Below, piece by piece: positions 1 through 40,335 of a stretch of 40,335 nucleotides of DNA. Positions within the stretch are counted from its first letter, which is position 1; every line of letters starts with the position of its first letter. A program made the translations under genes and the position numbers. The notes under the pieces are model-generated. The model was not told where the DNA came from, did not search any database, and saw only the letters and a program-made list of their open reading frames with translations. The stretch is taken from assembly GCA_003599505.1 (NCBI GenBank), contig QZKO01000044.1:1-40335 (forward strand), in the 5' to 3' direction. Source of the stretch: Nitrospiraceae bacterium. GTDB lineage: Bacteria > Nitrospirota > Thermodesulfovibrionia > UBA6902.

Positions 1-864
1 GGCTATCAGCATGAGCTTGATAAAGAATGTCATCACATCTATCATCCTTGCAATGTTATAAAACGGAGTGAGCTTTTCCCATGAATGCACCTCGAAGATG
101 GGTTTGCCCTGCTGGTTAAGCTCTTTTGAAAGCAGGCCGTCCAATTTTTCGCTGAACTTATGGAGTGTCCCGAAATCCTTCAACCGGATGGCAACCTCGC
201 TTATTTCCATCTCCTCCATCCTGAGGACTTCTATGGCATCTTCTATGTGGATATAGCCGTCCCTGCCTCCCGGTCCCGTCGCGCTTTCAAGCACGCCCGC
301 CACAATGAACTGCTTTCCATTGACAGAGCCGTCTTTATTGGTGGCAACGACCACTATCGTGTCGCCGACCTTTACTTTCATGCCCTTGGCAAGAAGCTCG
401 GGAATCCAGATTCCCCCTTTATCAAGGATTTTTTTGCCCTCTATCACCCTTGAGGCAAGGAGCGGGACACTCTTTAATTCCTTATCAGGATAGATGCCGT
501 TCAGCCTTATATTGGTGGTCTCCACAAAATTGCTGAACATACCGCCGAATTTTATCCTTGGAGAATAAGCCGTGATTTCCGGCTGGTTATCGAGGACATT
601 CTCAAGTCGTGTTATGGCCCCCGCCTTCAGATTCAGGTTCAGGGGAAGGTTTTCTATGGAAGCCACATAGCCCTTCTTGTGCACCTGCATGTGTCCGAGC
701 ATGGAGTCGGTTATTGATCCTACCATCATATTCTTGAAAGAGCCTGAGACGGAGATGAACACAAGGACAAAGACCACGCCTACTGTTATCAAAGAGGCTG
801 TAAGCAGGGTCCTTCTTTTATATCTCAAGAGATTTCTGATCGCTATTTTAAAGAGATTACCCAT
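1..864 (-). CDS. ABC transporter permease, MacB/LolC/FtsX type (3' part missing)
   Basis: Inner-membrane permease of an ABC transporter that would act on lipoproteins, peptides or other envelope substrates; the substrate cannot be read from the sequence. 288 codons are open to the window edge without a stop. The N-terminus has the family's basic stretch (IAIRNLLRYKRRT) followed by one membrane segment at about residues 20-40 and then a long extracytoplasmic MacB_PCD-like domain with no further clear helix until about residue 280, near the edge. The ATG overlaps the ATPase stop by 8 bp (ATGGGTAA), a sign of translational coupling. The C-terminal FtsX membrane domain lies outside the window. 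The class is clear from layout and partner; LolC/E versus MacB versus other cannot be decided. Confidence 0.85.
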   Translation of the reverse strand, partial: MGNLFKIAIRNLLRYKRRTLLTASLITVGVVFVLVFISVSGSFKNMMVGSITDSMLGHMQVHKKGYVASIENLPLNLNLKAGAITRLENVLDNQPEITAYSPRIKFGGMFSNFVETTNIRLNGIYPDKELKSVPLLASRVIEGKKILDKGGIWIPELLAKGMKVKVGDTIVVVATNKDGSVNGKQFIVAGVLESATGPGGRDGYIHIEDAIEVLRMEEMEISEVAIRLKDFGTLHKFSEKLDGLLSKELNQQGKPIFEVHSWEKLTPFYNIARMIDVMTFFIKLMLIA

Positions 865-1561
865 TGCCTCCACCTCCTTTAACCTCTTTGCCCTTCAATT
901 CACCGTCTTCAAGTGTGTAAAGTATTTCAGCCTCTCCCACTATCTTCTGGTCGTGGGTGGAGAAGATGAATGTTGTCCTGAACTCATCCCTCATCTTTTT
1001 CATAAGCTCGATTACCATATAGGCTGTCTTATGGTCTAAGTTGGCTGTAGGCTCATCGGCAAGAACGAGCTTGGGATTTGTCACCAGCGCCCTCGCGACC
1101 GCAACCCTCTGTTTCTGTCCCCCTGATATCTGGTCCGGATATTTGTCCTTCTGGTCTGTCATCCCGACCGCTTCAAGAACTGTATTCAATCTCTTTCTTC
1201 TTTCTGAGGCAGGGACATTTTGGACCATGAGCAGGGGATACTCTATATTTTCATAAACAGTGAGGACGGGTATAAGATTGAAATCCTGAAAGATAAAACC
1301 GATGTTGCTCCCCCTGAATGACGCGCTCTGCTTTCTGTCCAGATGCAGGACATCAGTGTTGACCACTTTTAATGTCCCTTCCGTCGGTTTATCGAGGCAA
1401 CCAATGAGATTAAGAAGGGTTGTCTTTCCGCTGCCGGACGGGCCTACAAACGAGACAAAAGAAGCAGGCTCGATTTCAAAGCTCAGCCCTTTTAATGCCC
1501 TGACTGTTACTTCGCCGGCAAAGTAATCTTTTTGTATATTTTCAGCAACTATTAATGACAT
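857..1561 (-). CDS. ABC transporter ATP-binding protein, LolD/MacB family
   Basis: Cytoplasmic ATPase that powers the adjacent permease. All nucleotide-binding motifs are present in order: Walker A GPSGSGKTT at about residue 40, a Q-loop in IFQDFNLIPVLT, signature ISGGQKQRVAVARAL, Walker B LVLADEPTANLD and the switch His in STHD. The length of 234 aa is normal for a single-domain LolD/MacB ATPase. AAAGGAG lies a few bases before the ATG. It follows the ICMT-like gene by about 100 bp on the same strand, so it may be read through from the ars operon or from its own weak promoter. The C-terminus is Gly-rich (KGGGGNG) and encodes the permease start. Confidence 0.9.
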   Translation of the reverse strand: MSLIVAENIQKDYFAGEVTVRALKGLSFEIEPASFVSFVGPSGSGKTTLLNLIGCLDKPTEGTLKVVNTDVLHLDRKQSASFRGSNIGFIFQDFNLIPVLTVYENIEYPLLMVQNVPASERRKRLNTVLEAVGMTDQKDKYPDQISGGQKQRVAVARALVTNPKLVLADEPTANLDHKTAYMVIELMKKMRDEFRTTFIFSTHDQKIVGEAEILYTLEDGELKGKEVKGGGGNG

Positions 1562-1632
1562 AAAGCATCTCCTTTCATGAAAGCAATGCCCTGGTTTATA
1601 TAAAGGTATTTCCTGTTTGTCCTCCTAAAGAC

Positions 1633-1661
1633 AGTCTACACCAAAAACAGGATAGCGACAA
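1633..1661 (-). promoter_or_regulatory. weak candidate sigma70 promoter for the ABC genes
   Basis: On the minus strand TTGTCG (1656-1661) and TAGACT (1633-1638) are separated by 17 bp, each matching the consensus at 4 of 6 bases. It lies in the 101-bp gap upstream of the ATPase gene. Only inspection supports it. Confidence 0.25.
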
Positions 1662-1662
1662 T

Positions 1663-2844
1663 TTAAAACACGGGCGTAGGAACCGTTCCCCAGCCTGTTT
1701 CAACGGGAAGCTCCTTTAAATCAATCACCCGCAGATCGTGTATGCCGATATCAATCATAAATTGAGGAATGCGCCTGGCATTTATGGAAAACATGTCTCC
1801 CGATGACCCGCTCTCCGCATTCCCGATCTTAAGGAATATAAGCCGCTTTGTCATGCTGACGCCGGCTGAATGAGCATCATGCTGCATCCCGGCATGCATT
1901 CCCTGATGAGCCTCGCTGAGATGGCTGAAGGGATGAAGTACCCAGTCGGTAATCATAGACATTGTGTGATGCTGTTTGTAGAGCTTCCAGTCGCCCCCTG
2001 TATCGGCAATGAGTCCCTGCATGATGTAATGAGGGGGGAGGAAATAGACAAGGTATTTATCATCATCGTTCAGTCTTGGCTTTATTTCATCCATCCGGAG
2101 GATGTCCGCCATACGGTGCTCCATTTTGAATTTGTCGTCATCTGTGATGGACATTGCAACGACATTATTATCCGACCATATGGGAAGGTGTGAAATGGTA
2201 TAGTACCTTAGAAAAAAAGCAGACCCCAATGCAAGGACTGATATAAGAATAAAAAGAGCCGTCCTGCCGCCTGCGCCCTGGGGCATGATCACCTTCTCGA
2301 CGGGTTTTGGAAGAAACATCCCGGTGCGCTCCATATAAAGCCCGTAATCAACAGCGTGGGACCTGAGCATCCTTCTTTCCTCGTCCCTTGACAGAAAGTA
2401 GTAGATCAGCACCATGGCAAGCCATAGGACCACAACGAGGAATCTCGGCCAGAGAATCGAGAGCCCAGCTCCTGCAATGGCAAGACTCAAATACTGTGGA
2501 TGCCTGATGAATGAGTAAATCCCTCCTATGACAGCGCCTCTTTTGAGAAACTTGCTCAAATATATCTGCGCCGCGCAAATAAAGAAGAGCGCCATGCCTC
2601 CGACAAAGAGCGCCGACCCCATGACACGGACGAATTTCAGAAACGCATCCGGCGGGACAACCATGTGCGGGAGGAAAAACGCGCTCAGCCACCGCGTGGC
2701 AGGGTATTTGGCTATCTCAAGCAAAAAAGGGTTAAACACGGAGTAGAAAAAACCCGCGAAGGGGCTTATCATAATCAATATCTCAAGTCCGATAATAAAG
2801 TAGAGCACTATGGCGCTACTTAAAATAGTCTTCTTCCTGTTCAT
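1663..2844 (-). CDS. ICMT/PEMT-like membrane protein with a long His/Met-containing C-terminal domain
   Basis: The N-terminal half resembles the isoprenylcysteine carboxyl methyltransferase / phospholipid methyltransferase family: several membrane helices and the motif YSFIRHPQYLSLAIAG, followed by a helix and DEERRMLRSH, which in this family form the SAM pocket. A further helix at about residue 205-220 leads to a roughly 170-residue C-terminal domain, probably extracytoplasmic, with clusters such as HPFSHLSEAHQGMHAGMQHDAHSAG that look metal-binding. I do not recognise that domain. The start is the ATG at 2844 because AGGAGG lies six bases before it; an in-frame upstream ATG would contain this site. 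The gene is co-oriented with the ars genes and 78 bp after the small secreted protein gene. The bacterial substrate is unknown. Confidence 0.7.
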   Translation of the reverse strand: MNRKKTILSSAIVLYFIIGLEILIMISPFAGFFYSVFNPFLLEIAKYPATRWLSAFFLPHMVVPPDAFLKFVRVMGSALFVGGMALFFICAAQIYLSKFLKRGAVIGGIYSFIRHPQYLSLAIAGAGLSILWPRFLVVVLWLAMVLIYYFLSRDEERRMLRSHAVDYGLYMERTGMFLPKPVEKVIMPQGAGGRTALFILISVLALGSAFFLRYYTISHLPIWSDNNVVAMSITDDDKFKMEHRMADILRMDEIKPRLNDDDKYLVYFLPPHYIMQGLIADTGGDWKLYKQHHTMSMITDWVLHPFSHLSEAHQGMHAGMQHDAHSAGVSMTKRLIFLKIGNAESGSSGDMFSINARRIPQFMIDIGIHDLRVIDLKELPVETGWGTVPTPVF

Positions 2845-2922
2845 ATGGACCTCCTGTTTTTTGAACAATAGTATTCGCCCCCGTGTATAAACACAAGGGT
2901 ATTGGATAATAACGCCTGGAGG

Positions 2923-3264
2923 TTAAGCGGCAGGAGGTTTGGTTGAAGGTTCCCTGAAATGATCTTTGTAGTTGACGGAAGACAGGGCCGTATATTCCGT
3001 GTTCGTTTGGAAACGGAAAATTACGGCCTGTTTATCAGGGACAGAGAATACAAACGAGGGATAAAGCGCTTTGCCCGGGTTATCGTCAACAGAGTCCCGG
3101 TCCTTTGCGGGACTGTGGTGGCTTTTTTTCATCGGACAGTCGTGTGTGTGAGAAGCGGCAAACGCCGTCTTCGCCGCATAACCGTAAGGACATGTGTTCT
3201 GAAGAACAAGTGATATAACCAATAAAAACAGAATCAACCGCATCAATTTCATGTCAGACATCAT
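2923..3264 (-). CDS. small secreted or anchored protein with a His/Cys/Met cluster, unknown function
   Basis: About 113 aa. A signal-like N-terminus (MKLMRLILFLLVISLVLQ) is followed by CPYGYA and then HTHDCPMKKSHH, a dense set of His, Cys and Met that could bind copper or another soft metal. The rest is polar and low in secondary-structure cues, ending in a Pro/Ala tail. Starts at 3264, 3261 or 3252 are all possible; a longer reading from 3345 would put a charged stretch before the signal and overlap arsA, so I reject it. The gene starts about 46 bp after arsA on the same strand and so is probably the sixth gene of the ars operon. I do not recognise a family; the metal role is inference from composition and context. 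Confidence 0.6.
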   Translation of the reverse strand: MMSDMKLMRLILFLLVISLVLQNTCPYGYAAKTAFAASHTHDCPMKKSHHSPAKDRDSVDDNPGKALYPSFVFSVPDKQAVIFRFQTNTEYTALSSVNYKDHFREPSTKPPAA

Positions 3265-3310
3265 AAAAAGAAACTTTGAAGATAATATGAAGAAATGTAT
3301 TTTTTCAGAT

Positions 3311-5173
3311 TCATAGATACACCCCTGCTGTTTTAAGCTGTTCAAGCCCCTTTATCTCATCCTGCAGCATCGGAACCTGAAGTAAAGGAAGGTTGAACCT
3401 CCGCTGTATTTCCTCTAAATACCGTATCTGCATCCGTCTCCTGTTTATGAAAAAGTCATTGACGCAAACATCTTCAGGCAGGACCATATTTGCGACAACA
3501 AGCTGTGTCTCTATCCCGGCATCTTTTAAATCAATCATCGCCCGGTAGGATTCGAGGATCGGGGTGGATTCCGGATAAAGCACAAGGCAGAACACCGACT
3601 TTTGCGGATTGCGCAGGATTTCGATGATTTTCCCGAACCTGTTTTCCGTTTCCCGCTTTGCCCCCGCCGCTTCAGCGGTTGAGATCATCATCTCCGCCTG
3701 TTTCGCGTAATCAAAAGGGAGGTCAAGAAGTCTTAACGTGTGTCCCGTCGGGGCCGTATCAAAGACGATTACATCATAAGCGCTGCTTTCTATGAAACGG
3801 ATGAATTTATCAAACGCCGCCATCTCCTCAATGCAGGGGGAATTAAGCTCCTCCTCCATCGCCGCCAACATATCTTCGGAATATTTCCCCCGCGCCTCTT
3901 CGAGGACCCGTTCTTTATATTCGGCAAAAGCCTTCTCCTGGTCAATCATCACCGCAAAGAGATTTTCCGCGATCTCTGAAGGCTCATCATGTATCTTTAC
4001 ATCAAAGACTTCCCCGATATGCGCTGCAGGGTCTGTCGTAACAATAAGTGTTTTGAATCCCTTTTGCGCTGTGTGAACTGCTGTTATACATGATATGGTC
4101 GTCTTGCCGACGCCGCCCTTGCCGGTGAAGAATATGGCCTTTGTGCCGTTGGAGGGAAGCAGAAGGTGGCTGATATCCCCCTTTAGCAAAGGGGGGATGT
4201 GTTTTTCTGTCTCCTGCCTTCTGTCTTCTGCCTTCTGTTTTCCGGCCCTTGCCCCTTGCCCCTTGCCCCTTGCCCCATTTTGGAACAATTCCCCCGCCAC
4301 ACCCTTCAACGCTTCTAATCCCCTTACCTCGTTGTCCCTTAAAAACATATACAGTTTCGGCTTGTTGATTACCTTTTCAATCTTTTCGAGCACCTTCTGC
4401 TGAGCTTCGTATTTCTTCCTGAAGAACTCAATCCCGCAAACCTCTTCCGGCAGTATACCGTTAATTATGATTTCGCCTGATTTAATGCCTATTGTCTCAA
4501 GTTCTTTTGACGCCCTGATGGTCTCATAGAGAGACAACTCCTCCGGACGCATGACAAATATGAAGTCAGTGCGTTCAGGGTCTTTTAGAAGTGAAGTTGC
4601 CCGGTCATATTTGTCCTTTGATTCCTGGATAGACTGCACGGGTCCGAGGCATGTCTGCCCGCTGCCTTTCGCGGACTCCTCTATATGTTTGGACCAATCA
4701 ACGGGAAGTTCAAGCAATCTTATGGTGTGTCCTGTCGGCGCAGTGTCGAATACAATCACATCATATTCATCACCCTCCATAAAGTCTATAAACCTGTCGA
4801 ATGACGCCATCTCCGTGGTGCAGGGACCGCTCAGGTTTTCCTCCAGAGAAACGATTACATCCTCAGGCATGATTTCACGAAACGGGCCGATTATCCGCTC
4901 CTTGTATTCCCTTGTCGCCTCATCGGGGTCTATCTCCATGGCATGCAGGGACAATTCATGAATTGTCCCTACGCCATTGATCGCACCAACATTTTCAATA
5001 GGCGTAATCTTATGCCCAATCTCCTGCTCAAAAACATCTGCAAGGTTTGATGCAGGGTCGGTCGTCACAATCAGCGTCTTCTCACCTTGAAGCGCATGGT
5101 GAATTGCAGTGGCGCACGCCATAGTAGTTTTGCCGACTCCGCCTTTTCCTGAAAAGAATATGTATCTTGTCAC
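3311..5173 (-). CDS. arsA: arsenite efflux ATPase ArsA, duplicated two-domain form
   Basis: Cytoplasmic ATPase that energises arsenite export through the membrane pump. Two homologous halves each carry a P-loop GKGGVGKTT (residues 9-17 and about 348-356) and the DTAPTGHT signature. The three metal-binding cysteines known from E. coli ArsA appear to be conserved: GPCTTEMASFD and CLGPVQ in the first half, SPCIEEMAAFD in the second. At 620 aa it is slightly longer than the E. coli protein. It starts with GTG, overlapping the arsM stop by 4 bp (GTGA). The linker between the halves (about residues 296-340) is odd: it is encoded by a 7-bp tandem repeat, purine-rich word repeats and a palindromic repeat, giving low-complexity Gly/Arg/Lys/Gln and then IPPLLKGD. 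Confidence 0.95.
   Translation of the reverse strand: MTRYIFFSGKGGVGKTTMACATAIHHALQGEKTLIVTTDPASNLADVFEQEIGHKITPIENVGAINGVGTIHELSLHAMEIDPDEATREYKERIIGPFREIMPEDVIVSLEENLSGPCTTEMASFDRFIDFMEGDEYDVIVFDTAPTGHTIRLLELPVDWSKHIEESAKGSGQTCLGPVQSIQESKDKYDRATSLLKDPERTDFIFVMRPEELSLYETIRASKELETIGIKSGEIIINGILPEEVCGIEFFRKKYEAQQKVLEKIEKVINKPKLYMFLRDNEVRGLEALKGVAGELFQNGARGKGQGARAGKQKAEDRRQETEKHIPPLLKGDISHLLLPSNGTKAIFFTGKGGVGKTTISCITAVHTAQKGFKTLIVTTDPAAHIGEVFDVKIHDEPSEIAENLFAVMIDQEKAFAEYKERVLEEARGKYSEDMLAAMEEELNSPCIEEMAAFDKFIRFIESSAYDVIVFDTAPTGHTLRLLDLPFDYAKQAEMMISTAEAAGAKRETENRFGKIIEILRNPQKSVFCLVLYPESTPILESYRAMIDLKDAGIETQLVVANMVLPEDVCVNDFFINRRRMQIRYLEEIQRRFNLPLLQVPMLQDEIKGLEQLKTAGVYL
4172..4276 (-). repeat. 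repeat-derived segment inside the arsA linker
   Basis: Within the coding sequence 4175-4198 is a hairpin with perfect 8-bp arms (CCCCCTTT 4177-4184, AAAGGGGG 4188-4195, loop AGC), of the same style as the intergenic hairpin at 7904-7923. Next to it lie repeated CTTCTG-type words (about 4207-4240) and three perfect CCCCTTG heptamers (4252-4272) preceded by a partial copy. The frame stays open across all of it. Confidence 0.8.
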
Positions 5174-5970
5174 TTATACCCTTCAACATAAATACTCACA
5201 ACATAATCCTGGACAAACTCACCTTCTTTCAAACTGTCCAAAAGCGCCCTGCCTACAGGATCATTGGTGTCAGGGGCAATGCAGGTTGATGTGCCTTTAC
5301 CGGTGAGTCTCACATTTTTCAATCCGGACGCCTCGACAATATTCCGGTACTCGTCAACAAGGAGGGCGCCTGCGACACAGCCGATATATGCTTCTATGCT
5401 CTTCAGTATTTCATCGGGGAGCTTCTTCAGCAAGGCCATGTCGGAGATCGCAATCCTTCCGCCGGGTTTGAGAACGCGGCATATCTCTCTGAACACTTGT
5501 GGTTTATCGGCGGACAGATTGATTACGCAATTGCTGATGACGACATCAACCGAGTTATCTTCCACAGGCAGATGCTCGATCTCTCCTAACCTGAATTCAA
5601 TATTTCCAACGTTATTCAGTCTTGCATTTTCCCTCGCCTTTGCAATCATCTCAGGGGTCATATCAACGCCGATAACCCTGCCTTTTGGCCCGACTTTCGA
5701 AGCAGCTAAAAAACAGTCAAACCCGGCGCCGGCGCCGAGGTCCAGCACGGTCTCGCCTTTTTTCAGGCCTGCCAATGCCGTAGGATTTCCGCAGCTAAGG
5801 GCGAGATTTGCATCGTCCGGGATGGCCCTCAGCTCTTCCTCCGAATATCCGACGGATTTCGCAAACTCCCTCGCATCCGGGCCGCACGTCCCGCACCCGC
5901 ACCCCTTCTGTCCCTTTGCGATTTTCCCATATGCATCCCTCACAATCTTAATTGTTTTGGCTTTGTTCAT
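5170..5970 (-). CDS. arsM: arsenite S-adenosylmethionine methyltransferase ArsM
   Basis: Transfers methyl groups from SAM to As(III), giving methylated and volatile arsenicals. The Rossmann SAM site is VLDLGAGAGFD at about residue 75-85. The three cysteines typical of the family are present: C60 in ALSCGNP, the one in SNCVINL and the one in YIGCVAGAL. An extra N-terminal Cys cluster, CGCGTCG at residues 24-30, is common in bacterial ArsM. The length of 266 aa is normal. It lies 15 bp after arsD and overlaps arsA by 4 bp, so it belongs to the ars operon. Other class I methyltransferases are unlikely given the Cys pattern and neighbours. Confidence 0.95.
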   Translation of the reverse strand: MNKAKTIKIVRDAYGKIAKGQKGCGCGTCGPDAREFAKSVGYSEEELRAIPDDANLALSCGNPTALAGLKKGETVLDLGAGAGFDCFLAASKVGPKGRVIGVDMTPEMIAKARENARLNNVGNIEFRLGEIEHLPVEDNSVDVVISNCVINLSADKPQVFREICRVLKPGGRIAISDMALLKKLPDEILKSIEAYIGCVAGALLVDEYRNIVEASGLKNVRLTGKGTSTCIAPDTNDPVGRALLDSLKEGEFVQDYVVSIYVEGYK

Positions 5971-5985
5971 AAGTCACTCCTGTGT

Positions 5986-6327
5986 TTATTTAACTGTCAC
6001 CGATATCGGTTTCCCTTTCTTCATCGGTTCAATCCCTGACGCCGTGCATAAATCTTCATATGAAGGATATCCACCGGTCTTAAATACTTCTCCGTTTATC
6101 ATTGTAACCGGCAATATTTTCTTGCCGTTCTTGTGAAGCAGGTCCGCGACCGTTTTATTCGCAATAAATTCCTTCGGCTGCTGCGCAAGGTTGAACCTTT
6201 CAACCTCCACTCCCTGCTTCTTCAATGCCAGTACGGCCTCGTTCATTTTCACAAGAACAGGGTCAATACCTGGCCCGCATAATCCCGATGAACAGCACAT
6301 AGCAGGGTCGTAAATTTCAATTTTCAT
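5986..6327 (-). CDS. arsD: arsenic metallochaperone ArsD
   Basis: Thioredoxin-like chaperone that passes As(III) to ArsA; also a weak repressor in some operons. The binding site MCCSSGLCG gives Cys11, Cys12 and Cys17 (E. coli ArsD uses Cys12, 13 and 18). The two distal vicinal Cys pairs of plasmid R773 ArsD are absent; only one more Cys (YEDLC) occurs, so this is the shorter, common form. The start at 6327 is chosen because GGGAGGG sits just upstream and the protein then begins MKIEIYDP as in the family; a longer in-frame start at 6381 would overlap acr3. One base separates its ATG from the acr3 stop. Confidence 0.93.
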   Translation of the reverse strand: MKIEIYDPAMCCSSGLCGPGIDPVLVKMNEAVLALKKQGVEVERFNLAQQPKEFIANKTVADLLHKNGKKILPVTMINGEVFKTGGYPSYEDLCTASGIEPMKKGKPISVTVK

Positions 6328-6328
6328 C

Positions 6329-7381
6329 TTATTCCCTCCCCTTGAAAAGCGTAAGTTCAGTATGCTTCGCAAACCAGACAAGCGCGAGCATCACAGGCAC
6401 TTCAATCAACGGGCCGATAACCGTCGCAAGCGCTACCGTCGGATTAAACGCGGTAATCGCTATCGCTATGGCAATCTCAAAGTCCCTGCCCGTGGAATTA
6501 AATCCTGCGGCTACAGCGTCCTTGTAATTAAGCCCCAGTTTCCACCCCGTAAGATATACAACGACAAACATTACCCAGAAGAACAGCGTCATGGGAATCG
6601 CGAGCTGAACGATGAACATGGGCCTTTCAAGTATCAGGTCGCCTTTGAGCGCAAACATTACTATAAGCGTGAAAAGCAGGCCTGCTATCGACAGTGTGTC
6701 CAGATAAAATTTCAGCTTGTGAAACCACTCTTCTCCCCGTTTCTTCACTCCCCATAATCTTGTGAGCATGCCTGCTATGAGCGGCACTCCAAGATAAAGG
6801 ACAACGCTTTCCCCGACTACCCAAACATCAAAACTGACTTCTCCCAAAAGCAGTTTTGCATAGACGGGGATTAGGACCATTTGTATTATCGAATTGATAG
6901 CCACCAGGATTATAGCCAGCGGACCATTCCCTGCCGAAAGATACGTAAACACAATGACCATCGCTATACATGGCGCAAGCCCGTATAAAACCAGTCCTGT
7001 ATATAAGTCTGTTTCACCGCTCAAAAATATCTTTGCGAGCAGGAGCATAAAAAACGGGGCCACGGCATAATTGAAAAATATGACGATAAGAAGCTGCGTT
7101 GGCGATTTCGCGGCTTTGCCGAGGTCTTCAAACTTTATGTTCGCCATCGCAGGATACATCATCATGAAAAGGCCGACGACCACGCCGAGAGCGAGGGTGT
7201 TGGGAATGCTGAATTCATAGGCGCCGCGGAATATCGATTTAATGGCGTCAATCGGCGGTGTGAGTTGAAAGTTGGAAATCCCGTACACCTTGCCGATAAC
7301 AATACCGATAACCATACTGATGATTACAAATACCGGCAGTAACCTGAAGTTGTGAAGCTTTTCAAGAACGCTTCTGAGCAC
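6329..7381 (-). CDS. acr3: arsenite efflux transporter Acr3
   Basis: Inner-membrane As(III) exporter of the BART superfamily, about ten hydrophobic helices in 350 aa. The functional Cys is visible in YGLAPCIAMV and the conserved Glu in GPLIEVPVMLAL; the NSTGRDFEIAIAIA stretch is also typical. The start is GTG at 7381 with GGAGG six bases upstream. It is the second gene of the ars operon, 43 bp after arsR. The presence of acr3 together with arsA and arsD suggests ATP-assisted export, although Acr3 can also work alone using the proton motive force. Confidence 0.96.
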   Translation of the reverse strand: MLRSVLEKLHNFRLLPVFVIISMVIGIVIGKVYGISNFQLTPPIDAIKSIFRGAYEFSIPNTLALGVVVGLFMMMYPAMANIKFEDLGKAAKSPTQLLIVIFFNYAVAPFFMLLLAKIFLSGETDLYTGLVLYGLAPCIAMVIVFTYLSAGNGPLAIILVAINSIIQMVLIPVYAKLLLGEVSFDVWVVGESVVLYLGVPLIAGMLTRLWGVKKRGEEWFHKLKFYLDTLSIAGLLFTLIVMFALKGDLILERPMFIVQLAIPMTLFFWVMFVVVYLTGWKLGLNYKDAVAAGFNSTGRDFEIAIAIAITAFNPTVALATVIGPLIEVPVMLALVWFAKHTELTLFKGRE

Positions 7382-7424
7382 CTCTTACCTCCTCCAGGAA
7401 CATTACTTTAATCATCTCTTTCTC

Positions 7425-7766
7425 CTATCCGCATCTGCTTTTATTCTTGACGGTCAAAACTTTTTTCAACCTTGAAAAATCTTCAGTCATGGCCCCGTCG
7501 GGTATTTTCTCCATGGCGGAAAGGACGAGAAACCGCCTGAACATGTCCGAATCATCGATGCTGTAATGGACCCATTTCCCCTGCTTCCGGTCCTTTATCA
7601 GTCCCGCCTCTTTCAGGACGTTCAGATGGAATGATATCCTGGGCTGGCTCGTGTCCAGGACGCTGACGAGGTCGCATACGCATATCTCGCCTTTCTGAAA
7701 GACCTTCAGCATCTTCAGCCTTGTCTCATCCGAAAGCGCCTTGAAGACACTTATCAATTCCTGCAT
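7425..7766 (-). CDS. arsR: ArsR-family metalloregulator
   Basis: Winged-helix repressor that releases DNA when As(III) binds. The sequence runs SDETRLKMLKVF, then EICVCDLV, then the recognition helix in SQPRISFHLNVLKEAGLI and the wing KWVHYSI. Cys29 and Cys31 match the CVC of the E. coli-type site, but the usual third Cys of CVCDLC is Val here; a Cys at the extreme C-terminus (SRCG) may substitute. 113 aa is normal. It is the first gene of the operon and probably controls it through the site at 7805-7820. Confidence 0.93.
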   Translation of the reverse strand: MQELISVFKALSDETRLKMLKVFQKGEICVCDLVSVLDTSQPRISFHLNVLKEAGLIKDRKQGKWVHYSIDDSDMFRRFLVLSAMEKIPDGAMTEDFSRLKKVLTVKNKSRCG

Positions 7767-7804
7767 CGGGATCTCTCCATTGTCGTGACAAGATACATTA
7801 TCGA

Positions 7805-7820
7805 ATTAAGTTAAATTGAT
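7805..7820. promoter_or_regulatory. candidate ArsR operator
   Basis: Plus strand ATTAA-GTTAAA-TTGAT, on the minus strand ATCAA-N6-TTAAT, an imperfect inverted repeat with one mismatch to the ATCAA-N6-TTGAT pattern described for some ArsR proteins. It lies 38 bp upstream of the arsR start and downstream of the predicted -10, a position suited to repression. The octamer ATTATCGA also occurs twice around it (near 7798 and 7820). Confidence 0.5.
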
Positions 7821-7857
7821 TATCGATACATCTATCCTTAGTGATACTATTATTAAC

Positions 7858-7886
7858 ATATAAACATTTTTTGATTTGATTGTCAA
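7858..7886 (-). promoter_or_regulatory. promoter of the ars operon
   Basis: Minus-strand TTGACA at 7881-7886 is a perfect -35. TTATAT lies 17 bp on (7858-7863), or TATATG at 18 bp, as a weaker -10. The AT-rich gap between mtaD and arsR contains no other equally good candidate. Confidence 0.6.
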
Positions 7887-7903
7887 GTCTAAGAATTAAA
7901 TAA

Positions 7904-7923
7904 CTCCCCTTGATTAAGGGGAG
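7904..7923 (-). terminator. terminator-like hairpin after mtaD
   Basis: Perfect 8-bp stem CTCCCCTT / AAGGGGAG with a 4-nt loop, 10 bases after the mtaD stop and followed on the minus strand by TTATTTAATT. It may end the leuB-asd-mtaD unit, and it belongs to the same repeat style as the hairpin in arsA. Confidence 0.6.
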
Positions 7924-7933
7924 GCCGGGAGGG

Positions 7934-9250
7934 TTACGCTTTGATCTTCTCCTGCCACTGCCTTGCCTTTTCCAGTATCTCCTCTTCATCCATTGTAGTG
8001 AGTCTTCCGTTTTCGACAACGACCTTGCCGTTGACCATAACGGTCTCTATGTCGGAAGGCCGCAGGCAGTAGGTTATGTGGGAATAAATATCATAGAGCG
8101 GCGTTAAATGCGGCTTCGAAAGGTCGGCTATGACGAGGTCTGCTTTCTTGCCCGGCCTGATTGAACCGACTTTATCTCCGAGTCCCAAAATTTCAGCGCC
8201 GTTTTTCGTCGCCATCAGGAGCGTCGTCCTGCTGTCAACAACGGTCGGGTCTCCGGAAACGGCTTTATGGACCTTCGCAGCGGTGGACATTTCACCCAGG
8301 ACGCTCAGGTCGTTGTTGCTTGCGGCGCCGTCCGTGCCGAAGGCGACCTTCACGCCGGCCTTGAGCATTTTCGCCACAGGCGCGAAACCGGAGGCAAGCT
8401 TGAGATTGCTTTCAATACAGTGGGCGACCCCTACCCTCCGCTTTGCAAGCAGCCCGACTTCGTTATCAGTAAGCCATACGCAGTGGGCCGCGGACAGCCG
8501 CTCCGTCAGCATACCGATGCTTTCAAAGTATTCGACGGGTGTCTTGCCGTAACGGTTCCGGCACTCTGCAACTTCAAACTGTGTCTCGGCAAGATGCGTA
8601 TGTATGGGGACATTATATTTTTCTGAAATTGCATTGGCCCGCTTATAACTGTCAGGCCCGCAGGTATATGTCGCGTGGGGCGCGACGCAGGGTGATACAA
8701 GCTCGCTGTCCTTCCAGTTATTAATGAGATTTTCGGCATTAATAAAATAATCATCCGCCGATTTGGCATACCCGGTAAAGGGAAAATCTATAATTCCGGC
8801 GCCGAGGACTCCCCTCATGCCGATCTTCTCAAGTTTTTTCCCGGCCGTATTCTGGAAAAAATACATATCTGAATATGCAGTGACGCCCGCCTTAAGCATC
8901 TCAAGGCAGGCAAGCTCAACGGCGTCACCCACAAAATCTTCATTCATCCATTTACCTTCCGCGGGCCAGATATGGTCCTGGAGCCAGTCCATAAGCGGCA
9001 GGTCATCGGCAAGCCCCCTGAAGTAGACCATTGCCGCGTGGGTGTGGGTGTTGATTAAACCGGGGAATACGACCCTGCCTTTTCCTTCCGATATATTGCT
9101 TGACGTGTATTTCTTCGAGATACCGGGAAAAACCCCGGCGTCAATTATATCGCTGCCGGTCACGGCAACAGCCCCATCTCTGATGACTGAGAGGTCGCCT
9201 TCCATTGTAAGGAGGTAGTCAGCGCGGATTATGTAGTCGACGTTTTGCAT
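7934..9250 (-). CDS. mtaD: 5-methylthioadenosine / S-adenosylhomocysteine deaminase
   Basis: Cytosolic amidohydrolase that deaminates MTA, SAH and related adenosines, recycling by-products of SAM chemistry. Metal and catalytic motifs of the family are present: NTHTHAAM, HATYTCGPD, HTHLAET, AHCVWL and FGTDGAASNNDLSVLGEM. The length of 438 aa is typical. It directly abuts asd (TAA then ATG). The link to methylation fits an organism that makes radical SAM and ArsM proteins, but the operon partners are amino-acid genes. Related amidohydrolases such as chlorohydrolases share these motifs; the sequence around TYTCGPD favours MTA/SAH deaminase. Confidence 0.9.
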   Translation of the reverse strand: MQNVDYIIRADYLLTMEGDLSVIRDGAVAVTGSDIIDAGVFPGISKKYTSSNISEGKGRVVFPGLINTHTHAAMVYFRGLADDLPLMDWLQDHIWPAEGKWMNEDFVGDAVELACLEMLKAGVTAYSDMYFFQNTAGKKLEKIGMRGVLGAGIIDFPFTGYAKSADDYFINAENLINNWKDSELVSPCVAPHATYTCGPDSYKRANAISEKYNVPIHTHLAETQFEVAECRNRYGKTPVEYFESIGMLTERLSAAHCVWLTDNEVGLLAKRRVGVAHCIESNLKLASGFAPVAKMLKAGVKVAFGTDGAASNNDLSVLGEMSTAAKVHKAVSGDPTVVDSRTTLLMATKNGAEILGLGDKVGSIRPGKKADLVIADLSKPHLTPLYDIYSHITYCLRPSDIETVMVNGKVVVENGRLTTMDEEEILEKARQWQEKIKA

Positions 9251-10270
9251 TTACGCCATCTTAATCAGCTCTTCCGCTATCTGCACGGCATTCAGCGCAG
9301 CGCCTTTTCTCAGGTTATCGGCCGCTATCCATATGTTGATGCCGTTTTCGACAGTATTATCTTCCCTCACCCTGCCGACATATACTTCATCTTTTCCTGC
9401 CGTCAGAGTCTGGAGGGGATAGACATTCTTCTCGGGGGCGTCATAAACAATGACTCCGGGGGCCTTTGAAAGAACGGCCCTGACTTCATTGGGGGTGATC
9501 TTCTTTGCCGTTTCGATATTTATCGATTCGGCGTGCCCCCTGAATACCGGCACCCTCACTGTGGTAGCCGTAACCTTTATGGAACCATCACCCATGATCT
9601 TTTTTGTCTCATTGACCATTTTGATCTCTTCTTTCGTGTACCCGTCTTCCATGAACTTGTCTATATGCGGAAGACAGTTGAAGGCGATCTGGTGCGGATA
9701 GACAACCGGTTTTATGTCCCTGAAGTTCAGGATATCGGCGGTCTGATGAAACAGTTCATCCATCGCTTTCTTACCGGTGCCGGAGACCGACTGGAAAGTC
9801 GTAACTACAACCCTTCTGATCTTCGCCGCGTCATGTATCGGTTTTAAGACAACCACCATCTGGATAGTGGAGCAGTTGGGGTTCGCAATGATTCCCTTGT
9901 GCCATTTCAGGTCCTGCGGGTTTACCTCCGGCACTACCAGCGGCACTGCCGGGTCCATCCTCCATGCGCTCGAATTGTCTATGACAACGCACCCGGCCTT
10001 CGCGGCAATCGGCGCGTAATGCAGGCTCCTTTCCCCGCCTGCCGAAAACAGGGCTATATCGACTCCTTCAAAAACCTTTTCGGTCAGTATCTCAACTGTT
10101 ACTCCCTTATTGTGAAAATTTATAATCTTGCCTTCAGAGCGCTCGGACGCAAAGAGCCTGAGTTTTTCAAAAGGGAAATGCCTTTCCTCAAGGACTGAAA
10201 CCATTTCGTTCCCGACCGCTCCGGTCGCCCCGACAACTGCCACAACGTATCTGTCTTTCTTTTTAAGCAT
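9251..10270 (-). CDS. asd: aspartate-semialdehyde dehydrogenase
   Basis: NADPH-dependent reduction of aspartyl phosphate to aspartate semialdehyde, the branch point to Lys/DAP, Met and Thr. It shows the nucleotide-binding GATGAVGNEMVSVL, the catalytic Cys in NPNCSTIQ, and the substrate-binding His/Arg region RVPVFRGHAESINIE. 339 aa matches the family. It starts 85 bp after leuB and abuts mtaD, forming one minus-strand unit. Confidence 0.95.
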   Translation of the reverse strand: MLKKKDRYVVAVVGATGAVGNEMVSVLEERHFPFEKLRLFASERSEGKIINFHNKGVTVEILTEKVFEGVDIALFSAGGERSLHYAPIAAKAGCVVIDNSSAWRMDPAVPLVVPEVNPQDLKWHKGIIANPNCSTIQMVVVLKPIHDAAKIRRVVVTTFQSVSGTGKKAMDELFHQTADILNFRDIKPVVYPHQIAFNCLPHIDKFMEDGYTKEEIKMVNETKKIMGDGSIKVTATTVRVPVFRGHAESINIETAKKITPNEVRAVLSKAPGVIVYDAPEKNVYPLQTLTAGKDEVYVGRVREDNTVENGINIWIAADNLRKGAALNAVQIAEELIKMA

Positions 10271-10355
10271 CTGTCCAACCCCTTCTTTCCATGGAAATTA
10301 AAACAGCATTAATTTATCATACCCGCTGTCTGAATTCTATCATTAATATCGCGTG

Positions 10356-11420
10356 CTATCCCCTCACATATTTCGCGACAAGATCGCCCGCTTCCGTTGT
10401 CGTAAGCCCCATCTGTCCGGCCGCGAGGCTTTTAAGATGTTTTGCGGTAACTTTCATTACGGCCTCTTCAACAGCCTTTCCGGCATTTTCCTCTCCGAGA
10501 TGTTCAAGCATCATGCCCCCGGCGCAAATGGCGGCAAGGGGGTTGATCATGTTTTTCCCCCTGTATTTTGGAGCGGAGCCCCCTATAGGCTCAAACATGG
10601 AGACGCCCTGAGGATTTATGTTCCCTCCGGCGGCAATCCCCATCCCTCCCTGGATCATGGCGCCGAGGTCGGTGATAATATCGCCGAACATGTTGTCGGT
10701 CACAATAACGTCAAACCATTCGGGGTTCTTCACGAACCACATGGTTATCGCGTCAACGTGAGCGTAGTCCGGCTTTATGTCCGGATATTCCTTTGCCGTT
10801 TCATAAAAGGTCCTTTCCCACAGGTCAAACGCAAAGGTAAGGACATTTGTCTTGCCGCACAGTGTGAGCTTGTTCATCTTCTTTCGCTTCCTGCAATATT
10901 CAAAGGCGAAACGTATGCACCGCTCAACGCCTTTTCTCGTATTAATCGATTCCTGCACCGCCACTTCATCAGGCGTCCCTTTCTTCAGCACGCCGCCCGC
11001 GCCCGCGTAGAGACCTTCCGTGTTTTCACGCACGACTATGAAGTCAATATGTTCAGGAGCTTTGTCTTTCAGCGGACACTCCACCCCGGGGTAAAGTTTG
11101 ACCGGCCGCAGGTTAATATACTGGTCCAGTTCGAATCTGAGCCGTAAAAGAATCCCTTTCTCAAGGACCCCCGGCTTTACATCAGGATGACCGATAGCGC
11201 CGAGGTAAATCGCGTCGAATTTCTTCAGTTCGTCGATCGCCCCTTCAGGGAGCGTCTCGCCGGTCCTTAAATACCTCTCTCCGCCGAAATCAAAAGGCGT
11301 CAGATTTAATTTGAAATCAAATTCAGCCGAAGCGGCCTGTAATACCTTTAATCCTTCCGCTATGACTTCCGGCCCTGTTCCATCTCCCGCTATTACAGCT
11401 ATATTGTACGTCCCTGACAT
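10356..11420 (-). CDS. leuB: 3-isopropylmalate dehydrogenase
   Basis: Oxidative decarboxylation of 3-isopropylmalate in leucine synthesis. The protein begins [15 protein letters not shown] and contains [19 protein letters not shown] and [14 protein letters not shown], with the metal-binding Asp region [19 protein letters not shown] and the [16 protein letters not shown] adenine loop. 354 aa. Related decarboxylating dehydrogenases (isocitrate, tartrate) share the fold; the [12 protein letters not shown] helix favours isopropylmalate. GGAGG lies four bases upstream of the ATG. No other leu gene is nearby. Confidence 0.88.
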
Positions 11421-11474
11421 TCAGCCTCCTTAAAATTTTAATATAAACAGAGATTCCCGATACTCACGGCAGAA

Positions 11475-11480
11475 ATTATA
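11475..11480 (-). promoter_or_regulatory. candidate -10 element for leuB
   Basis: A perfect TATAAT on the minus strand, about 55 bp upstream of the leuB start. No good -35 is seen at the proper distance, so support is weak. Confidence 0.3.
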
Positions 11481-11560
11481 TTACCACAAAGCCCCGCGGT
11501 TTTTGTCGCTTTCAGGGAACCTTCCCTTGCTTTCATTCCAGTGAATGAGATAGCGTTCGC

Positions 11561-11588
11561 TTGACGAAAGGCTTATGCTTGATATACT
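11561..11588 (+). promoter_or_regulatory. promoter of msrA
   Basis: TTGACG (11561-11566) and TATACT (11583-11588), each 5 of 6 matches, spaced 16 bp, with TGA directly before the -10 as in extended -10 promoters. The transcript would have a leader of about 90 nt holding a small hairpin (GGTGG/CCACC near 11612-11626) and a short reading frame. Confidence 0.6.
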
Positions 11589-11643
11589 TATGATTATTAA
11601 TCTTACGGAGGTGGAAGACCCACCCAAAAGGAGGAATACGTCG

Positions 11644-11760
11644 ATGGAGGTTTCAAGATTCCGGTCGATGTACAGGAGACATAATGAGAATGCTTATTAT
11701 TGTTATGACAGGACTGTCGATGGTTCTCATCGCGTTCACTACAGTGACGGCTGCAACTAA
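11644..11760 (+). CDS. possible 38-aa leader peptide overlapping the msrA start
   Basis: The ATG at 11644 follows an excellent ribosome site (AAAAGGAGG, nine bases before the ATG) and opens a 38-codon frame that ends inside msrA in another frame. The peptide is rich in Arg, Tyr and His and resembles nothing I know. It may be translated as a leader affecting msrA, or the ribosome site may be a coincidence. Confidence 0.3.
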   Translation: MEVSRFRSMYRRHNENAYYCYDRTVDGSHRVHYSDGCN

Positions 11761-12292
11761 TCTCGATAAGGCGACCTTCGCAGGAGGCTGCTTCTGGTGT
11801 ATGGAGCACCCGTTCGACAAGCTTCCCGGCGTAATTTCGGTCACAGCCGGCTATACCGGAGGGCATAAAAAAGACCCCACTTATGAAGAGGTATCTGCCG
11901 GAGGGACCGGGCACGCCGAGTCGGTCCGGATCGTCTTTGACCCGTCAACAGTGACCTACGAAAAGCTGCTGAACGTATTCTGGCACAATATCGATCCGAC
12001 TGCTAAGGACAGGCAGTTCTGCGATACGGGACATCAGTACCGCAGCGCCATTTTTTATCACAATGAGGAACAGCGACGGTCGGCGCTGCAGTCGAAGGCG
12101 CTGCTGGAAAAGACCAAACCCTTCAGGGAGCCTGTCGCAACCGAGATTGTGCAGGCCGCGGAGTTCTACCCTGCCGAGGAATACCACCAGCATTATTACA
12201 AGAAGAACCCGGTCCGTTACAAATTTTACAGTACCACGTGCGGTCGGGACCGGCGGCTCAAAGAGCTTTGGGGTAATGAGGCGGGTCATTGA
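11684..12292 (+). CDS. msrA: peptide-methionine (S)-S-oxide reductase MsrA, exported
   Basis: Repairs oxidised methionine in proteins. The catalytic motif GGCFWCMEHPF is intact, followed by GYTGG, YEEVSAGGTGHAESVRI and the DTGHQYRS region of the family. The first about 24 residues form a signal peptide (hydrophobic core, TVTAA cleavage-like site), so the enzyme probably works in the periplasm. The start is the ATG at 11684, preceded by AGGAG. 202 aa. No msrB is adjacent. Its 3' end overlaps the convergent hydrolase gene by 7 bp. Confidence 0.95.
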   Translation: MRMLIIVMTGLSMVLIAFTTVTAATNLDKATFAGGCFWCMEHPFDKLPGVISVTAGYTGGHKKDPTYEEVSAGGTGHAESVRIVFDPSTVTYEKLLNVFWHNIDPTAKDRQFCDTGHQYRSAIFYHNEEQRRSALQSKALLEKTKPFREPVATEIVQAAEFYPAEEYHQHYYKKNPVRYKFYSTTCGRDRRLKELWGNEAGH

Positions 12293-12933
12293 GAAAGATA
12301 TTTCTTAAACCATCCGGCAGCCAGGCGCGCCGCTTCTTCCAGTGTCCCCGGCTCTTCAAACAGATGGGTTGCGCCCGGAATGATACGTAATTCTTTTTCC
12401 GCTTTAATCAGATCGTACGCCTGCTCGTTTAATTCAATGACGACATCATCATAACCGCCGACGATGAGAAGTGTCGGGGAATGAACGCGGTCCAGGACTT
12501 TTTCCGCCATATCAGGTCTCCCGCCGCGAGAGACTATAGCGTATATTTCATTGCCGGCTTCTGTGGAAGCGATAAGAGCGGCTGCCGAACCGGTGCTGGC
12601 GCCGAAATAGCCGATCTTAAGCTTTTTGGTGTCCGGTTGTTTCCTGACCCATTGTGTAGCCGACAAAAGCCGTTTTGCAAGTAAAGGAATATCGAAGCGA
12701 TTTTCATAAACAAAATCCTCTTCTTTTGTCAGTAAATCAAAAAGTAAGGTGCCAAGTCCGGCATCACGCAACACCTTCGCCACAAAATTATTTCGCGGAC
12801 TCAGGCGGCTGCTTCCGCTTCCATGCACGAAGATTATGATTGCCTTTGCCCCTTTCGGAATTTCCAGAATACCTTCAAGCATCAGGGAATCAGCCGGAAT
12901 GCTGACGAGAGAATGATTTTTGTCGACAGTCAT
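12286..12933 (-). CDS. alpha/beta hydrolase, dienelactone-hydrolase-like
   Basis: Cytosolic serine hydrolase of about 215 aa. It has the oxyanion region VHGSGSS, the nucleophile elbow GASTGSAAA with Ser, the acid in VGGYDDVV and the catalytic His in GATHLFEE, so the triad is complete. The substrate is unknown; related genes are often annotated as dienelactone hydrolase or fused to phosphoribosyltransferases. The start is the ATG at 12933 with AGGAG five bases upstream, rather than the GTG at 12939, which would touch the ribosome site. Convergent with msrA. Confidence 0.85.
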   Translation of the reverse strand: MTVDKNHSLVSIPADSLMLEGILEIPKGAKAIIIFVHGSGSSRLSPRNNFVAKVLRDAGLGTLLFDLLTKEEDFVYENRFDIPLLAKRLLSATQWVRKQPDTKKLKIGYFGASTGSAAALIASTEAGNEIYAIVSRGGRPDMAEKVLDRVHSPTLLIVGGYDDVVIELNEQAYDLIKAEKELRIIPGATHLFEEPGTLEEAARLAAGWFKKYLSQ

Positions 12934-13123
12934 ATGCACTCCTTTCTTTGAACTATCTTATCAGAAATTGCCTTCGAGTCAAGACGCGTTCCATGAAATT
13001 CCATGAAATTCGCGCCGGCATGGGATTGCCGACCGAAGGGATCATCGGCACAGAGTTTGAAGGAGCCAGAAGGCCTGAACCCATATCCGCCACACGTTCA
13101 AGCCGTGTGACCCTTGATTAAAT

Positions 13124-13199
13124 TGGCGGTCCCAACGGGATTTGAACCCGTGTTTTAGCCTTGAGAGGGCCACGTCCTAGGCCTCTAGACGATGGGACC
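13124..13199 (-). tRNA. tRNA-Glu (anticodon CUC)
   Basis: 76 nt including an encoded CCA (TGG at 13124-13126 on the plus strand). The acceptor pairs GGTCCCA/TGGGACC, the T loop GGTTCAAATCC is normal, and the anticodon loop CTCTCAA gives CTC, reading GAG. The gap upstream (12934-13123) holds a small hairpin (CACACG/CGTGTG, 13091-13109), a tandem TTCCATGAAA, and no gene. Confidence 0.95.
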
Positions 13200-13207
13200 A
13201 TCAAAAA

Positions 13208-13299
13208 CAGCAATCAGCTATCAGCATTCAGCAATCAGTAAAAAATATGGAACAGATACGATCATCGGCTGAAAGCTGACCGCTGATAGCTGACAGCTA
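13208..13299. repeat. imperfect long hairpin of AGCTATCAGC-type words
   Basis: Between the two tRNAs. The left arm carries CAGCTATCAGC (13215-13225) and similar words (CAGCATTCAGCAATCAG); the right arm carries the complementary GCTGATAGCTG (13282-13292) with variants. A related short inverted repeat lies at about 28005-28030. Confidence 0.75.
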
Positions 13300-13302
13300 A
13301 AA

Positions 13303-13376
13303 TGGCTGGGGAGAGAGGATTCGAACCCCTATAAACAGATCCAGAGTCTGCCGTCCTGCCGTTGGACGACTCCCCA
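13303..13376 (-). tRNA. tRNA-Gln (anticodon CUG)
   Basis: 74 nt with an encoded CCA. The acceptor stem pairs TGGGGAG with CTCCCCA; the anticodon stem GCAGA/TCTGT encloses CTCTGGA, anticodon CTG, reading CAG. The T arm is AGGGGTTCGAATCCTCT. It lies 45 bp after the acyl-CoA dehydrogenase gene on the same strand. Confidence 0.95.
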
Positions 13377-13420
13377 ATTTTTAACGAAATAGCGTACTTA
13401 AATATTAACATAATTGTCAA

Positions 13421-14578
13421 TTACCTTTTCTTTGACGTCTCTTTAATCAGCGCCTGGCCGATGACGTTTTTCTGTATCTGGTTCGTGCCTTCGTATATCT
13501 GGAGGATCTTGGCGTCGCGCATCATTTTTTCAACCGGATACTCTCTCATGTAACCTGATCCGCCCATTACCTGTACGGCGTCGACGGTCACCTTCATCGC
13601 GACGTCCGTGGCGAACAGTTTAGCCATGGCCGATTCCTTCGAAACATCCTTTGCGCCGCTGTCGATATATTTCGCGACGGAATAAACGAGCGCCCTTGCA
13701 GCCTCAATATTGGTTGCCATATCGGCAAGCATGTGCTGCACCGCCTGAATACTGATCACAGGCTGCCCGAACTGTATTCTTTCCTTTGCAAACTGTGCGG
13801 CGGCGTCAAACGCGCCCTGCGCGACTCCTACCCCCTGCGCCCCCACGCCGGTCCTTGATTTGTCGAGGGTCTTCATTGCCACGATGAAACCCGTTCCCTC
13901 TTTCGAAATAATGTTCTCTTTAGGGATGCGGCAATTTTCAAATACGAGCTCCCTTGTTGAAGAAGCGCGTATTCCGAGCTTGTTTTCTTTCTTCCCGAAT
14001 GTAAACCCCGGGGTGTCTTTTTCCACAATAAACGCCGACGCACCCCTCGCGCCTTTGTTTCTGTCGGTCATCGCTATTATCGTATAAATTTCAGCCTCGC
14101 CTCCGTTGGTAATCCACTGTTTGGTCCCGTTCAGAACATACTCATTGCCTTCAAGCCTGGCAGTGGTCTGAACGCCTGCGGCGTCGCTGCCCGCGCCTGC
14201 TTCGGTGAGACCGAAGGCCACAAGCCGTTTGCCGGAAGCGATGTCGGGGAGATATTTCTTCTTCTGCTCCTCCGAGCCGTAAAGGAGAATAGGATAAGTG
14301 CCGAGCGCGTTCGCCGCGTACGAAGTGGATACGCCGAGACAGGCCCTGCTTAATTCTTCAATCGCCAATGTAAGCTCAAAACCGCCTTTGCCCATGCCGC
14401 CGTATTCTTCGGGGATGTAAATGCCGAAAAAGTCCGACTGTGCCAGCGTTTTTATAATGTCCCACGGGAATTCCTCTTTTTCGTCAAGCTCCGCGCGAAC
14501 AGGCAGCACCTTTTCATCCGCTATCTCACGCGCAAGGTCGCGTATCATCTGCTGGTCTTCGGTAAGAAAATAGTCCAT
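13421..14578 (-). CDS. acyl-CoA dehydrogenase
   Basis: FAD enzyme that oxidises acyl-CoA to enoyl-CoA, passing electrons to ETF. It has both family signatures: GLTEAGAGSDAAGVQTTA in the middle and the C-terminal QVMGGSGYMREYPVEKMMRD, with the catalytic Glu in QIYEGTNQIQ. 385 aa is the usual length for short- or medium-chain enzymes. It is downstream of fabH, so fatty-acid or branched-chain metabolism is likely, but the chain length cannot be read from the sequence. Confidence 0.93.
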   Translation of the reverse strand: MDYFLTEDQQMIRDLAREIADEKVLPVRAELDEKEEFPWDIIKTLAQSDFFGIYIPEEYGGMGKGGFELTLAIEELSRACLGVSTSYAANALGTYPILLYGSEEQKKKYLPDIASGKRLVAFGLTEAGAGSDAAGVQTTARLEGNEYVLNGTKQWITNGGEAEIYTIIAMTDRNKGARGASAFIVEKDTPGFTFGKKENKLGIRASSTRELVFENCRIPKENIISKEGTGFIVAMKTLDKSRTGVGAQGVGVAQGAFDAAAQFAKERIQFGQPVISIQAVQHMLADMATNIEAARALVYSVAKYIDSGAKDVSKESAMAKLFATDVAMKVTVDAVQVMGGSGYMREYPVEKMMRDAKILQIYEGTNQIQKNVIGQALIKETSKKR

Positions 14579-14598
14579 AACAACCTCCGTAAAATATT

Positions 14599-14723
14599 AG
14601 CCACGAATGAACACAAATTTACACGAACTTACACCAAGGCACAGTCTTAAAGCAAAAAAATGCAACCCTTTCCCGAAATAAGATTATCTTTTAATTCGTA
14701 CTCATTCGTATTTATTCGTGGCT
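14599..14723. repeat. imperfect long hairpin with CACGAAT words
   Basis: Fills the gap between the acyl-CoA dehydrogenase gene and fabH. The outer arms AGCCACGAAT (14599-14608) and ATTCGTGGCT (14714-14723) pair perfectly; extended to 29 nt they match at 22 positions. Each arm consists of repeated words of the ACACGAA / TTCGTAT kind. Confidence 0.8.
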
Positions 14724-14729
14724 TACTTA

Positions 14730-15710
14730 TCACCATTTTATCAGCGCCGACGCCCATGTCAGTCCCGCGCCGAAAGACTCAAGGAGGATATAATCACCCT
14801 TTTTGATCTTTCCCTCCCTGACGACTTCATCAAGGGCTATGGGGATAGAAGCGCTTGAGGTGTTGCCGTACCTGTCAAGGTTGACCGCTACCCTGCTCAT
14901 CGGCAGGTGCAGCCTCTCGGCAGTTGCCTTTATTATTCTCAGGTTCGCCTGGTGCGGGATCAGCATAGCAAGCCCGGAAGGCTTTATATTGTTTTTTTTA
15001 AGCGTATCCAGAACAAGCTTTTCGAGCGTCCTGACGGCGACCTTAAATGTCTCGTTGCCCTTCATCTTAACAAAATGCATTTTGTTTTTTAAAGTTTTTA
15101 AAGACGGAGGGTTTTGCGATCCTCCCCCGGGCAGGCATATATAATCCCACATATTGCCGTCAGAATAAAGATGAGTTGAGAGTATCCCCCTCTGCCCCGT
15201 CGTACGCTCAAGCACAACCGCCCCTGCGCCGTCTCCGAACAGCACACAGGTTGAACGGTCCTGCCAGTCAATAAATTTTGACATGACCTCGGCGCCGACA
15301 AGCAGTATTGTTTTCATGGCGCCGCTTCTTATGAAATTGTCGGCGACTGAAAGGCCGTAAAGAAAACCGCTGCAGGCCGCGTTGAGGTCAAAGGCCGCCG
15401 CGTGTTTCGCGCCGAGTTTCTTTTGCAGAAAAGACGCGGTTGAAGGCATCGGCATATCGCCGCTCATTGTCGCGACGATGATCAATTCGATATCAGCAGG
15501 CTTGACGCCCGCCGCCTGCAGGGCCTGTTTTGAAGCCTCCAGGCATAGGTCGGACGCGGCTTCGTCCTTTGCTATCCTCCGTTCTTTTATCCCGGTCCTT
15601 TCGGTTATCCATTCATCCGAAGTGTCGACTTTTTTTTCGAGGTCGAAATTGGTAAGCACCTGTTCCGGGGCGTATGAGCCGGTGCCGGTTATCCTACTTC
15701 TGTACGGCAA
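14730..15710 (-). CDS. fabH: beta-ketoacyl-ACP synthase III
   Basis: Starts fatty-acid synthesis by condensing acetyl-CoA with malonyl-ACP. The Cys-His-Asn triad is present: AACSGFLYG, LIPHQANLRI and YGNTSSASIP. I place the start at TTG 15710: it gives 326 aa, begins PYRSRITGTGSYAPE as the family does, and has GGGAGGGAG just upstream. The in-frame ATG at 15761 would add 17 unusual residues and a 68-bp overlap with plsX. With the TTG the overlap is 17 bp. plsX-fabH is a common arrangement. Confidence 0.94.
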   Translation of the reverse strand: MPYRSRITGTGSYAPEQVLTNFDLEKKVDTSDEWITERTGIKERRIAKDEAASDLCLEASKQALQAAGVKPADIELIIVATMSGDMPMPSTASFLQKKLGAKHAAAFDLNAACSGFLYGLSVADNFIRSGAMKTILLVGAEVMSKFIDWQDRSTCVLFGDGAGAVVLERTTGQRGILSTHLYSDGNMWDYICLPGGGSQNPPSLKTLKNKMHFVKMKGNETFKVAVRTLEKLVLDTLKKNNIKPSGLAMLIPHQANLRIIKATAERLHLPMSRVAVNLDRYGNTSSASIPIALDEVVREGKIKKGDYILLESFGAGLTWASALIKW

Positions 15711-16719
15711 CGGTCTCCCTCCCTGACAGTCCCTTATCAAATTCCTTTGATATGACGTCAAGTACGCCTTTGGCGTGGATATTTGCCGCGAGCTTTATCG
15801 CGTTTTTTATGGCCTTTGAGGTTGAGCGTCCATGGCTTATGATGCATGGTTTATTGATGCCCAGGAGCGGGGCCCCGCCGTATTCGGAATAATCGGTCTT
15901 CTTCTTGAAGTTCCTGAGGGCCTGCCTGAAAAACAGATAGCCGAGCCGTCCCGCCGCCCTCTCCGATATCTCCCTCTTGAGCATCTTCGCGATGGCCTCG
16001 GCAAGCCCTTCGCTGATTTTAAGCGCTATATTCCCGACAAAGCCGTCACATACCACCACGTCCGCTTCACCCGCGAATATATCTTTCCCTTCGACGTTTC
16101 CGGCAAAATTGATCTGTGAATTCCTCAGGAGCTTAAACGTCTCTCTTGTAAGCTCATTGCCTTTGGCGTCTTCCTCACCGATGCCGAGGAGCCCGATCTT
16201 AGGGTTGTCGATATTAAATATATGCCGCGCGTAAGCCTCTCCCATAACCGCGAACTGAAACAGGTGGACAGGCTTGCAGTCTACATTGGCCCCCGCGTCG
16301 ATCAGGACGAAGAGGCCTTTCAGTGTGGGCATTACAGCGGCTATAGCGGGCCTTTCAATGCCCTGTATCTTTCCCAAGACATGAAGCGCCGTGGCCATTA
16401 CTACACCGGAATTGCCCGCGCTTACCATGGCATCGGCCCCGTTTGATTTTACAAGGTCCACGGCCACCCTCAGGGATGAATCTTTTTTGCGCCGCAGCGC
16501 GGTAAGAGGAGACTCGTCCATCTCAACAGTCTGCGAGGCGTGTTTGATGCTTATACGTAACGCCTTGCAATTCTTTTTTTCCAACTCCGAGCTCAGCTCC
16601 GCTTCATCGCCGACAAGGACAACCGAGAGGGCGTTGTTTTCAAGAAGCGCCTCTACCGCCCCTTCGACGGTCGTGGCAGGGGCGTAATCTCCGCCCATAG
16701 CATCGAGCGCTATCCTCAT
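15694..16719 (-). CDS. plsX: phosphate acyltransferase PlsX
   Basis: Makes acyl-phosphate from acyl-ACP for phospholipid synthesis; a peripheral membrane enzyme. The protein begins MRIALDAMGGDYAP as in the family and contains VSAGNSGVVMATA, DAGANVDCKP and VCDGFVGNIALK. 341 aa. It overlaps rpmF by 4 bp and fabH by 17 bp, so translation is probably coupled. Confidence 0.95.
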   Translation of the reverse strand: MRIALDAMGGDYAPATTVEGAVEALLENNALSVVLVGDEAELSSELEKKNCKALRISIKHASQTVEMDESPLTALRRKKDSSLRVAVDLVKSNGADAMVSAGNSGVVMATALHVLGKIQGIERPAIAAVMPTLKGLFVLIDAGANVDCKPVHLFQFAVMGEAYARHIFNIDNPKIGLLGIGEEDAKGNELTRETFKLLRNSQINFAGNVEGKDIFAGEADVVVCDGFVGNIALKISEGLAEAIAKMLKREISERAAGRLGYLFFRQALRNFKKKTDYSEYGGAPLLGINKPCIISHGRSTSKAIKNAIKLAANIHAKGVLDVISKEFDKGLSGRETVAVQK

Positions 16720-16907
16720 ACTGATTCTTTTTCCACTACCTCAAGTATCTTTTTACCGTTATAGCTCCCGCAGCTCATGCACACCCTGTGCGGCAGCCTG
16801 GGTTCCCGGCATTCAGGGCAGACAGAGACGCCGGGCAACTGGATCTTCCAGTTTGCGCGCCTTTTGTCCCTCCTGGCTTTTGAGTGTCGTGACGTTGGAT
16901 TCGGCAT
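16716..16907 (-). CDS. rpmF: 50S ribosomal protein L32
   Basis: 63 aa. MPNPTSRHSKARRDKRRANW is the classic start, and a zinc ribbon CPEC...CMSC follows. AAGGAG precedes the ATG. It sits between the DUF177 gene and plsX, the standard bacterial order. Confidence 0.97.
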   Translation of the reverse strand: MPNPTSRHSKARRDKRRANWKIQLPGVSVCPECREPRLPHRVCMSCGSYNGKKILEVVEKESV

Positions 16908-16918
16908 AATTACTCCTT

Positions 16919-17431
16919 TCAGTCTTTCAATAGTTCCTTGAACTTTTCGAGCGGAGCGAGCCTGGGATCAATTTCCTCTTTCCTGCAACCGCATGGACCC
17001 TCGTTCAAATCCTTCCCGCAGAAGGGACACAGTCCCGGGCAATCATCCCGGCACAGGGGTTTCATGGGAACAGCAAGGAGGACCTGCTCCTTTACCAGCT
17101 CCGTAACGTCCAATTCATCATCGGTATAAAAACCGAGGTCTAAGTCCTTATTCGTTAATTCCTGCTCCTTCCCTCCGCCTGGTTCCTCAGCAGGGAGATA
17201 CTCCTCTCTGAAGGTCAGGTCCAGCGGCAATAATGAGTCCTTTAAACAGCGGCTGCATTTAACAGTTACGGAGGTCCTTACAGCGCCTTCAACCAGGAGT
17301 CTTTTCCCGAACCTGAATATTTTAATCAGGACATGAGCGATGCCCGGTCCTGTATGATCATTTATTACTACCGGCAGGTCCGCTTCCTGCAGCAGGCCTT
17401 CTTCAGGAATATCGGGAACGCGTATTTTCAT
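16919..17431 (-). CDS. DUF177 (YceD-like) protein
   Basis: Conserved partner of rpmF; the plant and E. coli relatives are needed for 23S rRNA accumulation. About 170 aa with CSRC in the middle and a Cys-rich region CRDDCPGLCPFCGKDLNEGPCGC near the C-terminus, probably a zinc site, typical of forms outside the gammaproteobacteria. I chose the ATG at 17431 (MKIRVPDIPEEG) over the one at 17464, whose 11 extra residues look unlike the family. It is first in the rpmF-plsX-fabH unit. Confidence 0.88.
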   Translation of the reverse strand: MKIRVPDIPEEGLLQEADLPVVINDHTGPGIAHVLIKIFRFGKRLLVEGAVRTSVTVKCSRCLKDSLLPLDLTFREEYLPAEEPGGGKEQELTNKDLDLGFYTDDELDVTELVKEQVLLAVPMKPLCRDDCPGLCPFCGKDLNEGPCGCRKEEIDPRLAPLEKFKELLKD

Positions 17432-17511
17432 ATCAGAATCCCTTGAATTAACGTAGCTTATCATTATACGGAGTGGTCCGGTTACTTGTCAAATGAAGTA
17501 CGGCGCCTTTT

Positions 17512-17520
17512 TGATATAAT
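17512..17520 (+). promoter_or_regulatory. extended -10 promoter of the histidine kinase gene
   Basis: TGATATAAT, that is TGn followed by a perfect TATAAT. No convincing -35 is present 17 bp upstream, which is usual for extended -10 promoters. The kinase ATG is 26 bp further on. Confidence 0.6.
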
Positions 17521-17546
17521 GAAACCAGGGAGGCGCTTCATACAAT

Positions 17547-19451
17547 ATGATAAATTTTTTCAACCCTGCCGTGAAGTTGATGGACCGTCTCAGGTACCCC
17601 AGGAAGATGGCCGTCATTGCCTTTGTATTCTCGGTCCCTCTCCTCTTGTTTATGTACCTTCTTATCACCGAAATAAACGCGGACATCCATTTCGCCGAAA
17701 AAGAAAAGCTCGGCGCAAAATACAATGAGGCCGTGATGAGATTTGTGCGGGACGTACAGCAGCACCGGGGGATGTCCAATGCCTTCCTGACCGGAGACGC
17801 CTCTTTCAGGGCAAAGATTATCGAAAAGCAGTCGCACGTGGATAATGATATCAAAGCCGTCTTTGAGCTCGATAAAAAATACGGGTCCTGGGTCCCCATA
17901 ATTGATGAGTGGAATGATATAGCGGAAAAATGGCGCATCCTCGGCAGCCGGGTATTTGCCCTGCGGGCGGAAGACAGCTTCAGCCGGCATACTTCACTTA
18001 TTGACGACATTTTAACGCTGATGGTCCGTATTGCGGACATCTCAAATCTGACCCTCGACCCGGCCATTGAGAGTCATTACCTGATGGACACGGCGGTGAA
18101 CAAGCTCCCTCTGGCGGGTGAATACTCAGGCGAGATCAGGGGGTTCGGATTGGCCTCAATCGTGTCCCGAAAGATCTCACCTGAGGAAAAGGCCCGTCTG
18201 ACCATTTTGTCGAGTCTTGGCAGATTGACAATGCAGAAGGTCGACAGCAACATGCAGAAGGTCTTTCAGAAAGACCCTGACATAATTGCCGTGACAGGAG
18301 ACCGCCTCAGAGAATCAGGCCTCAGGATATACGGGGCGCTTGATCTGCTCGAAAACAGGGTCATCAACGCGAAGGCGATAAATATCAGACCTTCCGAATA
18401 CTTTGAGGCCTTTTCCAGGGCGGACGACGCTATCCTGAAATTGCACGAGGGCGTTACGTCCGCCCTGAATACTGTGCTGGAGAAGCGCATAAACGGTCTG
18501 ACGTGGAAGAGAAACCTGATTGAATCGACCGCAATACTTTCTTTCCTGGTCACCTTCTATCTTTTTATGGGAAGCTACCTTTCGGTAACCGGTTCACTCT
18601 CAGGACTGACACGGGCGTCAAAGCGTATCGGCGGCGGAGACATGGATGTGAAAGTCTCCCTTAAGGCAAAAGATGAAATGGAGGAACTGGCTGACAGCTT
18701 TAATGATATGGCAAAGAAGCTTTCTCAGGTGATGGGAGAAATAAAGCGTTCCAACGCAGAGCTTGAGCACTTCGCCTATTTAGCTTCTCATGACCTTAAG
18801 TCCCCGCTTCTGGCGATAGGAAGCGATCTCAAGCTCTTTCAGCGGCGATATAAAGGAAAGCTGGACGCGGAAGCGGACCTCTTTATTTCGGACGCGATAA
18901 AGAGCACGCTCCGCATGGAGCGGCTTATCAGCGACCTGCTGACTTATTCGAGGGTGGGGACGCGCGGAAGTCCGTTTGAGCGGACGGATTGTTCCGAGGC
19001 GCTGGATGCCGCGATCTCAAATCTCAAGGTCGCCGTCGAAGACAGCGGCGCTGAAATAACTCACGATGCGCTGCCCGAAGTGACAGCCGACTCCATTCAG
19101 ATTGTCCAGTTGTTCCAGAACCTGATAGGGAACGCCATCAGGTTTCACGGCGAGGCGCCTCCGCGCGTTCACATATCCGCCGCGCTCAGGGACAGGGAAT
19201 GGGTCTTCTCAGTCATAGACAACGGGATCGGCATTCATCCTGAGCACACAGAGAAAATCTTTGAAATATTCCATCGCGCCCATGGAGAAAAATACGACGG
19301 CACAGGGATGGGACTTGCGATCTGCAAGAAAATCGCGGAGCGCCACGGCGGGCGCATATGGGTGGAGTCGGAGCCGGGCAAAGGGTCGACCTTTTATTTC
19401 ACCTTGCCGGTCATGGATAAAGGTAAGGCAGAAAGGCCTGTCCATGACTAA
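17547..19451 (+). CDS. membrane sensor histidine kinase with all-helical periplasmic domain
   Basis: 634 aa. A membrane helix at about residues 22-42, a helical extracytoplasmic domain of about 280 residues resembling the NIT (nitrate/nitrite-sensing) type, including the QQHRGMSNAFLTGD stretch, a second helix at about 325-350, then HAMP, the phospho-acceptor His415 in LASHDLKSPL, and an HATPase domain with NLIGNAIRF, DNGIGI and GTGMGLAICKK. It would sense a ligand and phosphorylate an unknown response regulator; none is encoded nearby. The ribosome site GGGAGG is 13 bases before the ATG, somewhat far. The sensory domain assignment is by pattern only. Confidence 0.88.
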   Translation: MINFFNPAVKLMDRLRYPRKMAVIAFVFSVPLLLFMYLLITEINADIHFAEKEKLGAKYNEAVMRFVRDVQQHRGMSNAFLTGDASFRAKIIEKQSHVDNDIKAVFELDKKYGSWVPIIDEWNDIAEKWRILGSRVFALRAEDSFSRHTSLIDDILTLMVRIADISNLTLDPAIESHYLMDTAVNKLPLAGEYSGEIRGFGLASIVSRKISPEEKARLTILSSLGRLTMQKVDSNMQKVFQKDPDIIAVTGDRLRESGLRIYGALDLLENRVINAKAINIRPSEYFEAFSRADDAILKLHEGVTSALNTVLEKRINGLTWKRNLIESTAILSFLVTFYLFMGSYLSVTGSLSGLTRASKRIGGGDMDVKVSLKAKDEMEELADSFNDMAKKLSQVMGEIKRSNAELEHFAYLASHDLKSPLLAIGSDLKLFQRRYKGKLDAEADLFISDAIKSTLRMERLISDLLTYSRVGTRGSPFERTDCSEALDAAISNLKVAVEDSGAEITHDALPEVTADSIQIVQLFQNLIGNAIRFHGEAPPRVHISAALRDREWVFSVIDNGIGIHPEHTEKIFEIFHRAHGEKYDGTGMGLAICKKIAERHGGRIWVESEPGKGSTFYFTLPVMDKGKAERPVHD

Positions 19452-19460
19452 GAGGGATCG

Positions 19461-19507
19461 GGGCTTGAAAATGTCCTTGCCCCCTCTCCTTTTCCACTTT
19501 CAAGCCC
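19461..19507. terminator. inverted repeat between convergent genes, possible terminator
   Basis: GGGCTTGAAA (19461-19470) pairs perfectly with TTTCAAGCCC (19498-19507) around a 27-nt C/T-rich loop, just after the kinase gene. There is no clear T-run, so it could equally be a dispersed repeat. Confidence 0.4.
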
Positions 19508-19530
19508 TGACCCCTTGCCTTCCCTGACGG

Positions 19531-20007
19531 CTACCATGCCGGCTTGAGAGGAATAGCAGCGAAAACCGCGTTCCACACTTTGAGGAAGCGTTCCACGGCT
19601 GTGTCCTTCCCGAGTTGCGCAGGGTCATACAGGTTGACATTGTGGTGCGTGCTGCCGACTCTCACGTCGAGTTGGAGGGCAGGCTTGTGAATGGCGAGGA
19701 CCTTCGGCTCGAGTTTCGGGGGAAGCTCGAAGAAGTGTTCACTTGTGGCCGCCTTTCGGATTGCTTCGATCGCCGCATCATTTAAATCAAAACGCGCCAT
19801 CAAGCTTCCGCCAGGATTGCCCATATAGAGCACTGTGAGTGACACGCGCCCCTCCGGTGTCATCGTGAGCACCCACGATTCGCCGTATGGCCCAGCATTG
19901 CTCATGAAAGCGGTCACGACGACCAGCGGCTTTTCTTGAGCAGTAGCCACCCCGAGGCCAAGCGTCAGAAGAGTGGCAATCATGGCGAACTGAAATAGTT
20001 GCTTCAT
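19531..20007 (-). CDS. small secreted protein, unknown function
   Basis: 158 aa from the ATG at 20007 (AAGGACC upstream). A signal peptide ends near VATAQ at residue 24. The mature part has alternating beta-like stretches (SWVLTMTPEGRVSLTVLYMG, ALQLDVRVGSTHHNVNLYD) and no Cys. A longer reading frame to 20325 is open but codes for unlikely low-complexity sequence. I do not recognise a family. It lies in a small accessory patch between the kinase and HicAB. Confidence 0.65.
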   Translation of the reverse strand: MKQLFQFAMIATLLTLGLGVATAQEKPLVVVTAFMSNAGPYGESWVLTMTPEGRVSLTVLYMGNPGGSLMARFDLNDAAIEAIRKAATSEHFFELPPKLEPKVLAIHKPALQLDVRVGSTHHNVNLYDPAQLGKDTAVERFLKVWNAVFAAIPLKPAW

Positions 20008-20156
20008 TCTTGTGGTCCTTTTCAACTTTGCCAGGCCGTCTAACGAGTCTATACTATGCAGTAGGAACGGTAAAAAGAACCCGGAATTAGCTGATAGAAA
20101 ATTATAAACTTCCCTGTGGCCGTTTGTCACGAAAAAAATACAAAAGGAGGACAGGC

Positions 20157-20300
20157 ATGAAGTACCGGACGTGCAGGAAGCACCAGGACAATAAGAGGCT
20201 GATAGCGGGGAAGAAGGTGGCCGGGATATATCCGGCAAAAGAGGGTAACTTTGGGGACGTACGTTCTTACGATGCTTATTTTTCTGACTTTTTGTCATAG
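20157..20300 (+). CDS. possible 47-aa ORF running into a MITE-like element
   Basis: An AAAAGGAGG ribosome site lies six bases before the ATG. The peptide is basic at first (KYRTCRKHQDNKRLIAGKK) and enters the left inverted repeat of the element at about residue 31, where its stop is eventually supplied. It may be the truncated start of a gene cut by the insertion. The rest of 20008-20367 holds no other gene that I can support. Confidence 0.3.
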   Translation: MKYRTCRKHQDNKRLIAGKKVAGIYPAKEGNFGDVRSYDAYFSDFLS

Positions 20301-20337
20301 CGCCGCAATGCACTCTGAGAACCAACGTCCCTAAAGT
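20248..20337. mobile_element. 90-bp MITE-like element with 20-bp terminal inverted repeats
   Basis: ACTTTGGGGACGTACGTTCT (20248-20267) and the complement of 20318-20337 match at 17 of 20 bases. The inside is 50 bp and codes for nothing. No clear target duplication is seen. The ends resemble those of small transposase-mobilised or REP-type elements, but no transposase is in the window. Confidence 0.6.
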
Positions 20338-20367
20338 CTCTTCATGATAATATCCGCGCCAGGCAGC

Positions 20368-20580
20368 TCAGGCGTACATTAATCGACCTCTGGGCTGCGG
20401 TATCGGTCGTTTCAATTCCTTTGCCGTCTCAATCCATTCCTGTATGATAATCTCAACGTTCGAGAGGGCTTCCTGATACGTCTTACCATCAGCCATACAG
20501 CCGGGCAATTCCGGCACCTCTGCGATATATGCCCGATCCTCAGCACTCCAATAAATTACTATCTCGTATCTACTTTTCAC
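20368..20580 (-). CDS. hicB: HicB-family antitoxin
   Basis: 70 aa with the partial RNase H-like fold of HicB: YEIVIYWSAEDRAYIAEVPELPGCMADGKTYQEAL. It would neutralise HicA. It is the short form without an obvious C-terminal DNA-binding domain, ending in RPIPQPRG. It overlaps hicA by 11 bp. Confidence 0.88.
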   Translation of the reverse strand: MKSRYEIVIYWSAEDRAYIAEVPELPGCMADGKTYQEALSNVEIIIQEWIETAKELKRPIPQPRGRLMYA

Positions 20581-20836
20581 CTTTCTCCTCTAACTGCAAT
20601 TTATATTTTACCATGAGATTTCGCACCTGCTTAACCTGATACTGTTTTGCCTTTGAGCCTTTGGGCTGCAGGTTCAGGATTTCTTCGATACCATCTCTTG
20701 TAAAAATATGATGATCGCCCCGAATCCGCTCATTAAAACCGAACTTTTTCAATAAGTGACAAAGTTCTGAAAAAGAAATATCTGCATCCGATGCTCCACG
20801 AAGTATTTTTAACAGTAATTTATCATACTTACCCAT
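20570..20836 (-). CDS. hicA: HicA-family toxin
   Basis: 88 aa, a small double-stranded-RNA-binding-like mRNA interferase. The segment FSELCHLLKKFGFNERIRGD is followed by HHIF with the active His, and QVKQVRNLM near the C-terminus. The order hicA-hicB with overlap is standard. The pair lies next to a MITE-like element, as such modules often do. Confidence 0.85.
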   Translation of the reverse strand: MGKYDKLLLKILRGASDADISFSELCHLLKKFGFNERIRGDHHIFTRDGIEEILNLQPKGSKAKQYQVKQVRNLMVKYKLQLEEKGEK

Positions 20837-20859
20837 TTTATTTTAAGATCGTGCGGTTA

Positions 20860-20875
20860 ATCAGCATATGTTGAT
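20860..20875. promoter_or_regulatory. candidate hicAB operator
   Basis: ATCAGCATATGTTGAT, a palindrome with 14 of 16 positions symmetric, 24 bp upstream of hicA. This is the usual position for autoregulation by toxin-antitoxin complexes. Confidence 0.45.
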
Positions 20876-20992
20876 AAGAACCAGTCTTACTTTAAAAAAA
20901 GATTATTGAAAAAGCAATAAAAAAATACTATGGGATGAAACGTACAATTTCGACCTTCTTCCATGCCGGAAGAAAAGACATTTACTAACCTT

Positions 20993-21838
20993 CTACGACA
21001 CTATCTTCAAACTTATATCCGCCGCAGGAGCTGAATGCGTGAGGGCGCCGACGGATATCAGGTCTACGCCTGTTTCCGCGATTGAACGGACGTTTTCGAG
21101 AGTCACGTTTCCCGACGCTTCAATTACGACACCGGAATTTCTCCGCCTGATGACGCTCACGGCCTTCTTCATCTCGTCGACACTCATATTATCGAGCATG
21201 ATAATATCCGCGCCGGCAGAGAGCGCTTCTTTGACCCCGGCAATATTTCTAACCTCTACCTCGATTTTCAATAAATGATGCGCTTTTGAACGCGCTGCCT
21301 TTACCGCCTTCCCAACCCCTTCTGCCGCCGCGATATGATTGTCCTTGATGAGGACGCCGTCGAAGAGACCATAACGGTGATTGCGCCCGCCCCCGGTCCT
21401 CACCGCGTACTTGTCAAAGTACCTGAGTCCGGGGACCGTCTTTCTTGTGTCGACGATTTTCGTGCTGAAACCTTTTACGCTCTTAACATAATTGCCGGTA
21501 AGAGACGCTATCCCGGAAAGTCTCTGAAGGAGATTAAGTGCGGTCCTTTCGGCCATAAGCAGATTCGCAGTATTGCCGGTGAGTCTCGCGATAATGTCTC
21601 CCGCCTTTACCCTGCCGCCTTCTTTCTTGAGCGCCCTGAATTTAATTTTACTGTCCGTCAGATGAAAAACCCTTTCCACAAAAGGGAGCCCGGCAAGGAC
21701 AAAATCACTTTTTGCGATGATAACAGCGCGGGAAATATGGTTTTCAGGGATGAGAGAAGACGTAGTTACATCGCCGCTGCCGATGTCTTCGTGTAAAGCA
21801 TTGAGAAGGATGTTGTCTATAACATTTGAGCTATTCAT
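20993..21838 (-). CDS. nadC: nicotinate-nucleotide pyrophosphorylase (carboxylating)
   Basis: Converts quinolinate and PRPP to nicotinate mononucleotide in NAD synthesis. Family motifs: EDIGSGDVTT near the N-terminus, ERTALNLLQRLSGIAS, DTRKTVPGLR, the GGGRNHRYGL loop, KDNH, and the Glu/Asp residues in EVEVRN and MLDNMS. 281 aa. It follows the solenoid gene by 134 bp, the gap being filled by a hairpin repeat. Confidence 0.95.
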   Translation of the reverse strand: MNSSNVIDNILLNALHEDIGSGDVTTSSLIPENHISRAVIIAKSDFVLAGLPFVERVFHLTDSKIKFRALKKEGGRVKAGDIIARLTGNTANLLMAERTALNLLQRLSGIASLTGNYVKSVKGFSTKIVDTRKTVPGLRYFDKYAVRTGGGRNHRYGLFDGVLIKDNHIAAAEGVGKAVKAARSKAHHLLKIEVEVRNIAGVKEALSAGADIIMLDNMSVDEMKKAVSVIRRRNSGVVIEASGNVTLENVRSIAETGVDLISVGALTHSAPAADISLKIVS

Positions 21839-21851
21839 TGTATATCATTTG

Positions 21852-21967
21852 AAACACAGAGTCACAGAGGCATGGAGAAAGATATTGTAAATTGAAGATT
21901 GGAAATTTAAAATTTAAAATTTACAACTTCCAATTTCCAATTTCAAACTCTCCGTGTCTCTGTGTTT
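21852..21967. repeat. long hairpin with CACAGAG words
   Basis: AAACACAGAGTCACAGAG (21852-21869) pairs with 21950-21967 at 16 of 18 positions; inside, TTGAAGATTGGAAATT-type words pair again with AATTTCCAATTTCAA. The first 18 bases recur exactly at 34921-34938. Confidence 0.8.
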
Positions 21968-21972
21968 TATAT

Positions 21973-22458
21973 TTACTTTTTCATCAACAATTTCACCAGC
22001 CCGTACACTCCCCCGAGCGCCGCACCGAAGGCAAGGGCCGAGCGCCAGTCCAGGACCGTTTTTACGTTGCCTTCGACATTCCCGGCGATCATGATTAAAG
22101 AAGAGACATTTTCCGCCTTTATATTATTGGCCGCCATAACGCCGACATTGCTTTTACTGACTTCGTCAATACTGTCTCCCGCAATTGTTACAAGAGAACA
22201 GGATGAGTTCAATGAGGAATTCCCGGAAACGGAGACCATGTTGACGCTGTTTCTCATATTTAACGCCTCAGCCTTCACAACGCCCGCCGCGCTTTGAGTA
22301 ACATCGACCTTCTCCCCGTCGACTGTAAGGGCGCACACCTGCTGCATCTCAACATGTCCTCCCTCTACTGTGCGGAGTGAACTCTTTTTTATGTTAATAA
22401 ATTCCCCTTCTACTACCCGGGCCTCTCCTTCTTCCAGGACAACTGTTTCCTTACTCAT
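21973..22458 (-). CDS. tail-anchored repeat protein, probable beta-solenoid, unknown function
   Basis: 161 aa from the ATG at 22458 (GGAGG seven bases upstream), overlapping the valS stop by 8 bp (ATGAGTAA). Nearly the whole protein is eight or nine imperfect repeats of 15-16 residues ending in V-x-G, V-x-A or I-A-G with a small residue mid-repeat, for example GHVEMQQVCALTVDG and NNIKAENVSSLIMIAG. This periodicity suggests a narrow beta-helix, somewhat like bactofilins, but I cannot assign it to that family. The C-terminus is a membrane helix (ALAFGAALGGVYGLVKLLMKK), so the solenoid would face the cytoplasm. There is no signal peptide. Confidence 0.75.
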   Translation of the reverse strand: MSKETVVLEEGEARVVEGEFINIKKSSLRTVEGGHVEMQQVCALTVDGEKVDVTQSAAGVVKAEALNMRNSVNMVSVSGNSSLNSSCSLVTIAGDSIDEVSKSNVGVMAANNIKAENVSSLIMIAGNVEGNVKTVLDWRSALAFGAALGGVYGLVKLLMKK

Positions 22459-25123
22459 CGGACTTCCTCCATTGATCAAGTTTATCAATATTGTTCTGAA
22501 TGGATTTCAGCTTCTCCATATATTCATCATACTTCAATTTGTTTTCCTCTACCACCGCCGGAGGGGCCTTCCTCACAAAATTTTCGTTCGAAAGTTTTTT
22601 CCCGACAAATTGAATCTCCTCTTCGACTTTCCCCTTCTCTTTGGTCAGCCTTATGATTTCAGCGTCTATATCAAACAGTCCCTCAAGCGGGATGAATATC
22701 TCCATGTCGGGCCTGACCGCGGAGGCCGAGTTTTTCGGATGATGCACCTCTCTGCCTATTCTTACATCTTTTGTCCGCGCTAATTTCCCGATATAAGCGA
22801 CATTTTCGTTCAGGATATCCTCAGCGTTATTTGACGCCTTTATCAGGGCCTGAAGCTCAAGAGACGGAGACAGGTTCAGTTCTCCCCTGATGTTCCTGAT
22901 CCCGGTCACGGCATCCATAACGACGTTCATTTTCCTCTCGGCCTCCCTGTCCTCTGTCCCCTCCCCGGAAGAAGGGTATTTACGTATGCAGAGACTTTCC
23001 GTTTCTTTCCCGCGCGGCAACTGCTGCCATATCTCTTCCGTGATGAAAGGCATGACAGGATGGAGGAGCGCGAGTGATACTTCGAAGACGTGCACTAAAG
23101 TGCTGACGGCTATTTTCTTCGACTCCTGGTCCTCCCCGTACAATTCGGGTTTTATCATCTCGACATACCAGTCGCACAGCTCATGCCATATAAACTGGTA
23201 TAACGCGCCCGCGGCGTCATTGAACCTGTACTCTTCGAGTGACTTGCCGACTTCCGGAATTACAGATGAAAGGCGGCTCATTATCCACCTGTCCGCCAGG
23301 GTGGGGGCGGTCCGTAAATCGCCCTTATATATTTTCCGTACGGGCACAATCTCCGTTTCCTCTTTTACATTCATTGATATAAATCTCGCCACATTCCATA
23401 TCTTGTTCAGGAAATGCCTGTAACCCTCGACCCTCTGCTCGGAGAATTTGATGTCCCTCCCCTGCGCTGCATAAGCGGCAAGAGTAAACCTGAAGGCGTC
23501 CGTGCCGTATTTTTCCGTCATCTTCAGAGGGTCTACGACGTTGCCTTTTGACTTGCTCATCTTCTGGCCCTCCGCGTCCCTTATCAAGGCATGTATGTAA
23601 ACGTGCCTGAACGGTTCTTCTTTCATGAACTTCAACCCCATCATCATCATGCGGGCCACCCAGAAAAACAGGATGTCAAAGCCTGTTATGAGTACGCTCG
23701 TGGGGTAAAACGTCTTCAGGTCGTCAGTGTCATCAGGCCACCCGAGCGTGGAAAAAGGCCAGAGCGCCGATGAGAACCATGTGTCAAGGACGTCATCGTC
23801 CTGGACCGGCGCGGCGCTGCCGCATTTGCATTCAGCCGGGGTTTCTCTTGATACGATTATCTCTTCGCAATCCCTGCAATACCAGACAGGGATCCTGTGC
23901 CCCCACCATATCTGCCGGGATATGCACCAGTCTTTGATGTTCTCCATCCAGTCAAAGTAGCTGTTCTCCCATCCGGACGGGATGATCTTCACCTGTCCTT
24001 CTTTTACTGCCCTGATCGCCTCTTCGGCAAGGGGGGCGATTTTTACAAACCACTGCTTTGAAAGATACGGCTCGACAATTGTCTTGCACCTGTAACAGTG
24101 GCCGACCGCCATCGCGTGGTCAGTGACCTTTTCAAGCCGGCCGATGTCTTCGAGGTCCTTCAGCACGTTCTTCCTGCATTCAAACCTGTCCTGTCCCTTG
24201 TATGGGCCTGCCTCTTCCGACATCCTTCCTTCACCGGTCAGTATATTAATGAAAGGAAGATTATGCCTCTTCCCTATTTCAAAGTCATTCGGGTCATGCG
24301 CCGGCGTTACCTTGACGGCCCCTGTTCCGAAAGATGAATCGACAAAATCATCCGCTATAACCGGAATGTCCCTGTTGATTACCGGCAGCCTCACCTTTTT
24401 GCCTATCAGATGCCTGTATCTTTCGTCTTCGGGATTTACGGCGACCGCGGTATCGCCGAGATATGTTTCAGGCCTTGTTGTGGCGACCGTAATATGGCCC
24501 TCCTGGTCCGTGAAATTATATTTTATGTAATAAAGCTTGCCCTGCTTGTCTTCGTGCTCCACCTCAAGATCGGACAACGCGGTGTGGCATCTCGGACACC
24601 AGTTGATAAGATATTCCCCCCTGTATATCAGCCCTTCTTCATAAAGCCTGACAAATACTTCCCTCACCGCACGCGACAGCCCTTCATCAAGGGTAAACCT
24701 TTCCCGGCTCCAGTCACAGGAAGCCCCCATCACCTTCAACTGGTTTATGATCGTGCCGCCGTAGAGCTTCTTCCATTCCCATACCTTCTCAATAAACTTT
24801 TCCCTTCCGAGTTTGTGCCGGTCCGTGCCCTGTCTCTGAAGCTCCTTCTCAACAACGTTCTGTGTCGCGATCCCGGCATGGTCTGTCCCCGGCAGCCACA
24901 GGGTGTTGAACCCCGACATCCTCTTCCAGCGGATCATGATATCCTGAAGGGTAATATCGAGCGCGTGACCGATGTGCAGGGAGCCTGTAACGTTAGGAGG
25001 AGGGATGACTATGCAGTAGGCCGGCTTGTCGCTTTTTGACGCCGCCCTGAAGTAATCTTTCTCAATCCAGAAGTCGTACCACTTCTTTTCTATGTCTTTC
25101 GGCTCGTACCGTTTTTCAAGCAT
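22451..25123 (-). CDS. valS: valine--tRNA ligase
   Basis: Class Ia synthetase, 890 aa. HIGH motif in PPPNVTGSLHIGHAL, KMSKSKGNV as the ATP loop, zinc-type Cys pairs in WCPRCHT, HCYRCK and YCRDCE...CKCG, an editing domain with ATTRPETYLGDTAVAVNP, and the C-terminal coiled-coil arm ending at DKLDQW. An AGGAG is 12 bases before the ATG. Downstream of mutS on the same strand by 182 bp. Confidence 0.97.
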   Translation of the reverse strand: MLEKRYEPKDIEKKWYDFWIEKDYFRAASKSDKPAYCIVIPPPNVTGSLHIGHALDITLQDIMIRWKRMSGFNTLWLPGTDHAGIATQNVVEKELQRQGTDRHKLGREKFIEKVWEWKKLYGGTIINQLKVMGASCDWSRERFTLDEGLSRAVREVFVRLYEEGLIYRGEYLINWCPRCHTALSDLEVEHEDKQGKLYYIKYNFTDQEGHITVATTRPETYLGDTAVAVNPEDERYRHLIGKKVRLPVINRDIPVIADDFVDSSFGTGAVKVTPAHDPNDFEIGKRHNLPFINILTGEGRMSEEAGPYKGQDRFECRKNVLKDLEDIGRLEKVTDHAMAVGHCYRCKTIVEPYLSKQWFVKIAPLAEEAIRAVKEGQVKIIPSGWENSYFDWMENIKDWCISRQIWWGHRIPVWYCRDCEEIIVSRETPAECKCGSAAPVQDDDVLDTWFSSALWPFSTLGWPDDTDDLKTFYPTSVLITGFDILFFWVARMMMMGLKFMKEEPFRHVYIHALIRDAEGQKMSKSKGNVVDPLKMTEKYGTDAFRFTLAAYAAQGRDIKFSEQRVEGYRHFLNKIWNVARFISMNVKEETEIVPVRKIYKGDLRTAPTLADRWIMSRLSSVIPEVGKSLEEYRFNDAAGALYQFIWHELCDWYVEMIKPELYGEDQESKKIAVSTLVHVFEVSLALLHPVMPFITEEIWQQLPRGKETESLCIRKYPSSGEGTEDREAERKMNVVMDAVTGIRNIRGELNLSPSLELQALIKASNNAEDILNENVAYIGKLARTKDVRIGREVHHPKNSASAVRPDMEIFIPLEGLFDIDAEIIRLTKEKGKVEEEIQFVGKKLSNENFVRKAPPAVVEENKLKYDEYMEKLKSIQNNIDKLDQWRKSDE

Positions 25124-25279
25124 GTGCGGTCTTATCTCCTGTAAACTCTCTCTGAATTCCCTTCTTCAACCCCATCGCCTATGGCCTCTCGCCCCTTGCC
25201 TTTATTTCAAGAGATAATTTTGACATTTTACGAATGGTTATTTCAATGATGCGGAATCTATTGGGAATATCCGGATGAA

Positions 25280-25310
25280 TGCAGGGGCGACCCGGCGGGT
25301 CGCCCCTACA
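25280..25310. repeat. 31-nt palindrome at the mutS stop codon
   Basis: 15-1-15 palindrome with one mismatch, core AGGGGCGACCCG / CGGGTCGCCCCT (25283-25294, 25296-25307). The mutS stop TAG (25306-25308) lies inside its arm. It can also act as a hairpin after mutS. A sister copy lies just before the mutS start. Confidence 0.85.
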
Positions 25311-27900
25311 TGTTTTCCCCCAGCTTCTTTTTCATCTCGAATAACTTATTGAGGGCCTCGATAGGGGTCATGCTCATTACGTCAAGCCCGAGGAGCTCTT
25401 TCAGCACCGGGTCCGCCTGTGTCGTAAAGAGGTCGAGCTGTCCGGCCTTTGCGGCCCCAGGTACCGGGGCGGAAGTATACGCGATCTTCGGCGTCCCGAT
25501 CTCGTTGAGCTCCGACTTTTCAAGGTTGGACAATATCTCTTTTGCCCTCTCGATTGTTGAAGACGGAAGCCCGGCGAGCCGCGCGACCTGTATGCCGTAA
25601 CTTTTGTCCGCGCCGCCTTCTTCTATCCTCCTGAGGAAAATTATCTCGTCGCCCCACTCTTTCACGGCAACGTTTAAATTTTTTATGCCGTCAAGTATAA
25701 GCGACAGCTCCGTGAGCTCATGGTAATGGGTCGCAAAGAGCGTCCTCGCCTTTAATTCTTTAGATATATACTCCACTACCGCCCATGCGATGCTTATGCC
25801 GTCAAAGGTGCTTGTGCCCCTGCCGACCTCGTCAAGCAGAATAAGGCTCCTGTTTGTAGCGTTGTTCAGGATATTGGCGGTCTCTATCATTTCGACCATG
25901 AAGGTGCTCTGCCCTTTTGTTATCACGTCAGAGGCCCCTATTCTCGTGAATATCCTGTCCACGATGCCGACCCTCGCTTCTTTCGCCGGGACGAAACTCC
26001 CGGTCTGCGCCATCAGGACAATGAGAGCGACCTGTCTCATGTAGGTCGACTTGCCTGCCATATTGGGTCCGGTGATTATCGATATGCTGCTGCTGCCTGA
26101 ATCTATCAAAGTATCATTCGGGATAAATTTGTCCCCTGATGATAATCTTTCAATTACAGGATGCCTGCCTTCGATAATCTGTATTATGTCCCCATCGTCA
26201 ACAAGCGGCCGTTCGTAATTGTTTTTCTTTGCGACAAAAGCGAGGCTGTGAAGGGCGTCAAGCCCGGCAATCGCCGACGCCGTCCCCTGCAGCTTCTCCG
26301 TGTCCGAGGCTATAGTATTTCTTACCTGAAGGAAGATATCGTACTCAAGGTTTTTCAGCCGCTCTTCCGCCCCGAGCACCTTCGCTTCATAATCTTTCAG
26401 CTCAGGGGTTATAAACCGCTCGCCGTTGACAAGTGTCTGCTTCCTGATATAGTCATCCGGGACCTGCGGGAGATTTGCCTTTGTTATTTCTATGTAATAC
26501 CCGAAGACCCTGTTATAACCAACCTTCAGCGACGATATCCCGGTCCTCTCCCTCTCTTTTGCCTGGAGGCCGGCGATAAAATCCCTGCCGCTGCTGCTTA
26601 TACCGCGGAGCTCGTCAATTTCAGGATGGAAACCCTTCCGTATCATGCCGCCTTCTTTGAGGGTGAACGGCGGGTCATCGGCAATGGCATTTTCAATGAG
26701 TGATTTCACTTCTTCAAGCGCGTCAATATTATCCGACAAGTCCTGTATTGTCCTGTTGTCATATTCCAGCAGAACGGCTTTTAACTCCGGCAGTGTTTTC
26801 AGCGAATTTTTCAATGCCAGGAGGTCTCTCGCGTTGGCAGTCCCGCCGCCGATACGCGAGGCCAGGCGCTCGACATCGGTTATGCCCTTCAGACAGGTCT
26901 GGACCTTTGAAAGCCCCTCGGCATCGCCCATTAGCGCGCTTACCGCGTCATGCCTCTCTCCGATCTCTTCAGGGTCGAGCAGCGGATTAAGGAGCCAGCT
27001 CCGGAGGAGTCTTCCTCCCATCGGGGTAAGTGTTTCATCCATTACCCAGAGCAGGCTTCCCTCCACCTCGCCGCTCCGCATGTTCCGGGCAATTTCGAGG
27101 TTCCTGAGGGTCGCGGCGTCAAGCAGCATGCGCGATTCGCGTCTCAGTACGGTTATCTTTTTAAATGAAAGCGCGTCCTTCTGTGTCTCCTCAAGATAAT
27201 TAAGGAGCGCGCCCGCGGCGGAGACCGCGACTATCATGCCTTCACAGCCGTAGCCTTCAAGGGAGGAGACCCTGAAATGCTTTATCAGCTTCCTGTACGC
27301 CTCGATGTAATCGAAATACCAGTCGTCGTAACCTGTGAGATAATAGTCGCCCAGCTTGTCCGTGACGGCGGAGTTGTTTTTGAAGCTGAACGGATGGAGT
27401 ATCTCTTTCGGCTGGAACCTGTTTATCTCGTCTTCAAGGCTGTTGCAAGTTTCATAGATCAGGAACTCCCCTGTCGTAATGTCCGCGACAGCGAGGCCGT
27501 AGATATTTTCCTTCTGGAAAAACCCGAGTATATAATTATTTTCCTTCGGGTTGTCGGGGAGGAAAGTCCCGGGGGTGACCACCTTCACGACTTCCCTTCT
27601 TACTATGCCCTTTGCCTCTTTCGGGTCCTCCACCTGCTCGCAGACCGCCACTTTGTAACCTGCCTTCACGAGTTTCGCGATATACGTCTCGGAAGTGAAA
27701 TGGGGAACGCCGCACATGGGGACCGGGTCTTCTTTACTCCTGTCCCTCGATGTAAGCGTTATCTGGAGGGCCTTTGAGGCGACAACCGCGTCCTGCCCGA
27801 ACATCTCGTAAAAATCCCCGAGGCGGAAAAAGACAATAGCGTCCGGATGGTTCCGCTTGATATCGTGGTACTGCTTCATTAAAGGGGTAAGCTCGGACAT
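25306..27900 (-). CDS. mutS: DNA mismatch repair protein MutS
   Basis: Recognises mispairs and starts repair. The mismatch-reading FYEMFGQDA motif lies near residue 30; the ATPase has GPNMAGKSTYMRQ, Walker B LILLDEVGRGTSTFDG and FATHYHEL. 864 aa from the ATG at 27900 (MSELTPLMKQY). The longer GTG start at 27933 would be translated from the adjacent palindromic repeat, so I reject it. No strong ribosome site is seen at the ATG. mutL is not in the window. Confidence 0.97.
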   Translation of the reverse strand: MSELTPLMKQYHDIKRNHPDAIVFFRLGDFYEMFGQDAVVASKALQITLTSRDRSKEDPVPMCGVPHFTSETYIAKLVKAGYKVAVCEQVEDPKEAKGIVRREVVKVVTPGTFLPDNPKENNYILGFFQKENIYGLAVADITTGEFLIYETCNSLEDEINRFQPKEILHPFSFKNNSAVTDKLGDYYLTGYDDWYFDYIEAYRKLIKHFRVSSLEGYGCEGMIVAVSAAGALLNYLEETQKDALSFKKITVLRRESRMLLDAATLRNLEIARNMRSGEVEGSLLWVMDETLTPMGGRLLRSWLLNPLLDPEEIGERHDAVSALMGDAEGLSKVQTCLKGITDVERLASRIGGGTANARDLLALKNSLKTLPELKAVLLEYDNRTIQDLSDNIDALEEVKSLIENAIADDPPFTLKEGGMIRKGFHPEIDELRGISSSGRDFIAGLQAKERERTGISSLKVGYNRVFGYYIEITKANLPQVPDDYIRKQTLVNGERFITPELKDYEAKVLGAEERLKNLEYDIFLQVRNTIASDTEKLQGTASAIAGLDALHSLAFVAKKNNYERPLVDDGDIIQIIEGRHPVIERLSSGDKFIPNDTLIDSGSSSISIITGPNMAGKSTYMRQVALIVLMAQTGSFVPAKEARVGIVDRIFTRIGASDVITKGQSTFMVEMIETANILNNATNRSLILLDEVGRGTSTFDGISIAWAVVEYISKELKARTLFATHYHELTELSLILDGIKNLNVAVKEWGDEIIFLRRIEEGGADKSYGIQVARLAGLPSSTIERAKEILSNLEKSELNEIGTPKIAYTSAPVPGAAKAGQLDLFTTQADPVLKELLGLDVMSMTPIEALNKLFEMKKKLGENM

Positions 27901-27909
27901 AAGATTTAA

Positions 27910-27940
27910 TGTAGGGGCGAGGCGCCGCCTCACCCCTACA
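27910..27940. repeat. 31-nt palindrome upstream of mutS
   Basis: TGTAGGGGCGAGGCG, a one-base centre, then its complement with a single mismatch. It shares the outer TGTAGGGGCGA with the copy at 25280-25310 but has a different inner part. It begins 10 bp upstream of the mutS start codon and would form a strong hairpin in the leader. The remaining gap to 28064 holds an imperfect hairpin (28005-28030) and no gene. Confidence 0.85.
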
Positions 27941-28064
27941 ACGGGAATTAAAAACTATAACATAACGGAGAAATGATAGAAAAGAGGGAATGATAATATG
28001 CTCACAGCTATAAGCCAACGGTTATCAGCTTTTAATGATATGCAACTTATCCCTTGCCGGTTAA

Positions 28065-29528
28065 CTAAAAAACAATCTGGCCCCTGATTTCACCTCCGGG
28101 ATTGGTAGCTGTGTGTATATTAAAATAGAGCTGGTTGGTGATCAGGGCATCGAACTGGGCCTGCGTCAGGACCGTGCCCGCCGGAATCAACCACACGCCT
28201 TGCGTCACGCCCGCCCCGCCGGTAAGGAATATTTCGATACCACCGTTTACGCCGGCCGGGCCGAGGTGAATGTGCGCGGCTATAGCGTTGCTTGTGAGAC
28301 CTGAAAAACTCACGCTTCCACTGACGGCCCTTGTGACGAGATTCACGGTCAGATTCCCCGTGCCGCTTCCTGCAGTCGCTACCGGCGGAACTTCCTGCGT
28401 CCCGCTCAGCGGCACACTGGTAGTAAAGCCGCTGCCGTAAATGAGCTGCCCTCTTATTTCACCTGCGGGATTATTCACCGTATGCACGTTGAAATACAAC
28501 TGGTTGCTGATCAGGGCATCGAACTGGACCTGCGTCAGTATCGTGCCTGCCGGCACCAGCCACACGCCTTGCGTCACGCCCGCCCCGTCGATAAGCCCTA
28601 CTTGAACAGGCCCGTTTATACCTGCGGGCGCCAGATGAATATGCGCAAAAGTGGCATTGCTTGTGAGACCTGAAAAGCTTACACTTCCGCTGATAGCTCT
28701 TGTTACGAGGTCCACATTAAGCGCTCCGGCGCCGCTTCCCGTCGTCTGGACAGGGGGCACTTCCTGCGCGCCTGTCAGGTTTGTCAGCAGGGTAACCAGA
28801 TTCCCCTGGGCCTGGACCTGGATAAAATCGAGGGCCTGCGCCTCTGTGCCGTCATGACATACAGAACATGCGGGGCCGATCCCTCCGGCAAAATTAACGC
28901 CGTGACATGTAGTGCAACTGTCTCTGAAAACGCTCCCATAACTTCCATGGAAGTGGACCGGGTCGCCTGTCCCGTCGTGCCATGCCTCTCCCGGATGGCC
29001 GACGTTGCCGCCGGGACCGTCATGACATGAGAAGCAGCTTATCCGCGATATTCCCCCGTCAAGGTCCGCGCCGTGACAGGAGATACAGGAGCTCGTATCA
29101 AATGATGCCGAAACAGGCTGTCCGCCGGCGGCGAGGACTGCGATATAATCGGATATTTCCTGAATGTCGGCCTGACTCAGATCGCTCTGTCCTCTCATCA
29201 GAGGGACCGAACTAATAGCGGACGTAATCAAAGCCGGTGTTTCCGACAAAATAGAAGTCCCGATCCTGCCGGTTGCGTCACTGTCGTGACAGATGGCGCA
29301 CCGGCTTGAAAAAAGGACCGCGCCCCTCGAATCTGATTGAATGCGTTTGACACTGAAAGCATGAAAATTATCCCTGCCGATTGAAAGAGGGTTCGACCAT
29401 CCGTCCCGATGGCGTCCCGAAGCGGAATCAAAATTTGCGTCAGGGTTCTCTTTGCCGCAGGCGGCCATTGCCGCCGCGAAGAATATAGAAAACAGGAACA
29501 GATATCCGAATGTCCTTATCTGTGACAT
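28065..29528 (-). CDS. pentaheme c-type cytochrome lipoprotein with two CHRD domains
   Basis: 487 aa from the ATG at 29528. Signal peptide with lipobox AMAAC (lipid Cys24), so anchored in the outer membrane. Five CxxCH heme sites start at C77, C148, C165, C205 and C221; the first sits in a monoheme-like cytochrome domain (residues 65-135), the others in a compact tetraheme stretch. Two tandem CHRD domains follow (about 245-365 and 370-487), about three quarters identical to each other, with AHIHLAPAGINGP and NPAGEIRGQ motifs. It overlaps the pentaheme gene upstream by 13 bp. Probably the exposed electron-transfer subunit of the cluster; the CHRD role is unknown. Confidence 0.88.
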   Translation of the reverse strand: MSQIRTFGYLFLFSIFFAAAMAACGKENPDANFDSASGRHRDGWSNPLSIGRDNFHAFSVKRIQSDSRGAVLFSSRCAICHDSDATGRIGTSILSETPALITSAISSVPLMRGQSDLSQADIQEISDYIAVLAAGGQPVSASFDTSSCISCHGADLDGGISRISCFSCHDGPGGNVGHPGEAWHDGTGDPVHFHGSYGSVFRDSCTTCHGVNFAGGIGPACSVCHDGTEAQALDFIQVQAQGNLVTLLTNLTGAQEVPPVQTTGSGAGALNVDLVTRAISGSVSFSGLTSNATFAHIHLAPAGINGPVQVGLIDGAGVTQGVWLVPAGTILTQVQFDALISNQLYFNVHTVNNPAGEIRGQLIYGSGFTTSVPLSGTQEVPPVATAGSGTGNLTVNLVTRAVSGSVSFSGLTSNAIAAHIHLGPAGVNGGIEIFLTGGAGVTQGVWLIPAGTVLTQAQFDALITNQLYFNIHTATNPGGEIRGQIVF

Positions 29529-29956
29529 GCCCTGCACCTTTCATTATTCTTCCGTCCGTGGCACTTGAAGCACAAAGCCGGGTTTATCCTGCCGTCTATC
29601 ATGTGCTGGTTGAGATAGTCGCCGCGGTGGGGCAGAAAGCGTTCCGGCGCATCCTTATATTTGTCGCTCGGCTTGATCTCTTCCTTGTTCGCGTGGCAGT
29701 CGCTGCAGAACGATTCCCTGTGACAGAGATAGCAGGCCTGCTGTCGCTGGGCCGCAAATATCCTGTGCGTAGCGCTGAAATCCGCGGTATGTTCCATGGC
29801 CGCGTACTCATCAGTATGACACTGGCTGCAAGCGGGTTTTTCGACAGCGACAGGATGTACTTTTCCCATGCTCCTGCCGCCCGCGCAATTATAAACAACC
29901 GTTGAGACGGCCGTTACCAGTAAAACCGTCAGCGCTCTGATAAAGTATCTCTTCAT
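29516..29956 (-). CDS. small pentaheme c-type cytochrome
   Basis: 146 aa with five CxxCH motifs at C43, C75, C84, C129 and C141, plus extra His residues (H56, H64, H110, H118) able to be distal ligands. The N-terminus is a signal peptide; VVYNC could be a lipobox but Asn before the Cys is unusual, so it may be soluble in the periplasm. Its ATG is one base after the barrel gene stop. Likely the periplasmic electron donor to the outer-membrane complex. I do not recognise a named family. Confidence 0.88.
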   Translation of the reverse strand: MKRYFIRALTVLLVTAVSTVVYNCAGGRSMGKVHPVAVEKPACSQCHTDEYAAMEHTADFSATHRIFAAQRQQACYLCHRESFCSDCHANKEEIKPSDKYKDAPERFLPHRGDYLNQHMIDGRINPALCFKCHGRKNNERCRACHR

Positions 29957-29957
29957 A

Positions 29958-31205
29958 TTACACCCCCGTCTTCCGGTCTCCGAACCGGTAAAGGAGTTTA
30001 AGGAACAGCTTCAGCTCATCGTCAAAAAAAGGGTTGCGGCCGTACTCCAGGTCCGCCGCAACCCTCACGTTTTCTGAGAGATCGTAGCCGGCGGCAACCA
30101 CAGCGGCATAGGCGTTTTTCACGTCATTTATCTTTTTGTCGTACGAAACATCAAAAAGATCGACAGTAACGCCGGTCTTCCCGAAACTCTTGTATCCGTA
30201 GGCCCTGTACTCGGTATACTTCTTATCGTCCGCTTCGCCGCTCATACGGTAAACCGAGAGGCCCGCGCCCCCGGAACCCGCAACAGACCACGCAAGCCGC
30301 CCTCCGTAATAATCCGCGTTTCCCGCGATATCGTAATTGAAATTTTTATACCGGGCCGCGATCAGAAGATTATCGTCGACAGAGTATGAAGCCTCCCCTC
30401 CGAGCGCTATAACCTCGTCGTTAAGGTCGATGGTGTCCTGAAAAACAAACGCGTTCGTCGTGGGTGAAGTGAAGTACCGCCTGTAATCCGCCCAATAGAT
30501 CTCCGGCGTGATCCTGAATTTTTCAAAGGGACCGAGCGCGACAAAGTATGAATGCTCCATCATGCCGGACTCGCGGATATTATAGGACGACCTGCCGAGT
30601 ATATTTATTTTTTCCACCGGAAAAAGCGATATGTCGAGGCCTCCCTCTTCCCTGAAATCATCATTTTCATTTCTCTCCTTCAGGTACGACAGGCCGGCGC
30701 GATAAAGCCCCCCCGTCTCATGGGTAAGCCTGGCTCCATAAACAAGATCACCATCCCGCCTGTCAAAGTCCGTCTCTACAGGGACTCCCCCGAACGCGGC
30801 TACCCCGAATCCGCCCTTCAGGTCGGTCCGTTTGTAAACCCCGTCAATCTGCTCAAGGGCCACGCCCTCGGACACAAACAGCCTGCCGAGGTTCACTACG
30901 TCATTGTCTGTTTTTCGCCTGAAGCTGAGATACGCGTATTGCAGATCGCTGTTGAGCTTCTTTGAGAAGCCTTCTTCTTCATTGCCTTTGTAGCGCGCCC
31001 AACCGCCGAAATGGAAAGAGACTTCTTCTCTTCCGGGGTCCTCCGCAATAAATTCGAGATACTCGAATACCGGCGAGATGGTTTTCGAATTTACCGTCTC
31101 TTCTGACCGGAAGTAGGTTTTTGACTCCCCGTCCAGGGTCAGGGCAGGAGATCGGGCCGGAAGGATAAGCAATACAATAACTGCCGCTAATAGCAAAACT
31201 TTCAT
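29958..31205 (-). CDS. outer-membrane beta-barrel protein, possible cytochrome porin
   Basis: 415 aa with a clear signal peptide (cleavage near PARSPA). The mature part is a series of alternating amphipathic strands with aromatic girdles and ends in LKLFLKLLYRFGD, a typical barrel region. About 16-20 strands are plausible from length. It is the first gene of a tight unit with two multiheme cytochromes, which is how porin-cytochrome electron conduits (Pcc, MtrB/MtrA/MtrC, Ext clusters) are built. It shows no CxxC near the N-terminus as MtrB has. A plain porin is the alternative. Confidence 0.78.
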   Translation of the reverse strand: MKVLLLAAVIVLLILPARSPALTLDGESKTYFRSEETVNSKTISPVFEYLEFIAEDPGREEVSFHFGGWARYKGNEEEGFSKKLNSDLQYAYLSFRRKTDNDVVNLGRLFVSEGVALEQIDGVYKRTDLKGGFGVAAFGGVPVETDFDRRDGDLVYGARLTHETGGLYRAGLSYLKERNENDDFREEGGLDISLFPVEKINILGRSSYNIRESGMMEHSYFVALGPFEKFRITPEIYWADYRRYFTSPTTNAFVFQDTIDLNDEVIALGGEASYSVDDNLLIAARYKNFNYDIAGNADYYGGRLAWSVAGSGGAGLSVYRMSGEADDKKYTEYRAYGYKSFGKTGVTVDLFDVSYDKKINDVKNAYAAVVAAGYDLSENVRVAADLEYGRNPFFDDELKLFLKLLYRFGDRKTGV

Positions 31206-31276
31206 TTTTCTTTTTGGTCTTTTCCGCGTCCGTCCTTTTTATTCTGCTGGCGGACAGCGATGCGTTTTAAAAAAAC

Positions 31277-31302
31277 ATTATCACAAATCCCTGACTTGTC
31301 AA
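31277..31302 (-). promoter_or_regulatory. promoter of the barrel-cytochrome operon
   Basis: Minus-strand TTGACA (31297-31302), a perfect -35, with TAATGT at 16 bp (31275-31280) or GATAAT at 14 bp (31277-31282), the latter preceded by TGT. The exact -10 is uncertain. About 75 bp upstream of the ATG. Confidence 0.5.
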
Positions 31303-31352
31303 GTAGGTCCCTGGGGTTCAAACCAGATGATTAAGCTGTAACCAGGCAAAAT

Positions 31353-31384
31353 AAAAAAGGGGGAGCGTGGGCTCCCCCTTTTTT
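31353..31384. terminator. strong rho-independent terminator
   Basis: A 14-bp perfect stem (AAAAAAGGGGGAGC / GCTCCCCCTTTTTT) with loop GTGG and T-runs in both directions. It follows the PilZ gene on the minus strand by 26 bp and separates it from the barrel operon. Confidence 0.9.
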
Positions 31385-31410
31385 ATTTTGGATAAAAGGC
31401 GATAATTTGA

Positions 31411-31731
31411 CTAATGAAGCGTCCTTACAAATTCTTTATATTCCGCCGGAGGGTCTATAATCTCCAGACCGACATTGCTTGCCGGGTCTTCCGGAGAGTT
31501 GTCAACCGCCCATTTTACATTACAGTTAAGATTTATTATTTTCCCGCTGTTAAGCTCAAGCTCCAGATCGACTTCCGATCCGGGTATATACTCACTATTC
31601 TTAGCAGGCGCGGTAATCATATTGATCCCGGTCTCGGAAAGGTTCTCAATAAAGACCGAACAGTTTTCCGTGCATGAGATACGCTCCGCTTTCAGGTTCA
31701 CGGTTATTCTCGCTTCACGTCTTCTTTCCAT
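31411..31731 (-). CDS. PilZ-domain protein
   Basis: 106 aa, a single PilZ domain, expected to bind cyclic di-GMP. The N-terminal ERRREAR supplies the arginine motif and IENLSETGINM the (D/N)xSxxG motif, followed by beta strands to VGLEIIDPP. It is monocistronic with its own terminator. The target is unknown; other PilZ proteins act on motility or exopolysaccharide. Confidence 0.82.
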   Translation of the reverse strand: MERRREARITVNLKAERISCTENCSVFIENLSETGINMITAPAKNSEYIPGSEVDLELELNSGKIINLNCNVKWAVDNSPEDPASNVGLEIIDPPAEYKEFVRTLH

Positions 31732-31855
31732 ATGACTCCTTTCTTTTTAAACAATTTCAAAAAGATGTGTGAGTATATCAGAACAGGTTTAAAAAAAGGA
31801 ATATTTTTTCCGGTCATACACGGATCCGGAACGCTGGAGCAATCATTCAGCCTTG

Positions 31856-31885
31856 TTGACATGCTCTGCTCTCAATGTCTAAAAT
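31856..31885 (+). promoter_or_regulatory. promoter of the FmdB-like gene
   Basis: TTGACA (31856-31861) and TAAAAT (31880-31885) with 18 bp between, 26 bp upstream of the start codon. Confidence 0.6.
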
Positions 31886-31911
31886 AATTAAAAGTGCCCC
31901 GGAGGATAACG

Positions 31912-32115
31912 ATGCCTATCTATGAATATGTATGCCTGAAATGCAATAACAAATTTTCTCTCCTGCAGAGCTTGTCCCCTGCAGAAAAAAATTCCGAATG
32001 CCCCAGATGCGCCTCAAGAGAAGTAAAAAAAATAGTCTCTTCCTTCTGCTGCTCTTCAGGCAGCAGCGGTCCGCCTTCCCTCCCTTCATCAGGTTTCGGC
32101 GGCGGCGGGGGCTGA
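31912..32115 (+). CDS. FmdB-family zinc-ribbon protein
   Basis: 67 aa. MPIYEYVCLKCNNKFSLL and CPRCAS form the CxxC...CxxC ribbon, then a Cys/Ser stretch and a Gly-rich tail, all typical of the FmdB/CxxC_CXXC_SSSS family of putative regulators. The start at 31912 follows GGAGG; an upstream in-frame ATG adds six residues foreign to the family. Confidence 0.9.
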   Translation: MPIYEYVCLKCNNKFSLLQSLSPAEKNSECPRCASREVKKIVSSFCCSSGSSGPPSLPSSGFGGGGG

Positions 32116-32188
32116 GGGGTATCCCACTGCTGAGCAGTTAGCTCAGCGACAGCGCCCTCTTGTCACGTGTTACTGTTCCTGTTGCGCG

Positions 32189-32980
32189 TCATTGAACGGG
32201 TTTTGTATGGCATCTCCCGCATTCTTTTAATGGAAACGCGACCTTGCCGTGGCATACTCCGCAGTATTCGCCGCTGTAGATATGAATCATTGTATATTTT
32301 GTCGCCCCCCTTTTCACCTGGAAAATATCGGGATGGCAGATCTCGCAGCCGTTCCATGAGACGTGTTTATTATGGGAGAATATCACGTCCGACATCCATG
32401 AACCTTTCGATTCAATGGAAAAGTCGTCTCTTGCTTTCAAAGGAGATCTCTTGATGGATATGCCCTCAAGTGAATCAACGGGCTTGATGAGCCCTTTAGC
32501 CTCTGCCTCTTCCCAGTCTATCCCGCTGCCGAGCCCTTTTTGGGGCAGTTTTTTTGTAAACGTCTTAAAGTCATGCTCCTTCTCAACCTTCATCCTGTAA
32601 GAATGACATCTTCCGCATCTCCTGTCTTCTTCCCCCGCGGTCCTGTCCGCGCACGCGGCAAAAATAATTTTATTATTGAAGACCCTTTTGCCGTCATGAC
32701 ACGCGCCGCAATAAAGGCCCTTCGTATTGAAATCCGCGTTTATTTCCGTCCCTTCCGCCTCCATGGCGAACCCGATATCAACATGGCAAAGCCTGCATGT
32801 AAACATCGCCCTGTGAAGCCAGTGCTCAAACACCACCGGGGCCAGTCCGGCGTCATCGGAATAGTTGTTGATTATCACCTTCCCGTAGTCTTGCGGCGAG
32901 GTCATCTTCCCGGCCGTTGAAATATCAGGGACAATGAATATCAAACAGAGCATTAACAGTAATTTCATAAACAAGCTCAT
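32189..32980 (-). CDS. hexaheme c7-type cytochrome, two triheme modules
   Basis: 263 aa from the ATG at 32980, with a signal peptide ending near DISTAG. Six CxxCH motifs (CRLCH, CGACH, CGRCH, CEICH, CGVCH, CGRCH) fall into two modules of three. Each module opens with a FxHxxH-type His pair (FEHWLH; FSHNKH) and runs C..CH, then a GLYCGACH or GEYCGVCH step, then the third heme, as in the c(7)-type triheme domains. About 80 residues without hemes separate them. A periplasmic electron carrier that could feed the barrel-cytochrome complex. It lies 23 bp upstream of nothing shared: transketolase precedes it on the same strand. Confidence 0.88.
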   Translation of the reverse strand: MSLFMKLLLMLCLIFIVPDISTAGKMTSPQDYGKVIINNYSDDAGLAPVVFEHWLHRAMFTCRLCHVDIGFAMEAEGTEINADFNTKGLYCGACHDGKRVFNNKIIFAACADRTAGEEDRRCGRCHSYRMKVEKEHDFKTFTKKLPQKGLGSGIDWEEAEAKGLIKPVDSLEGISIKRSPLKARDDFSIESKGSWMSDVIFSHNKHVSWNGCEICHPDIFQVKRGATKYTMIHIYSGEYCGVCHGKVAFPLKECGRCHTKPVQ

Positions 32981-33045
32981 TTCCTTATAACAAACCGCTT
33001 TCATTGCTCTGTAGTTTAGCACAGATAAAACCGCGGCGGCTTATA

Positions 33046-34878
33046 TCAGAGCAAACTCTTCACCTTTGCCGCAATCGCCTTTGCGGATATCTCCTCATAA
33101 TCAAGAAGCTCCTGCGGTTTTCCGCTCCTGGGCATCTTCCTGACAGCCAATGAATAAACAGGGACGGGACATCCCGGAAGCGCGCTCCTTACCGCTTCGC
33201 CGATGCCGCCTTCCGCATAGTGGTCTTCAACCGTGATTATCGCTCTTGTATCTTTTGCCGCTTTCCCGAGTGTTGCCGCATCAATTGGTTTAATGCTGTA
33301 AAGGTCCATTACCCGGATAAAGATATTTTCCTTTTTCAACGCCTCATAAGCCTGCAGCGCCTCATGAAGCGTAACGCCGGCAGCGACAACGGTTACGACA
33401 TCTTCTTTGCTTTCCCTTAACACCTTGCTGCCGCCGATATGAAATTTCTCATCATTCCCGTAAATAAACGGCGTCTCCATCCTTGTAGTACGGATATAAG
33501 AAATACCCCTGTGCGCCGCCATTTCCTCAACCAGTTTTTCCGTTGATACGGCGTCGGCGGGATAAAGCACAACGCAGTCGAGGACCGCCCTGAACATGGC
33601 GATATCCTCAAGCCCCATCTGCGAAGGACCGTCTTCGCCGATTGACACCCCCGCGTGAGAGCCGCAGAATTTTATATTCGCGCCTGAATACCGGCCCATC
33701 CGTATCTGGTCATACGCGCGGGTCAGAAAAGCGGCAAAGGTGGAAACGAAAGGGACCTTCCCCCTCGTTGAAAGACCGAGCGCCGCGCCGACCATATTCT
33801 GTTCCGCGATATACATTTCGAAAAACCTTTCCGGATACGCGTCCCTGAATATCTCGGAATAAGTGGAGTTGCTTACTTCCGCGTCAAGCACAACCATGTC
33901 GGGAAACGAGGGGAATATCCGTTTCAATGCCCTGCCGTACGCCTTCCTCGCGGCAACAGGTTTACCATGGTCATAGGACATATCTTCCATCGTCACGGCA
34001 GATTTTTTTTCGGGAGCAAGGTCTTCAGGAGGGGCTATTTCTCCGCGGACCGCTTTATCGATCTCACCTAATTCCGCGAGAGCTCCCGGAAGCTCGCCTT
34101 TTGCTACCGCCTTGCCGTGCAGACCGTTTTTGTGCTCAAGGAAAGAGACGCCCTTGCCCTTTACCGTCTTCGCGATGATCATGCACGGTTTGTCCCTCAT
34201 CGTAAGCGCTTTCTGATACGCCTGAAGGATCTCTTCGTGTGAATGCCCGTCGATTATCAGGGTTTCCCATCCGAAAGATGAAACGCGTCTTCCATACGCC
34301 TGAAGATCATGCCCGTACATGGTCTCTCCGCACTGCCCCAGTCTGTTCACATCTATAATGCCTGTAAGGTTATCAAGCTTGTAATGAGCGGCGATCTGCA
34401 GCGCCTCCCACTGCGACCCCTCAGCCATCTCGCTGTCTCCTAAAAGGACATAGGTCCTGTACGGCAGTTTATCGATGTATTTCGCGTTCAGGGCGATCCC
34501 GAGCCCGACGGACAGGCCCTGACCCAGAGAGCCTGTGGCGGCCTCGACAAAATTAAACTCCCTTGTGGGATGCCCTTCGAGGGGGCTGCCGAACTTTCTC
34601 ATGCCCCTCAGTTGTTCCTCTGTCAAGACCCCCGCGGCTGCCCATTGAGCGTAAAAAAGCGGCGAAGCGTGGCCCTTCGAAAATATCAGCCGGTCATTGT
34701 TGGGATGCGCAGGGTTATTTATATCAAACCTGAACGTCCCGCTGAAAAGCAGGCACGTCATCAAATCCGCCGCAGACAAAGAAGACGTCGGATGCCCTGA
34801 CCCCGCCTCCGTTGTCGAGACAAGGATGTAATAGCGGATGAGCCGCGCTATTTTTTCAAGTCTTTCTTTGTCGGTCAT
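33046..34878 (-). CDS. tkt: transketolase
   Basis: Thiamine-diphosphate enzyme of the pentose phosphate pathway, moving two-carbon units. 610 aa, the shorter animal-like form. ThDP site: GHPTSSLSAADLM, SKGHASPLFYA, GSLGQGLSVGLGIA and GDSEMAEGSQWEA; pyrimidine domain: MYIAEQNMVGAALGL, SHAGVSIGEDGPSQMGLEDIAMFR; C-terminal domain: VEDHYAEGGIGEAV. It starts at the ATG at 34878; a hairpin repeat lies upstream. It is complete in one chain, unlike the split archaeal type. Confidence 0.95.
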   Translation of the reverse strand: MTDKERLEKIARLIRYYILVSTTEAGSGHPTSSLSAADLMTCLLFSGTFRFDINNPAHPNNDRLIFSKGHASPLFYAQWAAAGVLTEEQLRGMRKFGSPLEGHPTREFNFVEAATGSLGQGLSVGLGIALNAKYIDKLPYRTYVLLGDSEMAEGSQWEALQIAAHYKLDNLTGIIDVNRLGQCGETMYGHDLQAYGRRVSSFGWETLIIDGHSHEEILQAYQKALTMRDKPCMIIAKTVKGKGVSFLEHKNGLHGKAVAKGELPGALAELGEIDKAVRGEIAPPEDLAPEKKSAVTMEDMSYDHGKPVAARKAYGRALKRIFPSFPDMVVLDAEVSNSTYSEIFRDAYPERFFEMYIAEQNMVGAALGLSTRGKVPFVSTFAAFLTRAYDQIRMGRYSGANIKFCGSHAGVSIGEDGPSQMGLEDIAMFRAVLDCVVLYPADAVSTEKLVEEMAAHRGISYIRTTRMETPFIYGNDEKFHIGGSKVLRESKEDVVTVVAAGVTLHEALQAYEALKKENIFIRVMDLYSIKPIDAATLGKAAKDTRAIITVEDHYAEGGIGEAVRSALPGCPVPVYSLAVRKMPRSGKPQELLDYEEISAKAIAAKVKSLL

Positions 34879-34920
34879 ATTAAATCATCCTTCATATTTC
34901 GTTTAAACACACCTTCAAGA

Positions 34921-35125
34921 AAACACAGAGTCACAGAGAACAGCTTAAATTCGAAGCACGAAATACAAAATCCGAAACAATATCGAATGACAAAAATTCA
35001 AATGTTCCAAACAGGCAAGGTTTTGGTCATTTAAGAATTTGGATTTTGAATTTGTTTCGTATTTCGATATTCGGATTTCGGATTTTCCATTTTTCTCCGT
35101 GCCTCCGTGTCTCCGTGCTTATTAC
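34921..35125. repeat. long hairpin of CACAGAG and CGAAATA words
   Basis: Fills most of the 264-bp gap between transketolase and the SPASM gene. AAACACAGAGTCACAGAG at 34921-34938 is identical to 21852-21869; the right side has the related CTCCGTGTCTCCGTG words. Inside, CGAAATAC, AATCCGAAA and similar words pair with TTTCGTATTTCG and TCGGATTTCGGATT. Confidence 0.8.
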
Positions 35126-35142
35126 CATCTAATCTTAACAGG

Positions 35143-36180
35143 TTATTCTTCAATAAAACACTGCGGGTCTTCCGCAAGGAAATCGGCCCCGCCTTTTAAC
35201 CGGGAATACGCGTACGCGACCGCGCGGCATCCCCTGCACACCGCCCATCTGGCGCACGCCCCGCATTTTCCTCCGTATCTGCTCTTATCTCTGAGGGAAT
35301 TGAGGACCTCCGATGTCGCCCATACCTCTCTTAATGAGTCAGTCCTTATATTCCCTACAGGGATGTCGAGCCTCCTGCACGGGTTGATGGTCCCGTCAGG
35401 CCTCAGGGTCAGGCCCGAAATTCCGGCAGCGCATCCGGAGCAGGCCGTGTAACCCATATCCGTATTTGATTTCAGCTCCATCTGCGACGCGACCGGGTCC
35501 CCTGTCACGATTTCAAGACCTTCAGCCTGGACAGATAATAAAAAGCGGTATATGTCCCTGACCCTGTTTTTATCCATCATTTCACTCTGAAGCTGCCGGC
35601 CCCTGCCGCAGGGCACAAGCCTTGAAAAACCGAGACGCGGCGCCCCGGCATCCCGGGCGAGCGCGACAAGCTCACTGATATACGGGGCGTTAAGGTTTGA
35701 AAGCGTCACATTTAAAGTGACCGTTAAACCGGAAGAGATGAGGTGTCCTACCCCTTTCATCGAGCGCGCGAAACTCCCCTTTCCGCGTATCCGGTCATGT
35801 ACCTCCTCCGGTCCTTCGAGGCTCACCTGAACGCCCTTTACCCCGAGTGCGGAAAGGCCTTCCGCTTTTGTTTTGTCAATGAGCACGCCGTTAGACAGCA
35901 CAAATATTTCAAAATCATGACCGCCCATGACTTCGAGTATCTTAAATAAATCCTCCCGCAGAAAAGGCTCGCCGCCTGTGACATTGAAGCTCTTTGAAAA
36001 ACCGACGCCGTATGTCCTTTCCCAGTCATCAATTGTGTCCTTCACCTCTTCAACGGTTTCACATATTTCTGAAAAGGACATTTCTTTGCCGTCAGTAATC
36101 CCCTGATAGCAGTGGCTGCACCGGAGATTGCACCTTTCGGTAAGATGCCATTGGATGAAGAAATCGTGTCTGATTGTCAT
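35143..36180 (-). CDS. radical SAM / SPASM-domain enzyme
   Basis: 345 aa. The SAM cluster motif is CNLRCSHC at about residue 17, preceded by FIQWHLTER; GGEPF follows. The SPASM part has C(x)nGTINPC, then CGACARWAVCRGC and a final DPQC, ready for auxiliary [4Fe-4S] clusters. The C-terminal pattern recalls the heme-pathway enzymes NirJ, AhbC and AhbD; the same layout is used by RiPP maturases such as PqqE. I cannot choose between them. Heme neighbours would fit the first; the Cys-rich mini-ORF at 36186 on the other strand would fit the second. No operon partner on its own strand. Confidence 0.85.
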   Translation of the reverse strand: MTIRHDFFIQWHLTERCNLRCSHCYQGITDGKEMSFSEICETVEEVKDTIDDWERTYGVGFSKSFNVTGGEPFLREDLFKILEVMGGHDFEIFVLSNGVLIDKTKAEGLSALGVKGVQVSLEGPEEVHDRIRGKGSFARSMKGVGHLISSGLTVTLNVTLSNLNAPYISELVALARDAGAPRLGFSRLVPCGRGRQLQSEMMDKNRVRDIYRFLLSVQAEGLEIVTGDPVASQMELKSNTDMGYTACSGCAAGISGLTLRPDGTINPCRRLDIPVGNIRTDSLREVWATSEVLNSLRDKSRYGGKCGACARWAVCRGCRAVAYAYSRLKGGADFLAEDPQCFIEE

Positions 36181-36185
36181 AAGTT

Positions 36186-36362
36186 ATGAAAACATTTTAT
36201 CATAAGAATGTCGCTATGAGAAAAATTTCCGGGAAAAAGCGGGGCAGAGAGATTTCACCGGCGGAACAAAAGTCTTTCATCTGCTTCAATAAAGACTGCA
36301 GGCTGCGAAAACAAAAGTCCTGTAAAGGATTTGAAGGGTGTCCGGGATTTAAGGGAAGGTAG
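36186..36362 (+). CDS. Cys-rich small ORF, unknown function
   Basis: 58 codons from the ATG at 36186, or 48 from 36216, divergent from the radical SAM gene and 5 bp from its start. The N-terminal half is basic (RKISGKKRGREISPAEQ); the C-terminal half has four Cys spaced C-x4-C-x7-C-x5-C, ending KGFEGCPGFKGR. Four regularly spaced Cys and a Gly/Phe-rich end look non-random. No strong ribosome site is seen. It could be a small metal-binding protein or a substrate of the neighbouring enzyme. Its frame stops 11 bp before the end of the convergent gene at 36373. Confidence 0.5.
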   Translation: MKTFYHKNVAMRKISGKKRGREISPAEQKSFICFNKDCRLRKQKSCKGFEGCPGFKGR

Positions 36363-36372
36363 GACCGGGAGT

Positions 36373-36819
36373 TTAGACTGTCTCCGGGTCTTCGGGCGGC
36401 AGCTCATTCTCGTCAAAAGGCATAACGCCGAGCCGGGTCATTACGGATTCAATGCCTTTCAGCATCCCGGAAAAATCATAGGACGACATATCCTGATATA
36501 ACGCCTTCCCGGCCAGATCGTCAAAGGCGTTGTAATCGAAACCGCTGTTGATCACCCCGGAACGGACCAGCGCCCTGAAAATATCTCTGTCGTTTCTCTG
36601 GTCCTCATCTTCATTTAACATGAAATTATTCTTATGTCCGGGTTTAGCGATGTACCACTGCATGGCGCATATAAGGCCGTCGTAGAGCGTGATAATCCCT
36701 AATGATATTTTCCCCTGGCAAAGCCTTCTCTTCCCTCCCCTGATGTGGAGCCTGGCCCGCATCAGCAGGCTTTCAACCGGGCCAAGTATATTTTCATCCA
36801 TTAACCCGAAGTGCGGCAT
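36373..36819 (-). CDS. hypothetical helical protein
   Basis: 148 aa, no signal peptide or clear membrane helix. The N-terminal half looks like two amphipathic helices (VESLLMRARLHIRGGKRRL, GIITLYDGLICAMQWYI), a layout somewhat like HEPN or MNT-associated helical proteins but with no catalytic motif seen. The C-terminus is acidic (FDENELPPEDPETV). It begins 16 bp after the cytochrome gene on the same strand, so probably co-transcribed. I do not recognise a family. Confidence 0.65.
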   Translation of the reverse strand: MPHFGLMDENILGPVESLLMRARLHIRGGKRRLCQGKISLGIITLYDGLICAMQWYIAKPGHKNNFMLNEDEDQRNDRDIFRALVRSGVINSGFDYNAFDDLAGKALYQDMSSYDFSGMLKGIESVMTRLGVMPFDENELPPEDPETV

Positions 36820-36835
36820 TATAATGTTCCTCTTG

Positions 36836-37600
36836 TCACAGTGTGTTTAAAAACGCGATGATATCTTCCGCTTCCCCGTCAGACAGAAAGTCGAACGACG
36901 GCATTCTGCTGAAGGGCTGCCTTAACTGCTTTCTGATATTTTCAGGCGTTGCCGGCCTCCGGCTGACAGGGAGCTCAGGACTTCTAAGTATGCCCTTTAA
37001 TCCCGGACCGACAATCGTCTCCGGACTATAGGCATTATGGCAGAAACCGCACCGTGCTTCAAAAATGGTTTTCCCCCTGCTTATGCTTTCAGGGTCCGTC
37101 CTTACAGCGGGCCGGCCGGCCTCTTCTTTTTTCTCCCGCGCAATTTTCTCCTTGTACTGGATTATCCTGTCATACGATGTATCGGCCCCGAATTCCGAGA
37201 CGAGGAGATAATATCCTGATGATATTGCAACCATTACAAATGTAATAATCGATATCACAAGTCCGAACGTCTTTGCCTGGCCGTAGAACTGCCTGTAAAT
37301 CCTTACGTATAAGACCTTCACTCCCAGCAGGACCGGGACGGCAAGGGCCAAAACCCCGTGGAACGCGCCCCTGACGGAAAGCTCTGTTTTTGTTATGAAT
37401 ACGAACCTGAGGCATAAATATGAAATCAGCGCGAATATGATAACGTAAACAATACCGGCGGCTCTGTGGACCTTCCTGAGCGTTTCCGCGTTGAACCTCT
37501 TCCCGTCCCTTCCGAAGAGCTCGAACATCGTAAACATCCCGACTGCCGTAGCCGTCAGCAGTACCAGGGACAATATGGACTTTATAAAAAATGTCGACAT
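36836..37600 (-). CDS. membrane protein with four helices and a C-terminal monoheme cytochrome c
   Basis: 254 aa. Four hydrophobic helices in the first about 135 residues with His in KVHRAAG and AFHG, which could bind heme b, as in cytochrome b561-like or DUF420-like proteins. A charged linker (YKEKIAREKKEEAG) leads to a periplasmic cytochrome c domain: CGFCH as the heme site, GPGLKG and a Met ligand in RMPSF. It would pass quinol- or membrane-derived electrons to soluble cytochromes. Whether it binds heme b is inference. Confidence 0.8.
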   Translation of the reverse strand: MSTFFIKSILSLVLLTATAVGMFTMFELFGRDGKRFNAETLRKVHRAAGIVYVIIFALISYLCLRFVFITKTELSVRGAFHGVLALAVPVLLGVKVLYVRIYRQFYGQAKTFGLVISIITFVMVAISSGYYLLVSEFGADTSYDRIIQYKEKIAREKKEEAGRPAVRTDPESISRGKTIFEARCGFCHNAYSPETIVGPGLKGILRSPELPVSRRPATPENIRKQLRQPFSRMPSFDFLSDGEAEDIIAFLNTL

Positions 37601-37679
37601 TCCTTAAAGTATGAAAACAGAAATTGTTCCTGAAAGGATTTTATCAGAGGAGGGGATGAGTTTCAATATTAATAATCAA

Positions 37680-37919
37680 CTAACCGGGGCCCCTTTGATT
37701 CATCCAGAAATCCTCTGAAACCCCAAAGAATTTTGCAAGCCGCAATGCTGTACTGGGTGTTATACCACGACGTTTGTTAATAATTTCATTAATCCTCTGG
37801 TAGGGGACATGAATTTCATTTGCTAATTCCCGCTGGGTGATCCCCATAGGAATTAAAAATTCTTCGAGGAGCATCTCTCCGGGATGGGTTGGCTCTCTAT
37901 GTGTTGGTATACGAACCAT
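37680..37919 (-). CDS. higA: HigA-family antitoxin, C-terminally truncated, without toxin gene
   Basis: 79 aa from the ATG at 37919, chosen because GGAGG is five bases upstream. IPTHREPTHPGEMLLEEFLIPMGITQRELA and RINEIINKRRGITPSTALRLAKFFG are the typical helix-turn-helix of HigA. The chain stops at FWMNQRGPG, whereas family members continue about 15-20 residues. No higB is found upstream in the 124 bp before galT. Probably a remnant or a solitary repressor. Confidence 0.8.
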   Translation of the reverse strand: MVRIPTHREPTHPGEMLLEEFLIPMGITQRELANEIHVPYQRINEIINKRRGITPSTALRLAKFFGVSEDFWMNQRGPG

Positions 37920-37946
37920 ATTTACCTCCATAAAACATCTTAATTT

Positions 37947-37959
37947 TTATCAATGATAA
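37947..37959. promoter_or_regulatory. candidate HigA operator
   Basis: TTATCA-A-TGATAA, a perfect 6-1-6 palindrome 28 bp upstream of the higA start, where a self-repressing antitoxin would bind. Confidence 0.5.
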
Positions 37960-37970
37960 TGCTGTAAGCC

Positions 37971-37999
37971 TTGACAACGACACTATTGTATTGTACAAG
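37971..37999 (+). promoter_or_regulatory. candidate promoter of galT
   Basis: TTGACA (37971-37976) and TACAAG (37994-37999) spaced 17 bp. A GC-rich hairpin (GGCCGGG 38009-38015 with CCCGGTC 38022-38028) lies between it and the galT start and could affect translation. Confidence 0.5.
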
Positions 38000-38043
38000 G
38001 ATAATACGGGCCGGGGTGGTTCCCGGTCCTCAAGGTTAAGTTC

Positions 38044-39057
38044 ATGTCCGAATTAAGGCAGGATCCCACTACATACGACTGGGTCATAATCGCGAAGGAA
38101 AGGGCGAAGCGGCCTCATGAATTTATGAAGCACGAGCCCACCGCGTCGTCCCTGCTTTCATACAGCAAAGAATGCCCTTTCTGTCCCGGGAATGAAGACC
38201 GGACCCCTGGGGCGACGGCGGTTTACGGGCCGCCGGAGAAGTGGGAAATCCGCGTGGTGCCGAATAAATACTCGGCCCTAACGCCGGGAGGCGACACGCA
38301 AAGGGAGGAATGGAAGCTTTTCAGGAAGATCCAGGGTTACGGGATGCATGAAGTCGTCATCGAAACCCCTCTCCACAACGTGTGCATCCCATTTATGGAC
38401 GACAGTCATGTTGAGAAACTTATTGCGGTCTACAGGGACCGGTATAACGAATTAAAGAAGGACCCCAATATAAAGGTAATCATAATTTTCAAAAACCACG
38501 GCCGGGCCGCGGGCACGTCGCTCGAACACCCGCACACGCAGATTGTCGCTTCCCCGATCGTCCCGCCCTTTATCCGCAGGAGATATGAGATCGCCACCCA
38601 GCACTTCGACAATACCGGACACTGCCTGTACTGTGATATCCTTTACAACGAGTTCGAGGCAGGGGAGAGGATCATCATGGACAATAAATTCTTTGTAGCG
38701 CTGCACCCCTTCGCCTCACATTATCCCTTTGAAACGTGGATCATGCCTAAAGTCCACAGCTCGTCTTTCGGCAAGATCACGGACATCGAGATCACGGACC
38801 TGGCCCGCCTGCTGAAAGAGATCCTGCTGAAACAGCATGTCAGCCTCGACAACCCGGATTACAACCTCATCATACACACCTCGCCCGTGGACGACGAGCA
38901 TAAAACATATTATCTCTGGCACATACAGATCATCCCCCGGCTGACCCTGGCCGCGGGCTTTGAATTGGGCTCAGGGATTTATATCAATACCGCGGTGCCC
39001 GAGGAGACAGCCGCGTTCATGAGGGAATTCAGGCTGAAGGAGCAAAGCACGGCATAA
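38044..39057 (+). CDS. galT: galactose-1-phosphate uridylyltransferase
   Basis: Exchanges UMP between UDP-glucose and galactose-1-phosphate (Leloir pathway). 337 aa of the HIT superfamily. The active site is LEHPHTQI, with the His nucleophile; the N-terminal zinc pair is CPFCPGNE. The start (MSELRQDPTTYDWVIIA) is typical. Some family members are ADP-glucose or other nucleotidyltransferases, so the exact sugar is not proven. No galK or galE nearby; it is followed 21 bp on by a copper oxidase gene. Confidence 0.9.
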   Translation: MSELRQDPTTYDWVIIAKERAKRPHEFMKHEPTASSLLSYSKECPFCPGNEDRTPGATAVYGPPEKWEIRVVPNKYSALTPGGDTQREEWKLFRKIQGYGMHEVVIETPLHNVCIPFMDDSHVEKLIAVYRDRYNELKKDPNIKVIIIFKNHGRAAGTSLEHPHTQIVASPIVPPFIRRRYEIATQHFDNTGHCLYCDILYNEFEAGERIIMDNKFFVALHPFASHYPFETWIMPKVHSSSFGKITDIEITDLARLLKEILLKQHVSLDNPDYNLIIHTSPVDDEHKTYYLWHIQIIPRLTLAAGFELGSGIYINTAVPEETAAFMREFRLKEQSTA

Positions 39058-39078
39058 GAAGTTCGAATTCAAAGTCAT

Positions 39079-40335
39079 ATGCGTTTGCTGAGTACATTAT
39101 TACTGTTCCTTGCCTGTAATCCGCCCGCTTATGCGGATACCGTCGAATACGACCTCATCGTTGAATACAAGACTGTAAATTTCACGGGCAAAGATGTGAA
39201 GGCCCTGACCCTTAACGGCGGCATCCCCGGGCCCACGCTTTATTTGAATGAGGGTGATATTGCAAAAATCCGGGTCCACAACAGGCTCGATGAAGAGACG
39301 TCCATCCACTGGCATGGGATACTCGTCCCGAACAAAGAAGACGGCATATCTTATCTCACCACGCCTCCCATTAAACCCGGGACTTCGCGGGAATTTGTTT
39401 TTCCCATAAAACAATCAGGGACCTACTGGTATCATTCGCATACAAACCTGCAAGAGCAGCAGGGCGTGTACGGGGCTATTGTTATTTACCCGGAGGAGAA
39501 AAAGACGCGGGCAGACAGGGAATATGTCCTGGTCCTTTCCGACTGGATTGACGAAGACCCTCACGAAGTGATGAGAACACTTAAGCGGGGGAGCGACTAC
39601 TATATGCTGAAAAGGGGGACCGTACAGAGTATTTATGACGCTTACAAAAAAGGGGCGTTAACCGATGTTTTCAGACGTTCCCTGGACCGCATGCCGCCTA
39701 TGGACGTTTCCGATGTGGGGTATGACCTGTTTCTCCTAAACGGTAAAAAAGAGTTAAACATTCAGGCAAAGCCGGGAGAAAAAATCCTTCTCCGCATTAT
39801 AAATGCCGCTGCCGGCGCCTATTTCTACCTACAGTACGCCGGTGGCCCAATGGCGGTAGTTTCAGCAGACGGACAGGACGTGGAGCCTGTGGACCTGGAC
39901 CGTGTTCTTATTGCCATTGCGGAGACGTACGACGTCGTTGTTACTGTTTCCGATAAAGGCTCTCTTGAATTTAAAGCTGCTGCCCAGGATGGAAGCGGAA
40001 GCGCCTCAGCCTTCATCGGGGAGGGAGAGCGGGTATTCGCGCCGGATATTCCGAAGCCTGATTTATACCGGATGCACGGGGCCGGAAATGCGGGAATGGA
40101 TATGGGGGACCATGATATGCACATGATGCCCCGTCCTTTGCCTCCTTATAAACATCTTCGCTCTTTAAGACCGACAGCCCTTTCGGAATCGGATCCTGTG
40201 AGAACAATTACGCTCGCCCTTGACGGCGATATGGAGCGCTATGTCTGGACCATAAACGGAAAGATACTTTCAGAGGCAGATCCGATAATGATACGAAGGG
40301 GAGAAAATGTCCGCCTCGTCTTTGAAAACAAATCC
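39079..40335 (+). CDS. CopA-like multicopper oxidase (3' part missing)
   Basis: 419 codons open to the window end. A signal peptide (about 20 residues, ending PAYA) is followed by cupredoxin domains with the copper motifs SIHWHGI and SGTYWYHSHT; the LQEQQGVYGAIVI stretch and the Met/His cluster MHGAGNAGMDMGDHDMHMM are hallmarks of the CopA copper-resistance oxidases. The C-terminal copper ligands lie outside the window. It would oxidise Cu(I) in the periplasm. No strong ribosome site is seen; the ATG at 39079 is the first before the signal peptide. Confidence 0.9.
   Translation, partial: MRLLSTLLLFLACNPPAYADTVEYDLIVEYKTVNFTGKDVKALTLNGGIPGPTLYLNEGDIAKIRVHNRLDEETSIHWHGILVPNKEDGISYLTTPPIKPGTSREFVFPIKQSGTYWYHSHTNLQEQQGVYGAIVIYPEEKKTRADREYVLVLSDWIDEDPHEVMRTLKRGSDYYMLKRGTVQSIYDAYKKGALTDVFRRSLDRMPPMDVSDVGYDLFLLNGKKELNIQAKPGEKILLRIINAAAGAYFYLQYAGGPMAVVSADGQDVEPVDLDRVLIAIAETYDVVVTVSDKGSLEFKAAAQDGSGSASAFIGEGERVFAPDIPKPDLYRMHGAGNAGMDMGDHDMHMMPRPLPPYKHLRSLRPTALSESDPVRTITLALDGDMERYVWTINGKILSEADPIMIRRGENVRLVFENKS

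Follow-up and report, generated by a model that had tools for sequence, protein, structure and literature searches.

The closest described relatives of the locus analysed here are the porin–cytochrome (Pcc) clusters of Geobacter, exemplified by OmbB-OmaB-OmcB, which encode a barrel, a periplasmic cytochrome and an outer lipoprotein cytochrome in this order. Pcc clusters of Geobacter occur in tandem duplication, and their porin-like proteins have 18 to 22 predicted transmembrane strands (PMC4245776). OmaB is a 25 kDa protein with 8 hemes (PMC12977616), and the outer protein of the OmbB-OmaB-OmcB type carries 12. Periplasmic cytochromes with 5 to 14 hemes were described in Pcc clusters by Shi et al. 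in 2014, including the 5-heme clusters of Geobacter sp. M18 (GM18_3461-3463 and GM18_3467-3469), for which the authors argued that a 5-heme inner and a 6-heme outer cytochrome should be enough to cross the membrane (PMC4245776). The outer protein of M18 has one typical and five atypical heme motifs, and no CHRD domain is mentioned for it (PMC4245776).

The MtrCAB, MtoAB and PioAB systems follow the same principle of a barrel-sheathed cytochrome, and MtrB, a known sheath, has 26 strands (PMC7198977) and is paired with the decaheme MtrA. Another arrangement is that of ExtABCD from G. sulfurreducens, where the barrel precedes a 5-heme lipoprotein, with another lipoprotein cytochrome after that; ExtD holds 12 hemes, as does ExtA, which is encoded within the same cluster (PMC6148476).

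A three-gene locus in a Nitrospiraceae genome

The window, a stretch of 40,335 nucleotides from a Nitrospiraceae bacterium, holds a trio of this general layout on its minus strand. It starts with an outer-membrane beta-barrel resembling the OmbB sheath (31205-29958; 415 aa, with a signal peptide), continues with an OmaB-like pentaheme cytochrome (29956-29516; 146 aa, five CxxCH motifs), and ends with an outer pentaheme lipoprotein cytochrome bearing a lipobox and two CHRD domains (28065..29528; 487 aa when counted from the conserved ATG). An earlier note on this DNA had described three genes overlapping or 1 bp apart, with ten CxxCH motifs, that encode a barrel, a small pentaheme cytochrome and a lipid-anchored pentaheme-CHRD protein, and this description is confirmed. 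The five motifs in each cytochrome stand well above shuffled sequences, which average 0.05 (pentaheme) and 0.01 (lipoprotein) and reach at most 2 and 1 in 5000 shuffles. The lipobox of the lipoprotein, AMAA-C, agrees with the PS51257 pattern.

Between the barrel stop and the pentaheme start there is a gap of 1 bp, while the lipoprotein gene overlaps the pentaheme gene. The listed reading frame of the lipoprotein opens with a GTG at 29537, giving an overlap of 22 nt, whereas the start kept among relatives is the ATG at 29528, with an overlap of 13 nt (29516..29528). This ATG is the most likely site of translation initiation according to the sequence comparison, because it is conserved in relatives and lies inside the DNA of the last heme motif of the pentaheme. 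Of 50 relatives, 23 were assigned the same offset of -13, and they cover most of the clade of the window. Some further relatives were assigned an earlier ATG, although they too contain this internal start.

The trio is surrounded by genes for MutS, a PilZ protein and a hexaheme c7-type cytochrome. It is probably a transcription unit of its own, because the PilZ gene lies upstream and a terminator-like hairpin (31361..31378, minus strand) stands in between; the hairpin comes from a consensus scan only, which found 7 in the region against 4.2 expected. The hexaheme c(7)-type cytochrome encoded further upstream (32189-33022; TIGR04257 triheme domain, E 1.5e-33) is a possible periplasmic electron partner of the trio. 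Its membership in the trio operon was considered and is unsupported, given the intervening PilZ gene and hairpin. The window also encodes, at 36836-37600, a monoheme cytochrome c (PF13442) that is anchored in the membrane and resembles DUF6529 in its N-terminal part.

Homology of the barrel and the pentaheme to Pcc components

Searches with the barrel gave no match in Pfam, NCBIfam or PDB sequences, nutrient-porin families included. Its AlphaFold (AF2) model, built from 49 family rows, has 22 strands and no plug domain (mean pLDDT 86, pTM 0.77), and a Foldseek comparison with the PDB returned only generic barrels, with pilus ushers giving the best query-normalised TM (0.51-0.55) and classical porins scoring lower. 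A barrel modelled in this way, with 22 strands and no plug, would need filling, which a cytochrome could supply. Its relationship was recognised by profile, since the barrel family profile finds OmbB-type barrels in Geobacter-genus genomes at E 3e-18 to 7e-18. Of the families against which the earlier note proposed to compare the barrel, the OmbB type is matched and MtrB/PioB is not, and the barrel combines homology to Pcc porins with a modelled strand number inside their range.

The pentaheme follows the same pattern. Its profile matches OmaB-type genes of these genomes at E 8e-24, with the next match at E 0.01, and the genes found by the barrel and pentaheme profiles are adjacent, no other convincing match being present there. 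Over its full length, the pentaheme aligns with hemes 1-5 and five extra histidines of 8-heme OmaB-type proteins of 231 aa, ending where the three further hemes of OmaB begin; with its five hemes and its homology to the OmaB group, it falls within the 5-14 hemes of periplasmic Pcc cytochromes. In one Geobacteraceae genus, the 8-heme cytochrome is flanked by a barrel of 403 aa and a lipoprotein cytochrome of 752 aa, and one relative holds two adjacent sets of the three genes. These genes are taken as the OmbB-OmaB-OmcB reference because of their order, their size, the number of hemes and the tandem duplication rather than because of a name. Against PDB sequences, both the pentaheme sequence and its profile gave only NapB/NrfH matches at chance level.

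There are ten histidines in all in the pentaheme: five lie within the CxxCH motifs, and the remaining ones are H34, H56, H64, H110 and H118. All ten, together with all heme-motif residues, are invariant among 50 relatives, and their position and conservation suggest that the latter five are the distal ligands, which would complete the set for five bis-His hemes. These residues could serve as residue-level markers for spotting such conduits in metagenomes. Unlike OmaB, the inner cytochrome of the trio family usually has a lipobox: Cys24 is present in 46 of the 50 relatives, lying within a lipobox in 42, so that the protein is probably lipid-anchored in most of them to judge from the motif. The pentaheme of the window itself carries VVYN-C, which fails PS51257 and where the Asn before Cys24 fits poorly.

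The trio very probably encodes a compact Pcc-type porin–cytochrome conduit. This is the best reading because the trio is widely conserved, its barrel matches no porin family, and both the barrel and the pentaheme are homologous to Pcc components. Against it count the poor lipobox of the window pentaheme and the number of hemes, ten in two proteins being rather few for a chain that spans the membrane. The 5 + 5 hemes of the window are close to the 5 + 6 of M18, whose clusters, likened here by description only, share with the trio a 5-heme periplasmic cytochrome, a small barrel and a small outer cytochrome; the adjacent cluster duplication of M18 was also seen here in Geomonas loci.

The earlier note had proposed a possible new porin–cytochrome conduit. 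The conduit reading is upheld by conservation and by Pcc homology, but a new system is not, as Pcc clusters of the 5-heme kind had already appeared in the literature in 2014 (PMC4245776), and by its sequences the trio would be a compact variant of Pcc rather than a new class. As far as could be found, what appears to be new is the compact Pcc type in Nitrospirota, the fusion of the outer cytochrome to CHRD domains, the frequent lipidation of the pentaheme, and the start codon embedded in its last heme motif; the string "Nitrospir" is absent from the text of PMC4245776. The compact Pcc type would thereby be extended to Nitrospirota, a phylum about whose extracellular electron transfer little is known, and the locus would show how short the heme chain of a conduit through the membrane can be, with five hemes in the barrel.

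Proposed electron path and its direction

From the genes, motifs, conservation, Pcc homology and predicted barrel fold, which are the observed basis of the conduit, we infer its assembly and topology, the electron flow and its direction, and the role of the CHRD domains. The 22-strand barrel would act as the outer-membrane sheath, and the pentaheme, corresponding to hemes 1-5 of OmaB and usually lipid-anchored, would enter it from the periplasmic side to give a transmembrane heme chain. On the outer face, the lipoprotein may extend this chain by its five hemes, one of class I and four others. The first of them lies in a class I cytochrome c domain (29142..29330, minus strand; PF13442, residues 70-132, E 1.3e-9, 38.7 bits against a cut-off of 27) and is probably a His/Met heme, while hemes 2-5 form a tetraheme stretch (28833..29105, minus strand) with CxxCH motifs at residues 151, 168, 208 and 224. 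Electrons would pass from periplasmic cytochromes to an extracellular acceptor, or in reverse.

The reverse case, an inward conduit taking electrons from outside (from Fe(II), Mn(II) or a partner cell), overlaps with the preferred explanation as a sub-case of it. The direction is not fixed by sequence, and the class I His/Met heme of the outer protein may have a high potential, which would suit electron uptake; however, the best studied Pcc relatives serve Fe(III) reduction (PMC4245776), and an inward flow is considered rather unlikely, if still a serious contender.

The CHRD domains of the outer lipoprotein

The two CHRD domains (28434..28808 and 28065..28442, minus strand) are the distinctive part of the conduit, and their fusion to a cytochrome looks new. 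PF07452 matches the lipoprotein with E 4.5e-59 and 198.9 bits, against a curated cut-off of 24.1. A SOD-like fold is expected by homology to chordin, since the CHRD profile retrieves chordin domains of solved structure (E 4e-18), in which this fold is retained and the metal-binding His are lost (PMC13382577). The model of a CHRD domain is weak (pLDDT 63), and its Foldseek matches, mostly to Cu,Zn-SOD and all with E above 0.5, amounted to a lead only, later backed by the crystal structures of chordin (PMC13382577). Within the conduit, both domains would point outward and most likely bind a surface mineral, a polysaccharide or a metal ion.

Across 23 aligned bacterial CHRD domains, conservation is complete or almost complete for an HxH motif, a further His and an Arg, and the weak model places HxH on strand 4, the His on strand 7 and the Arg at the start of strand 8. 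In Cu,Zn-SOD, copper is held by ligands 46, 48 and 120, plus Arg143. The conserved His and Arg of the CHRD domains presumably fall at positions resembling this copper site, and the two domains could be read as copper-binding SOD-like modules, lacking the bridging His and the zinc site of SOD, that would make the conduit copper-tipped. The hemes would then feed surface copper centres, acting against oxygen radicals or as an exchange site with the outside. This reading is improbable on present grounds, although conduit surface chemistry would have to be reconsidered if the CHRD domains do hold copper.

The heme-CHRD fusion was found in the window and three close relatives only, and in the rest of the phylum the CHRD proteins examined stand alone and carry no hemes. 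Chordin and the stand-alone secreted bacterial CHRD proteins share PF07452 homology with the outer protein, whereas the fusion to hemes belongs to the window group only; a literature search for CHRD together with cytochromes found nothing relevant. In contrast to the 12 hemes of the outer protein in the OmbB-OmaB-OmcB conduit, the window has 5 hemes plus CHRD, and the outer protein is the variable part of the whole family, with 2 to 22 CxxCH motifs across loci. Outer lipoproteins are also exchanged in Geobacter conduits (PMC6148476). The outer end of the conduit can thus be regarded as a swappable module, which here employs non-heme domains too. Separately, CHRD proteins and pentaheme or Oma-type genes co-occur in 17 of 396 Nitrospirota genomes (46 and 45 carriers, respectively; hypergeometric p 8e-7, a value that ignores shared ancestry).

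Relation to Ext and Mtr conduits and to nutrient porins

An ExtBCD-type conduit without ExtA, composed of a barrel, a 5-heme lipoprotein and a lipoprotein cytochrome, would account for the layout of the trio and for the heme number of its middle protein, both of which match ExtB-ExtC of G. sulfurreducens. In addition, extBCD without a nearby extA and the exchange of outer lipoproteins have been described (PMC6148476). However, in four Geobacter-genus genomes the family profiles match OmaB/OmbB-type genes only, the pentaheme profile dropping to E 0.01 for its next match, a comparison that involved no named ExtB or ExtC sequence and genomes in which the presence of extABCD is unconfirmed. No ExtA dodecaheme lies beside the trio, among its MutS, PilZ and hexaheme c7-type neighbours, and of the NCBIfam Ext models (selenite/tellurite operon), ExtS alone gave a hit, at E 0.83 and far under its cut-off. 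An Ext assignment is very improbable.

Membership in the Mtr family was rejected, as the barrel lacks PF11854 and the inner cytochrome has 5 hemes instead of ten. Neither MtrB_PioB (PF11854) nor OmcA/MtrC (TIGR03507) is matched in this genome, and the 22 modelled strands with a pentaheme differ from the 26-strand, decaheme design of the Mtr type.

That the barrel is an ordinary nutrient porin, merely adjoining two cytochromes that work elsewhere, is hardly credible: many barrels of such a length are porins, but the trio with its overlapping genes is conserved across several phyla, and the barrel has 22 modelled strands, no plug, no porin-family match, and homology to OmbB-type barrels.

Distribution and evolution

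Two observations named in the earlier note as arguments against a conduit, a nutrient-porin match and a trio confined to this genome, turned out otherwise. When 84,980 species genomes were scanned for the pentaheme by means of its alignment, 78 loci emerged in Nitrospirota, Geomonas, Geobacter, Pelotalea, Geothermobacter, other Desulfuromonadales and Holophagales; at most of them, a barrel lies directly upstream of the pentaheme and a lipoprotein with multiple hemes follows downstream. Among nearby genomes, the order of the trio is kept in seven further clusters, which include a paralogue in the same genome, genus and family mates, and two clusters of another member of the class. Within Nitrospirota, the pentaheme profile matches in 45 of 396 genomes, about half of these matches being larger relatives.

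In the cytochrome tree, pentahemes are split from the 8-10-heme Oma-type proteins by one branch with a support of 98. Thirteen sequences from Geobacteraceae/Desulfuromonadales nest within the Nitrospirota set, which suggests that they arose by lateral transfer, in a tree with weak support for many of its inner branches. The distances among barrels correlate with those among pentahemes (r 0.885), and shared ancestry contributes to this correlation.

In Geomonas, Nitrospirota and Holophagales, decahemes of the OmcA/MtrC family (TIGR03507) adjoin the 5-heme trio, and these neighbours support a role of the trio in extracellular electron transfer. Such genes lie at L085:9660-12710 (TIGR03507, E 1e-110), at L062:1389-3821 and at about 18 further loci.

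The paralogous trio of the same genome (G000:C75:6189-8907) lies on a different contig and has a lipoprotein with 6 CxxCH and no CHRD domain; the next gene encodes a citrate synthase (PF00285). In another genome (G003:C37), a barrel and a 9-heme Oma-type cytochrome precede a gene very similar to that citrate synthase gene, as if the type of conduit had been swapped at the same site. Some family members encode, after a distant barrel, a 500-aa protein with 19 CxxCH and a pentaheme-like stretch inside (L043:9847-11349, L045:7963-9465 and L046:8013-9515). Finally, in the nearest relative of the window, the product of a divergent gene beside the trio (L037:7365-9632) is 755 aa long and has 6 CxxCH as well as MopE-type motifs (PF11617), which are putative metal-binding motifs.
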